Source of the DNA: Limnoperna fortunei
Lineage: Eukaryota; Mollusca; Bivalvia; Mytilida; Modiolidae
Reading direction: 5' to 3'
Length of the DNA stretch: 64,000 bases
NCBI GenBank assembly: GCA_944474755.1
Contig: OX104116.1
Span: forward strand, 8,807,547 to 8,871,546
The translations under genes were made by a program, and so were the position numbers. How positions within the stretch are numbered: the first letter of the stretch is position 1; each line of letters opens with the position of its first letter. The notes under the pieces are model-generated. The model saw only the letters and a list, made by a program, of their open reading frames with translations. It made no database searches and had not been told where the DNA came from. Positions 1-64,000 of the stretch are shown piece by piece.

Positions 1-199
1 ATACTAAAAAAATGCTTATAAAATCTCAAACTCTGGTGAGAAAAATATGGCATTTAATGGGACAATAATTGATACCCTGACACATTGTTTTTAATATTAT
101 GAACACATTTTACTTAATTCAAATCATTCCATAGGAACAGCCAATCATGATAACAATCCATCTTAGCAGACAATTTTTACCTTGACCTTTGGCCTATAA

Positions 200-414
200 A
201 AGTAAGTGTGGACTGTGAGCACGCACACAAAGCGATTCCCCATCCCCCCCCCTTGCTTTCAAGTCCAATTATCCCTCCCCTTTATGACATCCGAGGTCAA
301 TAAAAATCCTTCATGCACATCTACATATAATGTACATCCTTTATGCTTTAAGTTTCATTAAATTTCATCAAGCGGTTTAGGAGGAGTTGCACTTACAAGG
401 GATGTGGACAGATG

Positions 415-445
<31 letters not shown>

Positions 446-500
446 GCATAGATGGACGGATGGACAGACTGATCACTGATTACTATTAGGGCAGGGCCCT
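200..500 (+). mobile_element. Dispersed repeat (family A) with (GACA)n microsatellite
   Basis: Starts near gtggactgtgagcacgcaca and ends around agggcagggccctaataaa. A reverse-complement, better preserved copy is at 52735-52930: shared words include catgcacatctacatat and ggactgtgagca. It includes the microsatellite near 412-447 (cagacagacaga...). Confidence 0.65.
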
Positions 501-830
501 AATAAAGTTACAATCTATCTAGATAATGACTTCAACCCTTGTTTTATTTATTAAGAATTGAAAGTGTTTATCCCATATTTTCTGAGTGCTATGTGATCCT
601 GGGCATTAATAATTGGAAAGCATTTAGCTAGTCTTGTATCAAGCCACTGATCTATACTGATTTATAAAGTAAAATCTGCTATGTGAACTAAAACAAAATC
701 TTTAAATATTTCATACACACACAGCTAAGATCAAATATCATGCACACTTATATATGAAAACATGTATACTAATGAAAACAGCTCGAGATGGACAGATACA
801 ATGACAATAAAAGGTTTTTTGTTTGTTTGA

Positions 831-1080
831 ATGGGGTTTAATGCCACTTACAGCAATTTTTTAGCTCTATTGTGGAGTCCAGTTTTTATTGGATGATGAA
901 GCCTGACTACCCAGTAAAAACCTAGAACATTCAGCAGGAAAACTATCAAAAATGTCAATTAAGGTTGCAGTCAAGCCAACCTTGCTTGACGTGAGACTCA
1001 ACCCACAACCACAGTGTAACAGACAATGTGATAATACTAGATGACTGTAACCACTCGGCACTCCAGGCCCTGACAACAAA
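831..1080 (-). mobile_element. tRNA-derived SINE copy, minus strand
   Basis: Reverse complement has an A-box-like GTGCCGAGTGGTTACAG, a B-box-like GGGTTGAGTCTC and the tail motif tgctgtaagtggcattaaac shared with SINE copies at 3882 and 20951. The tail is at the left and the tRNA head at the right. Confidence 0.7.
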
Positions 1081-1254
1081 AGGTGATATAACAAACATAT
1101 ATACATGTAGATTTGTGTGAGGATTGTGTTTTAGCTTGTTTAAATGAGGTTATAAAACTACTTTTTCTGTTTAACTGCTTGAATTTCAAAATTCATTGAT
1201 TAATTTGTACGCAGAATACACTGCATTCTCAGTAACAATGGTATGTTAGCTTCA

Positions 1255-1440
1255 ATTGGAATCGGTTTTAATGCCACTTAGCAATTTTTAGCTTTACCAT
1301 AACATACCTGTGAAACCCCACCTCTCGACAAGAAAACTGGTATTCCTTTTCAATTAAGTTTGAAGATGAGCAAACCTTGCAGATAGTTAGGCCCAAACTT
1401 GTAACCTTGGCCTTGCTGATTATCAATAGTTCATGACCGG
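1255..1440 (-). mobile_element. SINE fragment, minus strand
   Basis: Tail motif (reverse complement of ttttaatgccacttagcaat at 1266) followed by diverged SINE body; the tRNA head is not clear. Confidence 0.45.
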
Positions 1441-1624
1441 CTTTCCATTTAGGAAGGTTGATAAACCTATAGTAAACTTTACCGTGTCTTCAAGACGGGT
1501 GTTTGCCTGACAAAATGGAAAACTGCTACCGCGTTTGGTCGAGTTTATGATCCTTTTGTAAATCTCAATTTATTTCCACAGTTAATCGGCGTTCTGAAAT
1601 GCAGGTGAATTTTCATTTTGATAC

Positions 1625-1847
1625 ATCGATTTTCCATACTAAATTTTGACCTTGTTTTGAATGGAAGTGTAAGTTAGGAAAATTCAATTGTTGTCTATTC
1701 AAAATCCGTCGTCTGCAGTTGAGGCGGGAACAGTCTCGCGGTTTGTCCGAATACCATTGTACGTTACGAAAGCAGACGAACGTTTGTAAACATTAGACCC
1801 CTTTAGAAACAAATATGGCTGAATTAGTATGGAAAATCGATCTGGCA
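1625..1847. mobile_element. Short TIR element (MITE) nested in the 1468-3192 element
   Basis: Ends atcgattttccatact and agtatggaaaatcgat are perfect inverted repeats. A related, more decayed copy of the interior lies at 52960-53185 (shared gtctgcag, aataccattg, cgttacgaaa, ccctttagaaac). Confidence 0.6.
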
Positions 1848-1880
1848 AAATGAAAAAAAGGACACATTTCAAAAAGCCGA

Positions 1881-3052
1881 TTACCTATTTTCCGCACGAT
1901 AAGTCGACACTTTTTTTCTTGGGAGTCCTATCCTCGACCTATCGTCCGAATCGACTTATCTAAGGCTTGAATCAGAAAAAGTCGGATGTGGAAATTTTTT
2001 TTTCGTGTACTGATAATTTCAGTTTTCTTTTGCAGGATTCTAAGGACAATGTATGCAATGTTACTGCATTCAATTTTGTATAAATAAACGAAATAAATTA
2101 TGCATAGACATGTTTTGTTTATCTTTATTTTTCTGCGATTTTGGATGCAGGAAGTGTATTCTGCTTTATAAAGAAGGGAAACGAAACCGGAGAAACTATG
2201 TTTCGGATGTCGTTAAAATTTATAAATTGAATGAATTGGTTAATTATGCGTTCTGATTGTAGTTTAAAAACAAAAAATTGATATAATCAGAGAAACCTTC
2301 CAACAAACAGAACGAAGAAAACCTAACGAGAACAATTAAACGTTCCCGATTGTCATGAATTTTAGTGCTCCTTTGAACGTAGGTATTATATATGCAAATA
2401 AACATCCGGAACATGCGCGTTGGTTTACATTTCTTCAAAAATGGCGGGATATATTACGACATTGTTTTCGTGTATTTATATGGGTCTTTCGTTTCGAATT
2501 AATATCGAATTGGGCAATTAAAGGAACAAACGTTGATTATTATCTTGACTCGTTGATTGAAGCCAGGTTTAAATTTGAAAATGAGATAATTAGCTAGGGA
2601 CGCGCTGTCGGTTGGGGCTATGTGGATCGATCACCTGTTCAGGTGACAGGTGTTCAGCCAGGTATGCATAATACTTTTAATTAATAAAATAATTGAAAGG
2701 AAATTATTGTTTTAAGGAGATAATAACCCAAATGACATCAATCAATATGCACTTTTCTCCTTCACGTACAGACGCTGACATTTTAAAGCGAAGTTTCGTA
2801 CACATTTTATAACGATCTACCCCTCAAAAAAATTTATTAAACAATTTTATTCTAAATATTAACAACTTGCCAATATATGGTTGGTGACATAGAATCTTTC
2901 TAGAGCTGGAATACTTACCAAAGTTAGTGGTCACGGATACCTCGACTTATGGACCGAATTCGACTTATCTATGTTTTTTTACCCGAATTTTACCAAAAAT
3001 CGTCTATTCGACTTATCGTCCACATCGACTAAACGTGCGGAAAATACGGTAA
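1881..3052. mobile_element. Nested TIR element with cgacttatc subterminal repeats (pogo/Tigger-like look)
   Basis: Ends ttacctattttccgcacg and, reversed, ttaccgtattttccgcacg. Just inside are repeated cgacttatcgtcc/tcgacttatct words, as in TcMar/pogo-type MITEs. Holds an 80-codon open frame (2355-2597) with no recognised domain and an ATGGCGGG motif at 2441. Confidence 0.6.
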
Positions 3053-3201
3053 CTGTGGAAAATAACTGTTGATTTCAAAAAGTGAACAAAAGATTCACAA
3101 AAGGACCACAATACCCGACTAAACCCGGTAGCAGTTTTTAATTTTGTCAAGCAAAAACCCGTAGGATTGACACGATAAAGTTTAGTATAAAGATGACTTA
3201 C

Positions 3202-3272
3202 CTATCAAGAGATCCTGTTTCGTTAAATACAATGATTTCATGAACATTAAATATGACTGCTGCTCTGGCCAC
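3202..3272 (-). CDS. SPOUT1: SPOUT1 coding exon 5 (last one in window)
   Basis: 71 bp, acceptor tttttacag and donor gtaagt. Encodes VARAAVIFNVHEIIVFNETG then SLD plus a split codon, matching the ARACAIFCVDEIVVFDE region of the human protein. The intron that follows starts at 3201 and continues past the left edge. A TIR element begins about ten bases into it. Confidence 0.92.
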
Positions 3273-6200
3273 CTGTAAAAATATTTGTAATAAAAAATAA
3301 GTAACAGACGAAATAAGTAAACAATATACAGTGGATAAGATATCGAGTAAAGTCACATGAACTGGACAAATTTTATACAAAACATTAAATAGGAACAGAA
3401 TTCATGTAATTAATTAAATACTGTATAGTTTAATGTTGCAAACCAAAAGACAACACCAGGTATTGCACTAAGTCTAAAACAGTCACAATTTACTAAATGT
3501 TCCGTATCTTACTCTAAATATTTCTTAAAATTATGACGTGGTAACTAAAAACATTTAGGTTGTTTTCCAATTAATAACATGTATGAATAATTGTTGACAA
3601 ACCTAATGATGTACACACTATGTAACATGTGAACATTGTAGAACATCATGGAGTTTATTTTTGGGGACAAAAAAAAGTACAATTCGTAAGTTCCCCATTA
3701 GGCACCCATGGTTTTATACATGTCACCATAACGATTAATTTTGTGTTCATTGGAGTATACACACAATGTTTCAACCAATCATAAAATCAAATTAATGAGA
3801 AATGAAATAAAATTCATCGTCTTTGCAATGAAATTCATACCCTAGTGAAATATTGAAGATTTTCACAAAGGGGTAATAAGTGGGCCTCGGTGACCAAGTG
3901 GTTTGAAGGTAGTACTATTGGTCGGTCAACACTGAGGTTGCGGGTTCAAGTCACACTGGGAAGGGTGTACTCGATTCCAATATTAACTGACAAGGTTTGC
4001 AAGTTTTCCTACCAAAGATAGGGGGTAACCAGCTTCCTCCCCAATGAAAACTGGATGTCTTGATGAAAATATTATGAGAGTGGCATTAAATATCATTCAA
4101 ACAAACAAAACAAATGGGTAAAATTTTTGTTATCTTAATACTTTTTTTAAATCAAAATTTTGCTTCCAAATATACCCTATGAAAATAAAAGTATTGTGGG
4201 AAACATAGACATACTTTTTTTATATAAATAGATTAAATAGGTAAGAAAAGTTTTGGAAATGTTTTACCTGCCCTGCCAGGTAGGTCCTAAGCTCAGGTGA
4301 TTGTGCATTGTCTAATATAGAACCAGGTAAAGCAATTGACAGAGTCCTTAAAGCTAAAATATAAAGATATCAAAATTATGCAGATGTATAATGATATAAA
4401 ATGTGCAGAAACATAACACTTAACATGTCATAAAGCTTATATCTGGTAATTTATAATAGTGTTGTTAATGTACAGCCAAACCTGTCATAAGCGACCTTTG
4501 AAGGGAAATTGTAAAAAAAAAAGGTCACATAAGACAGGGGGGTCTTTATAGAGAGATCATGATGTTTGTATAGCAGTCAACACAGTCAATATGTCAGCAG
4601 GTGAAAAAGAGAATTGTTGAACAGAATTGTTTCTTTTAATAAATAAAAAAATGAAATGTATCTTATGTTATTACAATAGTACAAAATATACAGCAATGAG
4701 TGTTTTGATTTCCAATTGTATTTATGCCTGTTAAATTTTTTCCCATTCAACACTTGTATTTTCCTTTGTCTTTGTACTGGTTTGGCTGGTATCCTTCTGC
4801 TTCAACAATATGCAGAAAATAAATGTAGGTAGAGAACCAATGTATGCAGGTTTGTATTGATTATCCCCCTTTTTGAAAATGGGATGAGGTTACGGGAATC
4901 ATCGTTACGAATGACAATAAGATTGAAAGTCGACATTGACGACTATTCAAAAGGACAGGGGAATCTGAAATTTGCTTCTAAAAATGATAAAACATTTGCA
5001 GAACCCCGATAATTGACAATACATGTATTTAGTCTACATATCTTCTTTTCGCCAGACAGGGTTTATTTATTTTTTAATGATTTTAACACTCTCAATAGTT
5101 GTTTTAGACAGGTTTTCTTTGTGAAAACAATCTGAAAACATGATCATTAGTTGCCTAAGACAAGGATTCGTTATATAAATGTAAAATGAATGGGAAAATG
5201 CTGGGTACAAATAAATACAGTGGTATAACACAGGAAGTCCGTACATAGAGGCGGTTGCTAAGACAAGTTTGACTGTATCTAAGAATAACATTTAAATCTG
5301 AAAACACTGGATGCTACAGACTAACTTTTAATTGTCTATAAATATTTGCAATTAATTTCAACTATAGTTTGAACATACAACATCATAAGCATAACCCTGA
5401 CAAAAGGTAATATTATACAATTACTGACTTTGATATAGGTCGCTATCAGGATTACTCAACCAGAGAAAATGTAAAATTCACCGAGAGATGCTAGGCAAGG
5501 AAAATATACATTTTTTATGGTATAGAAATACTGATAGCGACGACATTGAGTAACTGCTCGTTTCTAAATATACAATATAACATATCATCAGTCTAATTGT
5601 TACAGAAAGGAATGTTTGATTTGTCTCAACCATATACAGAGTAAGAGGCTGATAAAATTTATTAACCCCCAGAAAAATATACAAGTGCCTGCAGAGACAG
5701 TCCACATAAATATTTTACAGGAACAGCCTAGATTCAAACCTTTACTCTGTTCTGTTGAATTTGTTTCTTTCTTTGTTTCCTCTTTTAACTTTTGAGCCTG
5801 CACTTTCTCCAATTTCTGGATCAGTCTTTGTTCTTTCCACTTTCTTTTCTCTTCTTTTCCTAAATTAAGAAAACATGAAAACATGATACTGATTAACATA
5901 CAAAATAACAGAAATAAAATTGATAATAATAATAATAAATACAGACACTGGTCACTCATACAGTCATGACAGTGCAGGCAGGAATTTACAATAAGTCAAC
6001 GAGTCACACAAGGCGACTAAATAATTCCATGGGCAAGTAAAGTTTGCTTTTTGATCGTCCAGGCCACAATCAAATTTGTGATGATTTGTTTAGGGCCAAT
6101 GCTTATCCGTTACCACAAATTTCGCCCTGTCATTTTTAACAGTAGTGGTATATCCACCTTTCAATTTTATTCCCATACTGGTAAGAAATCTTAAAATTTT

Positions 6201-9200
6201 GTTTCTGTGTCATGTTTATCATGTTAACACACTACACAGTTTTGGCTGGTCCCATGTGAATTTTACTTTGTACATAAATCGTTGAGTGAAAATCAAACTG
6301 GATACCAGTTCAAAACAAAAGAAAATATGAAAATTTCCTGAGCAAATATGAACTTGGTGCCATAAATTGCAAATATGATGCTGCTAGTGTTGAAATGAGT
6401 ATTGCAATAATTGAAACATAATAAAAATTAGTACTTTGGCAGTAACTAAAAACTAGAGGCTCCCAGGAGCCTGTATCGCTCACCTGAACCTGAAACCAAA
6501 TAACCCTTTTTTAATCAGCTTTTCTTTGCTATAAGTAATTGCCCAACACTTCTGCAAAAATTATTAATTTTGACCTTGTAAGGGAAATAACTCCTATAAG
6601 GAGGAGCTTTTGATGCTTAGAGGGAGAAGGGAGGTTCACTTCAAATTTGCTGTACCTGTTATAATTTTTAACTATCAGTCGAAAAACTCTCTCGACTCTC
6701 CCCCCCCCCCCTTTTTCATTTTTTCTATTTTAAGCCAAGGTAGCTATGTAGGTAGTCAGGTGTCATGATTTGCACAGTTTTTGGTAGAGGACGTCCTAAA
6801 GATGATGTGTGGAATGTTTCAAAGAAGTCCTTTCATTGGTTAAAGATGAGAAGATTTTTTAAAATCAAGTAAAATTGATTAAAAAAATGTTCAAGGAGAA
6901 TAATTCCTAAACGGTTCATCAGACAATCTTGACCCTAAAGTAATTTTTATAGAGCAGAACAATTAAGCAATGCTAACTTTTTCTCTAGTTCTAATAATTT
7001 TCAAGATTTTGAGGCAAAAATGTCAAAAATAATAAATTTCGACAATTAAAAAGCAATAACTCCTATAAGGAGTCATCATACAACTTCAACCCAATGGAGT
7101 GTTTCCTAGAGCTTTTGATGCAGATGAAGGTTTTCCTGTATCTGTTACACTTTTTTAAATATAAGCCAAAAACTGTATTTTACCCCCCTCCCTCCATCCT
7201 ATTTTTAGCCATGGTGGCCATGTTGGTTAATCTGCAGCCATGGTTGGTGCAAACTTGGTTGGGGACATTTGACGGATGATGTGTACAAAGTTTCAAAGTT
7301 GTTTCAGAGGAGAAGATTTTAAAAAATCAATTAAAACTGATTAAAAAAAACAGTTCAAGGGGAATAACTCTTAAACAGTTAATCAGACAATATTGACCTT
7401 AAGTCATTTTTGTAGCCCTTATAGAGCAGAACAATTAAGCAATGCTAACTTTTTCTCTAGTTCTAATAATTTTCAAGATTTTGAGGCAAAAATGGCAAAA
7501 ATCATCAATTTTTACAATTTAAGAGCAATAACTCCTACAAGGAGTCATCATACAACTTTGACCCAATGGAGTGTTTTGTAGAGCTTTAGATGCTGAAGAA
7601 GGAAAGTCTCTTCGGCTTTCCTGTATCTGTTATACTTTTTGAACTATAAGCAAAAAACTGTTCTATTTTTAGCCATGGTGGCCATGTTGGTTGGTCTGAG
7701 GCCATGATTTGTGCAAATTTGGTAGAGGACATTTTACTGATGATGTTTGCAAAGTTTCAAAGCAATCCCTTCATTGGTTTTGGAGGAGAAGATTTTTTAA
7801 GAAAAGTTAACGACGACAACGACGACGACGACGGATGCCAAGTGATGGCAATAGCTCACCTGACTTCGGGTCAGGTCAGCTAAAAAAAAATTAATTTAAA
7901 TCTCCTTAAATATGTTTAATAGTGCATTTTTGTTAAATACATAATATTATTTCTTTCACAATGTTTTTACTTCAGGTTCTACCTCATTTATAATTCTATC
8001 CTTTTATTTTTTTACAGTTTTAATTTATGCAAGTGTCTTCTTTTGCATTATAAAAAAAAATATGAAAAATTGTGGGTGCCTACCTTTTTCACTAGACGCC
8101 AACATTCTTAAAGTTAGCAGACCAGCTGGCAACCATGATAAAAAAGTTAGTATATATTCCTGCCAGTGCATGCATGGTTTCCACTGGTTTCAGTTTACTC
8201 ATTTTTTTTGTTCGTTTTTTTTTTTTGGGGGGGGGGGGGTTCTGTTTTTTATCTATTGTTTGTCTGAATCTGGATTTGTAATTGCCACTTGACCTTCGGA
8301 TCTTGAAAATCAGTTCTTTTCCTACTATTTTATTATGTTAATCAAATCACTTTTTAAAAAATATTCATATTCTACTGCTATGAGAGTACATTATACATAT
8401 GTAATATATTGTATAAAACTGACTTTTAATATGAACTTACTTTCCTTCTTCCATTTCTTCCATTCTTTAGGCTACAAAATTAAGAAAATTTATGGAATAC
8501 ATTAGTTTTTCTTAAAAAGAATGAAAGTAATATTAATCTGAACATTATATGATGCAAAAACAAAGAGTTCTTCAAAAGTCACATGAAATAAAAACCATAA
8601 TAACAAACTGCAGTACTGTTTGGTATGGTATTACATTAAACACCTGGTCGTTTACAGACAGAATTTTGTAGAATTACCCATAATGCACCTTGTAACAGGA
8701 AATACATAAACTATTGTGGGTATTTTAAAACTTTACGTAGAAAAGGATTCATACACATGTTGCAGTTGTTCTTAAATATATTGTAATTATGTAAAATTTA
8801 TTATCAAGAATGATAAATCAGACTTAAATTTTAATTTGTAATGCTTACAAACATCAGTCTAATTAAAACTAGCCCTTAAGGACAAAATGTAAAATGTTAA
8901 ATACCCAGTTTATACAATATTCTGACTGTAATAAATATGTAATAATATGCATTTATTTCTCTAAACAAATGATATATAAACAATTGGTGTTTTCATCAAA
9001 TTGCCATTTGTTGAAACAATACACAATGCAAAGCATTTTCATCAGTGAAATTTGAGTGTACTTCAATACCTTTAAAATACAACAAATGATTTTATTTTCC
9101 TCTGAATTTTACCTACCTTTGTTTACCTCTGGTTTAATATTAGGTCCAGAAAGCGCCAGTGGACAAATCTTCCTGGGACGGATTGACTAGGGGACATATC

Positions 9201-12200
9201 GTCTTTAAATCCAAATAATTAATTAAAGTCAAAGTTGGCATGTTTTGCTGGAGGTTTTTGGCTGACAAATAAAAACTGTTTACTGTGTATGGTCGAGCTT
9301 ATGCTCTTATTGAACATCCCAAAAATTATAATTTTAAATCAACAATAATTTCCTCAAATTATTCAGTACTTTNNNNNNNNNNNNNNNNNNNNNNNNNNNN
9401 NNNNNNNNNNNNNNNNNNNNNNNNNNNNNNNNNNNNNNNNNNNNNNNNNNNNNNNNNNNNNNNNNNNNNNNNNNNNNNNNNNNNNNNNNNNNNNNNNNNN
9501 NNNNNNNNNNNNNNNNNNNNNNNNNNNNNNNNNNNNNNNNNNNNNNNNNNNNNNNNNNNNNNNNNNNNNNNNCGATTTTCAAGTTTTGTTTTTTCAGGCA
9601 AAAAAATCTCCACCAAAATACACCGACCTATACTATGAATTTTAAATTTTAGGATTTTTAGACTTCATTCATAAAAATCTGACATTTTTTTATTTAAATG
9701 TAAACATAAAGAAACAAATTCCTAATTATTTTACAGTGTCAATTTGACTTACACCCTTTACTTAACATATTTTAGAACAAGTGTGGACACAGAAAAATGT
9801 CTCGCCTGCATTCCGCATCAGTAACGAAAATAAATTTCGTCATAAGCATTACGTAAATAGCATTAAATATCAGCAGCAGCCTGTATACAAAATATTGTCA
9901 CCATACCCTGCATAGTTACAGAGGAACTGTCGTAACCCAAAAACATTAACGTAGTCGCTGGACCGTGAAATTGAGGTCAAGGTCAGGTGGAACCTACCAG
10001 ACAGTCATGTACTATTCATCAGCAACCTATCTACCAAATATTGTCATCCTACCATGCGTAGTAACAGGAACTATCGTAACCCAAAAACTTTAACGTAGTT
10101 GCTGGACCTTGAAATTGAGGTCAAGGTCAGGTGACACCTACCAGACAGTCATGTACTAGTCATCAGCAACCTATACACCAAATATTGTCATCCTACCATG
10201 CGTAGTTACAGAGGAACTGTCGTAACCCAAAAACATTAACGTAGTCGCTGGACCGTGAAATTGAGGTCAAGGTCATGTGACATCTACCAGACAGTCATGT
10301 ACTAGTCATCAGCAACCTATACACCAAATATTGTCATCCTACCATGCGTAGTTACAGAGGAACTGTCGTAACCCAAAAACATTAACGTAGTCGCTGGACA
10401 GTGAAATTGAGGTCAAGGTCAGGTGACACCTACCAGACAGTCATGTACTAGTCATCAGCAACCTATACACCAAATATTGTCATCCTACCATGCGTAGTTA
10501 CAGAGGAACTGCCGTAACCCAAAAACTTTAACGTACTCGCTGAACCGTGAAATTGAGGTCAAGTGACACCTACCAGACAGTCATGTACTTGTCATCAGCA
10601 ACCTATACACCAAATATTGTCATCCTACCATGCGTAGTTACAGAGGAACTACTGTCGTAACCCAAAAACTTTAACGTAGTCGTTGGACCGTGAAATTGAG
10701 GTCAAGGTCAGGTGACACCTACCAGACAGTCATGTACTAGTCATCAGCAACCTATACACTAAATATTGTCATCCTACCATGCGTAGTTACAGAGGAACTG
10801 TCGTAACCCAAAAACATTAACGTAGTCGCTGGACCGTGAAATTGAGGTCAAGGTCAGGTGACACCTACCAGACAGTCATGTACTAGTCATCAGCAACCTA
10901 TACACCAAATATTGTCATCCTACCATGCGTAGTTACAGAGGAACTGCCGTAACCCAAAGACTTTAACGTAGTCGCTGAACCGTGAAATTGAGGTCAAGGT
11001 CAGGTGACACCTACCAGACAGTCATGTACTAGTCATCAGCAACCTATACACCAAATATTGTCATCCTACCATGCGTAGTTACAGAGGAACTGTCGTAACC
11101 CAAAAACTTTAACGTAGTGGCTGGACCGTGAAATTGAGGTCAAGGTCAGGTGACACCTACCAGACAGTCATGTACTAGTCATCAGCAACCTATACATCAA
11201 ATATTGTCATCCTACCATGTGTAGTTACAGAGGAACTGTCGTAACCCAAAAACTTTAACGTAGTCGCTGGACCGTGAAATTGAGGTCAAGGTCAGGTGAC
11301 AGGTGACTGACTGGCAAGTACTCATCATAAGCTACCTCTGGACCAAATTTGATGGACCTAGGGCTTGGGCTTACAAATATATGAAGCAAGATGTCAAGTG
11401 TTTACGCCGCCGCCGACAGATTCCCATACATATGTCTCGCCTCCAGCGACTTTCGTCGCAGGCGAGACAAAAACAAGATTTATGCCGGTTTGATTTCTAG
11501 ACAATCGGTCCCCTAGTCAATTCGTCACAGGACGATCTGTCCCCTGGTCGTTCCGTCCCCATGTCTGTCCGGCCCTAGTAAAACCAAGGTAGGTAAAAAA
11601 AAGAATGTAGTAAAATATATTCATAATTCGTATTTTAAGTATGGTAGTACACTGGAATTCACTATTTTGATTGCCAAGTATGCATGCGAATATAGCATGT
11701 TTTGGAATATTTTTAAATAATGCAGAAGCAAATTAAAATGACTTTTTTCTTTATTTTGATGTTACTTCTTCTACGATGGTATGGTTTCATATGTATAAGA
11801 ATTGGCTATTTCTACATTTGATTACTTCTTCAACTAACATGACTAAGGTATGGTTTCATGTGTACGTGTAATTAAATTGTAATTGTTATTTAGTATTGAT
11901 CTTTTTGACACCTGTAATTTGTAACTAACAATTAACATGTGTCAGATAATAGTAATAAAACAGAAGAGACAGTTGAAATTATTTTATGACTTTATAATAT
12001 TTAATAATGATAAAGAATTAAAATACATGTTGCAAACCATTTTATATATCCAAAGATTTGGGGTCCCAATTCGTTTTGAGAAATTCTTTGAGCTAACTGT
12101 CTGTTTTCTTCAAAAATCACTCAAAGTTGTTAGGCAAACAATTTAAACATAATCAAAGTGTAATTACCTCTGTTATCATCATTTAATTGTTTATTTAATT

Positions 12201-12705
12201 ATTAAACTAATTTTAATAAACGCTTTATCAATTTCTAATTAAAAACAATTAAATTAAAATAAATTAAATATAGTAATATACTATTAATTATTTACTGGGG
12301 ACAAATCGAGCAACAGATAGCAGACGAATCGACCGGGGACGGAACAACCTGCTACCTTTATGCACAATCTATACTAACAAATGATTCAATGATAAAGTAA
12401 AGTCAAGTAATATTTATTTAAAGTCCGATAACATACATAACAATAAACATGTTAGAGCTAAAAGCACAGCAAGCATAAGCAAGAGCAATGCATATTAAAA
12501 ACAAAATATTTTAAATGATCATGCACTGAAGTAAAACAATAAATAAAAGTGAGCATAGCGCCAGTTCAAAGCACTGTTTTGGTGTTCTAATCTAAACTAA
12601 ATTAGAAGAGTTTTTAGAATTTTGTACGATTTATTTTTGTAAGCTTACATTTTGTGGCAGGTCAGACTTGTCGTATGATCTCTTTTGTCCCCGCTCGTGT
12701 TCCAT
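3202..12705 (-). CDS. SPOUT1: SPOUT1/C9orf114-like RNA methyltransferase, 5' part (5 exons, runs off left edge)
   Basis: Coding exons in order: 12705-12649, 8471-8441, 5859-5740, 4353-4268 and 3272-3202, all with GT-AG borders and compatible phases. They give a start MEHERGQKRSYDK, then a Lys/Glu/Trp-rich coiled-coil-like segment (EWKKWKKERKEEKRKWKEQ), then LSIALPGSILDNAQSPELRT and ARAAVIFNVHEIIVFNE. The last two closely match the start of the SPOUT domain of human SPOUT1 (C9orf114, CENP-32) as I recall it, and the basic N-terminal region has the same layout. Family members are SPOUT-fold, SAM-dependent RNA methyltransferases; the human protein is linked to spindle and centrosome function. 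Only about 121 of roughly 375 residues are here. The knotted SAM-binding C-terminal half must lie beyond base 1, because nothing like it is seen in 1-3190. The ATG is chosen because it opens the first exon, is followed by a good donor (gtaagc), and matches the family N-terminus. Confidence 0.9.
3882..4110 (+). mobile_element. tRNA-derived SINE, full-length-like copy
   Basis: gggcctcggtgaccaagtgg (A-box region), gcgggttcaagtcacac (B-box region), gggtgtactcgattccaat body and tail gagtggcattaaatatcattcaaacaaac. Lies in a SPOUT1 intron on the opposite strand. Confidence 0.75.
4268..4353 (-). CDS. SPOUT1: SPOUT1 coding exon 4 (start of SPOUT domain)
   Basis: 86 bp, acceptor ttttag and donor gtaaaa. 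Encodes (A)LRTLSIALPGSILDNAQS then PELRTYLAGQ. This is the best family match in the gene: the PGSILDNAQSPELRTYLAGQ block is nearly the same as I recall in human SPOUT1. Confidence 0.93.
4471..5277. mobile_element. ~0.8-kb TIR element (Tigger/pogo-type MITE)
   Basis: Left end tacagccaaacctgtcataagcgacc; right end reversed tacagtcaaacttgtcttagcaaccg. Both ends carry TA, consistent with a TA target duplication. Interior is AT-rich with no coding potential. Confidence 0.65.
5740..5859 (-). CDS. SPOUT1: SPOUT1 coding exon 3 (charged coiled-coil segment)
   Basis: 120 bp between acceptor cttaatttag and donor gtttga. The donor is non-consensus at +3 but GT is present. Encodes a Lys/Glu/Gln-rich segment from KEEKRKWKEQ through KETNSTEQSK with split codons at both ends. 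The chance ORF running through this exon into flanking intron begins upstream of the real acceptor, so its ATG should not be used. Confidence 0.85.
6448..7884 (+). mobile_element. Bivalve-type repeat with internal ~460-bp repeats and hairpin end
   Basis: Begins with the palindromic aggctcccaggagcct ...cgctcacctg and ends with a hairpin agctcacctgac-ttcg-ggtcaggtcagct (7854-7882). Internal blocks repeat: tagagcagaacaattaagca occurs at 6950 and 7421, and ggagtcatcatacaactt at 7069 and 7540. A related end occurs at 51608. No coding capacity. Confidence 0.65.
8441..8471 (-). CDS. SPOUT1: SPOUT1 coding exon 2 (31-nt small exon)
   Basis: Acceptor ttttgtag precedes CCTAAAGAATGG and donor gtaagt follows. 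Encodes PKEWKKWKKE plus one base of a split Arg codon. It matches the Trp/Lys-rich stretch (EWRKWK-like) of vertebrate SPOUT1. The 31-nt size explains why it is invisible as an ORF. Confidence 0.85.
9373..9572. other. Assembly gap (200 N)
   Basis: Exactly 200 N, probably a scaffold gap of nominal size. It lies in SPOUT1 intron 1, inside a TIR element. Apparent ORFs across it are artefacts. Confidence 0.99.
9798..11469. mobile_element. Nested element bounded by tgtctcgcctgc, built around a 146-bp satellite
   Basis: Left end tgtctcgcctgc (9798-9809) and right end gcaggcgagaca (11458-11469) are perfect inverses. The right end also folds on itself (tgtctcgcct...aggcgagaca, 11433-11469). This plan, tandem core between short ends, fits bivalve pearl-type elements; the assignment is inferred. 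Confidence 0.55.
9870..11300. repeat. 146-bp tandem satellite, about 10 copies
   Basis: Marker aactgtcgtaaccc (with variants) recurs at 9925, 10069, 10215, 10361, 10507, 10647, 10796, 10942, 11088 and 11234, mostly 146 bp apart. Each unit holds tgaggtcaaggtcaggtgac. Diverged reverse-orientation copies are at 62476-62830. Confidence 0.95.
12649..12705 (-). CDS. SPOUT1: SPOUT1 coding exon 1
   Basis: 57 bp, 19 codons starting at ATG (12705-12703), ending ...LPQN before donor gtaagc (12648-12643), phase 0. It is too short for ORF callers. It joins in frame to the exon at 8471. The sequence just upstream (12706-12800) should be 5' UTR or promoter; I see no TATA box there that I would trust. Confidence 0.85.
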
Positions 12706-13330
12706 TTTAATACTGGTAACGTCAGAAAATTCGAAATCGTTTTTGTGCTTAGCACGAATCTTTTCAATGAACAGGGGAGGTAATTCAATAAAAGAAGAAT
12801 ACAAAACCAGAAATAGACTTTCGACTAACTCAAAATTATTGGGTTTTTTTCAAACCCCAGTAAGACTCCTGTAATTATATCACAAGAAAAAAATGTTACA
12901 TTTTCAACTGGAAAATTCTTAGGGTTCAAATTACTGAATAAGAGCTTCAATTGTTATAAATGTTTTCAAGCTCGGGATTTGTATCCCAATAATATATTCT
13001 TCAATTCAATCAGCTGTTGAAACGTCGAACTTCGACGCAAATGAATATTTAAACTTACACATTAGCCCCACATGAATTAAGGTAATTAAATGTACATGTA
13101 GGCAATGCATGCAACATATCCATAATGTCCATAAAGATTATATAAGAAATATATTTTGTTTGACTTCAAGCCTGCAAATTCGAGATGTATATCTATGGTC
13201 TTTGACTTTAATAGATTCTTTGTCCCAGAACGAAAGACTATACTATAATACGGACCCTATAAAACTATACTAGTTGAAAACCTCTACTATCGTATCGTAT
13301 GCATTTATGTACTTTTCACCAAAGTTCTAG
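12706..13330. promoter_or_regulatory. Presumed SPOUT1 5' flank
   Basis: Sequence upstream of the SPOUT1 start codon. No clear TATA box or CpG-rich core is seen; the region is AT-rich with a few CpGs around 12690-12780. Called regulatory only by position. Confidence 0.3.
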
Positions 13331-13441
13331 TCATAACCAGTTTTTTGCTTTGTCAATTTTAACCCAAGCCAATCCAGAACCAGTTTTTTCTGGCATGTTA
13401 TTGACGCACCAATAACTACCATTATCCAATATTGCATACTG
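13331..13441 (-). CDS. Possible terminal exon of an unidentified minus-strand gene
   Basis: Reading minus from 13441: acceptor tttatttttacag, then 36 codons (starting QYAILDNGSYWCVNNMPEKT, ending VKIDKAKNWL) and a TGA at 13333-13331. It has mixed, non-repetitive protein-like composition with three Trp and no low-complexity run, unlike the AT-driven frames around it. I do not recognise the family. No matching upstream exon was found in 13450-18500, and the stop lies only ~630 bp from the SPOUT1 start on the same strand. It could be a real last exon, a relic, or chance. Confidence 0.35.
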   Translation of the reverse strand, partial: QYAILDNGSYWCVNNMPEKTGSGLAWVKIDKAKNWL

Positions 13442-13830
13442 CTGTAAAAATAAACAGAAAGTACAGGTAGGTGGGGCAGAGAAATAATACTAATAATTAT
13501 TTAATTTCATCATATTCAAGATTTAATTATGGTACATGTTACTTTAATGTGTGTAAAAATTATTAATCCTATTTGTAAAATTCAGAACTTTACTTCATGT
13601 AAAAGGAGACTAAAGGGTGGAGTGGGGGCGGTTATCTATCACAGAATATAATATATTGTTATATGTTACATAATTTTGCATCCACTATGAATAATTCCCA
13701 CAAATTTTTTGGTTGCATCTTATGTTACCTTCTATTAAAGACTTTTTAAAAATATTTCAATCTGAATATACTAGTAATGCGGACATTGCACATTTTAAGG
13801 TTCATAATGTTTTTCTCTATAATGTGCTGG

Positions 13831-13838
13831 TGACGTCA
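13831..13838. promoter_or_regulatory. Perfect CRE motif TGACGTCA
   Basis: Palindromic CREB/ATF consensus in the interval between SPOUT1 and NT5C2. A second perfect copy is at 14305-14312. Function not shown by sequence. Confidence 0.3.
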
Positions 13839-13841
13839 CAT

Positions 13842-14439
13842 AAAATAAATGTCTGTATTTCAGAAAATGCAAATAATTTGTCTGACATTTTTGGTGATTT
13901 TTTAAACAAAAACTAAGTTTTATCTATGTCAAATTTATTTTTAACTCGACTTTCAAATTAATGGTGCTCGTCTTCAATATTTTCTTTGGTACAAAATTGG
14001 CATAATACACTTCCTCATATGGGACAAAATGATTTTATTTATTGTACGAATTGGTTGATACGAAATGACTGGTTACCATTTTAATTCTGTTATAAAACAG
14101 TATCAGAAATAGAAACCTAAATTGCCCTTGGGTTTGCAAATGTTACAATTTGATAGTTTTTCATTTTATCTAAAATTAAGTATGTATTTCGTCAAAATCT
14201 GTAAAATTAGCGATTGATACAACATGTGTGATACAAAACCTTGTATCATCTATATAGGTATAACCAATGATTCGGTGAATGACTTTCATTCTATGAATGA
14301 GATATGACGTCATAATATGTGTGACGTTAGGGCCTATATTTTATAAACAAATGCTTCGTTGAACGTTTATTTTAAATTTTAAACATTCAGTTCTGTTCGG
14401 CCCCATTATACTTCTTGATTTTAAATCAACTTATTACAT
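13842..14439. other. Intergenic, no gene seen
   Basis: AT-rich sequence apart from the second CRE. No exon with convincing splice sites on either strand. Confidence 0.5.
14305..14312. promoter_or_regulatory. Second perfect CRE motif TGACGTCA
   Basis: Identical 8-mer to 13831-13838, followed by a half site (tgacgtta) at 14322. About 4.2 kb upstream of the NT5C2 start codon. Confidence 0.3.
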
Positions 14440-14593
14440 ACATTTAAGTGTAGGTACAACTACCAGTATCATGTCTCGACAGTTGCATACATTCCGCATC
14501 ACAACTCGACGCTACGCGTCTCGTAGTGATACAAATGTACACAACTGTCTCGACGTGATACAGGTAGTTGTACCTACACATAATGTATGTAAA
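14440..14593. repeat. Long imperfect hairpin (foldback element)
   Basis: gtaggtacaactaccagtat and its inverse at tacaggtagttgtacctac, with gtctcgacagttg/caactgtctcgac-type pairing inside. Arms about 70 bp around a short acgctacgcgt centre. Confidence 0.8.
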
Positions 14594-15059
14594 GTGTATT
14601 TATCTAGGTTTGGAAAATTTTTATGCCTTTTAATTGCAGTTTGAGCTGATAACTCATTATTATGACCAGAATTGGATCCATAAATCAGTCAGCAGAGCTC
14701 TTTATGTTCATGTGAACACAACTGTTATAAAATTTATACACAATATAAAGATAATTTATTGCCTTACACAAGGTGTTAAAATCCAGGGGTTTTTGCTATG
14801 GTTGATTACTGGTAATTCCTTTGATGTGGGCTGTGCTAGCCAGGTGTTTTTTGTCATGGTTAATTACTGTAAATTCTCCTAATGTGTATTGTGCTAGTTA
14901 AACATGTAAATTGCAATGAGAGGAAGCAATGCACATTTTCAGATTCCCCAAAAATTAAACATATCAAGTTAATTAAAAATTGATGAAGGGTACAGTACAT
15001 CAATGGTAAGCTGTAATTCCAACACTTTCCAGTAAGCAAAATAAATATTTGTAAAGGGA

Positions 15060-15115
15060 ATACCTTGATTCATGGTCAATCTGTTTAATACCTTGATTCA
15101 TGGTCAATCTGTTTG
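15060..15115. repeat. 28-bp direct duplication
   Basis: ataccttgattcatggtcaa tctgttt occurs twice back to back. Confidence 0.8.
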
Positions 15116-15149
15116 TTTGGTTCTTAACAATTATTCTGATTATAAAAAA

Positions 15150-15250
15150 TGTAGTAAGTTCGTTGGTAGTCATTTACTCTTGATCACATTATACCAACAA
15201 GAGTTCAATAGAAGATGACTACCTTAACCACTCTGCCACTGTTTAAGTCT
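15150..15250 (-). mobile_element. SINE head fragment, minus strand
   Basis: Reverse complement reads cagtggcagagtggttaagg tagtcatct, the A-box segment of the window's SINE and of the 48-bp array at 42234-47850. Confidence 0.6.
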
Positions 15251-15268
15251 AATTAAAATTAAATCTTT

Positions 15269-15341
15269 CACTTGCTCCCTCTTTTTGTTATTAGTTGCTG
15301 CCTTGTAAGCAGCGACCAATAACAAATAAGGGGAGCAAGTG
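15269..15341. repeat. Short foldback hairpin, ~33-bp arms
   Basis: cacttgctccc...gttattagttgctgcc, loop ttgtaa, then gcagcgaccaataac...gggagcaagtg. Confidence 0.85.
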
Positions 15342-18300
15342 TTTATATCTGACTAGAAAAATTAAGTAAGAAATCTTGAAGAAGGTTCCCTGAGGGCATG
15401 CTGTATGTAATAATATTTGATTTATGATAAAAGATTACCTTGATTACCTCTGTAGGGCACTTGGTTAAGTAACTGTAATATCTTAAATGGTTACCAGTTT
15501 TACAATATGTATGTAATCGTTGCATAATCTACTAGACTTGTATATTATTATTTGTTTATGCTGGATCGTCATGTTTGTCTATCCATTACTATATAGTAAG
15601 TGAACTGGTTGGTTGCTTCCTTTGGACTTTTTATTTATATTTTGAACTACCTTTATTGTGTATTTACACAATTCCTGTGGACTTACATTATTCCATCTCC
15701 AAATTGAAACATTCATCTGGTGAGTCTTGAATAAACGAAACATGCATCTGGCTTAATGAATTTGTCACCTTGGTATTTTTGATAACATGTGACCATAATA
15801 TTTGAACAAAAACAGGTAAAAAGTCACCATCACTTAGCTAATATTAAAAACAATATATAGAAAAAGTTCAAGAAGTACCTGAATTAATTTGTTGTCATCA
15901 TTTATTTATATTGACAATGAAGAAGGCCACTAGTTGGTCAAACTGACAAAATCATTGTCATTGTATTGACCAATATATAAAGAGAAGATGAACCAAAGAA
16001 TGACCTCATAATTAAGTTAATAAAAGATCAAAATACAAACTAACAAAAATTAACAACAGATAACTGGAGAGTCAAATTAGGTTCCATAAACTACAGATGG
16101 ATTAAAAGTTAGAATATTGTACATACAGCTCTAAGTAAGACAGTGTTCTGACATGATAACATTTTTATATCCAATATTTTTAGTATTCACACAGTCTAAA
16201 ATACAGTTTAATATACATATAGTAACAATATGTACCTACAACTAATAGTTCTTATTAAATCTGGATTCCTCCTCCAATGATATTGCTGAAAAATAGCTGG
16301 AAATACTCCCATTTGAACCCCCCACTTAAAATGCATTATTTCGAATGTAAATAAATGAATTTGGCACTGGGTGGCAGCCACTGGTGAACCCCACAGTTGA
16401 CACAGTCAAGAATTGCCTATTGAACAAGTGCAAGCCATGTGAACTCCATGTATCTTGTGATGGTCTGATGCACTGCATTTTTATTGGGGTTCAATTGGAA
16501 GTCTTACCAAATTGATAAAGCATTAAACACTATTAAAATAAATAAATATAGATCTGCAGCTAAATATAGCGTCCCATCAATGCATACCGGTATACATGTC
16601 CAGTTTAATACATGTGTTGTCAGTTAATAGTTAAATATTACAGTATTTGATGAATTTTTTATATTTAAAAGGCAAAAAATAATAAATCTGTGAACAAATT
16701 AAAATGAGATAAATGATAAACTTTAGTATTAACATTGTAGACCATTACATACAATTACATTGGAAAGATTTGAGTTAGAATTTTGGACCGGAGATTAAAT
16801 TGTTTCTATCATTCAAGGACATGTTTCATGTGGACAAACATCAGTTTTTGCGTATATATATACTACCTTGAGGTTTTTGACACCACAATTTGTTTGGCCA
16901 CTGGTGTGTGTTTACCTAAAATTCATGAGATATCTAGAATTACTATATATGACCTATGTACAAACATGTTTACTACACATTTTAGAATTTGTATCAATTA
17001 CACAAGCCTGTATTTCTAATTGTACAAATTGCTCTAGTTTTATTTGTAAGTTCTGAGAGAAGCAAACAATTTCCAAATATTGATTGAATTATTATATCCT
17101 GTTTGTTACCAGTTTAGGATGTAATTTATGATCTATCTTCTTATCTGGTCAAAATCAGGGTCATTTTAGGACACACATAGGTATATACTAGGGAGGAGTA
17201 GTGAATTACAGTAGGTGTTCTGATAAGGATAAATATTTATTACTTTAGTCATTCAGAAGACTAAATTTTACACCAAGGTAAGTTACTGTTGATTAATGAG
17301 TTACCATAGTTACCTTGAATATAACCGAATAATTATTTGCTGAAGTTTAAAATTAGTGAAGGACATCCTATTTGTTCAATGGTCATTTAATTGCAAATAA
17401 ACATTGTTTGTTATTTCACTCAGTAGATTACCCATGAGATAGATTAGCTACATGTTTTATACAATTTAAAACACATATACTGCGATTTATTTTAACAATG
17501 GTTGAGCTAAAAAAAAAACTGAAGCAGGTTGACTTTAAAGAAGAATTAAATATCAGAAGTTTTGTGAATTGTTAATTATCTCAATGTTAAGATTAGTATT
17601 GTACATTGTATTATAACAGAAATTTAAGCAGTTTGACTTTAATGAAGTTTAAAATAACAAAAGTTCTGTGAATTGTTAATTATTGTTGAGATTGATTATA
17701 CCTTGTATCTCTGACTTTAAACTTAATGTAATAAAATACCTTACGACCAAGCTAGTTTTAATATATGTATAGGTTGCACCTGTTTTATCATACGGTTACT
17801 CAGAATAGAAATTAGAAGTTTAATTATCTCCTAAATATCTAGTAACCATGACATTCTAATGGTATTGTTGTTTTTCAATCTGTGCCAAAATTATCTCAGA
17901 AGGCATATAGGTATGACTGTGCTATGGAGTGCATTGAGATTGTTCTGCAAAATAGTGTTAAATAGTTGCATACCAGCAACATGTACAAATAAATTGTGTA
18001 ATCCTGGTAACTTTGGAGATATTTTATCAAAATACTCAATTTTTTTCGTTTCTGGAGATAAAAATATCTTTGATGATGTCAGAAATACATGTAATAACAA
18101 AAATATTTTTTAAAGCACTCCCAAGATGTACAAATGGACTTGGTTACTAAAAATAATTTGAACATATTACATATAAGCTACAGAGCAACAAATTTGGAAC
18201 ATTTTTAATGTAATAACTAAATTCCTATACATACATGTACATGTATATGTATACTTGATTAATTTATGGCAACATGTTATTGAATCAATAAAACCAGAGA

Positions 18301-18529
18301 GCAGACATACATGTAACCATTTCAAAATTCCATAACAGGTCTGTAGGGTAAATATTTAAAAAAAAATAAGAGAAAACGTTATTTTTGTTGTACACTTTAT
18401 TGTCATCACAACACAACACAATTAACGATGTTATTTCATACTTATAAGAATATATACAGATTAGTATTGATATAAACAATTTCTGAAGATCATATAATTG
18501 CAAGTTAATCAATAATTGTTCTTTACCAG
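15342..18529. other. Upstream region of NT5C2, no coding exon seen
   Basis: AT-rich. Must hold at least one non-coding NT5C2 5' exon or the promoter, since the start codon follows an acceptor. A two-copy repeat (gaattgttaattat context) is at 17517-17690 and an open stretch without recognised homology lies at 16340-16470 minus. Nothing else supportable. Confidence 0.4.
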
Positions 18530-18642
18530 ATGTCGGATCAAGTGATGATGGCTCCCCCAGTCAAGCGTAACCACAGCGGAAGTAATGTAATGAATGGAAC
18601 TGAAGGTTCTTTTAAGATGTACAAGAGAGACCCAGCTCACAG
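18530..18642 (+). CDS. NT5C2: NT5C2 exon 1 (first coding), residues 1-38
   Basis: Acceptor tttaccag immediately before ATG; donor gtatct. Encodes [20 protein letters not shown] onward to YKRDPAH plus the split Arg. The KRDPxHR end matches the family just before motif I. Confidence 0.93.
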
Positions 18643-21600
18643 GTATCTATTCTACTAAATGGATTTAGCGCTGTCTCATTAAAAATGTTTTGAAATGACT
18701 CTTGTAATCTCCAGAGTAGCATAATTAGACTTGCCACAAGTCTCTTTGAATTTTTTTTTGCTAAAAGAGAGATACATCTTTATTATGAATCTTTGTACAT
18801 ATGAACTGTTATACGAAATGTTGATGTATCTCTCTGTTAGCAAACCAAATTCAAAGGGGCTTGTCGCAAGTCTATATCTTATTGTCTTATTGTCAGAAAT
18901 CTTTCACTTTCTTATTTTGTATTCCAATTATTAATTTATCATCTTAAAAAAAATTTGAAAGCAGTAAAAAAATCAGTAATTATTATTAAATGACCTCAGA
19001 TAAAAATTGTTTGTTAATAATAATCATTAAATAATGTAAGTAACTTGGATTCTAGAGTTTTCAGGAATGTGCCGACTTTAATTCAGGAAAAACTCTACAG
19101 GTTTATTTTTTAATGCCTCTATACTGTATAATACGAGTGTAAAGCCCAGTATGGCAGTATTTGTAGAGAACTAATCCAATTCTTTTTAAGGTAAAACTAC
19201 AGTGTTTTGTATATTTTACCTTAATTAAGTTATTTATAGCTACAGGCACTGCTAATAACAGTAGCTAAAATTACTCGACCATGAAATTGAAGGTATTTAA
19301 AAACCCCATGTTTTATTTGCTTTATTGTCCAATATAAATTTGTTTATCAGTACCTAATAAGGAAGATTGGTTTGTTGTTAACATTTAAAAAGGTATTTGC
19401 AAATTAAGAAAAACATCATCATGTTGTCTTATGTAATCATTAACATGTAGTTAATCATTATGATGTAGTATTATGTCATAACATTTAAGTCTGTTGTTTG
19501 CTAATGAAAGTCCAGACGACAGGAATTTTAAAAATTTTTTATTACATTTTCTAATTTGCATAGTACTCATACATGTAAATTGAGATTTATATCCTCAGTT
19601 ATGGATTTTTTTGCATCTCATACATTTTTATAAAATATTTCTTCAACATTGAAATTCATAACAGAATGGTCTAACACTGTACTAATCAATAACATATATA
19701 TCTGGCCATTTTAGTCACTACATAAACATACCAGTTTTCCTATCAAAGGTCACAGTGTTCTCCGGGTACTCTTGCTTCCTCCCCTAATCTGGATCCCATG
19801 ATATAGCTAAAGAATTGCTGAAAGTGGCATTAAAGGCCATTCATACAAACTAAACAATTAACATGTGAACAAATCACTTGCATATTTCTGGCAGTTGCCT
19901 CAGTTTCAGAATCAAAACTTTAAGGTAAAATTCCCACATAAAGTTTGTGAACAACCATACTTTTTCCCCCATTTTTGTGAAATTTAGCATTGTATGTGTA
20001 ATGCTCTATATATGAAATTTGAAGTGAAAGAAAGATTTTTTAAATAAAAAATTTAGATGCCTCACCTGTTCTGTTACTATTGCACAGGCCATCCAATAGG
20101 ATAAGGACCTCTACTTGTAATACTATCTGTTTTTTTATTAGAGTGTTATCTCCCTTTAAAAAGTATTCTCTGGCAGTATAGTGTAATACTATCTGTATTT
20201 TTCTCCCCCTTTAACCATTATTCTCTGGCGGTACTGGGTAATACTATTTAGTTTTTTATACCCCCGCTCAACAGAGTCGGGGGTATATAGTGGTCCTCAT
20301 GTCCTTCCGTCGTCCACATTTGGTTTCCGGATGATAATTGAAAAAGTTTACATCCGATTTGAATGAAACTTTGGGATATTGTTATATATCAAGTTGGTAA
20401 GAAGCCTATCAATTTTGGGGTAAATTAGTCAAATTTCAAGGTCACAGTCCACGAAAAACGTTAGAAATTTTAACAAAAAAGTTGTTTCCGGGCAATAACT
20501 CACAAAGTTTACATCCGATATGAATGAAACTTTGGGATATTGTTATATATCAGGTTGGTAAGAAGCCTTTATATTTTGGGGGAAATTCGTCAATTTTCAA
20601 GGTCACAGTCCACAAAAAACATTAGAAATTTTAACAAAAAAGTTGTTTCCGGACAATAACTCAAAAAGTTTACATGCGATTTGAATGAATCTTTGGGATA
20701 TTGTTATATATCAGGTTAGTAAGAAGCCTATCGATTTTGGGGTAAATTCGTCAATTTTCAAGGTCACAGTCCACAAAAAACGTTAGAAATTTTAACAAAA
20801 AATTTGTTTCCGGACAATAACTCACAAAGTTTACATCCCATTTGAATGAAACTTACAATAAACGTTGAGATTTACACACACTCACACAAAATTAAGCGGG
20901 GGTATCATCGATCGCTAGATTGACTTTGTCTAGTTTTTTTTAGTGTTATCGAGGCCTCAGTGGCAGAGTGGTTAAGGTAATTTGTCTACTATTGATTGGT
21001 CTGTCAACACTGAGATTGCGGGTTCAATTCCCACAGAAGGCAGGGTGTACTAGACTACAATCTTAATTGACAAGGATTGCCAGTTTTGCTACCACAGGTC
21101 GGGGGTTTCCTCCTTGTACTCCGGGTTCCTCCCAAATTAAACTAGACAAAGTCGATCTAGCGATCGCTGATACTCCCGCTTTTGTGAAAATTTCTAACGT
21201 TTTTCGTGGACTGCGACATTGAAATTTGATGGATTTCCCCCAAAATCAAAAGGCTTTTTACCAACCTGATATATAACAATATCCCAAAGTTTCATTCAAA
21301 TCGGATGCAAACTTTTTGAGTTATTGTCCGGAAACAACTTTTATGTTAAAATTCTCTAACGTTTTTCGTGGACTGTGACCTTGAAATTTGACGGATTTCC
21401 CCCAAAATCAATAGGCTTCTTACCAACCTGATATATGACAATATCACAAAGTTTCATTCAAATCGGATGTAAACTTTTTGAGTTAATGTCCGGAAACAAC
21501 TTTTTTGTTAAAATTTCTAACGTTTTTTGTGGACTGTGACCTTGAAATTTGACGGATTTCCCCCAAAATCGATAGGCTTCTTACCAACCTGATATATAAC

Positions 21601-24600
21601 AATATCCCAAAGTTTCATTCAAATCGGATGTAAACTTTTTGAATTATCATCCGGAAACCAAATGTGGACGGACGAACGGACGGAAGGACGGACGGACGGA
21701 CATGAGGACCACTATATACCCCCGACTCTGTCGAGTGGGGGTATAAAAACTGGATGCCATGATATAGCTGAAAAATTGCTGAAAGTGGCATTAAAACAAC
21801 ATTCAAATAAAATCAATCAATATGAGTGTTATCTCCCTTTAACTAGTATTCTCTGGCAGTACAGGGTAATACTATTGTGTTATCTCCCTTTAACCAGTAT
21901 TCTCTGGCAGCACAGGGTGATACTATCTGGGTGATTTTCAGATTGTTATCTCCCTTTAACCAGTATTCTCTTGCAGTTTAGGGTAATACTATTTGTGTTT
22001 TTTTAGAGTGTTATTCCCTTTGACCAGTATTTTCTGGCAGAACAGGGGGCTGCATGGTTTGTCTGTCTGGGACATGTATCAGATGTTCTGGCACACATCA
22101 CTACTGTGTGGTTATGGACATGTTCTGGACAGGAAATAGTTTATTTGATCGGTTTCTTTGATTGGTTTCTTGAAGCTTTTAAAAAATTCTTTAAAAATCA
22201 TTCCTATAATTTCTTGCATATTTATGGGAAATAAAACATGACAAGTCTTAAAAAAAATAGAGACAATCGATGCACTGATACACCTTTAAGATGTTGGAAG
22301 CCATCTAATATCAGCACTGTCTGCACTACCTCTGAAATCGGCACAGGCAGAACTCAATTCCTGTCAGGAACATTCTGGTTGTGAAGAACAGCAATTTGTG
22401 TAGCCCCAAGGTAATATGATCTGTTTTTTTATGGGAGTGTTATCTCCCTTTAACCAGTATTCTCTGGCAGTAGGAACAAAAACACAATTGTTGACAGCTC
22501 TTTTTCCCTCTTTGTTTATATTAACATAAAGTCAATTAAAAAAAATTCCAACGATAGTTCTGGAATGCCATCTGGTAGTCTGAAAGTTAAATACTTCTTC
22601 CATTAAACTATATCCAAAATTTAGAAAAATTGATCAATGTTAACTCTTTTTAAAGCTCTGGAAGCATCCCTATCTTCAGGGATGAAGTCTGAGAGACTCC
22701 GAAAACAGGAAATTGGCAATTATTCCACTAGACTAAAATAATCCTAATCCATTATATTTCATCAAATGTTTAATTTCTAATTTTTTTTCAAAGTTCCTTC
22801 TTTCCAATAAGCCCAAAAAGTAAAACCAAAACAAGAAAAAAGCCAAAGGAAAAAAATTACAAAGATCTACATGTATACCATTTTTTGGGGAACTACATTC
22901 GTGGACAACGAGGTGCAAAGGTCATCAATTGTATTATCGTTCCAGTACAGGGTAATTTTTTTCTCACAGTGTTATCTCCCTTTAACCTGTATTCTCTTGA
23001 CATACGGAACAAAACCACAATTGTTGAAGACCTCTTTGTTCCTCTTTGTTTATATTAACATAAAGTCAATTTAAAAAAATTCCACCGATACTCCTGGAAT
23101 GCCATTTGGTAGTCTGAAAGTACCATACCACTTCCAAACTATATCCAAAATTTAGAAAAATTGATCAATGTTAACTCTTTTTAAAGCTCTGGAAGCATCC
23201 CTATCTTCAGGGATGAAGTCCGAGACACTCTGAAAACAGGAAATTTGCAATCCTTCCACTAGACCAAATTACTCATAATCCATGATATTTCATCAAATGT
23301 TTAATTTTAAAATTTTTTTTCAAAGATCCTTTTTTCCATAAAGCCCCAAAAGTAGAACCAAAACAAGAAAAAAGCCAAAGAAAAGAAATTACAAAGAAAT
23401 ACACTATTTTATGGGGAACTACATTCGTGGACAACGAGTTGCAACGGTCATTAATTGCATTGTTGTTCCATACATGGTAGTTGCAAAGGTTATTAATTGT
23501 GTTGTTGTTCCATACATGGTAATAATATTGGGGGGGTTTTTCATAGTGTTATCTCTCTTTAACCAGTATTCACTGGACATACAGGGTAATATTATCTTCT
23601 TTTTTTTTCAGAGTGTTTGTGAACAGAAGTCTTAACATGGCAAAGATTAAGATATTTGGTTTTGACATGGACTATACTTTAGCAGGTATTACAATTCTTT
23701 TGGCAACAATATTCCCATAGAGCAAGAAAACAACTACTATTAGAATATCCTATATGCAAATACTCAATGCATAGAACCATAGAAATAAAACACAAACACC
23801 AATATCAATTTGGATAGCCACACGACAAAGCCATGTGCTGAATTTTAATAATAAGTTCAAAATACATTCAATACACAATCAGTCTCTTTGCAATTTTTTT
23901 TTTTATGTTCACACAACACTTCAACCATAATGAAATAATATATACGCAAGACAAAAATGCAGAAATTTTTATGAAAAAATATAAGAGGTGCTAACACTAA
24001 GGCCTTGTCGTGCTGAATGAAACAGTTCGTGCAACCGCGGGAATATCTACCCTCTATGGGAGACAACCCAAAAGAAATAATTTCACTCTAATTCTGTCCC
24101 TTCAAACGATTGAAATTATATTAGTTTAATGGGCATTTATACTTGTCTTTGAACAAGTACAGTTTACATGTGGATCACATAATGTGACCTGTTTGCTGGT
24201 TCTAAGACCAGCACATCTTACGTATAATTTCCCCAATAATGTCATTTTGAGAAGACTTGGTATATTTAAATAATTTAAAAAAATTAATAAACATGAACTA
24301 AAGTTAAACTTCTCTAAACCAGCCACCACTGGCACAGAGAGATTACAGGTTTACATAGGTGGCTGGTTAAGTGAAGGTTTGTGAAATGTACAGGATTTTC
24401 AGTTTTTGCACTTTTGGTTACAGAGTCAGGGTCCTTAATCAACTTTACTTTTTCACTAAATGATTATTCTACATGTTGATGTTTTACTGGTGGAGACATG
24501 TTTGATTTTTATTTCATTTCATAGCATGTTTCATTTGTGAGAAATTAAAACTTCATTTGCAATGCAGCTGAGAAAGGTTGACTTCTAACACAAACAAATG

Positions 24601-27600
24601 GATAAATAGATCACTTGGATCCAGTAATTCAGCTCGTCTGGTAAACCAGCCCACTTTCAGTAACATTAATGTCCATATCTTCCAACTTTGTCTGCTACAT
24701 GTGGTCATTAGTTTGCTTAAGGCATACAGTTCAATATCTGTTCTAAAGATCTATTACCCAAATATAGAAAAATTATGTTGATGTTACAGCAAATGGCAAA
24801 ATTTATTGTTATGTAGATGGATTTATCGAACAACCTCTGCATTTGTTCACATAACAAATGTCCTTTAATATTTAATGACATTTAATCAATTTTAATCAGT
24901 ATTTTCTTTTCAAACCATAATTTATTAGCTTGGGCAAAGGTCACACTAAAATGTCATAAATTACTGTTAAATGGTCATCACAAGTACACATTGATCAGAG
25001 GAAGTTTGAGTACTCAACACTTTACACTAATTAAGACCTCAGCAGATTATGTATCACTTTAAATTGTGTAATGATTGCTCATATTTCCTCAGTGATTTAT
25101 GATAGGGAAGTTTTATAACTGGACGGTAAAGTAGTGTGAAATTTACCTGGTTAATTAAGGCTAAACTTTAGAAAATTGACCGATTTCTGGTTTGTAGAGG
25201 TGGCCTGTTTTGTAAGATAATTTACATTGATGGTAATGGGTAATCAGCTGGGACTTTTTAAAAAGGCAGATTTGAGGGACAACTGGTTTTCTGATGGTCC
25301 AATTCAGAGAAATCTCACTGTAGTGACTTTTAATAATATCTAGTTTTTGTTAATTTGTTTTTCAGCAAGTCTTCAAAATTAGCACACATCTGACAGTCCT
25401 CCACCGATAAAAAAGACTGTCAGACTTGTATTTTCCTCAGACACATCGGCCTACTGACCAGTTAAAATTGTGAGCCTGTTCTCTTTTTGCACGTCTTATA
25501 TTTCAATATTCATCTTTCTCGTTATACAGTAAAAATCATTGTAGACTTTATGGACTTTTTAAGTGTTAAAGGGATCCTCTTTTAAAAAACTCCAAGAAGT
25601 AAACACACAACTTGTTTACTTCTGTCTACATAAAATACAGACAGTGACAAATGAAAAGAAGAGTACAATGGACTTTAACGAAAAACCATAACCATTTAAT
25701 AAAATATCGCTTTTAAATTTGCTTGAAAATTGATTTCTTTCAAAATATACATTTTTATTACTGTATTTGACACAAGTGTATACATAAGCTGCTGACAATT
25801 TCTAAAGATAGGTGTCTATTTAATAAATGTTAATTCAAATATAGATCTTTGGACCTTTACAGTTATGTTCAGTCCTGTAAAACGAAAAAATTTACAGGTC
25901 TGACCAATGTGGATACACTTTCTTAATTTCTTTAAGTGAAATGCAATAACTCATCTTTTCCAGCTTACATTAGTACTGTTTGGCTTCAAATGACCTTGAA
26001 CTCTCTTATTATCTATAATATTGTTTACTATATTCTGTTTTAGTTTACAAATCACCAGTATATGAGAGTATGGGTTTTGAAAAGTTGAAGGACAGATTAG
26101 TTGCTATTGGTTACCCAGAAGACATCAAGGCATTCCAGTATGATCCAGCATTTCCTTGCAGGTACTTGGAGAATTTTAGCTACAATATTTAGTTGGTTAA
26201 AAATTAAAACAAAAAGTTCAACTAAACCTTAGAGTACAAATGATTCCAATTTTTCTGGTACAATAATCTAGATACATACAAAGTCTTATGCAAGAATAAA
26301 TATAGCACATGCATGTATATATGTGTTTTTTGTAGGGGTTTGTGGTTTGACAAACAATATGGAACTCTTTTGAAAGTTGATTGCTATGGTAACATTTTGG
26401 TTGCTGTGCATGGATTTAGATTCTTAAAAAGGTATGTAGATAATTTATCTAATGGTATATAATTGAGTTACCATACATGCCTACAATCCAAAATTAATGG
26501 AAAATACAGTAAAAAGCTGTGTATAGTCCGCATTTAGGTATTGTCCGCACCCCTTTCTTGGGCCAGAAATTTGGGGAAAAGTACAATCCCCACATAAAAA
26601 ATTTCAAAAAACGTCTCAAGATGAAGACATCGAGTCTGACTTGGTCACGCTTTTTAACACTTTTTTACTGTTATATGTAATTTATTCTCTCTTAAAATAT
26701 CATTTATATTTATAGTCGTAGTCATATCTAGTGATTGTAATAAATTAAATAAAAAATAGTGCATTCTCACATAGCATCTATTTTGATCGTTGTTAAAACG
26801 GATACTCACACATTTCGAAACCAAAACAATTTGTCAACTTTCGTTTATCAATGAAAACAAAGAAAACAAAAAGATTGAACACGTTTTATTTTAATCCTTT
26901 AATGATTGCAATCAAAACATTGATCTTCAAACATTTGAGGTTACATAACGACGCCACTTGCACTGTGCGCAATACAGGTTACGCATCCGCTATTTTCGTA
27001 TCCGTTTTAATTTTTATTCGTCCTATATAATTATTCTAACATTACTAAAAATAGTTTAAGTAAAATTTAATATCATTACAATGTATTTATATGGAAGTTT
27101 GTAAAAGAATCATGTTAGAATAGTACAAAAATACAGCATATAACACAACAACAAAATGGCGACTGCCATTGACAACATTCAACGGGACGATACACACTCT
27201 ATCGAGTCTGTATTTATGTACCATTCCTTTCCAACTTAAATTAAAAGAAAAGACCGCGGATAATACGACCCTAAATACGAAATATATTCTTTCAGCTGGC
27301 AGATGAAAACAACAAAATTGAAATCTGTCATCAAGGGTCTTTTTGTATTTATGTAACCTTTCTGTATTAGATTATACATGTAACTTTGGTGATACATTTA
27401 TGTAACTTTTCTGTACTAGATCAAACATGTATCTCTGGTGACACATTTATGTAACCTTTCTGTACAAGATCATACATGTAGCTCTTAACTCTAGTGACAC
27501 ATTTATGTAACTTTTCTGTACTAGATCATACATGTTACTCTGGTGACACATTTATTTAACCTTTCTGTACTAGATCATACATGTAGCCCTTAACTCTGGT

Positions 27601-30600
27601 GACACTTTTATGTAACCTTTCTGTACTAGATCATACATGTAGCCCTTACTCTGGTGACACTTTTATGTAACCTTTCTGTACTAGATCATACATGTAGCCC
27701 TTAACTCTGGTGACACATTTATGTAACCTTTCTGTACTAGATCATACATATAGCCCTTAACTCTGGTGACACTTTTATGTAACCTTTCTGTACTAGATCA
27801 TACATGTAGCCCTTAACTCTGGTGACACATTTATGTAACCTTTCTGTACTAGATCATACATGTAGCCCTTACTCTGGTGACACTTTTATGTAACCTTTCT
27901 GTACTAGATCATACATGTAGCCCTTAACTCTGGTGACACTTTTATGTAACCTTTCTGTACTAGATCATACATGTAGCCCTTAACTCTGGTGACACTTTTA
28001 TGTAACCTTTTTGTACTAGATCATACATGTAACCCTTAACTCTGGTGACACATTTATGTAACCTTTCTGTACTAGATCATACATATAGCCCTTAACTCTG
28101 GTGACACATTTATGTAACCTTTCTGTACTAGATCATACATGTAACCCTTAACTCTGGTGACACATTTATGTAACCTTTCTTTACTAGATCATACATGTAA
28201 TTCTGATGACACTTTTATGTAACCTTTCTGTACAAGATCATACTTGTAGCTCTTAACTCTGGTGACACATTTATGAAACCTTTCTGTTCGGGATCATACA
28301 TATAGCCCTTAACTCTGGTGACACATTTATGTAACCTTTCTGTAGTAGATCATACATGTAATTCTGATGACACTTTTATGTAACCTTTCTGTACAAGATC
28401 ATACTTGTAGCTCTTAACTCTGGTGACACATTTTTGTAACCTTTCTTTACTAGATCATACATGTAATTCTGATGACACATTTATGTAACCTTTCTGTACA
28501 AGATCATACTTGTAGCTCTTAACTCTGGTGACACTTTTATTTAACATTTCTGTACTAGATCATACATGTAGCTCTTAACTCTGGTGACACATTTATGAAA
28601 CCTTTCTGTTCGAGATCATACATGTAGCCCTTATCTCTGGTGACACATTTATGAAACCTTTCTGTTCTAGATCATACATGTAGCCCTTAACTCTGGTGAC
28701 ACTTTTATGTAACCTTTCTGTACTAGATAATGCATGTAGCTTTTAACTTGGGTGACACATTTCAAAACTAAAACATTACAGTACAGTATAAGCAGAAGAT
28801 GCAAAATTATATCTTGAATTGATAAAGAGTTGCCAAAGTAACACCTAATGTTTCTTTAGAAAAAAATAGTGCTAGCAATAATTTCGGCATAATTCTGTAT
28901 TTTACGTGCAAATAATTCTATTCATGCTGTAATGTTTTTATAACATGTGTAAAGATACATAAAAACACATAATTTACGTCATCTCAAATAATTTATAAAT
29001 GGATATTACCTCTGAGTGAACTACTTTCAGTATACAAGGTAAACAAAATGATGTCCTCTTAGCGTATCATAAATGGAGGGGACCGATGTTTTGTCTGTAG
29101 CAATGATTTATAATTTAATCGATTGAAAATTTAAATAAAATATTATATTAATAAAAAAAATTGGGTTTTGTTTTGTTCATGTTTTTTTTAAGTTTCTTTG
29201 GTACTGTTTTTTGTATATTCCTACACTTTCCAGCATTGGTACATTTTGAGGTATAGATGGGGTTCTTTATTTTTTTTTCTGTTGTTAAAATCGCAATGAC
29301 TATTTATTAGAATTATAAGGATTTATCATTAAACATTGTTCATTTAGGTAATTATCAATGTTTAACTCCAGCCACTCACTCACAAACTGGACATTAAGTC
29401 CTTCTGACTTTATTTAGTTTGTGAGTAAGTTGCCATAGTTTACACATTGATAATTTCCTAAAACACATTGTTTAATCCTATTATAATTTACTCTGTCATA
29501 AAAAATGGTGTTTCAGCAGACCATATGACAAGTATACCATAATCCTAGTTATTTCTCCCTAGCCCATAAATAGCCACATCAGTAAAAGTGCCACTCTCCC
29601 TAGCCCATAAATAGCCACATCAATATAAGTGCCACTCTCCCTAGCCCCTAAATATCCACATCAGTATAAGTGTCACTCTCCCTATCCCATGAATAGCCAC
29701 ATCAATATAAGTACCACTCTCCCAAGCCCATAAATAGCCACATCAATAGAAGTGCCACTTTCTTAGTGCTACAGTCATGGCCTTGTATTGGAGAAACTAC
29801 TGTATCATATTTTCGTTTGAAATGTAATGAAATGCAGCTATTCTGGAAGCTATCTGTATTATTCATTTTTTGTTATAAAACTATAAACAAGAAGAAATGA
29901 ACTGACTTTAGCTTTATCAGTTAAAAATCAAACTTAATTGTTTTTATGGTAAATGAATCCTTTACAATTTCTTTACAGCCATGAAATAACAAGACTTTAT
30001 CCTAACAAATATGTACAGCTGGACGAAAACAGGATGTATGTACTCAATACACTGTTCAATATTCCAGGTAATTCCCCTAAACACGCCAGTAATTATTTCA
30101 GTTAATTTTATTTATTAATTTGTCTCATTGTTACTCTTATTTTATAGGTTGATTGATTTATTAAGAATTGAATCCCACTTTCAGCACCTGTCAAGGGCAC
30201 TATCAACCAATAAAGCGAACACATACAATATTACGTGTACATCGAAGACTTTAATATAGGTCTTTATACTAGAAATAAAATATTCAAAACCCATACGATT
30301 TGTAATTAGAAATATAAAGAAACCTAGCTTTTTGCGTTTGTGTATGTACAAAAAAAAAACCTGACATAATTTGAGAACAGTGATGCTCTAGTTCATGCAT
30401 TATGCTTTTTACCTTAAGTATACATCGTCAAAGCATCATATGTTTACTATGTGGACTATATTATTCCACAGTGGAAATGTTTCATAGATCTCCAATGCCA
30501 CATATCAGTATAATGAGATATACAATTTGAATTTGATTGATTAGACGTCATATTGCTAAAGAATGTTCCACTGACAGAACTTTTTTTTTCAGAAACTTAC

Positions 30601-33600
30601 ATGATAGCCTGTATGATTGACTTCTTTACATCAAAAACAGATTATGTCAAGTGAGTACTGAACACACACTTGTTTGCATTGAATGAATAAGATAGACCTG
30701 ATGCAGTTTCTTTTTATTCATTATTATTACACGTCCTGAATATAGCTGAAATATTGCTTGCTAGACATTAAACATTAATCAATCAATCAGTCAATCAATT
30801 AACTCGTTATTTTTATCTCAAAATGTCTTAAAAATGTATTTTTAAACCGTCAAACATCAGTTAGTATTAAACAAACATTTTTATTTTGATTGAGTATACA
30901 CATAAACAGATGAAATAATGATAAGCTGCAGTACTCTACTTGTTAAATTATTATGGCTGTTCCTGCCATGTATTGAAATACCAACTAGACAACTAAATAT
31001 TGGCTGCTGATATTTTGTTAGAACAGTAATTATTTCCTTTATTTAAAGCTCTTTTTCACAGTGAAGATATTAAATATTCAATCTTATGTCTTTTTGTGGA
31101 AGTTTACTTACATGTGGACTACTTTTTGTGGAAGTTTACTTACATGTGGACTAAATTTGCATTTCCTAAGTACACTTGTGATAACATTAAAAAAATATTT
31201 CGGTTCAGGATTGGATGTAAATGTCTAAGGTTAACAAATTATAAATATGAAATTGTTACTGAATTTTAACCCTCTGCTAGACTCCATCTTTACTGTTACT
31301 AATACAGACCAATATATATCAAGTATTGTATGACTATCTTAATGGATACACAAGAAGTTGAAAAGCCTAAAAATTGTTACTGGTAACTATTGATTTTTAT
31401 GCCCCCGCAACGACAGTATTTTCAGGCCTAAGCAGTGAGGAGGGATACCAGTATTTTCAGGCCTCAGCAGTAACCTTATTTTAGCTATCAAAATTTACTT
31501 GTCCAAATAAAAACACTGCTTGTTTGAAGATTGTGTTTATGTTTCAAATTAGTTTTTCAACTCTTATCGACAAGCTCCATTCATCCAAGCCTTGTCTTGA
31601 TCATGAATAAGATTTTTACTGGTCCCTTCACTGTCTGTAATTATGGATATGCATAAATAGTTTCAAATCAGAACTAATTGTTGTTGTCATGTAATTGCTA
31701 ATGAGAAAAAAAAAATACGGATAATGAATTCAGGAAAACTATTGAGCAATCTCACATTTAAGAGAGAGTTTTTTTTACTTGTCTCGATACATGTGACTGT
31801 TGAGTTTTCCTTGACTGATGGATATTTCCGCTTGACAGAGCAACCAAACAAACATTGTCATTGTTGAGGCCTGTTTATATAATGATATATAATAATCTAT
31901 ATGTTCAAAGCCAGGTAGGTGAGTTTAAGTTTTACTATGACCCTTACAATAAGTAAATATTTCAATATCCTTTAAATACTCAACGGCTGAGTAACTTTGT
32001 CCATTTCGTATAACCTTACTTGGTATTTCATCACATGCCTGATAGTTGACGTCATAATTATATGTATTGATAACGTTGACTATACATGGATTCTTTCGCA
32101 AACAACAAGTGATGACACCAAAAAATTGTGAATTGTAAATATTATTTGACTACTGGTTAAATACAGTTATTTCTTTTCATAATATGGAATTAAAAATATA
32201 AGAATTTTTTTCAGTCGTTGGTTAGATTATTGGATATAGTTTACGCTATAGATAAACCGCATATAAGTGTAAATGGACCCAAAATCGTCTATATCCAATA
32301 ATCTAACCAGCAATTGAAAACAATCCTTAAATAACTTGTGTACATATTTTGATGGCATTACTTACCTAAGGTTTGTGGTTATCGACCCACATTTCAGCAA
32401 TTAATTAAATGCTATAAAAAGAAATAATGTATGCTCAAATTTGAATAAATAACATGAGTACTTGTTGTATCTTAAGTACAAAGAAATAGAATATGTTTGA
32501 CATATTCTAAATCTAACTATTTATTGTTTGTTTTTTCAAACTATAAGGGGAGATAATTAATTGTGTGTTTTGGAACATTTGGGAGATGATTTTGATACTA
32601 TTGACAGGTTGGTGACCTCCCTGAGACGGCCTCTGCCTTAGCTCGGAGGTAACGTATTAGGTACACTTGAAGATTTTGTTCTCTTACAGTGTGAGCAGGT
32701 GACATTTTTCTTTTAAACCTGGTGAGTTTTCCATCGTTTGGTTGAAATCAGTTGGACTAGCTGAAGCAGAAATAGAGCTCAAATCAGATGATGGAAAACA
32801 CCTCGTGTGTCTATTCAAAAATACTGTGATCTGATTTCTAAACATGTATATTTGGATTCATCACAACCCAGGACATTTTTGACAAAAGCATAAATTTTTT
32901 TTCACCAGTTTTTAATTGATTTAGCTAAATGTCAGCACATGCTGGAAGTTCATACACATTTGAATGTCCAAAAGTTGTCAGAAGGTCAGTATGGTTAGGC
33001 CATAATAAAAAAATCTTAGATTTTCATCTCTGCCTGCACCAGTTTTCATGCCAACCCCCATTTTGTTTATTTCTAAAATAACATTTTGTAAAGATATAAT
33101 TTTATGTAAATTTAAGAAAAGTTGGATTATAATCTAGCATGTATTTTTTACTGTGGCCATATTTTGTCATTCCATCCTCACAGTAAGCTTTGAACTGTTT
33201 GTTAGTCCATTTAAAATACTTGACCTGTAGATGTAAATCATTAAAGAATTTGACAGAGATAGTTTTTGTCTTTAGTAGAAAACATTAAAGTTATGTGTTT
33301 TCATGTATAATTATTGTTTACATTCATAAAGTATATTAACATATAATCTGGGGTCTCAACAGTCATTGACTATTTAAAATTCCCAATTCTTAATTATATA
33401 ATAATGTTGTGTTTAGCATTCACTATGCCAAAATAGTGGCCAGGGTTGAAGACATAGTGCACTCCCCTTCGGGTCGTGCACTATGTCTTCAACCCTGGCC
33501 ACTATTTTGGCATAGTGAATGCTAAACACAACATTATTATAATTATTATACTGACTGTCTTGACTTGGAAAATTATATACAAGAAGAAAAATAGGACATT

Positions 33601-36600
33601 AATGGAACATTAAATGATATCCCGCCATGTTGTGATGTAAAGTATTCCTAACGAAATTTATTGGGATCGTCCTTCCCAAACCTGGACATTTTCAGGCTTT
33701 CACCGCCCCTTTGTTTTTGTTTTTTTTGCATACGTTATACGTTGATCAGCTTCTTCTGTTGACTAGGATAAAAATACCTTATTTCAAGCACAGCAGTGAT
33801 TACAAGTTAACCCTGCCCATTCGCGTGAATTACTATTGATTGACGTCCAAATCAATAGTTTTCTTCGCCAGGTGGAGAAACTATAAGGGCATGGTGCATG
33901 GAGCACAATTCGTCAAAATATATAATATAAAATATTTCTATTAAAGGACATTCTTACAGAAAGTATAATAATATTTCCTAATTTTAAGTCTTCACTATTA
34001 CTATTAAAGAGGTAGTATATTTCACTAAAATCTGTGTGTTTCCATGTGAATTACTGGTAGTGATGTTTAGCATAGTGAAAGAACTTTAATTTTACACAGT
34101 TTAATTTTTATTTTTTAAAGCAAAATCTAAAACGTCACTTTCTGTTGTAAAAAAACATACAGACTGAGGTCAAGGTAACTAAGTTGACCCCATGACCTCC
34201 AGTAGACCTCATTGATAAATTTGCACATGGAAATAATTTGGTTTTTGGATTGGACAAACCTGAAAAATGGATAAAGGTTGCACGACATGTTATCCGACCA
34301 AACAAACTCGAGTACTAGCATTACACGACATGTGATCCAACCAAACAAACTCGAGTACAAGCATTACACGACATGTGATCCAAACAATCTAACTCAACAT
34401 GCGTTGTAAGCTTATTATTTAATTAAAAAGCTTTGATTACATTGTAAACATTATTTAAAAATTTGTGTTTCATGATTTGAATTATTAATTTATCTAATTA
34501 TTGTAACATTAAATAAAAAAACGCTTTTTAAACTTTATTTAGTGGCACATTTTCCAAAGAAACATAAAGTTCATTAAATTTTGACATTAGTTTTTTACAT
34601 TGTACATTTTTTGTTGTCTTTTTTGTTTTTTCGAAGTTATGCAAGTTTCACTGGGTACTCAAAAATACAAGATGAAATAAATATCCTTGAATTATTCTTA
34701 TAAGGATAATATACTATTATAAATATTATGTCTTGAAATGTTTAATACCTAATTGTTTTTTGTTTCCATTTTGTTACAAGTAAATTTAGAAATCTATTTC
34801 ATGCATTCCTTTATGAACACAATTTATTTATCTATTAATACACAAGAAAATTTTTAAACATTCTGTTGCGATATTAAATAAGTTTCAGAATTCACAAATA
34901 ACATAGTGTGTGTCTTATGATCCTTCGACCTTTGAACGCCTAATCAATTTTTTCCATCAGTCAGACTTCTGTTAACTTGTTCTTACTATGCTGTAATTTG
35001 CAACTTTTAAGTGATTAATGAAATAGACAAAAGCTTGCTGGTCTTGACTGGAATTTGATGAGATGTTTGTTACAGTGTAATGTATAAGTGATGTGGAGGA
35101 GGTCTCTTTAGTCCTTAACTGGATTTTAGGCAAAGTTGTATAACCTTTGTTTTCCAAATTAATAGGAACTAGATATATTTTAACACCTTTTTACCATTTA
35201 ATATGAAACTATCACTTCCTGTGATATAGGAAATGACATAACAAGGTTTTATAGAATAGACACAAGGTTAAAGTTAAGTGTGTGTATGGTAGACTATTGA
35301 CTAGGTACCAGTCTGTGTTGTTTATATTTGTATCGTAGACTATTGACTAGCTACCAGTCTGTGTTGTTTATATGTGTATGGTAGACTATTGGCTAGGTAC
35401 CAGTCTGTGTTGTTTATAAGAACTGCTATATGTGTGGTCATAAGTGAACATCTCATATTGTTTTAACTCTTGTTACAAAGATATAAATTATCAGATCATA
35501 CTGTTTGGCATGTTTGTTATACATAGACAGTAAAATATATGTACCCAGTATGACATGACTAGATAAGTCAATAATATGTATTTGAATGACAATGAGGTTT
35601 AACATTATTTAAAATAAATGAATGGTACAAATAAATAGATTAGTGTTTTGAAGAAACAGATTTTAATTTCTAGCATACTCAATATTTTTAAAGCTTCTAT
35701 CAAACAACCAAAAACAAAACAAAAAACTGCCAAGGGAGATAATATTGTTCACTAATTGTCTTACTTAGTCAAAATTGGTTATTAAATTCCATTGTAAATT
35801 TTATGTTGGTTAATTTTGATATATTCCAGATCTGATGGAGGGGTAAGATGTGGTGATCTTTACATGTCATACAAGTCAATATTTCAAGATATCAGGAACT
35901 CTGTTGATTGGGTGCACTTCCACGTATGTATATTAGTATTTAGTGACAGATTTTGATACCCTATAGGTCATGTAGGTTTTCATGTATTGTTTTGGTACAG
36001 TACCACATGATATCTAATAGACAGTACTCTATTGATACAATTTCATAGACAGTCACAACATCTCTTTAAATCTTAGCAATTCTAATTTTGGTCTATGGTC
36101 ATCACAAAACACAGCAGTATTGACAGAAATTCAGTCTTCCCTCATTTAATCAAGAAAGCTTAAATATAAAGTGGTATGTACTGCAGACACTGGCAGGAAT
36201 GCTAAGGATAAAAGAGAAAGTGGAGCAAGTTTTTACAGTAAAAACTTGAATCAAAAATACTAGTAGAATGTTTGCATTTCTTTTGTGAAAAACTTTGTGA
36301 CAAAATACAGGGGATGAATGAAACAGGGCAGATATAGATCTGTAAGACAGAAATACATGTAAAGTTGGATCAAAATTGTATTTTATGATTTCAATTTACA
36401 GGGTGACATGAAGGATTTGACAGTACAAAACTTGGAGAAGTATGTCCATAAAGATAAACGGCTCCCATTGTTCCTAGAAAGGTATGTCCACATAGATCAT
36501 TCTAATTGTCATGTCCCCAAAGATAAATCACTCCTTTTGTTCTGAAAAAGGTATATCTACAGACATAAATAATGTGAGCTTTACTTTCATGGTGTTTTAC

Positions 36601-39600
36601 CTTGAAACGACCAGAATTACTAGTCAGGGATTTTCACCAGATAGCCAGCTGACCTCTCACAATAAAAACTTAATTCCATGAAAAAGCTGAAAGTGGTGTT
36701 ATGGTATTGGACCCATAATTGATGTCCCCGTTTAATTTTATTTTTTGACCAAGAAATACAGCTTTATTAAATCAATGTCTGCTAATTAAAGATACAAATT
36801 AAATATATTGTTTTACCTGAGTCAATGTTTACAGTTTTGAGCAAAAAAGTTGGTAACTCAAATAGTATTTCCTATGTTTGCCGAACATAACCCAGGTCTG
36901 CTCTATTAAAAAACATCCTGGACACCAGATATGATCACGTGGTCAATTGTGGTCCAGATACCTTAAACCCAAACCAAACAATCTTACTATCTTTGCCTTT
37001 TATATTTTTTAGAATAAGAGACCATGGTGCAAAGACAATGATTATCACAAACAGTGATTACAAGTATAGCAATGTAAGTGTTAACAGTGACTATAAGTAT
37101 AGCAATGTAAGTGTTAACAGTGACTACAAGTAAAGCAATGTAAGTGTTAACCAACAGTGATTATAAGTATAGCAATGTAAGTGTTAACAGTGACTACAAG
37201 TATAGCAATGTAATTGTTAAACTGAATACAAGTGTAGCAATGTAAGTGTTAACAGTGACTACAAGTTTAGCAGTGTAAGTGTTAACAAACAGTGACTATA
37301 AGTATAGCAATGTAAGTGTTAACAGTGGCTACAAGTACAGCAGTGTAAGTGTTAACAGTGACTACAAGTAAAGCAATATAAGTGTTAACAAACAGTGACT
37401 ACATGTATAGTAATGTTAGTGTTAACAGTGACTACAAGTGTAGCAATGTAAGTGTTAACAGGGACTACAAGTGTAGCAATGTAAGTGTTAACAGTGACTA
37501 CAAGTGTAGCAATGTAAGTGTTAACAGTGTCTACAAGTGTAGCAATGTAAGTGTTAACAGTGACTACAAGTAAAGCAATGTAAGTGTTAACAGTGACTAC
37601 AAGTGTAGCAATGTAAGTGTTAACAGTGTCTACAAGTGTAGCAATGTAAGTGTTAACAGTGACTACAAGTAAAGCAATGTAAGTGTTAACAGTGACTACA
37701 AGTGTAGCAATGTAAGTGTTAACAGTGACTACAAGTGTAGCAATGTAAGTGTTAACAGTGACTACAAGTGTAGCAATGTAAGTGCAGGGATTTTCCTACC
37801 TTTTTTCAAATGGGGCCTAGGCCCCTGTTAATTGGGAAAATTAAGACGTAAATTCCACAATTGGGAAAAGTCTTAAATATGAATAAAATAAAAACATTGC
37901 TTTCAAACATCAATGTTTTTAACGAAAATGTTTCTTGTATGTAATTTTAGTCATGAATGACAAGATGGAATCTATAAGCGTGACCTGAAAACTGACAAAT
38001 TCAAATAAAAGTTTTCATAAATATTTTGGAAAAGGTTATCAAAATTTACATATGTAGCCAACTGTGCTGACATCATACTCAAAGAGAAAAAATTCCATGA
38101 ATCTTGGTGGAATAAAATAGAAACTGAGTTGCAAACATCAGATTTTACTTTCACTCTCGTTTGTTCTGGGGTCTTAATAAATTATTGGATAAGAACTAAA
38201 TCAGGTATACAAAACTCTAAAAAATTGCATTGCGTTGGCATTTTAGTTTACCCTGATTTTTATGCTAATCGGCATTCAACCGAACCTTCACACCGACCCT
38301 TGTCAAAAGGGTAAAGGTCGGTACGAAAGTTCCATTGAATGCCGATAATAGATGGGTCTAGAGGTGCAAGAAACTCATGATTTTCTATTCACAAAGGCTC
38401 TGGTCAGTATTTAATTTTGTAAAAACAAAATTTCCTAGTTTTGATACAATACGTCGTCGTTCCACGGTAGTATTTCGCATTGTGTATGCCATTTTTAAAC
38501 GTTAATGCAGGCTCACACTTCATTCCAAATGTATTCCTCACACTTATTCTTTTCTAGACAAAGCTATTTGAACCAAAAACAGCCCATATTACTGGACATC
38601 GTAAAAATAAAGTAATTTGTCTTATTTACGGCATACAATTATCTTTCATATTATTGAACAAAGTTCCGCTACTTAAAGACATATCCTACTATTGTTTCTG
38701 CGCATTTTGATTTTAAACGTTATTGTTTCGTAATTCGTTTATGACGTCGTCGTCGTCAAAATTCCGCGAAATTTCCATTTCAATTACCGTACTCTTTATG
38801 AGGTTTTTTATGAGTAAAAAAGCAATACAGCCTTTTAGAATTTGGGAAAAAAACAAAATTAATCACTTTGCAATAGCAAACATACACAAAAAAAGAACTA
38901 TTTTACTTTCGTGATTGTATTCTGCGCTACAAATCTAGAAAAGATATTGCCGTTTATACGAAGAAAAACGCACCCTTTCCTTCCCGCCAATTCTGGCCTA
39001 TACTTATTTTTCTCAAATATTTTTTCCCCTGATTCGGTGACCATATTTTTTTATTTAATCAATTTGGAGAGTAAGTTATCATCTATCTTCTGTGAAAATA
39101 TAGTTTTATTATCATAGGTCAGTTTTTTGCGATCTGCGATTTTGTGTATTCCGAGTGCATAACAAAAATGGCGGGAACGTATTAATTCCACATTTATGCA
39201 CGAAACTTACGTATTTTTAAATAGATTATGGCATAGTTGTTTTCTACATTCAATGAAGCCTTCAAAACAATTTAAGTTGATTCTAACAGTAAACTATGGA
39301 AAAAATATAAATAAAATAACACATAATCCTAGTACCCTAAAACAGATGATACAGATGACGTCATAACTTTTTAATACGGTCGGTGACCACTAATTTTTGT
39401 TAGCTTTATTTAAAGATTTTGTCATAAGGAAAGTTAAGACAAAATATTAAGAAAATATCATATGAAGATCGAATAGTAGGATATGTCCTTAACAAATCTC
39501 AGGGTTTTTTTTTAGTTCCATTAATAAAACCTCTCATTTCAGTTTTTATCGGATATTGAAATTCGAGGTTTCATCTTTAAATGCATTTTCCCGTGCGCAA

Positions 39601-42600
39601 ATTCCGCAAGAAAATCGTGCGGAATGTTTAAGTTAAGTTTGATATGAAAAAAGTTTGTACAACCATGCAAACTGCGCTAAACTTAAAGAAAAATATCTAC
39701 ATTTTCTAAAAATTGTCTTACCTTAGTATATCATGGATTTTTTAAGTCCTGTTTGAAGCTTTATTTGAGGTGTCCCTTAACTCCCATTACATTCAATGGC
39801 TGACCCAATTAAATCTATCTAATGGATCCGTTTTTGACGAAACGAATTTTCCATGTGTTACAATTGTGACAAATTGTATTTGTTCCGCCATTAAATATAA
39901 CTTGATTCCGTAATGCTGATAAAATGTTAAATTCAAAATGTCAGCTCGCAGAAAAATTTCGTCTTGATATTTCAAACAAGGATTACTTAATTCATTGAAA
40001 ACAGGTATAGTCTTTGTGTTTATGTTAGTTTCATGATATTTCAAATGTAAAAATATGCAGAACTTCTGAAAAAATTTTGCTCCGAGAAAAATCAACTGAC
40101 AGATAAAACCTCACATTTCAAATAATAAAAAAAATGTAAAAGTCAGATGAAAATGATAAATATAAACGTGAAATGGGAGGTTTTATGTTATAGAACTAGG
40201 GTTTTTTTATATCATACCGGAATCTGCATTTGGTATAAAACAAGCAAGCTCCAATATAAAACTGGTTGCCGTTATGACTAAAGATACCGGGAACAGTAAT
40301 TATAAACCAATGTTCACGAAGTAATCAGATTTTAAGTTGTTTTAATATTTCGGCTTAGCGTGATTGAAATTATTTTAAGAAACTGGATTACAAAACCTCC
40401 TGAATTGGGAATTTTCACTTTCATAATTGGAAAAAAATATGGGTTTTTGCCTTTGGGAATGGGGCCGAATATCGGCCCTGAAATAAAGGCAGGAAAATCC
40501 CTGAAGTGTTAACAGTGGCTACAAGTAAAGCAGTGTAAGTGTTAACAGTGACTACAAGTATAGCAGTGTAAGTGTTAACAAACAAGGACTACTAGTATAG
40601 CAATGTAAGTGTTAACAGTGACTACAAGCATAGCAATGTAAGTGTTAACAGTGGCTACAAGTAAAGCAGTGTAAGTGTTAACAGTGACTACAAGTATAGC
40701 AGTGTAAGTGTTAACAAACAAGGACTACAAGTATAGCAATGTAAGTGTTAACAGTGACTACAAGTATAGCAGTGTAAGTGTTAACAAACAAGGACTACAA
40801 GTATAGCAATGTAAGTGTTAACAGTTACTACAAGCATAGCAATGTAAGTGTTAACAGTGGCTACAAGTAAAGCAGTGTAAGTGTTAACAGTGACTACAAG
40901 TATAGCAGTGTAAGTGTTAACAAACAAGGACTACAAGTATAGCAATGTAAGTGTTAACAGTGACTACAAGTATAGCAATGTAAGTGTTAACAGTGACTAC
41001 AAGTGTAGCAGTGTAAGTGTTAACAGTGACTACAAGTGTAGCAATGTAAGTGTTAACAGTGACTACAAGTGTAGCAGTGTAAGTGTTAACAAACAGTGAC
41101 TATAAGTATAGCAATGTAAGTGTTAACAGTCGCTACAAGTAAAGCAGTGTAAGTGTTAACAGTGACTACAAGTAAAGCAATGTAAGTGTTAACAAACAGT
41201 GACTAAAAGTATAATAATGTAAGTGTTAACAGTGACTACAAGTGTAGCAATGTAAGTGTTAACAGTAACTACACGTGTAGCAATGTAAGTGTTAACAGTG
41301 GCTACAAGTAAAGCAGTGTAAGTGTTAACAGTGGCTACAAGTAAAGCAGTGTAAGTGTTAACAGTGGCTACAAGTAAAGCAATGTAAGTGTTAACAAACA
41401 GTGACTATAAGTATAGTAATGTAAGTGTTAACAGTAACTACAAGTACAGCAGTGTAAGTGTATATGAAATATCTATTAAAATTTGTAATGTTTTGTCAAT
41501 AAAAAATAGTTGTTTGATCTAGCTGTAAAATTGCTGACAGTGTTAGTAAACCTGATTCACCTATCAATGTTAAAATAACGATTGGAATTTATGATTGGAA
41601 TGCTAAATAGAAATATGCAAGAAACCAACTGTTGTCTTTATAGAGAAATAATTATATCTGATCAGAGTTTCTGTGATTATACTGGAAAATTTTAGCTATT
41701 ATTTGAATTCATAAAGGTGGATGATGTAAGATATTTACCCTTTTTCATATCTAGTTATTGGCATATGACATGTTTTTATTTTGCAGAAAATTATGGAGTA
41801 TTTGCTTGATTTTCCTGAGGTAAGATTTTAGCATTTTTTACGTGTTGACAGGCCGACTCGTACAGATATTTATATCACACCCAGAGTGTGATATTATGTC
41901 TCCGAAGGATCTGTCTTACTGGTATGTTGATAAGATCTGTATATTTAACTTTATATTAGGAATATAATACATTTGTTTTAAACCAGTGTTGTTTGTCTTG
42001 TCTGTCGGTTTTTTGTGTGTGAATTTTCGGTATTTTGTTGTCCTGCCCTTGAGTAACTGTTTTTATATTTTTGTTTGGTTGATCTCCTTTTATTGTTTAT
42101 ATGGTTACCTGGTTTTTAGATATATTCAGCATGAAGACATTTAATCAGTTAGACATTTAGATCTTTTCATAATAAATTTAAAGTAAAATCATTCAGTATA
42201 TTTTCTTATTTACACAGTTGTGTTGGGTTGAGGTTGCCTCAGTGTCCTAGTGGTTAAGGTAGTCATCTAACATTGATCCCTGGCCCTCAGTGTACTAGTG
42301 GTTAAGGTAGTCATCTAACATTGATCCCTGGCCCTCAGTGTACTAGTGGTTAAGGTAGTCATCTAACATTGATCCCTGGCCCTCAGTGTACTAGTGGTTA
42401 AGGTAGTCATCTAACATTGATCCCTGGCCCTCAGTGTACTAGTGGTTAAGGTAGTCATCTAACATTGATCCCTGGCCCTCAGTGTACTAGTGGTTAAGGT
42501 AGTCATCTAACATTGATCCCTGGCCCTCAGTGTCCTAGTGGTTAAGGTAGTCATCTAACATTGATCCCTGGCCCACAGTGTCCTAGTGGTTAAGGTAGTC

Positions 42601-45600
42601 ATCCAACATTGATCCCTGGCCCTCAGTGTACTAGTGGTTAAGGTAGTCATCTAACATTGATCCCTGGCCCACAGTGTCCTAGTGGTTAAGGTAGTCATCT
42701 AACATTGATCCCTGGCCCACAGTGTCCTAGTGGTTAAGGTAGTCATCTAACATTGATCCCTGGCCCTCAGTGTACTAGTGGTTAAGGTAGTCATCTAACA
42801 TTGATCCCTGGCCCTCAGTGTACTAGTGGTTAAGGTAGTCATCTAACATTGATCCCTGGCCCTCAGTGTCCTAGTGGTTAAGGTAGTCATCCAGCATTGA
42901 TCCCTGGCCCTCAGTGTACTGGTGGTTAAGGTAGTCATCTAACATTGATCCCTGGCCCACAGTGTCCTAGTGGTTAAGGTAGTCATCTAACATTGATCCC
43001 TGGCCCTCAGTGTACTAGTGGTTAAGGTAGTCATCTAACATTGATCCCTGGCCCACAGTGTCCTAGTGGTTAAGGTAGTCATCTAACATTGATCCCTGGC
43101 CCACAGTGTCCTAGTGGTTAAGGTAGTCATCTAACATTGATCCCTGGCCCTCAGTGTCCTAGTGGTTAAGGTAGTCATCTAACATTGATCCCTGGCCCTC
43201 AGTGTCCTAGTGGTTAAGGTAGTCATCTAACATTGATCCCTGGCCCTCAGTGTCCTAGTGGTTAAGGTAGTCATCTAACATTGATCCCTGGCCCTCAGTG
43301 TACTAGTGGTTAAGGTAGTCATCTAACATTGATCCCTGGCCCTCAGTGTCCTAGTGGTTAAGGTAGTCATCTAACATTGATCCCTGGCCCTCAGTGTACT
43401 AGTGGTTAAGGTAGTCATCTAACATTGATCCCTGGCCCTCAGTGTCCTAGTGGTTAAGGTAGTCATCTAACATTGATCCCTGGCCATCAGTGTCCTAGTG
43501 GTTAAGGTAGTCATCTAACATTGATCCCTGGCCCACAGTGTCCTAGTGGTTAAGGTAGTCATCTAACATTGATCCCTGGCCCTCAGTGTACTAGTGGTTA
43601 AGGTAGTCATCTAACGTTGATTCCTGGCCCACAGTGTCCTAGTGGTTAAGGTAGTCATCTAACATTGATCCCTGGCCCACAGTGTCCTAGTGGTTAAGGT
43701 AGTCATCTAACATTGATCCCTGGCCCTCAGTGTACTAGTGGTTAAGGTAGTCATCTAACATTGATCCCTGGCCCTCAGTGTCCTAGTGGTTAAGGAAGTC
43801 ATCTAACATTGATCCCTGGCCCTCAGTGTACTAGTGGTTAAGGTAGTCATCTGACATTGATCCCTGGCCCTCAGTGTCCTAGTGGTTAAGGTAGTCATCT
43901 AACATTGATCACTGGCCCTCAGTGTACTAGTGGTTAAGGTAGTCATCTAACATTGATCCCTGGCCCTCAGTGTCCTAGTGGTTAAGGTAGTTATCTAACA
44001 TTGATCCCTGGCCCTCAGTGTACTAGTGGTTAAGGTAGTCATCTAACATTGATCCCTGGCCCTCAGTGTACTAGTGGTTAAGGTAGTCATCTAACATTGA
44101 TCCCTGGCCCACAGTGTCCTAGTGGTTAAGGTAGTCATCTAACATTGATCCCTGGCCCTCAGTGTCCTAGTGGTTAAGGTAGTCATCTAACATTGATCCC
44201 TGGCTTTCAGTGTACTAGTGGTTAAGGTAGTCATCTAACATTGATCTCTGGCCCTCAGTGTCCTAGTGGTTAAGGTAGTCATCTAACATTGATCCCTGGC
44301 CCTCAGTGTCCTACTGGTTAAGGTAGTCATCTAACATTGATCCCTGGCCCTCAGTGTCCTAGTGGTTAAGGTAGTCATCTAACATTGATCCCTGGCCCTC
44401 AGTGTCCTAGTGGTTAAGGTAGTCATCTAACATTGATCCCTGGCCCACAGTGTCCTAGTGGTTAAGGTAGTCATCTAACATTGATCCCTGTCCCTCAGTG
44501 TACTAGTGGTTAAGGTAGTCATCTAACATTGATCCCTGGCCCTCAGTGTACTAGTGGTTAAGGTAGTCATCTAACATTGATCCCTGGCCCACAGTGTCCT
44601 AGTGGTTAAGGTAGTCATCTAACATTGATCCCTGGCCCTCAGTGTACTAGTGGTTAAGGTAGTCATCTAACATTGATCCCTGTCCCACAGTGTCCTAGTG
44701 GTTAAGGTAGTCATCTAACATTGATCCCTGGCCCTCAGTGTCCTAGTGGTTAAGGTAGTCATCTAACATTGATCCCTGGCCCTCAGTGTCCTAGTGGTTA
44801 AGGTAGTCATCTAACATTGATCCCTGGCCCTCAGTGTACTAGTGGTTAAGGTAGTCATCTAACATTGATCCCTGTCCCACAGTGTCCTAGTGGTTAAGGT
44901 AGTCATCTAACATTGATCCCTGGCCCTCAGTGTCCTAGTGGTTAAGGTAGTCATCTAACATTGATCCCTGTCCCACAGTGTCCTAGTGGTTAAGGTAGTC
45001 ATCTAACATTGATCCCTGGCCCTCAGTGTCCTAGTGGTTAAGGTAGTCATCTAACATTGATCCATGGCTTTCAGTGTACTAGTGGTTAAGGTAGTCATCT
45101 AACATTGATCCCTGGCCCTCAGTGTACTAGTGGTTAAGGTAGTCATCTAACATTGATCCCTGGCCCACAGTGTCCTAGTGGTTAAGGTAGTCATCTAACA
45201 TTGATCCCTGGCCCTCAGTGTCCTAGTGGTTAAGGTAGTCATCTAACATTGATCCCTGGCCCACAGTGTCCTAGTGGTTAAGGTAGTCATCTAACATTGA
45301 TCCCTGGCCCTCAGTGTACTAGTGGTTAAGGTAGTCATCTAACATTGATCCCTGGCCCTCAGTGTACTAGTGGTTAAGGTAGTCATCTAACATTGATCCC
45401 TGGGCCTCAGTGTCCTAGTGGTTAAGGTAGTCATCTAACATTGATCCCTGGCCCTCAGTGTCCTAGTGGTTAAGGTAGTCATCTAACATTGATCCCTGGC
45501 CCTCAGTGTCCTAGTGGTTAAGGTAGTCATCTAACATTGATCCCTGGCCCTCAGTGTCCTAGTGGTTAAGGTAGTCATCTAACATTGATCCCTGGCCCAC

Positions 45601-48600
45601 AGTGTCCTAGTGGTTAAGGTAGTCATCTAACATTGATCCCTGGCCCTCAGTGTCCTAGTGGTTAAGGTAGTCATCTAACATTGATCCCTGGCCCACAGTG
45701 TCCTAGTGGTTAAGGTAGTCATCTAACATTGATCCCTGGCCCTCAGTGTCCTAGTGGTTAAGGTAGTCATCTAACATTGATCCCTGTCCCTCAGTGTCCT
45801 AGTGGTTAAGGTAGTCATCTAACATTGATCCCTGGCCCTCAGTGTCCTAGTGGTTAAGGTAGTCATCTAACATTGATCCCTGGCCCTCAGTGTCCTAGTG
45901 GTTAAGGTAGTCATCTAACATTGATCCCTGGCCCTCAGTGTCCTAGTGGTTAAGGTAGTCATCTAACATTGATCCCTGGCCCTCAGTGTACTAGTGGTTA
46001 AGGTAGTCATCTAACATTGATCCCTGGCCCTCAGTGTCCTAGTGGTTAAGGTAGTCATCTAACATTGATCCCTGGCCCACAGTGTCCTAGTGGTTAAGGT
46101 AGTCATCTAACATTGATCCCTGGCCCTCAGTGTACTAGTGGTTAAGGTAGTCATCTAACATTGATCCCTGGCCCACAGTGACCTAGTGGTTAAGGTAGTC
46201 ATCTAACATTGATCCCTGGCCCTCAGTGTACTAGTGGTTAAGGTAGTCATCTAACATTGATCCCTGGCCCTCAGTGTCCTAGTGGTTAAGGTAGTCATCT
46301 AACATTGATCCCTGGCCCTCAGTGTACTAGTGGTTAAGGTAGTCATCTAACATTGATCCCTGGCCCACAGTGTCCTAGTGGTTAAGGTAGTCATCTAACA
46401 TTGATCCCTGGCCCACAGTGTCCTAGTGGTTAAGGTAGTCATCTAACATTGATCCCTGGCCCACAGTGTCCTAGTGGTTAAGGTAGTCATCTAACATTGA
46501 TCTCTGGCCCTCAGTGTCCTAGTGGTTAAGGTAGTCATCTAACATTGATCCCTGGCCCTCAGTGTCCTAGTGGTTAAGGTAGTCATCTAACATTGATCCC
46601 TGGCCCTCAGTGTACTAGTGGTTAAGGTAGTTATCTAACATTGATCCCTGGCCCTCAGTGTACTAGTGGTTAAGGTAGTCATCTAACATTGATCCCTGGC
46701 CCTCAGTGTCCTAGTGGTTAAGGTAGTCATCTAACATTGATCCCTGGCCCTCAGTGTACTAGTGGTTAAGGTAGTCATCTAACATTGATCCCTGGCCCTC
46801 AGTGTCCTAGTGGTTAAGGTAGTCATCTAACATTGATCCCTGGCCCTCAGTGTACTAGTGGTTAAGGTAGTCATCTAACATTGATCCCTGGCCCTCAGTG
46901 TACTAGTGGTTAAGGTAATCATCTAACATTGATCCCTGGCCCTCAGTGTACTAGTGGTTAAGGTAGTCATCTAACATTGATCCCTGGCCCTCAGTGTACT
47001 AGTGGTTAAGGTAGTTATCTAACATTGATCCCTGGCCCTCAGTGTACTAGTGGTTAAGGTAGTCATCTAACATTGATCCCTGGCCCTCAGTGTACTAGTG
47101 GTTAAGGTAGTCATCTAACATTGATCCCTGGCCCACAGTGTCCTAGTGGTTAAGGTAGTCATCTAACATTGATCCCTGGCCCTCAGTGTCCTAGTGGTTA
47201 AGGTAGTCATCTAACATTGATCCCTGGCCCTCAGTGTACTAGTGGTTAAGGTAGTCATCTAACATTGATCCCTGGCCCTCAGTGTACTAGTGGTTAAGGT
47301 AGTCATCTAACATTGATCCCTGGCCCTCAGTGTCCTAGTGGTTAAGGTAGTCATCTAACATTGATCCCTGGCCCTCAGTGTACTAGTGGTTAAGGTAGTC
47401 ATCTAACATTGATCCCTGGCCCACAGTGTCCTAGTGGTTAAGGTAGTCATCTAACATTGATCCCTGGCCCACAGTGTCCTAGTGGTTAAGGTAGTCATCT
47501 AACATTGATCCCTGGCCCTCAGTGTACTAGTGGTTAAGGTAGTCATCTAACATTGATCCCTGGCCCTCAGTGTACTAGTGGTTAAGGTAGTCATCCAACA
47601 TTGATCCCTGGCCCTCAGTGTACTAGTGGTTAAGTTAGTCATCTAAGATTGATCCCTGGCCCTCAGTGTACTAGTGGTTAAGGTAGTCATCCAACATTGA
47701 TCCCTGGCCCTCAGTGTCCTAGTGGTTAAGGTAGTCATCTAACATTGATCCCTGGCCCTCAGTGTCCTAGTGGTTAAGGTAGTCATCTAATATTGATCCC
47801 TGGCCCTCAGTGTACTAGTGGTTAAGGTAGTCATCTAACATTGATCCCTTGCAAGTCAGCCCTAAGATTGTTTGAGTCTGACTTTGGGCAGAGTGTGCTT
47901 GATTCCAACTTAGCCTGACTTTGGCAGGGTGTGCTTGATTCCAACTTAGTCTGACTTTGGGCAGGGTGTGCTTGATTCCAACCTAGTCTGACTTTGGGCA
48001 GGGTGTGCTTGGTTCCAACTTAGTCGGACTTTGGGCAGAGTGCGCTTGGTTCCAACTTAGTCGGACTTTGGGCAGGGTATGCTTGATTCCAACTTAGTCT
48101 GACTTTGGGCAGGGTGAGCTTGATTCCTACTTAGTCTGACTTTGGGCAGGGTGAGCTTGACTCCAACTTAGTCTGACTTTGGGCAGGGTGAGCTTGACTC
48201 CAACTTAGTCTGACTTTGGGCAGGGTGAGCTTGATTCCAACTTAGTCTAACTTTGGGCAGGGTGTGCTTGCATGACTCCAACTTTAAGTTATACTGCTAG
48301 TTTTCCTATCAAATTTTGAGGGTTTCACCTAAAATTAGGAAACCGTTATATAGCGGAAAGTGACATATAACTCGTATTAAAAACAAAACAAAATCCTCTG
48401 TTATAAGTGTAATGTTTATAAAGATATGTGCTGAGATAACTTATGTTAAGAGAATACTCTTGATTGGTGATTAATGTTAAATATGCAGGATATGTTTTCT
48501 TTGACAGTAGGAAAGTAGGAAATTGTGACAAAAATTAGGTTCTTAGAATGGTGTTTTACTACATACATTTTTCAATTCAATACTGGCCATTAACTTTAAC

Positions 48601-51600
48601 AATATTAAATTCAGCTACATATCTATTGTTATGAACTACTGTTTGCATAACATTTCTTACAATTAGGTCTGTTATATTAAACATCTTATAGTGGCTGTGA
48701 TGAAAAGGGGTTGGGGGGTGGTGGGGGGTCATTCAACAATTCTTGTGAATAACTAGGTCTTGGTTGTGGGGGTATTCACCTTCCAATTTACCATAGTTTT
48801 AACCTGTATAGCCCCGAAATAGAACGCCACAATAGGAGTAATGACTCATATGTTTTTCACTCATTACAGAAGTCTGACACTGCGGTAGGTAATAGTGTTA
48901 CCCCTTATTATACCTTTTTATTGCCTAATCCAAGTTGCTGTGTTTTGAAATGCATATTTTTTATGCCCATATATAGACTTTGTCACTAATTTCTATGTTT
49001 ATATCGTTAACATGGATACAATCTACTTTTTCCATATAATTATTTCTGTAATTATGTGTAAAGAAATTTTTTTAATATTGAAACCAATGGTCATGTTCAG
49101 TATATTAGCTTTTAAGTTATTCTTTACATTAGTAATGAAATTGTCTATTTTTCTGTACAGTTTTTACATTGAAAATGTTGATAACTGGTCATTATGACTG
49201 GTATTATAACTGGTCATTATTACTGGTATTATAACTGGTCATAACTGGTCATTGTGACTGGTATTATAACTGGTCAAAACTGGTCATTGTGACTGGTATT
49301 ATAACTGGTCAAAACTGGTCATTGTGACTGGTATTATAACTGGTCAAAACTGGTCATTGTGACTGGTATCATAACTGGTCATAACTGGTCATTGTGACTG
49401 GTATTATAACTGGTCATAACTGGTCATTGTGACTGGTATTATAACTGGTCAAAACTGGTCATTATTACTGGTATTATAACTGGTCATAACTGGTAATTGT
49501 GACTGGTATCATAACTGGTCAAAACTGGTCATTATTACTGGTATTATAACTGGTCATTATGACTGGTATTATAACTGGTCATAACTGGTCATTATGACTG
49601 GTATTATAACTGTCATAACTGGTCATTGTGACTGGTATCATAACTGGTCAAAACTGGTCATTATTACTGGTATTATAACTGGTCATTATGACTGGTATTA
49701 TAACTGGTTAATCATAGACATAGTAATCAAGACAAGCATTATTGTGCAGTAAATGGCAAAAAAATGTTCCTGTAACAGCTTTGAATTAACTTGTATGCAT
49801 TGTGCATCCTGTATTCAGAAAATGCAGATTATCTAAAGCTATTTATAAATTCAAAGATTTTTTGGATTTGTTCACTTTGATAAATGTTTGCTTTTTAAAA
49901 TGCTTTGCTTATTTAAATTTAATATTACAGAAATTTTGTTTCAAAAAGATATTCCAATAGATGTGTCTTTTTAATTACATTACATTAAGGCAGAAAGCTT
50001 AAAATGTTCTTTGCTTCAGCTTATAGTTGTGTGATTTTATTTCATTAGTTATAAAATGCACCATTTTTCAAAAGGTATGAAAATGTTCATGCCTTTTTTA
50101 AAGTTTTGTGTTAATCAATAAAAAAAAGTACAATAAAAGATTTACCCCAGCTTATATAATTTCAGACAAAAGGAAGAAACTGGCTGACATTCTTTGATTA
50201 TGTTGTGGTCGATGCACAGAAACCAATGTTCTTCAAAGATGGAACCATTCTACGTAAAGTTGATAGGGTTGGTTTTTATGAAACAGTGTGTTTCTTATTT
50301 AAATATATAAGATCCTGCTGTGTTGTTAGTGATCATTGTTTATAAATGTAGTAGTTTATTGCATATTTCTCACCTTTCAAAAGACCAATTTTCTATTGGA
50401 TGTTGTTAGTCTGTACTTTTGATTTTGAATTGTTTGTTCAGGGTCGGGTGGTAAGATCCGTAACTTTGGGAAAAGGATTTACATGTAAGCATGGGACTAG
50501 TCTGGATTTTGTACGAGCGATAGAAATCGGAAACTTCTTGCACATGTTAAAACTAAATAACAATAAGCACATCTGGTCACTTCTGTATTGTCTTTTAGTC
50601 TCAAGTCTGTTTTCATGATGGTTTATACATGTAAGTCAGGGTTTCCACACGACCACAAAAACACGACCATAAAAACAGGAAAAGACCAGGAATTTTGTTT
50701 CCTTTTCCAGGTTGGGAAAAGTCCACAATTTCATGAGAATCGTGAAAATCTGAAAAAAGGGTATATTTAACATTGAGAAATAGTCAGCATTGAACATTTA
50801 CCATACCTATTTATATTACAAAGTTCAGCAGTCTTATTGTAACTTTGATAGGGACTAGACAATTTTCAACTAAGGTTTAAATCAGGATACATCTATTTTG
50901 TGATATCACTCAAGTATTCCGAAATAATTTCATTCCAAACAAACGAATATGAAACATGTTATAGAATATAAGCTCCTGAGGGATCGTAAACATTTCTTGT
51001 AATATTATTCAGTGGTGTAGCTAGAGACTAAATGATGTGGAAGCCTTTCTCAGGTATGGGGCCACTTAAGATATGAGGTCCAGGTTTGGGTCTAATCCAA
51101 CCAGAAAATCCAGACTTATCATTTTCAAAATGTAGTGAAACATTCCTTGATCTCACTGGTTTTTTTTGTTTTGTTTTTTTTGGCAAACAAATAATTGTTT
51201 GACCATGCAACTGTCAGTTAACTTTGTTAAATGGTGTTAAATTTTGTTTACAAACCAGGTGATACAGTATTATCAATGTTCCTCAATATCCAAGAACCAA
51301 TCAAATTTAGTGACACATGTCCTTGGTCAACCTTTATGTAATTTGTAATTTTCTGATGCTGACTAGGAAACTTTTGTTTTCAGGCAACTGGGACATTGAG
51401 TCTAGGACACCATGTTGGTCCACTAGAAAAAGGTTGTGTGTATTCAGGAGGTAAGTCAATAAGGAATTATATCTGTAACTGTGCTATAAAAGACATGTAT
51501 ACCAAATGTAGGGCATGTCGGAGTAAAAATGGATATTTACATAAAGTATAATAAAATGACTGTTAAAATCTAATAAAAATTCAATTTTTCATTTGCTGTC

Positions 51601-54600
51601 CCTTTTTAGCTCACCTGACCCAAGGGGTTAGTGTGAGCAATTCTCATGACTTTGCATCCGTCGTTGTTATCGTCATCGTCGTCAGCTGAAATTTGACAGG
51701 AATGTTTATTGGGTGGTTCTTAACAAAGTTTGAAGTTTTTGGTGCTGATTAAATATTAAACATGGCTGCTAGGGCCATTTATGAATTCTGATTGGCTGAA
51801 TTTCAAAAATCTTCTAATCATAAACTGGTTGGCAGATTGATTTGAAATATTGCAGAAATGGTCCATTACAAAGTTTGAGTTTTTTTTTTGCCTATCCAAA
51901 ATCCAAGATGGCTACATCGATGGACTTAACATTGGACCCTATGGGAAAAACATACAAACAACTTCTTTTTAGAAACTGTCACACAATGAAACCAAATTAT
52001 GAAGAAATGAAGGTTTGATAGTTATCTTATTATTTTGAGTTTACAAATTCAATATGGCTTCCACTGCCACTAATGCGTTCTTATTGGTTGAAATTTAAAA
52101 AATCTTCTTCTTACAAACTGCTTGGCAGATTGATTTGAAATATTGCAGCAATGTGCCTTAGAAAGTCCTTTGCAAAGTTTGAGTTTTGAGCTAATCCAAA
52201 ATCCAAGATTACCACTACCTTGGAACACAGCTTAACATAGGACCCTATGGGAGAACCATAAAAACAGCTTCTTCTCTGAAACTGTTCCACAGAGTTATAT
52301 TAAATAATGAAGAAGTGAACCTTGGACAGTATTCTTAGTAGAGTTTTTCGAGTCAATAGGAAATTTAGGCTGCCAGAGCTGCAAATGCATTCTGATTGGC
52401 TGAAATTTCTAAATTTGTTTTCTCACAAACTGCTTAGCATAAGGAATTTTGAAATTTGTAGAAATGTACCTCAGATGGTACTCAACTAATTTTGAGCTTT
52501 TTGTTTCAATTTAAAATACATGATTGCTTCCACCATGAAACATCACTTTACATAGGAACCTATGAGAAAAACATAAAATAACTTCTTCTCAGAAACTGTC
52601 CTACAAATTGCCGCATTAATACAGCACAAGTATTAAAAATAATTAAACAGATTTTTTTTATATATATCAGTTTTCTCATCTCAATGTTCACAATCACAAT
52701 GACCTATTCTCAATGTTATCTTGTCTGGGGGCAGCTTTTTGACTGAAAAATGTGCTTCTCCTCCTAAACCCCTGGACAGATTTTGATGAAACTTTACATG
52801 AAGGAAGTACATCATATGTAGATGTGCATGAAGAATTTTCGCTGCTGTCGGATATTATTCAGGGGAGATAAATGGACTTGAAGCGAAGCGGGGGGTATCC
52901 CTTTGTGAGCTTGCTCACAGTCCACACTTGTTTATTTTTGATAGAGCATTTTTCTGTAGTAAAGTTTGACCTAAATTACAATGGAAGTTTATGTTTGGGA
53001 GAGTTGTCTATTTGAAATCCTTCTAGTAATGTTGTCTGCAGATAAGGCAGGAAAAGTCTGCTGTTTGTCTGAATACCATTGATCGTTACGAAAACGGACC
53101 ATCTTTTTGAAAACGCTAGGTCCCTTTAGAAACTCAAATGGCTGACTTTCTATGTTAAATTCCAGTAGCAAAATGTCAAGGACAATTTCGGAAATGTCAA
53201 CAACAAAGGCATAATATAAAATATGGACATGTAATTGTGTAAAATATTTTAAAATTGGATTATAGTACTATAAAGGTACTGTATGGAATAATAAAAAACG
53301 CTAGGCGCAAGGGGTTGTAACTTTTAGTATAGTTTTAAAACCTTACGGAACATTAACCAACAATTATTCTCTCATGTATATAAAACGTATTCTGTAAACA
53401 GGTTCCGTTGAAGTCATATCAGAATTAATAGGAGCCAAGGGAAAGGATGTTCTGTATGTGGGAGACCATATATTCGGTGATATACTACGATCCAAGAAAG
53501 AGCATGGCTGGAGAACTTTCCTGGTTGTCCCTGAAATGTCCCAAGAACTCAAAGTATGGACAGAACAAAAAAGTCTGTTTGACAAAATAGAATTATTAGA
53601 GTGTGAAATGGCAGACTCGTACAGGTATTTATATATCCCAAAGCATCTTGTCCATCATCTCTATAATTGTTATAACTCAAGACATTTGTCCATAATTGGT
53701 ATACTGAAAATTTTGTATGTTCCCTTTATGTAAATTATATAAACAATTATCTTTCTTTAGCTTATTTTAATTCAGTATTGATAATTTGCTAAGTGGAGTT
53801 AACTGCTCATTTTTTATTCACCATTACATAGATGTGAATGTTTTGAGTCATACTTACAACCCTATACTGAATGAGGAAAAATTCATGTTACAAAAAAGCT
53901 TAACTGTTAAATAAAATTAACAACAAAATCAGCAGCTAATTGCAAAGTTTGTTTTAATATTTTAGGAATCTTGACAGCAGCACAAGAGAGATACCAGACA
54001 TATCAAAACAGAAAAGGTTGATGATGGTAAATATATTTTTAAAATATTGTCACATATCTTCTCCTGTGTGAATATTATTTAGCACCACTTTCTGTAATTT
54101 TTCATATATATTATGAAGTCTAATATTTTATTGGGTAATGAAGCCAGAGTACCTGGAGGAAACCACTGACATTTGGTATATTTTTGGCCAGATTTCACGG
54201 AGTCCGGAGTGAAAATCCGGGTTATAAAATGGTGAATGTTGGGTGTGCGGGCAGGGAAAAAATTTTCGTAACAGTTTTCTCAGCAACTACTAATCACAGC
54301 CTCTTGATATTTGGTATCTAGCATCAGCATGGGGTCCCATACCGGGGGATTTTATTTCAGGTCTGTCGCTCACCTACTTCATGTTAACAGGCTTAGTTAA
54401 TTTTTAACATTTATGTTCAATGGTAGAAAATTTTAGTAACAGTTTTCTCAGCAACAACTAATCACATTCTCTTGAAATTTGGTATGCAACATCAGCATGG
54501 GCTCCCATAACATGGGATTCTATTTCATGACTGTCGCTCACCTACTTCCTGTTTAACGAAATCCAGCCATTTTTGTCTTTGATTGATTTTCTTGTATTTA

Positions 54601-56851
54601 TAGTTCTAAATGAAATCTTAAATTTATTAGAAGTTATATTCAGCATTGGTTGTCTTGTTTTTGAAGATTAACTTCTCTGTTTATGTATATTATGATTTCT
54701 TTGTAGGAAACAGTTCATAAGTTAGACCTGTCCTATGGAATGCTGGGTAGTCTCTTTAGAAGTGGTATGTACATCTATCTCAGTGATTTTTATATATCAG
54801 ATGATACTTATTGTATCAGAGCGTCTGTGTATGTTTTAATTAGACACCCAGAGTGTGATATTTCAGATATCAGACAATGTCTGATCTTATTAAAAAACAA
54901 ACTGTTGCCATAGTGTATTATTCCATGGTCACATGCATCCCCAAATCTAATGTGATGTAAATCTTGAGCTTCCAAGTATGATATTTACATGTTGGATATG
55001 TCTTCTCTGATTTTGATGGGATAAAGATCTTTAAAAAATAACATTTCCTGTATTTTCAGCTGATTTTTATTCCAACCATTCCTTTGAATGTGCTAGATTA
55101 ATGTCTAACTAACTAATCCTCTTCATCTTCACAACCAGTTGACTCCACTTCACACTGTCCCTTGCTGTTCATTAATGTCTACCTCCAGTTTTCTGTGTTA
55201 ATGTTTAGGGAGTTCTGTCCCTTTGTACTGAAACACAATGAAGAACTGTCCTGAATAACCAATGTTATTTATTCTTTAGAAAGTTTTATTATTACAGCAA
55301 ATTATAAAATAGTTTTTTATGTCAATCAACAATGGAGTTTAAACCACACAACAATTATATCAGGTGTCCTATAAACAAGTTGTCATTTAGATAAAAAAAA
55401 AGAAATTTTACCAAATGATCAATTAGCTTTCTTAACTTAATATAGAATCAGGTTTGTAGTTCATGTAATTTAAACATATTTTATTATTCTAAAAAAAGCA
55501 AGAAAATGGATCAGACACCACTTTTAGAACTTAGAATTGTCTTCTCTGAAAAACGTTCATGTAGCATAGCATTGTCATAAAGAAAGAAATGGTTGACCTT
55601 ATATTTTTACTTATTTATGTCTGTTTGTTGGTTATTCTAGTGTAAAATTAAAGTGTACTATTTAATCTTGAACAAATTTATGTATTGTTAGTTGAACTTC
55701 AAACATATGCCCCGAGTTACAAATGTTCTGCATATTTTGAAATAAACACATTTCAAAGAAAAACATTTAATTCAAAATACAAACAAAACCTGCCAGTAAA
55801 AATGGTTTTTTAACAGGTGACCTTTGTATGCATGAAAATACTTACACTATATAACAGTATTATAAACAGTAATCTTTCTCACCTGTGGTCACGCACACTT
55901 ACAACAGGTTTTAATGTATTCAAATAATCACTATAATTAGAAAAACATGCCCTTTTTTCAGGCTCTAGACAGACCTTCTTTTCAGCCCAGGTTCAGCGGT
56001 ATGCAGATTTGTACAGTGCTAACCTACTGAGTCTACTTCACTATCCATTTACTTATATGTTCAGGGCACCTGCTATGCTGGTAAATCAATTTGTCAATTG
56101 TTCCATGGTTTTATTAAGAAATTGAAAAGTATCCAACAAAATTGTCAGATAATGAGTGTTTAACACAATGCCTTTGTGGATACCAAAGTATGTTTGGTAT
56201 AATTGTATGATTTTCCAAGTTAGAGGAAAACAGTCTTCTGTTGTTCTATCATAAATTAAAATAAAAACAGTGTCGTACTCATCATCCAGAGAATCATGTA
56301 TTTTTTTAGTTTTCATCAGCTTAAGCAAAACCTCAAAAAAGTATTTTTAAAAATTGTATTTTCCTTTTTAAACTGTTAATTTTATCTTTAAAACACAAAA
56401 TCTACTGGAATTGTGTTTGCTTTGTTAAGAAAATATGAAACTTGCAAAAAAATTAAATTTGTTTTGAGAAGTAAGTTATAAAAACATAATATGAGGAAAA
56501 AAGTTTGCTGAAATTTAGGGACAATAAGTTAGGGCTAATACACAGTTAATGGACTCGGCGAAAACAACACATATGTTTGAAACAACAGTTTACAAATATT
56601 TATTTCAGATGCCTCATGAATCTACAGTTGAACATGACATGCATTTCAAACTTGAGGAAGGGGACACCAGTATTGGTTTAAGAGAGAGACCAAAAGACTT
56701 CGATCTGGAAACACCTCCTAAATTAGCAAAACAGATGAATGTACCCCACCTACATGCCAACATACCACAGAAAGTGACACATTATCATGATGAAGATGAT
56801 TACTCTGATGAGGACTCCTCTGGCAGTGCTTTTAGTGAAAAATCGGTTTAA
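18530..56851 (+). CDS. NT5C2: Cytosolic purine 5'-nucleotidase (cN-II), complete, 18 coding exons
   Basis: Cytosolic HAD-superfamily nucleotidase that dephosphorylates IMP/GMP (and dIMP/dGMP) and can transfer the phosphate to inosine or guanosine; it sets purine nucleotide pools. The exons join, with every phase checked, into 567 residues (human is 561). Motif I is [10 protein letters not shown], nucleophile D56 and acid/base D58. Motif II is IITNSDYKY with T253. Motif III is DAQKP with K296. Motif IV is GDHIFGDI with D355 and D360. These are the human D52/D54/T249/K292/D351/D356 shifted by +4. The C-terminus is acidic ([12 protein letters not shown]), like the acidic tail of cN-II. The ATG at 18530 directly follows an acceptor (ttaccag), so at least one upstream non-coding exon is expected; I could not place it. 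Introns are large and repeat-filled. All key residues are intact, so it looks functional. Confidence 0.97.
18727..18873. repeat. Foldback hairpin in NT5C2 intron 1
   Basis: agacttgccacaagtctctt ... and its inverse aaaggggcttgtcgcaagtct; inner pairing gagagatacat/atgtatctctc. Arms ~55 bp. Confidence 0.85.
18874..20090. other. NT5C2 intron 1, mostly unremarkable, with a SINE tail
   Basis: AT-rich intron. A SINE-derived fragment at 19725-19850 (ccagttttcctatcaaag... gctgaaagtggcattaaa) is the only feature recognised. Confidence 0.5.
20258..20933 (+). mobile_element. Pearl/Helitron-like non-autonomous element, forward copy
   Basis: Starts with hairpin tatacccccgctcaacagag tcgggggtata; core of ~160-bp repeats (aagtttacatccgatttgaa, tgggatattgttatatatca); ends cgatcgctagattgacttt gtctag then T-run. 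The CTAG end with nearby palindrome fits Helitron/Helentron-type ends. No ORF. Confidence 0.65.
20951..21824 (+). mobile_element. tRNA-derived SINE split by an inserted element
   Basis: Head: A-box tggcagagtggttaagg and B-box gcgggttcaattccc, then gggtgtactagactac. Tail resumes at ~21747 (aactggatgccatgatatag ctgaaaaattgctgaaagtggcattaaa). Flanked by a perfect 9-bp target duplication agtgttatc (20942-20950 and 21825-21833). The best-preserved Pol III promoter boxes in the window. Confidence 0.85.
21142..21745 (-). mobile_element. Pearl/Helitron-like element, reverse copy inside the SINE
   Basis: Reverse complement of the 20258-20933 family: starts ctagacaaagtcgatctagcg, ends tatacccccgactctgtcga gtgggggtata. 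Inserted between SINE body and tail, so it is younger than the SINE. Confidence 0.75.
22437..23548. repeat. ~533-bp tandem duplication just upstream of NT5C2 exon 2
   Basis: Copy 1 (22437-22969) and copy 2 (22970-23548) share long identical runs (e.g. aaaattgatcaatgttaact, gctctggaagcatccctatc). Copy 2 has an extra ~48-bp internal duplication (gttgttccatacatggta). Confidence 0.9.
23612..23685 (+). CDS. NT5C2: NT5C2 exon 2, HAD motif I, residues 38-63
   Basis: Acceptor tttttttttcag, donor gtatta. Encodes [20 protein letters not shown] then YTLA. It contains the catalytic DxD nucleophile pair D56 and D58. Confidence 0.97.
24299..25330. mobile_element. Probable ~1-kb TIR element in NT5C2 intron 2
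   Basis: Left end aagttaaacttctctaaacc agccacc and right end reversed acagtgagatttctctgaat tggacc are similar; internal gtggcctgttttg/ggtggctggtt words repeat near the ends as in Tigger-type MITEs. Ends are diverged. Confidence 0.4.
26044..26161 (+). CDS. NT5C2: NT5C2 exon 3, residues 63-102
   Basis: Acceptor ctgttttag, donor gtactt. Encodes [20 protein letters not shown] through DPAFPC, directly after motif I, as in vertebrate cN-II (YKSPEYESLGFE). Confidence 0.97.
26336..26431 (+). CDS. NT5C2: NT5C2 exon 4, residues 102-134
   Basis: Acceptor tttttgtag, donor gtatgt. Encodes [20 protein letters not shown] then [11 protein letters not shown]. This is cap-domain sequence of the family. Confidence 0.97.
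26503..27290. mobile_element. Probable diverged TIR element in NT5C2 intron 4
   Basis: Left cgcatttaggtattgtccgc and right reversed cgtatttagggtcgtattat ccgcgg are alike. Interior holds aaaatggcgactgcc at 27153. Confidence 0.35.
27310..28757. repeat. 56-bp minisatellite in NT5C2 intron 4, ~26 copies
   Basis: Unit tctggtgacacatttatgta acctttctgtactagatcatac atgtagcccttaac, with short ~43-bp variants lacking the gcccttaac part. Each unit carries a pyrimidine run followed by tag (cctttctgtactag). Confidence 0.95.
29344..29462. repeat. Foldback hairpin in intron 4
   Basis: ttaggtaattatcaatgttt... and cattgataatttcctaa pair; inner actcactcacaaac pairs with gtttgtgagtaagt. Shares its core with the hairpin at 58488-58626. 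Confidence 0.75.
29554..29765. repeat. 41-bp minisatellite, ~5 copies
   Basis: Unit tctccctagcccataaatag ccacatcaatataagtgccac, five copies with small changes, ending ~210 bp before exon 5. Confidence 0.9.
29979..30067 (+). CDS. NT5C2: NT5C2 exon 5, residues 134-164
   Basis: Acceptor tttctttacag, donor gtaatt. Encodes [20 protein letters not shown] then VLNTLFNIP; the family LNTLFN(L/I)PE motif is intact across the junction. Confidence 0.97.
30593..30650 (+). CDS. NT5C2: NT5C2 exon 6, residues 164-183
   Basis: Acceptor tttttttttcag, donor gtgagt. Encodes [18 protein letters not shown] with split codons on both sides. Matches the ETYLLACLVDFF region of human cN-II. Confidence 0.96.
32217..32312. 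repeat. Foldback hairpin, ~22-bp near-perfect arms
   Basis: ggttagattattggatatag and ctatatccaataatctaacc are perfect inverses separated by ~50 bp. Confidence 0.85.
33399..33539. repeat. Perfect long palindrome, 64-bp arms
   Basis: Left arm 33399-33462 and right arm 33476-33539 are exact reverse complements as far as I can check, e.g. aaaatagtggccagggttga against tcaaccctggccactatttt. Spacer tccccttcgggtc can itself pair (ccc-ttc-ggg). Confidence 0.95.
34275..34395. repeat. 51-bp tandem repeat, ~2.5 copies
   Basis: cacgacatgtgatccaacca aacaaactcgagtacaagcatta repeated, last copy partial. Confidence 0.85.
35280..35418. repeat. 54-bp tandem repeat, 2.5 copies
   Basis: gtagactattgactaggtac cagtctgtgttgtttatat repeated three times, last one short. 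Confidence 0.85.
35830..35923 (+). CDS. NT5C2: NT5C2 exon 7, residues 183-214
   Basis: Acceptor atattccag, donor gtatgt. Encodes [20 protein letters not shown] then [11 protein letters not shown]. Matches the [22 protein letters not shown] block of the human enzyme. Confidence 0.97.
36402..36481 (+). CDS. NT5C2: NT5C2 exon 8, residues 215-241
   Basis: Acceptor caatttacag, donor gtatgt. Encodes [20 protein letters not shown] then LPLFLE. A decayed copy of the exon end (gtatgtccacatagatc...ccccaaagataaatcact) sits in the intron just downstream, suggesting a small local duplication. Confidence 0.96.
37013..37073 (+). CDS. NT5C2: NT5C2 exon 9, HAD motif II, residues 241-261
   Basis: Acceptor atattttttag, donor gtaagtg at 37074. 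Encodes [21 protein letters not shown]253 is the motif II residue. Splicing from 37074 to exon 10 gives [19 protein letters not shown], the same length as human (TNSDYKYTDKIMTYLFDFP). The first donor is therefore taken as the authentic one, although about 49 copies of it follow in the intron. Confidence 0.96.
37074..37784 (+). repeat. Splice-donor minisatellite, left part (22 donor-like sites)
   Basis: The 33-bp unit equals the last 24 bases of NT5C2 exon 9 (aacagtgattacaagtatag caat) plus the first 9 bases of intron 9 (gtaagtgtt). Donor positions: 37074 (native), 37107, 37140, 37177, 37210 (gtaatt), 37242, 37275, 37312, 37345, 37378 (ataagt), 37415 (gttagt), 37448, 37481, 37514, 37547, 37580, 37613, 37646, 37679, 37712, 37745, 37778. 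A few units are 37 bp with aaca/acca inserted. Units code for [11 protein letters not shown] or, where aagtatagc became aagtaaagc, end in a stop. Confidence 0.97.
38268..38346. repeat. Hairpin inside the 2.7-kb transposon
   Basis: atcggcattcaaccgaacct tc... pairs with ...gaaagttccattgaatgccgat; inner accgaccctt/aaaggtcggt. Confidence 0.75.
38674..39491. mobile_element. ~0.8-kb TIR element nested in the 2.7-kb transposon
   Basis: taaagacatatcctactatt and aatagtaggatatgtcctta are inverse with one mismatch. Contains aaaaatggcgggaacg at 39165 and a TGACGTCA word near 39357. Small ORFs here show no recognised domain. Confidence 0.65.
40504..41460 (+). repeat. Splice-donor minisatellite, right part (28 donor-like sites)
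   Basis: Same unit as 37074-37784. gtaagtg sites at 40535, 40568, 40605, 40638, 40671, 40704, 40741, 40774, 40811, 40844, 40877, 40910, 40947, 40980, 41013, 41046, 41079, 41116, 41149, 41182, 41219, 41252, 41285, 41318, 41351, 41384, 41421, 41454. A higher-order pattern of four units (with aacaaacaagg) is visible at 40568-40947. Confidence 0.97.
41787..41819 (+). CDS. NT5C2: NT5C2 exon 10 (33 nt), residues 262-272
   Basis: Acceptor tattttgcag, donor gtaaga. Encodes [11 protein letters not shown] in phase 0 at both ends, so skipping would keep the reading frame. Confidence 0.95.
42234..47850 (+). repeat. 48-bp satellite from a SINE/tRNA A-box segment, ~117 copies
   Basis: Unit ccctcagtgtcctagtggtt aaggtagtcatctaacattg atccctgg, period exactly 48 (e.g. 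tggccctcag at 42281 and 42329). The segment gtgtcctagtggttaaggtag corresponds to the A-box region of the window's SINEs (tggcagagtggttaagg). Two main variants (tgtcc/tgtac; ccctc/cccac) alternate irregularly. Very low divergence indicates recent expansion. Lies in NT5C2 intron 10. Confidence 0.97.
47851..48330 (+). repeat. ~37-bp satellite from the SINE post-B-box segment, ~11 copies, with SINE tail
   Basis: After one diverged B-box-like stretch (ctaagattgtttgagtctga) the unit gactttgggcagggtgtgct tgattccaacttagtct repeats about 11 times to ~48275. This matches the gggtgtactcgattccaatcttaa body of the SINEs. Then agttttcctatcaaa, a SINE body word, follows. Confidence 0.85.
48870..48884 (+). 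CDS. NT5C2: NT5C2 exon 11, putative 15-nt microexon (KSDTA)
   Basis: AAGTCTGACACTGCG lies between acceptor cactcattacag and donor gtaggt, phase 0 on both sides. Including it gives exactly ten residues between the FPE of exon 10 and the first Trp of exon 12, the same spacing as between FPH and W in human cN-II. It may be optional, since skipping keeps frame and only shortens a loop. Confidence 0.65.
49185..49710. repeat. 35-bp minisatellite of ataactggtc words
   Basis: Units attgtgactggtattataac tggtcataactggtc, built from an ~11-bp core (ataactggtca), about 15 units with slips. In NT5C2 intron 11. Confidence 0.95.
50166..50267 (+). CDS. NT5C2: NT5C2 exon 12, HAD motif III, residues 278-311
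   Basis: Acceptor taatttcag. Encodes [20 protein letters not shown] then [14 protein letters not shown], with catalytic K296. Phase 0 forces the donor to be AGG|gttggt, a weak 5' splice site with T at +3. Confidence 0.95.
51384..51450 (+). CDS. NT5C2: NT5C2 exon 13, residues 312-334
   Basis: Acceptor ttgttttcag, donor gtaagt. Encodes [20 protein letters not shown] then SG plus a split Gly. Matches the TGxLxxGxxxGPLxxGxVYSGG segment of the family. Confidence 0.96.
51608..52930 (-). mobile_element. Bivalve-type repeat, includes family A end
   Basis: Starts ttagctcacctgacccaagg ggtta with a (cgt/cat)n stretch, contains two to three ~330-bp internal repeats (aaatccaagatggc, cataggaccctatggg, aacttcttct...aaactgt) and ends with a reverse copy of family A (cttcatgcacatc type, 52790-52930). 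Confidence 0.65.
52960..53185. mobile_element. MITE-related copy next to exon 14
   Basis: Similar along ~200 bp to 1640-1847: gtctgcag, gaataccattg, cgttacgaaaa, ccctttagaaactcaaatgg ctga. Ends are decayed. Confidence 0.6.
53402..53624 (+). CDS. NT5C2: NT5C2 exon 14, HAD motif IV, residues 334-408
   Basis: Acceptor tctgtaaacag, donor gtattt. The largest internal exon (223 bp). Contains [20 protein letters not shown] with metal-binding D355 and D360, then [19 protein letters not shown]. Confidence 0.98.
53966..54026 (+). CDS. NT5C2: NT5C2 exon 15, residues 408-428
   Basis: Acceptor atattttag, donor gtaaat. Encodes [20 protein letters not shown], aligned with HLDSSSNERPDISSIQRR of human. Confidence 0.95.
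54230..54565. repeat. Two-copy ~165-bp repeat in intron 15
   Basis: taacagttttctcagcaact and gcatcagcatgggg...tgtcgctcacctacttc occur twice (54270-54385 and 54430-54550). Confidence 0.75.
54707..54764 (+). CDS. NT5C2: NT5C2 exon 16, residues 429-448
   Basis: Acceptor tttctttgtag, donor gtatgt. Encodes [19 protein letters not shown] plus a split Gly; YGMxGSLFRSGSRQT is a family signature that continues in the next exon. Confidence 0.96.
54765..55961. other. NT5C2 intron 16, no repeat or exon identified
   Basis: AT-rich. Only a short acacccagagtgtgatatt word (54845) shared with 41868 stands out. Confidence 0.6.
55962..56080 (+). CDS. NT5C2: NT5C2 exon 17, residues 448-487
   Basis: Acceptor cccttttttcag, donor gtaaat. 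Encodes [20 protein letters not shown] then [19 protein letters not shown]. The RYADLY segment includes the Arg/Tyr pair that belongs to the allosteric effector site in human cN-II (family knowledge). Confidence 0.97.
56609..56851 (+). CDS. NT5C2: NT5C2 exon 18 (last coding) with acidic tail, residues 488-567
   Basis: Acceptor tttatttcag, then [11 protein letters not shown] as in vertebrates, stop TAA at 56849-56851. The tail is rich in Asp/Glu/Ser ([12 protein letters not shown]). An in-frame ATG at 56549 gives a longer ORF but lies in the intron and should be ignored. Confidence 0.96.
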   Translation: MPHESTVEHDMHFKLEEGDTSIGLRERPKDFDLETPPKLAKQMNVPHLHANIPQKVTHYHDEDDYSDEDSSGSAFSEKSV

Positions 56852-57376
56852 TTTTATGAGTTAACGACAAGTTTTAACTTATCAACTTCATTGTTTTTTA
56901 CACTGTTATGATATATGTTCACTGCCTTTGTCATTTCACAATGGGTTACCATATAGAAATCTTTGTCCAGTTGTCCAGCATTGTAGCATTATACAGCAGA
57001 TAGATTTTAAGGTAGAGATCTTATTAATTGAATGGGTATGTTAATATAAAAGAAGCTAAAATATAAAATATAAATAGGTTTGCTGTAAACTATTGGACAG
57101 ATGTTTATAATGCTTAACTAATATTGGTGTTTTTAACATTGTCATTTGCAACAATTTATTCTAATTTTTCCCTTCCAATCATAATTATTTGTTTATTTGT
57201 GCTGTCCAACCAGAATACCTTCAGTCAAAAACCTGCAAGTGCAATAAGCTCAAAGTTCATAAATTACAGTTTTTAACTCATTTTTCAGTTCATTGCAACT
57301 AGTAGTGATAAAAAAACATTCTTGATTCTGATTTCATGAAAATGTATCTAGTGATCTGTGCAATAAACAAAGAGCA
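56852..57376 (+). other. NT5C2: NT5C2 3' UTR, with possible poly(A) signal
   Basis: AT-rich non-coding sequence after the stop. The first canonical AATAAA is at 57362-57367, just before the 33-bp repeat array. Further AATAAA words occur near 58266, 58655 and 58795, so the true end of the transcript cannot be fixed from sequence. Confidence 0.45.
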
Positions 57377-57642
57377 TTAATTTGACCTTTGACTGCTGAT
57401 TATGTGACATTGATTTGACCTTTGACTGCTGATTATGTGACATTAATTTGACCTTTGACTGCTGATTATGTGACATTAATTGGACCTTTGACTGCTGATT
57501 ATGTGACATTAATTTGACCTTTGACTGCTGATTATGTGACATTAATTTGACCTTTGACTGCTGATTATGTGACATTAATTTGACCTTTGACTGCTGATTA
57601 TGTGACATTAATTTGACCTTTGACTGCTGATTATGTGACATT
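57377..57642. repeat. 33-bp minisatellite in NT5C2 3' UTR/flank, 8 copies
   Basis: Unit ttaatttgacctttgactgc tgattatgtgaca, nearly identical copies. The reverse strand is open through all copies as (MSHNQQSKVKL)n, which is a by-product of a repeat length divisible by three. Each unit holds the reverse of AGTCAAAGGTCA. Confidence 0.95.
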
Positions 57643-58487
57643 GATCACATGTAAAATTAAAAAAAAACCTATCTTTGTATTTGAATTCTGTGCTACTTAA
57701 TGAGTAAATGCTGCATGTATCTGTTATGTAATTTACATTTAACTATCTCCTGATTGGTGCATTTTAATTATATAAATTCTTATACAATTTCTTTATTGTT
57801 ATCATATTTTGGTCTAGACTTTTAACAAAGCCAGTTTTGTTGAATTGGTTCACTTCTTTTATTTTTTACATTGAAATGCATACAAGGCCAGTCTTGTTAT
57901 TTTGTTACATTGTCTGTATGAAGACCAAGTTTACATGTATTACTGTTTGTATCAGGAAAGTGTACAATTAAAACCATTGCTTGTACATGCATTTCACATT
58001 TGGTAAAAATGAGTTTATGATTTGTTAGTTTTTTTTTGTTTTTGTCTGGTTTGTTTTGTAATTTTTAAATTTAGCCAACCAATTTTTTTGCTTTATAATT
58101 TTTAGTTACTCTTTTTCACCATGTTTATGTAGTGACATGTATTATTAACATGGGAGGTAACTGCTTTGTATTTAAATATTTCCTGAAGTCAATCAGTGGC
58201 CTTCCTTTTTAAAGTAAAGAATTACTGGGGACAGCCAGATACAAATATAAAAATATTAGTAACAATAAAATAATACATATACTGCAGTAAACCATTTTTG
58301 CTGCAGTACATTTATCACCATGGCGATGTAACTCTTTAAAAAGTCTTTAATTATAATTAGTTTATAAACCATAAATTCTCATCCCTGATATTGTTTTACA
58401 GTTTAGATTTTGTGTGCAGTCAGATTTGACATTTGAGTGATAAGTTGTTTACAAATAATGTATGTTTATAAATTATATATTATAGGA

Positions 58488-58626
58488 TTGAACACCGTTT
58501 TCAATGGATTTATCGGTATATCAACAAGACCAACTCACTCACAAACAAATAAAAACTTTTATGATATGTTTGTGAGTGAGTTGGTCTTGTTTGATATACC
58601 AATAAATCCATTGACAACGGTGTTCA
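58488..58626. repeat. Foldback hairpin downstream of NT5C2, ~60-bp arms
   Basis: ttgaacaccgttttcaatgg...gaccaactcactcacaaac pairs with gtttgtgagtgagttggtc...ccattgacaacggtgttcaa. A few mismatches. Confidence 0.9.
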
Positions 58627-59440
58627 AGCCTTAAAAGTCTTTAAATTTGCATTAAGAAATAAATTTTCCTATTAAGGTATTCTCAATTCAATGTTTCTTG
58701 TGTATTTCGGTAGAAGGGATCGTTGACCTAATGTATGAATATTTTGTTGATTTTTACATACCAAATGTTATTCATAAACCATCTTTCGATTTTAATAAAT
58801 ACAACTAAGTTTTAAATTAAATGTATAACTTTCTTTTCTTTATTGAACACAAGAATAGGTTTAAATTTAATAAATCATTGATGTCAAATTATAATACAAA
58901 TAATTTGTCATCGCCATCGATATTGAATGCCACCATCTTTGTTTATATTGGTTACTCTAAAAATAGTTCGGTCAACGTCATTTATCCTAAAATAAATTGA
59001 GTCAACTTCATTTATCAAAAAATAAATTTTGTTAAAAACCTCAACTGGAAGTAATCTAGACCAATCAAATAAACATATTTTTAAATATGCAAATCATATT
59101 AGAATTATTTACATATAAACAAACTTGTATGAAGAGCACACATCAGTGTTATGAGTAAAGGGACCATGGTGAACGGGTTATAATTTATGTCAGGCCCAAA
59201 TCAAAACAATTTATTTATTTAAGCAAGGGTTAAAAATTAATCCTTTATATTCAAGCTGTCTCCTAAGTTAACGGGTTACTAATATTTCAGAATAAACCAG
59301 AACTAAGATGGCAGTTTTAAATATTAATTTTAAAAACAGTCATCCAAGTGATTCATGTCTCACAATATCTTTGTAGAAATTATCGTAGTATTATAGTTGT
59401 AAACGAATAAACACTAACACCAAGGTGCTGAAACATGTTA

Positions 59441-59558
59441 TAGACATGTACCATGTGACAACCATAAGTTGTTAGAGTGTCGACATCAACACTTCATCAT
59501 AGACATGTACAATGCGACAACCTTAAGTTGTCAGAGTGTCGACATCAACACTTCATTG
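59441..59558. repeat. 59-bp tandem duplication
   Basis: tagacatgtaccatgtgaca accataagttgttagagtgt cgacatcaacacttcatca occurs twice. Confidence 0.9.
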
Positions 59559-59652
59559 AGTCCTGAACATGTAGCCTATCTGGACATTAGTTTGATCTTT
59601 TTCTTTATTATATAAAGATTCCTAATTCGTGCACTAGTGCCTAAGAAGCTAT

Positions 59653-59965
59653 TTATTATTGTGCCTATAGTAGAAGCTATTGTTAAAAAACCATTTTTGT
59701 TTTGCCTGTATCAGAAGTTGTAACAAAGATGCCATTTTTGTTTTACCTGTAGTAGAAGTTATAACAAAGATGCCATTTTTGTTTTGTCTGTAGTAGAAGT
59801 TATAACAAAGATGCCATTTTTGTTTTGTCTGTAGTAGAAGTTGTAACAAAGATGCCATTTTTGTTTTGCCTGTAGTAGAAGTTGTAACAAAGATGCCATT
59901 TTTGTTTTGCCTGTAGTAGAAGTTATAATAAAGATACTATTTATTATTTGCCTAGAGTAGAAAGC
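59653..59965. repeat. 41-bp minisatellite, ~7 copies
   Basis: Unit gtagtagaagttgtaacaaa gatgccatttttgttttgcct; the reverse strand is open in rotating frames, producing misleading ORFs (59649-59968). Confidence 0.93.
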
Positions 59966-62475
59966 CATTAGAAAGAGCTTTTGTTATTGATATGTTAATG
60001 TATTTGTTGTAAGCTATAGTGTCTTATGTAGCTTTTAATTATTATATTGTTCGTATATATTATACGCATATTATCTAATTTGTGATCAATTAAAAGCATG
60101 AGATATTGTTTACATATTTTTTCTTTAACTTTTCTTATTTTTATTTTTTTCATTTTATCTTCAAGTATTGATTTTAAATTACTTTTTTAATTCTTTTAAA
60201 ATTTTTTTAGTATTTTCAATTACAAGTAAATGTGTATTAAATAGAACCAGTAAGGAGTAATGAGGTACATACAAAACCATTAATGTTTTATAGATTTTTA
60301 CATTAAAATTAAAAGTTTATGTATATTAAACGAGAGATGTGCGGTACAAAAAACAGTAAATATTTGAGACAACTCAATAATGGAAAATGGGATTTAATGT
60401 TATTTTTCAGGATATCTCAATTTCCAAAAAAATATGCTTAAACAATTCTGCAGTTGTTATTGTATTTCTTCACAAGTTAAAAACTGCATTTAAATCTATG
60501 ACGAATCACCATTAGTCTTACCAATCACCATTATAAAAGTACGTCTCTGCTTGGTTTTTCAGAATACTGTAAAATGTATTTTTAGTTTGCCAGTTTGATA
60601 AATGTTTATAAATAAGTAAGAAAAACACGTAAAATGACAAAAATTTATTACAGTCTTAAAGTAATACTTTCTTTTGTAATATGTATATAAGCCATCAATT
60701 TCCAAACCAATGGAATTTTTATTCCAAAATATATTAATATATAATTTTTATGCACATCTTTGGGTATTTTGATTATTCAAGACATTTAAACCTGCTCAGC
60801 AGAAAACTTATAGGTATCATTTAAAAAAACCAGAGACTAATGTTAAAATCCAGCTTTAAAAACTAATTTTTAGCCATATTTTCTGAAAATATGATATAGT
60901 AGATAATAAATAAATGACTTATATGCTGCTTTTAGAATTAGATGCTTGTTTTAATACGTATATTAATCTAAACTTTTAAATAATGTAAGCATATTTAGGC
61001 CTCATATCAAGAATGAATGGTGTGTTTGGGTGTACCTGATATGTAGAGGGTTTATGACAGACCAAGTAGAATGTATCTTGTTTTGATGTTAAATTTCTGG
61101 TCTTGTTCAAAAATGTCGTATTTATTACTAAAACTATTGTTTAAATATTTCATATATTCAATTTACATTATTCTTTCTTGATAAGTACTTTTACAAATTA
61201 GTTATAGCATTGAAAAAGAAAATCTTGCTCACAGCTAACAATTATGAAAATTACTTTCAACAATAAATCTTGCAAACGAGCTTATTTTGCATTACAATTA
61301 TAATTGTTTTGATTGTGTAGACATTTTCTGTTAGTGTTTAGGGACCAGTTGTGTTACATGTTTATGAATATATGTGTTGTACCAGGGAGAGAAGAATAAA
61401 CTGCTTCGTAAATCAAGAATAATTGTTATATTAAGTGGCCACATATTTAACACATGGCCCATCAGTAATGGTGGTCCCTTATTATTCTCTACTAATTTAC
61501 AGTCTGCTTCCTCCCTCCCCTCACCCCAATACCACTGTATAGCCATAATTAACACAGGTCATAAGGAGTATACACTACATATTTCGTTCTTATCAATGTT
61601 GATGATTCCCTCCGCATCTTCCTCTGGCACTTCACTTGGCAGATCATCAATACATGGAAGCAAATTTAAGATCTATTTAACCTGGGTATTTTGAAAACAC
61701 TTTAAAAAAAATACATCTTGAAATAACTTCTGAACCTAGCATCTTATCTACATGAAACTTGGACACACATGTCTTTTAAGTTTATGGTCAGATGGTCACA
61801 GACGATGTCGAAAAAGTATATACATTAAGATTTAGGGCAGTGGCTCTTTTTCCACCTGACTTTAATAAGTTTCCCAAAAACGTATGAAAGTACCTATTTC
61901 TTCCGTAAACCAACAACTTTCATATCGCTATAAAATATAGACTCTCCATTGTTTTAGACTCCATTGTCTCTGACGTCCAATCAGAACGCCGGAAACAAGA
62001 ACGTCATAGAAGAACGTTGTTTTGTTTCCATAACAACGTTCATGTTTTTGGCGTTTTGATTGGATGACGCAGCAAGTAAAGATGTGTGCGCGTGAGCTCA
62101 TCTGTACTGGGTCATCTGTACCAGAAATCGACCATTTACGGAAGAATCTTTAATCTTGCAACGTTAATGCAGTAAGCATCGTGTTTAAACAAGAATGGAA
62201 ATAGAAATATTTCTCAGGATATGCGCGATTACAACAAGTTAATTCAATTTACAACTTGATTAAATAAGGAACCTATAAATCAATTAGTTATACTAGTCCC
62301 AGATGAAATCAATTATATTTATATCCAGTATTGTTTTAAAATATTCTATTAAATACAATGTCTTTATTTCAAATCGGACCAACTTAATTTGCGTACAAAA
62401 TTTAGGGACTTTACATCCTGCTCAAGCCATAGGTCCATAAATTTTGATCCATTGTCAGCTTATGCTGAGTATTTA
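59966..62475. other. Intergenic, no gene supported
   Basis: Very AT-rich to ~61300. The open frames at 61331-61694 have no recognised domain. A stretch at 61900-62160 is richer in CpG (ctgacgtccaatcagaacgc cgg) and contains a CCAAT word on the + strand; it could be an unrelated promoter or a repeat. Confidence 0.4.
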
Positions 62476-62830
62476 TCAGATAGTCACGTGTCATCTGACC
62501 TTTACCTCAATTTCACGGTCCAATGGTTACATTAAAGTTATTGGATTTGGTCAGTTCCTTACTAACCAATCGTGCTCGGATGAAATTTCTTTAGCTTGTG
62601 ATGAACAGTACATGGAGGTCTTGTAGGAGTCACTTGACATTAATTTTACGCTCCAGTGTCTATGTAAAATTGATTAGATTAGATGCATGGTAGGATGAGA
62701 ATATTTGGTATTTAGGTTGCTGATGACTAGTGTCACATGACATTGACCTTAATTTTACCGTCAGTTTAAGTTTATGTCAGTTCCTCATTAGCCATGCATG
62801 GAAAATAGTTGGTATGTAGGTTGCTCATGA
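62476..62830 (-). repeat. Diverged reverse copies of the 146-bp satellite
   Basis: Reverse-orientation matches to the 9870-11300 unit: tcatctgacctttacctcaa tttcacggtcca (62491), gcatggtaggatga.aatatttgg and aggttgctgatgactagt (62683 on). About 2.5 units. Confidence 0.75.
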
Positions 62831-62969
62831 GCAAAAAATGACGGAGTCAATTGACCTTTGTATCAGTAAATGTACCAGTATTGTATTTAATGTATAATAA
62901 TGGATCAGTTGCTTGTATTTCTCTAGAAGAAAATCATCGATGGAAAGAGTTCACACCAGATACTGCAAG

Positions 62970-63070
62970 ACAATCTTACGAAATGCATTTACTCTGCCAC
63001 CAGATAGGAATTAGGACGTCTTCCCGTCAGTAACCAGATCGGAATTAGGACGTCTTCCTGTCAGTAAAAA
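62970..63070. repeat. 36-bp direct duplication
   Basis: cagatcggaattaggacgtc ttcccgtcagtaa occurs twice in a row. Confidence 0.8.
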
Positions 63071-63121
63071 TTCAACCCTTGTTATATTTTATTAGAATAA
63101 ACACCAACCTTCTGCTGAAGA

Positions 63122-63358
63122 ATGCATAATATGTTAATATACATATTCTTGGTGTGTGTAATTATTCATGTTAATATTCATAATAAATATTCTAAAGAAC
63201 TCGACTTGAATTCTAAAGAGTTCACTGCCATAAGTAGTGAATATTCAAGAAGAAAGTATCAAACCAAAAGAGAATTTAAAAAGCCATCAACTAATTTGCA
63301 TATTAGCGGCCTCGGGAAAAAACATGACTCCAAATTTAATTTATTTGGGAAAGCTTAG
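63122..63358 (+). CDS. Small ORF with secretory-type N-terminus and dibasic/amidation motifs (weak)
   Basis: 78 codons. The N-terminus MLIYIFLVCVIIHVNIHN looks like a signal peptide. The rest is hydrophilic with basic cleavage-type sites (RRK, KR, KK) and two Gly-Lys sites (SGLGKK and NLFGKA), the layout of a short neuropeptide precursor. Against it: the region is very AT-rich, which makes hydrophobic starts common, an LINE remnant lies right beside it, and no known neuropeptide family is recognised. Confidence 0.2.
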   Translation: MHNMLIYIFLVCVIIHVNIHNKYSKELDLNSKEFTAISSEYSRRKYQTKREFKKPSTNLHISGLGKKHDSKFNLFGKA

Positions 63359-63443
63359 ACGGAATTAAAACTTAAAATTCAGTTTGGGTCGCCATGTAAT
63401 TGAATATGAAAATAAATTAAAATTAAAATTAAGAATGCGTTTT

Positions 63444-63729
63444 ATGACAATTGAGGCTTTTAAAAGTCTACATAAGAAGTCACCACTGTAACTAAAAGAT
63501 GTTATTTTTAAAAATTCAGATTACTCTTTCAGAACGAAAAACACTGTACATATTCCACAGGGGAGGACAACACATTACGGTTTGCATTCACAGAGATAAG
63601 CTTGTGTAACACTCTGGAAAATAACTGCCTGACAACATTCATGCAGAGGACGACCTCAATAAATATATAAGTCTTATAAACATCTGGAATGGCAGCTCTT
63701 GCAGATGTAACTCTTGCAGGTTTCTGTGA
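63444..63729 (+). pseudogene. Degraded 3' end of a non-LTR retrotransposon RT ORF
   Basis: Reading in one frame from 63444 (MTIEAFKSLHKKSPL, then a stop, then LKDVIFKNSDYSFRTKNTVH and QGRTTHYGLHSQR) the sequence has the look of the C-terminal end of LINE ORF2. The final piece IWNGSSCRCNSCRFL, stop at 63727-63729, has the Cys-rich ending common in these ORFs. Several stops show it is dead. Only about 95 codons remain. Confidence 0.5.
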
Positions 63730-63907
63730 ATTAATTCTTTGACCCTTCTCTGGATAATTGTGGATGTGTTCATGTTTTTTTTTAAGTTGGTATGCATAAT
63801 TTACGCTAGTTTTTGCTTTGATAATAGCTATACATGTAATTTATAATTGCTTTTTGTATTACTGATCTATGTGCTTTAAGAGGTGTTAATTTACTTATTT
63901 TTGTGTT

Positions 63908-64000
63908 TTAATTTGTGCCTTTAGCTGTGCTTATAACTAAGATTTGTTTTTTTAGCTGTGCTTATAACTGAGCTTTGTTTATTTAGCTGTGCTTATAACT
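63908..64000. repeat. ~37-bp tandem repeat cut by the window edge
   Basis: tttagctgtgcttataacta agatttgtttt repeated three times, third copy truncated at base 64000. Confidence 0.85.

Follow-up and report, generated by a model that had tools for sequence, protein, structure and literature searches.

The NT5C2 Gene and Its Array-Bearing Intron

The window (the whole analysed stretch of 64,000 nucleotides from Limnoperna fortunei) contains an NT5C2 gene, for which 16 coding exons were found in phase. Its protein aligns with human cytosolic purine 5'-nucleotidase (cN-II) over 514 residues with an E value of 1.3e-198, which confirms the gene assignment of the initial annotation. The exon at the array is 61 nucleotides in length and is the eighth NT5C2 exon found in the window (exon 9 in the numbering of the initial annotation). 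Its 3' end is AAACAGTGATTACAAGTATAGCAAT, encoding ..TNSDYKYSN, a stretch that we take to be HAD motif II. The junction reads AGCAAT/gtaagtgtt (exon/intron), and the human and window proteins align across it without a gap. The intron upstream of this exon is only 531 nucleotides long, and the intron downstream, which bears the array, is 4.7 kb. The features of the locus are as follows.

37013..37073, + strand: NT5C2 coding exon, 61 nt (GT-AG boundaries, phase, gapless human cN-II alignment at the junction)
37050..37082, + strand: copy 1, the last 24 exon bases and gtaagtgtt, with the true donor starting at 37074
37083..37784, + strand: left array part, copies 2-22 (Tandem Repeats Finder, donor-position count)
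37131..37133, + strand: in-frame TAA in copy 3, part of any donor 3-50 product
37780..37784, + strand: left target-site duplication AAGTG, 5 bp (flank join)
37785..40503, no strand assigned: transposon-like insert, 2719 bp, ends CAGGGATTTTCC...GGAAAATCCCTG (terminal repeats, flank join)
40504..40508, + strand: right target-site duplication AAGTG, 5 bp (flank join)
40504..41461, + strand: right array part, copies 23-50 (Tandem Repeats Finder, donor-position count)
41787..41819, + strand: next NT5C2 exon, 33 nt (gene model, human protein alignment)

Structure of the Tandem Array

The repeat unit is 33 bp in length and consists of the last 24 bases of the exon and the first 9 bases of the intron (gtaagtgtt) in tandem. 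Only one of the 33 bases in copy 1 departs from the array consensus, so the earlier description of the unit as exon end plus donor holds. Tandem Repeats Finder reports two period-33 arrays, at 37050-37784 and 40504-41461. Arranged head to tail, with a unit within roughly 10-100 bp, the array is a minisatellite. It abuts the exon and its unit holds the donor of that exon, as placed by the gene model, an anatomy that it shares with the donor-containing VNTRs of ABCA7 and IFI6.

Counted by donor position, the array has 50 donor-bearing units if the real exon end is included, of which 22 lie to the left of the insert and 28 to its right. An exact GTAAGTG is present in 47 of the 50, the exceptions being copies 5, 10, and 11. 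The initial count of 47 of about 50 is thus right with the true donor included, and corresponds to 46 of the 49 extra copies. On both strands of the window, GTAAGTG occurs 52 times against 9.75 expected (100 shuffles, SD 2.99, largest 19). Donor-to-donor spacing within the two halves (n = 48) is 33 bases in 37 cases, 37 bases in 10, and 32 bases in one. Copy 6 lacks one base and is out of register in column counts. Mismatch to copy 1 shows a weak increase toward later copies (Spearman 0.27, P 0.06, 49 copies). The last copy (50) continues into gtaagtgtatatgaaa, which is possibly the old start of the intron.

A loose fuzzy search listed 53 matches, three of which lie outside the array (21798, 36798, and 54162). 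Each of these has 9 substitutions and two indels, and they were dismissed as chance. The window is without any Rfam match at gathering scores.

Insert within the Array

The initial annotation had given the array as 37050..41460. Within that range, positions 37785-40503 are a 2719-bp insert that was missed and are not repeat. The insert has 22-nucleotide terminal inverted repeats that are 91% complementary, and the 33-bp register is restored once the insert and one AAGTG are removed. Of the 18 ORFs listed for the insert, 6 were scanned against Pfam, and these gave no match and no transposase. The sequence AATAAA occurs 11 times in the intron, 10 of them inside the insert, a number not clearly higher than in shuffles (6.2, SD 2.5). 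The insert is younger than the array and therefore cannot account for its growth.

Genomic Distribution and Origin of the Unit

The unit was found at one locus in the 1.335-Gb assembly, the 14 matches to the exact pattern and the 8 from the DNA search all lying inside the array. The pattern search was exact, and the DNA search skipped very common words and scored only the best candidates. The exact unit pattern gave 0 matches each in viral and prokaryotic contigs, which is expected and carries little weight. The single locus found in these whole-genome searches does not show the spread over many loci by which the initial annotation would have recognised a dispersed satellite. Minisatellite arrays were counted by a period of 15 or more and a minimum of 3 copies. 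Twenty stretches of 10 kb from the same contig contain 14 of them, which occupy 9.7% of the sequence, and one stretch that is satellite throughout accounts for half of that figure. The window, scored in this way, contains 12 such arrays, which occupy 19.7% of its bases.

The 20 matches listed in the protein search all fall in the array-bearing NT5C2 or in one diverged NT5C2-like paralogue on the same contig. The corresponding exon of the paralogue ends in ACAAACAGTGATTATACATACACTAAT followed by gtaagttgt, with the donor at the same position. This exon is a weak match (E 0.43, 54% identity) but lies in order between stronger paralogue matches. No comparable array is present beside it in the 3072 bases examined. 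The paralogue shares the exon end and the donor position but shows no array over the 3 kb seen, so the array most likely arose from the exon end together with its donor. This paralogue and the single locus support the origin first proposed. GAC of the array consensus is GAT in both the paralogue exon and copy 1 and is therefore probably the derived state.

Variation among Units

Column variation was compared by tests chosen after inspection of the data, on copies that are not independent. Variant cells number 3 of 350 in donor columns and 89 of 1200 in exon-derived columns (column permutation P 0.02), or 3 of 343 and 84 of 1176 with copy 6 excluded (P 0.03). Columns with a variant in at least two copies are 0 of 7 for the donor and 11 of 24 for the exon-derived part (P 0.029), and the same without copy 6. 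Single-copy variants number 3 in the 7 donor-core columns against 8 in 24 with copy 6 excluded (P 0.76), and 3 against 12 with copy 6 included (P 0.55). The stretch of low variation extends past the donor into the junction bases AACA. The lower variation in donor columns hints at selection and is suggestive only. Weighed with the post hoc choice of tests, the non-independence of copies, single-copy variants that are no rarer, and the quiet AACA, it gives no firm sign of selection.

Potential Competing Donors and Predicted Products

In gene-model products, donors 1 and 2 alone of the 50 are open in frame. Use of donor 2 is predicted to add 11 residues. The initial annotation held that the first donor must be used to keep the length of the protein. 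Protein length would indeed be kept by the first donor, yet donor 2 also leaves the frame open.

The proposed competition among donors agrees with simple U1 duplex energies, in which 45 of the 49 extra copies match or beat the true donor. The 15 extra copies of AGT form pair at -8.3 kcal/mol compared with -7.3 kcal/mol for donor 1, and therefore strength does not favour donor 1. Position is the main difference among the donors, since 30 of the 49 extra copies share the 11-base donor of the first and the flanks are much alike.

Masking of false donors by RNA structure was considered and finds no support. In predicted local accessibility, donor 1 comes 10th among the 50 donors, and a 300-nucleotide piece of the array folds a little less well than shuffled sequence (z 1.65), with 193 of 200 shuffles at least as good. 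The mean predicted accessibility of the 49 extra donors is 0.019, compared with 0.066 over the segment. Depletion of nuclear U1 by 50 sites on a single pre-mRNA is unlikely.

Comparison with Known Systems

The initial annotation took a donor minisatellite to be new, but the human ABCA7 VNTR and the IFI6/6-16 minisatellite are precedents. The NT5C2 array appears to be a new and unusually clear-cut example of these known donor-carrying repeats. Among the matches listed from open-licence literature, none reports such an array for NT5C2 or for any mollusc, a weak result since NT5C2 was not a query.

The ABCA7 intron 18 VNTR has about 12 to 427 units and, like the NT5C2 array, lies immediately against an exon whose donor it contains (PMC5954066). 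Retention of one unit has been seen, and a longer array is accompanied by more skipping of the next exon and less expression (PMC5954066). The ABCA7 unit is 25 bp and starts at the donor GT, whereas the NT5C2 unit is 33 bp, preserves the frame, and includes 24 coding bases. A transposon-like insert divides the NT5C2 array but not the ABCA7 VNTR as described in that source. RNA and a disease association have been measured for ABCA7, and the NT5C2 array is known from DNA sequence alone.

The minisatellite of the human interferon-induced gene IFI6 (6-16, G1P3) has a 12-bp repeat, shorter than the NT5C2 unit. It supplies several donors, two downstream units serving as donors to give three mRNA species (Turri et al. 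1995). Use of downstream donors is thus reported in RNA for IFI6, whereas for NT5C2 the downstream donors are predicted.

Internal tandem repeats of human segmental duplications have a mean unit of about 30 bp and, as at NT5C2, expansion of a minisatellite at a boundary changes gene structure (PMC2812944). They average 4 units in young paralogues, compared with about 50 inside an existing intron at NT5C2, and the boundary repeats may form novel introns (PMC2812944). Splice signals are copied, as in the NT5C2 array, when intron gain proceeds through a tandem duplication that spans an intron-exon boundary. A new intron arises there but not at NT5C2, where the paralogue exon has its donor at the same position, and intron gain was rejected on this ground. 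TERT VNTR6-1 is likewise an intronic minisatellite, with a 38-bp unit and short and long alleles, and genetic variation is linked to TERT splicing in that report (PMC11830802). In contrast with the NT5C2 unit, its unit is not known to carry the donor of an exon.

Discussion

The explanation that we consider probable is that slippage at the exon-intron boundary gave rise to a minisatellite, with donor 1 in use and no selected role. It would have started with a tandem duplication of the boundary spanning at least 24 exon bases and about 9 intron bases. The array may then have grown and been homogenised by slippage or unequal exchange, and the DNA-transposon-like element would have inserted later. 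Where flanking introns are large, the donor is chosen by proximity across the exon (PMC9225289). Under such exon definition donor 1 would win, because it is closest to the acceptor of the 61-nucleotide exon, with the 4.7-kb intron following. The argument is not certain, as the upstream intron is so short. The gene would still function because copy 1 retains the coding sequence and the donor. Leakage to donor 2 would add its 11 residues in frame just past the presumed HAD motif II, and leakage to donors 3-50 would include a stop and probably lead to mRNA decay.

Several readings would give the array a role. In one, which we regard as unlikely, array length alters skipping of the 33-nucleotide exon and the amount of mRNA, with some one-unit retention, as in ABCA7. 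The two arrays share their anatomy, and length in ABCA7 raised skipping and lowered expression (PMC5954066). Deep-intronic U1 interactions are reported to influence exon inclusion in the SMN genes (PMC11289892). Skipping of the 33-nucleotide exon would be in frame, with the loss of 11 residues. Against this, no second allele of the array locus is among the 20 protein-search matches listed from this one assembly, and one-unit retention in ABCA7 was unchanged with length (PMC5954066). It is doubtful that the array is a length-variable cis U1 platform that tunes NT5C2 output, with donor cores under selection and the coding part of the units decaying. The routes for such tuning would be inclusion of the 33-nucleotide exon, the unproductive donors 3-50, or shielding from premature polyadenylation. 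We find it quite improbable that array-bound U1 serves in cis to block premature cleavage and polyadenylation in the intron, including at the AATAAA sites of the insert. The retention of GTAAGTG in 47 sites, the concentration of AATAAA in the insert, and the ability of U1 at 5' splice-site sequences to suppress polyadenylation (PMC3826338) are consistent with it. The insert, however, holds no clear excess of AATAAA and arrived after the array had grown. The low predicted accessibility of the donors also speaks against this reading, a weak argument in which bound proteins are ignored.

A coding expansion, with each unit adding an 11-residue protein repeat, has very little to recommend it. In its favour, 33 bp is divisible by 3, the consensus unit reads in frame without a stop, and donor 2 gives an open product. 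Against it, 14 units are interrupted by a stop in the frame of the unit (of 49, as the out-of-register copy 6 was omitted), 10 units are displaced by 4 bases, and a stop is present already in copy 3. A coding repeat was rejected on these stops and frame shifts. We give almost no credence to a dispersed satellite that resembles a donor and landed at the exon by chance. The genome is rich in minisatellites, but this unit was found at one locus in the searches of the assembly, its homology spans coding bases and donor in register, and in the paralogue the exon end stands without an array over the 3 kb seen.

On the neutral minisatellite reading, the array probably has no role of its own, and its effect on the animal may be nil. 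The locus suggests that a gene can survive the conversion of one of its exon ends into a minisatellite, because the copy next to the exon would remain a valid exon end. It also offers a natural setting in which to ask how the spliceosome selects one donor from about 50 that are near-identical and a few dozen bases apart.

NT5C2 gene model

Sixteen NT5C2 coding exons were located between 23612 and 56851, using the human protein sequence as the search query and refining the hits by GT-AG boundaries and phase. They form a single open frame of 524 residues plus a stop codon. Human cytosolic purine 5'-nucleotidase (6fxh_A) aligns with the predicted protein over 514 residues (E 1.3e-198), in agreement with the gene identity given in the initial annotation. 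The exon search of the window did not recover the beginning of the coding sequence, which amounts to about 34 residues in human. At the junction of the array-bearing exon, 15 window residues pair with human TNSDYKYTDKIMTYL without a gap. The end of this exon is presumably part of HAD motif II. The features considered here are as follows (window positions, forward strand).

Gene-model coordinates: array-bearing NT5C2 exon, 61 nt; next intron, 4713 nt; next exon, 33 nt
37074: donor 1, the true donor
37050-41461: donor array
37785-40503: insert dividing the array

Near the start of the intron that follows the 33-nt exon, the 21 nt at 41855-41875 agree at 20 bases with the 3' end and donor of an NT5C2 exon further on (53614-53634). 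The sequence concerned is GACTCGTACAG followed by GTATTTATAT, the donor G being A in the intronic segment. Two matches to the 21-nt exon-end sequence occur in the window, one at the exon and one at 41855-41875, against 0.01 expected, and the segment is a second exon-end look-alike within NT5C2.

Structure of the array

The 33-bp unit joins the last 24 bases of the 61-nt exon to gtaagtgtt, with the real exon end as copy 1. Two period-33 arrays lie across 37050-41461 (Tandem Repeats Finder; the sequence was also read directly). With each donor taken to mark one unit and the real exon end counted in, the total is 50, of which 22 precede the insert and 28 follow it. Exact GTAAGTG is present in 47 of these, the number also reported (for about 50 units) in the initial annotation, whose repeat counts and boundaries are otherwise correct except that the insert inside the range was missed. 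The window holds 52 copies of GTAAGTG on both strands, against 9.75 expected.

Copy 1 is one base apart from the array consensus, GAT in the exon and GAC in the consensus; GAT is also present in copy 4. Ten of the 48 donor-to-donor intervals are 37 rather than 33 bases, owing to four additional bases within the run AACAAACAG, of which copy 4 carries the variant AACCAACAG. Because ACAAACAG is also read in the exon just upstream, the 37-base form may have come first, or else may reflect a local AACA duplication. The left half shows a 99-bp, three-unit pattern in copies 14-19, and the right half higher-order periods of 103 and 136 bp (Tandem Repeats Finder). The halves are thus unlike in these patterns, as local homogenisation would give. 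The mean pairwise difference between units is 9.7% in a gap-free comparison.

The insert is bounded by terminal inverted repeats of 22 nt (91% complementary), with AAGTG at both flanks. Removing the insert and one AAGTG leaves the array continuous and in register, so the insert arrived after the array existed. No Pfam match was found in the six ORFs scanned of the 18 listed. The insert looks like a non-autonomous DNA transposon.

Origin of the array

All 14 exact unit-pattern matches in the 1.335-Gb assembly fall inside the array, as do all eight from a DNA search that skips very common words. The unit is therefore found at one locus only, and not as the dispersed satellite that the initial annotation had considered. 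Also on the window's contig (C6), at about 55.73-55.81 Mb (pieces L031, L038 and L040), is a diverged second NT5C2-like gene. Its corresponding exon matches the short query weakly (E 0.43, 54% identity) and is positioned in order between stronger matches. This exon ends in ACAAACAGTGATTATACATACACTAAT followed by gtaagttgt, with reading frame and donor position as in the array-bearing exon. No donor array was found in the 3072 bases examined there, where the only repeats are a 54-bp unit in four copies further on and a 21-bp unit in about two copies. The paralogue's 33 bases differ from copy 1 at eight positions and from the array consensus at nine, the additional difference falling at the GAT/GAC site. 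These sequences are most simply read as showing an array derived from the exon end and its donor, as initially proposed.

Minisatellite background

Arrays with a period of at least 15 and at least three copies were counted in twenty 10-kb control stretches of the same contig. The controls hold 14 arrays covering 9.7% of bases, about half from one all-satellite stretch. This stretch (L011, 1-10000) consists of a 37-bp unit in about 269 copies. By the same rule the window has 12 arrays (9870-57642; 11 if the split array is joined) covering 19.7% of bases, about twice the controls; an array at 59643-59962 is dropped by the rule. A GTRAGT-type motif occurs in at least half of the units in one of the 14 control arrays (unit 342 bp), and among the 12 window arrays inspected, GTAAGT on either strand occurs only in the two halves of the donor array. 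Because the genome is so rich in minisatellites, an array starting at an exon boundary is not in itself surprising here.

Two other arrays were observed. At 42237-47849, in the intron after the 33-nt exon, a 48-bp unit is repeated about 117 times with 96% matches; we take part of it to resemble a tRNA D-arm region, and ARAGORN found no tRNA in the window. A 146-bp tandem unit occurs both at 9870-11301 and in a control stretch about 3 Mb away (L019, 5999-6559), with the first 60 consensus bases identical. Its presence at both places makes it a dispersed repeat, in contrast to the donor array.

Donor strength and variation

Donor 1 has a U1 pairing energy of -7.3 kcal/mol, which is intermediate among the 15 donors of the gene (range -3.8 to -10.7). 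By this measure, 30 of the 49 extra copies carry the identical 11-mer, 15 a slightly better AGT form, and four are weaker. Use of donor 2 would add 11 residues in frame, and use of any later donor would include the TAA of copy 3 (37131-37133). Splice sites nearest across the exon are reported to be preferred where flanking introns are large (PMC9225289), and donor 1 is predicted on this basis to be the one used. The fit of this rule is uncertain, because the intron upstream of the array-bearing exon is only 531 nt.

Variant cells number 3 of 350 in the donor core and 89 of 1200 in the exon-derived part (column permutation, P 0.02), and no shared variant falls in donor columns (P 0.029). Copy 6 is one base short and was out of register in this count; without it the counts become 3 of 343 against 84 of 1176 (P 0.03), with P 0.029 for shared variants. 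Variants confined to one copy show no deficit in the donor core (P 0.76 when copy 6 is left out, 0.55 when it is kept), the low-variation stretch extends past the donor, and the tests were chosen after inspection of the data and applied to copies that are not independent. The pattern is taken to speak neither for nor against function.

Relation to known donor minisatellites

A donor minisatellite had seemed undescribed to the initial annotation. Human ABCA7 (intron 18; PMC5954066) and IFI6 provide precedents for a minisatellite that includes a splice donor, and by its sequence the NT5C2 array appears to be of the same kind. It differs in that each unit also takes in the exon's final eight codons, in its frame-keeping 33-bp unit, and in being split by a mobile-element-like insert. 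In ABCA7, retention of one unit, the counterpart of donor 2 use here, is reported at about 2% in the tissues compared and as independent of array length; it was skipping of the following exon that varied with length (PMC5954066). Downstream donor use is the feature that gave the human cases their weight.

The array is real, has a clean derivation, was found at a single locus and has good precedent. It is most likely a by-product of slippage tolerated by splicing. It offers a natural case of multi-donor competition, for which concrete and easy tests are possible.
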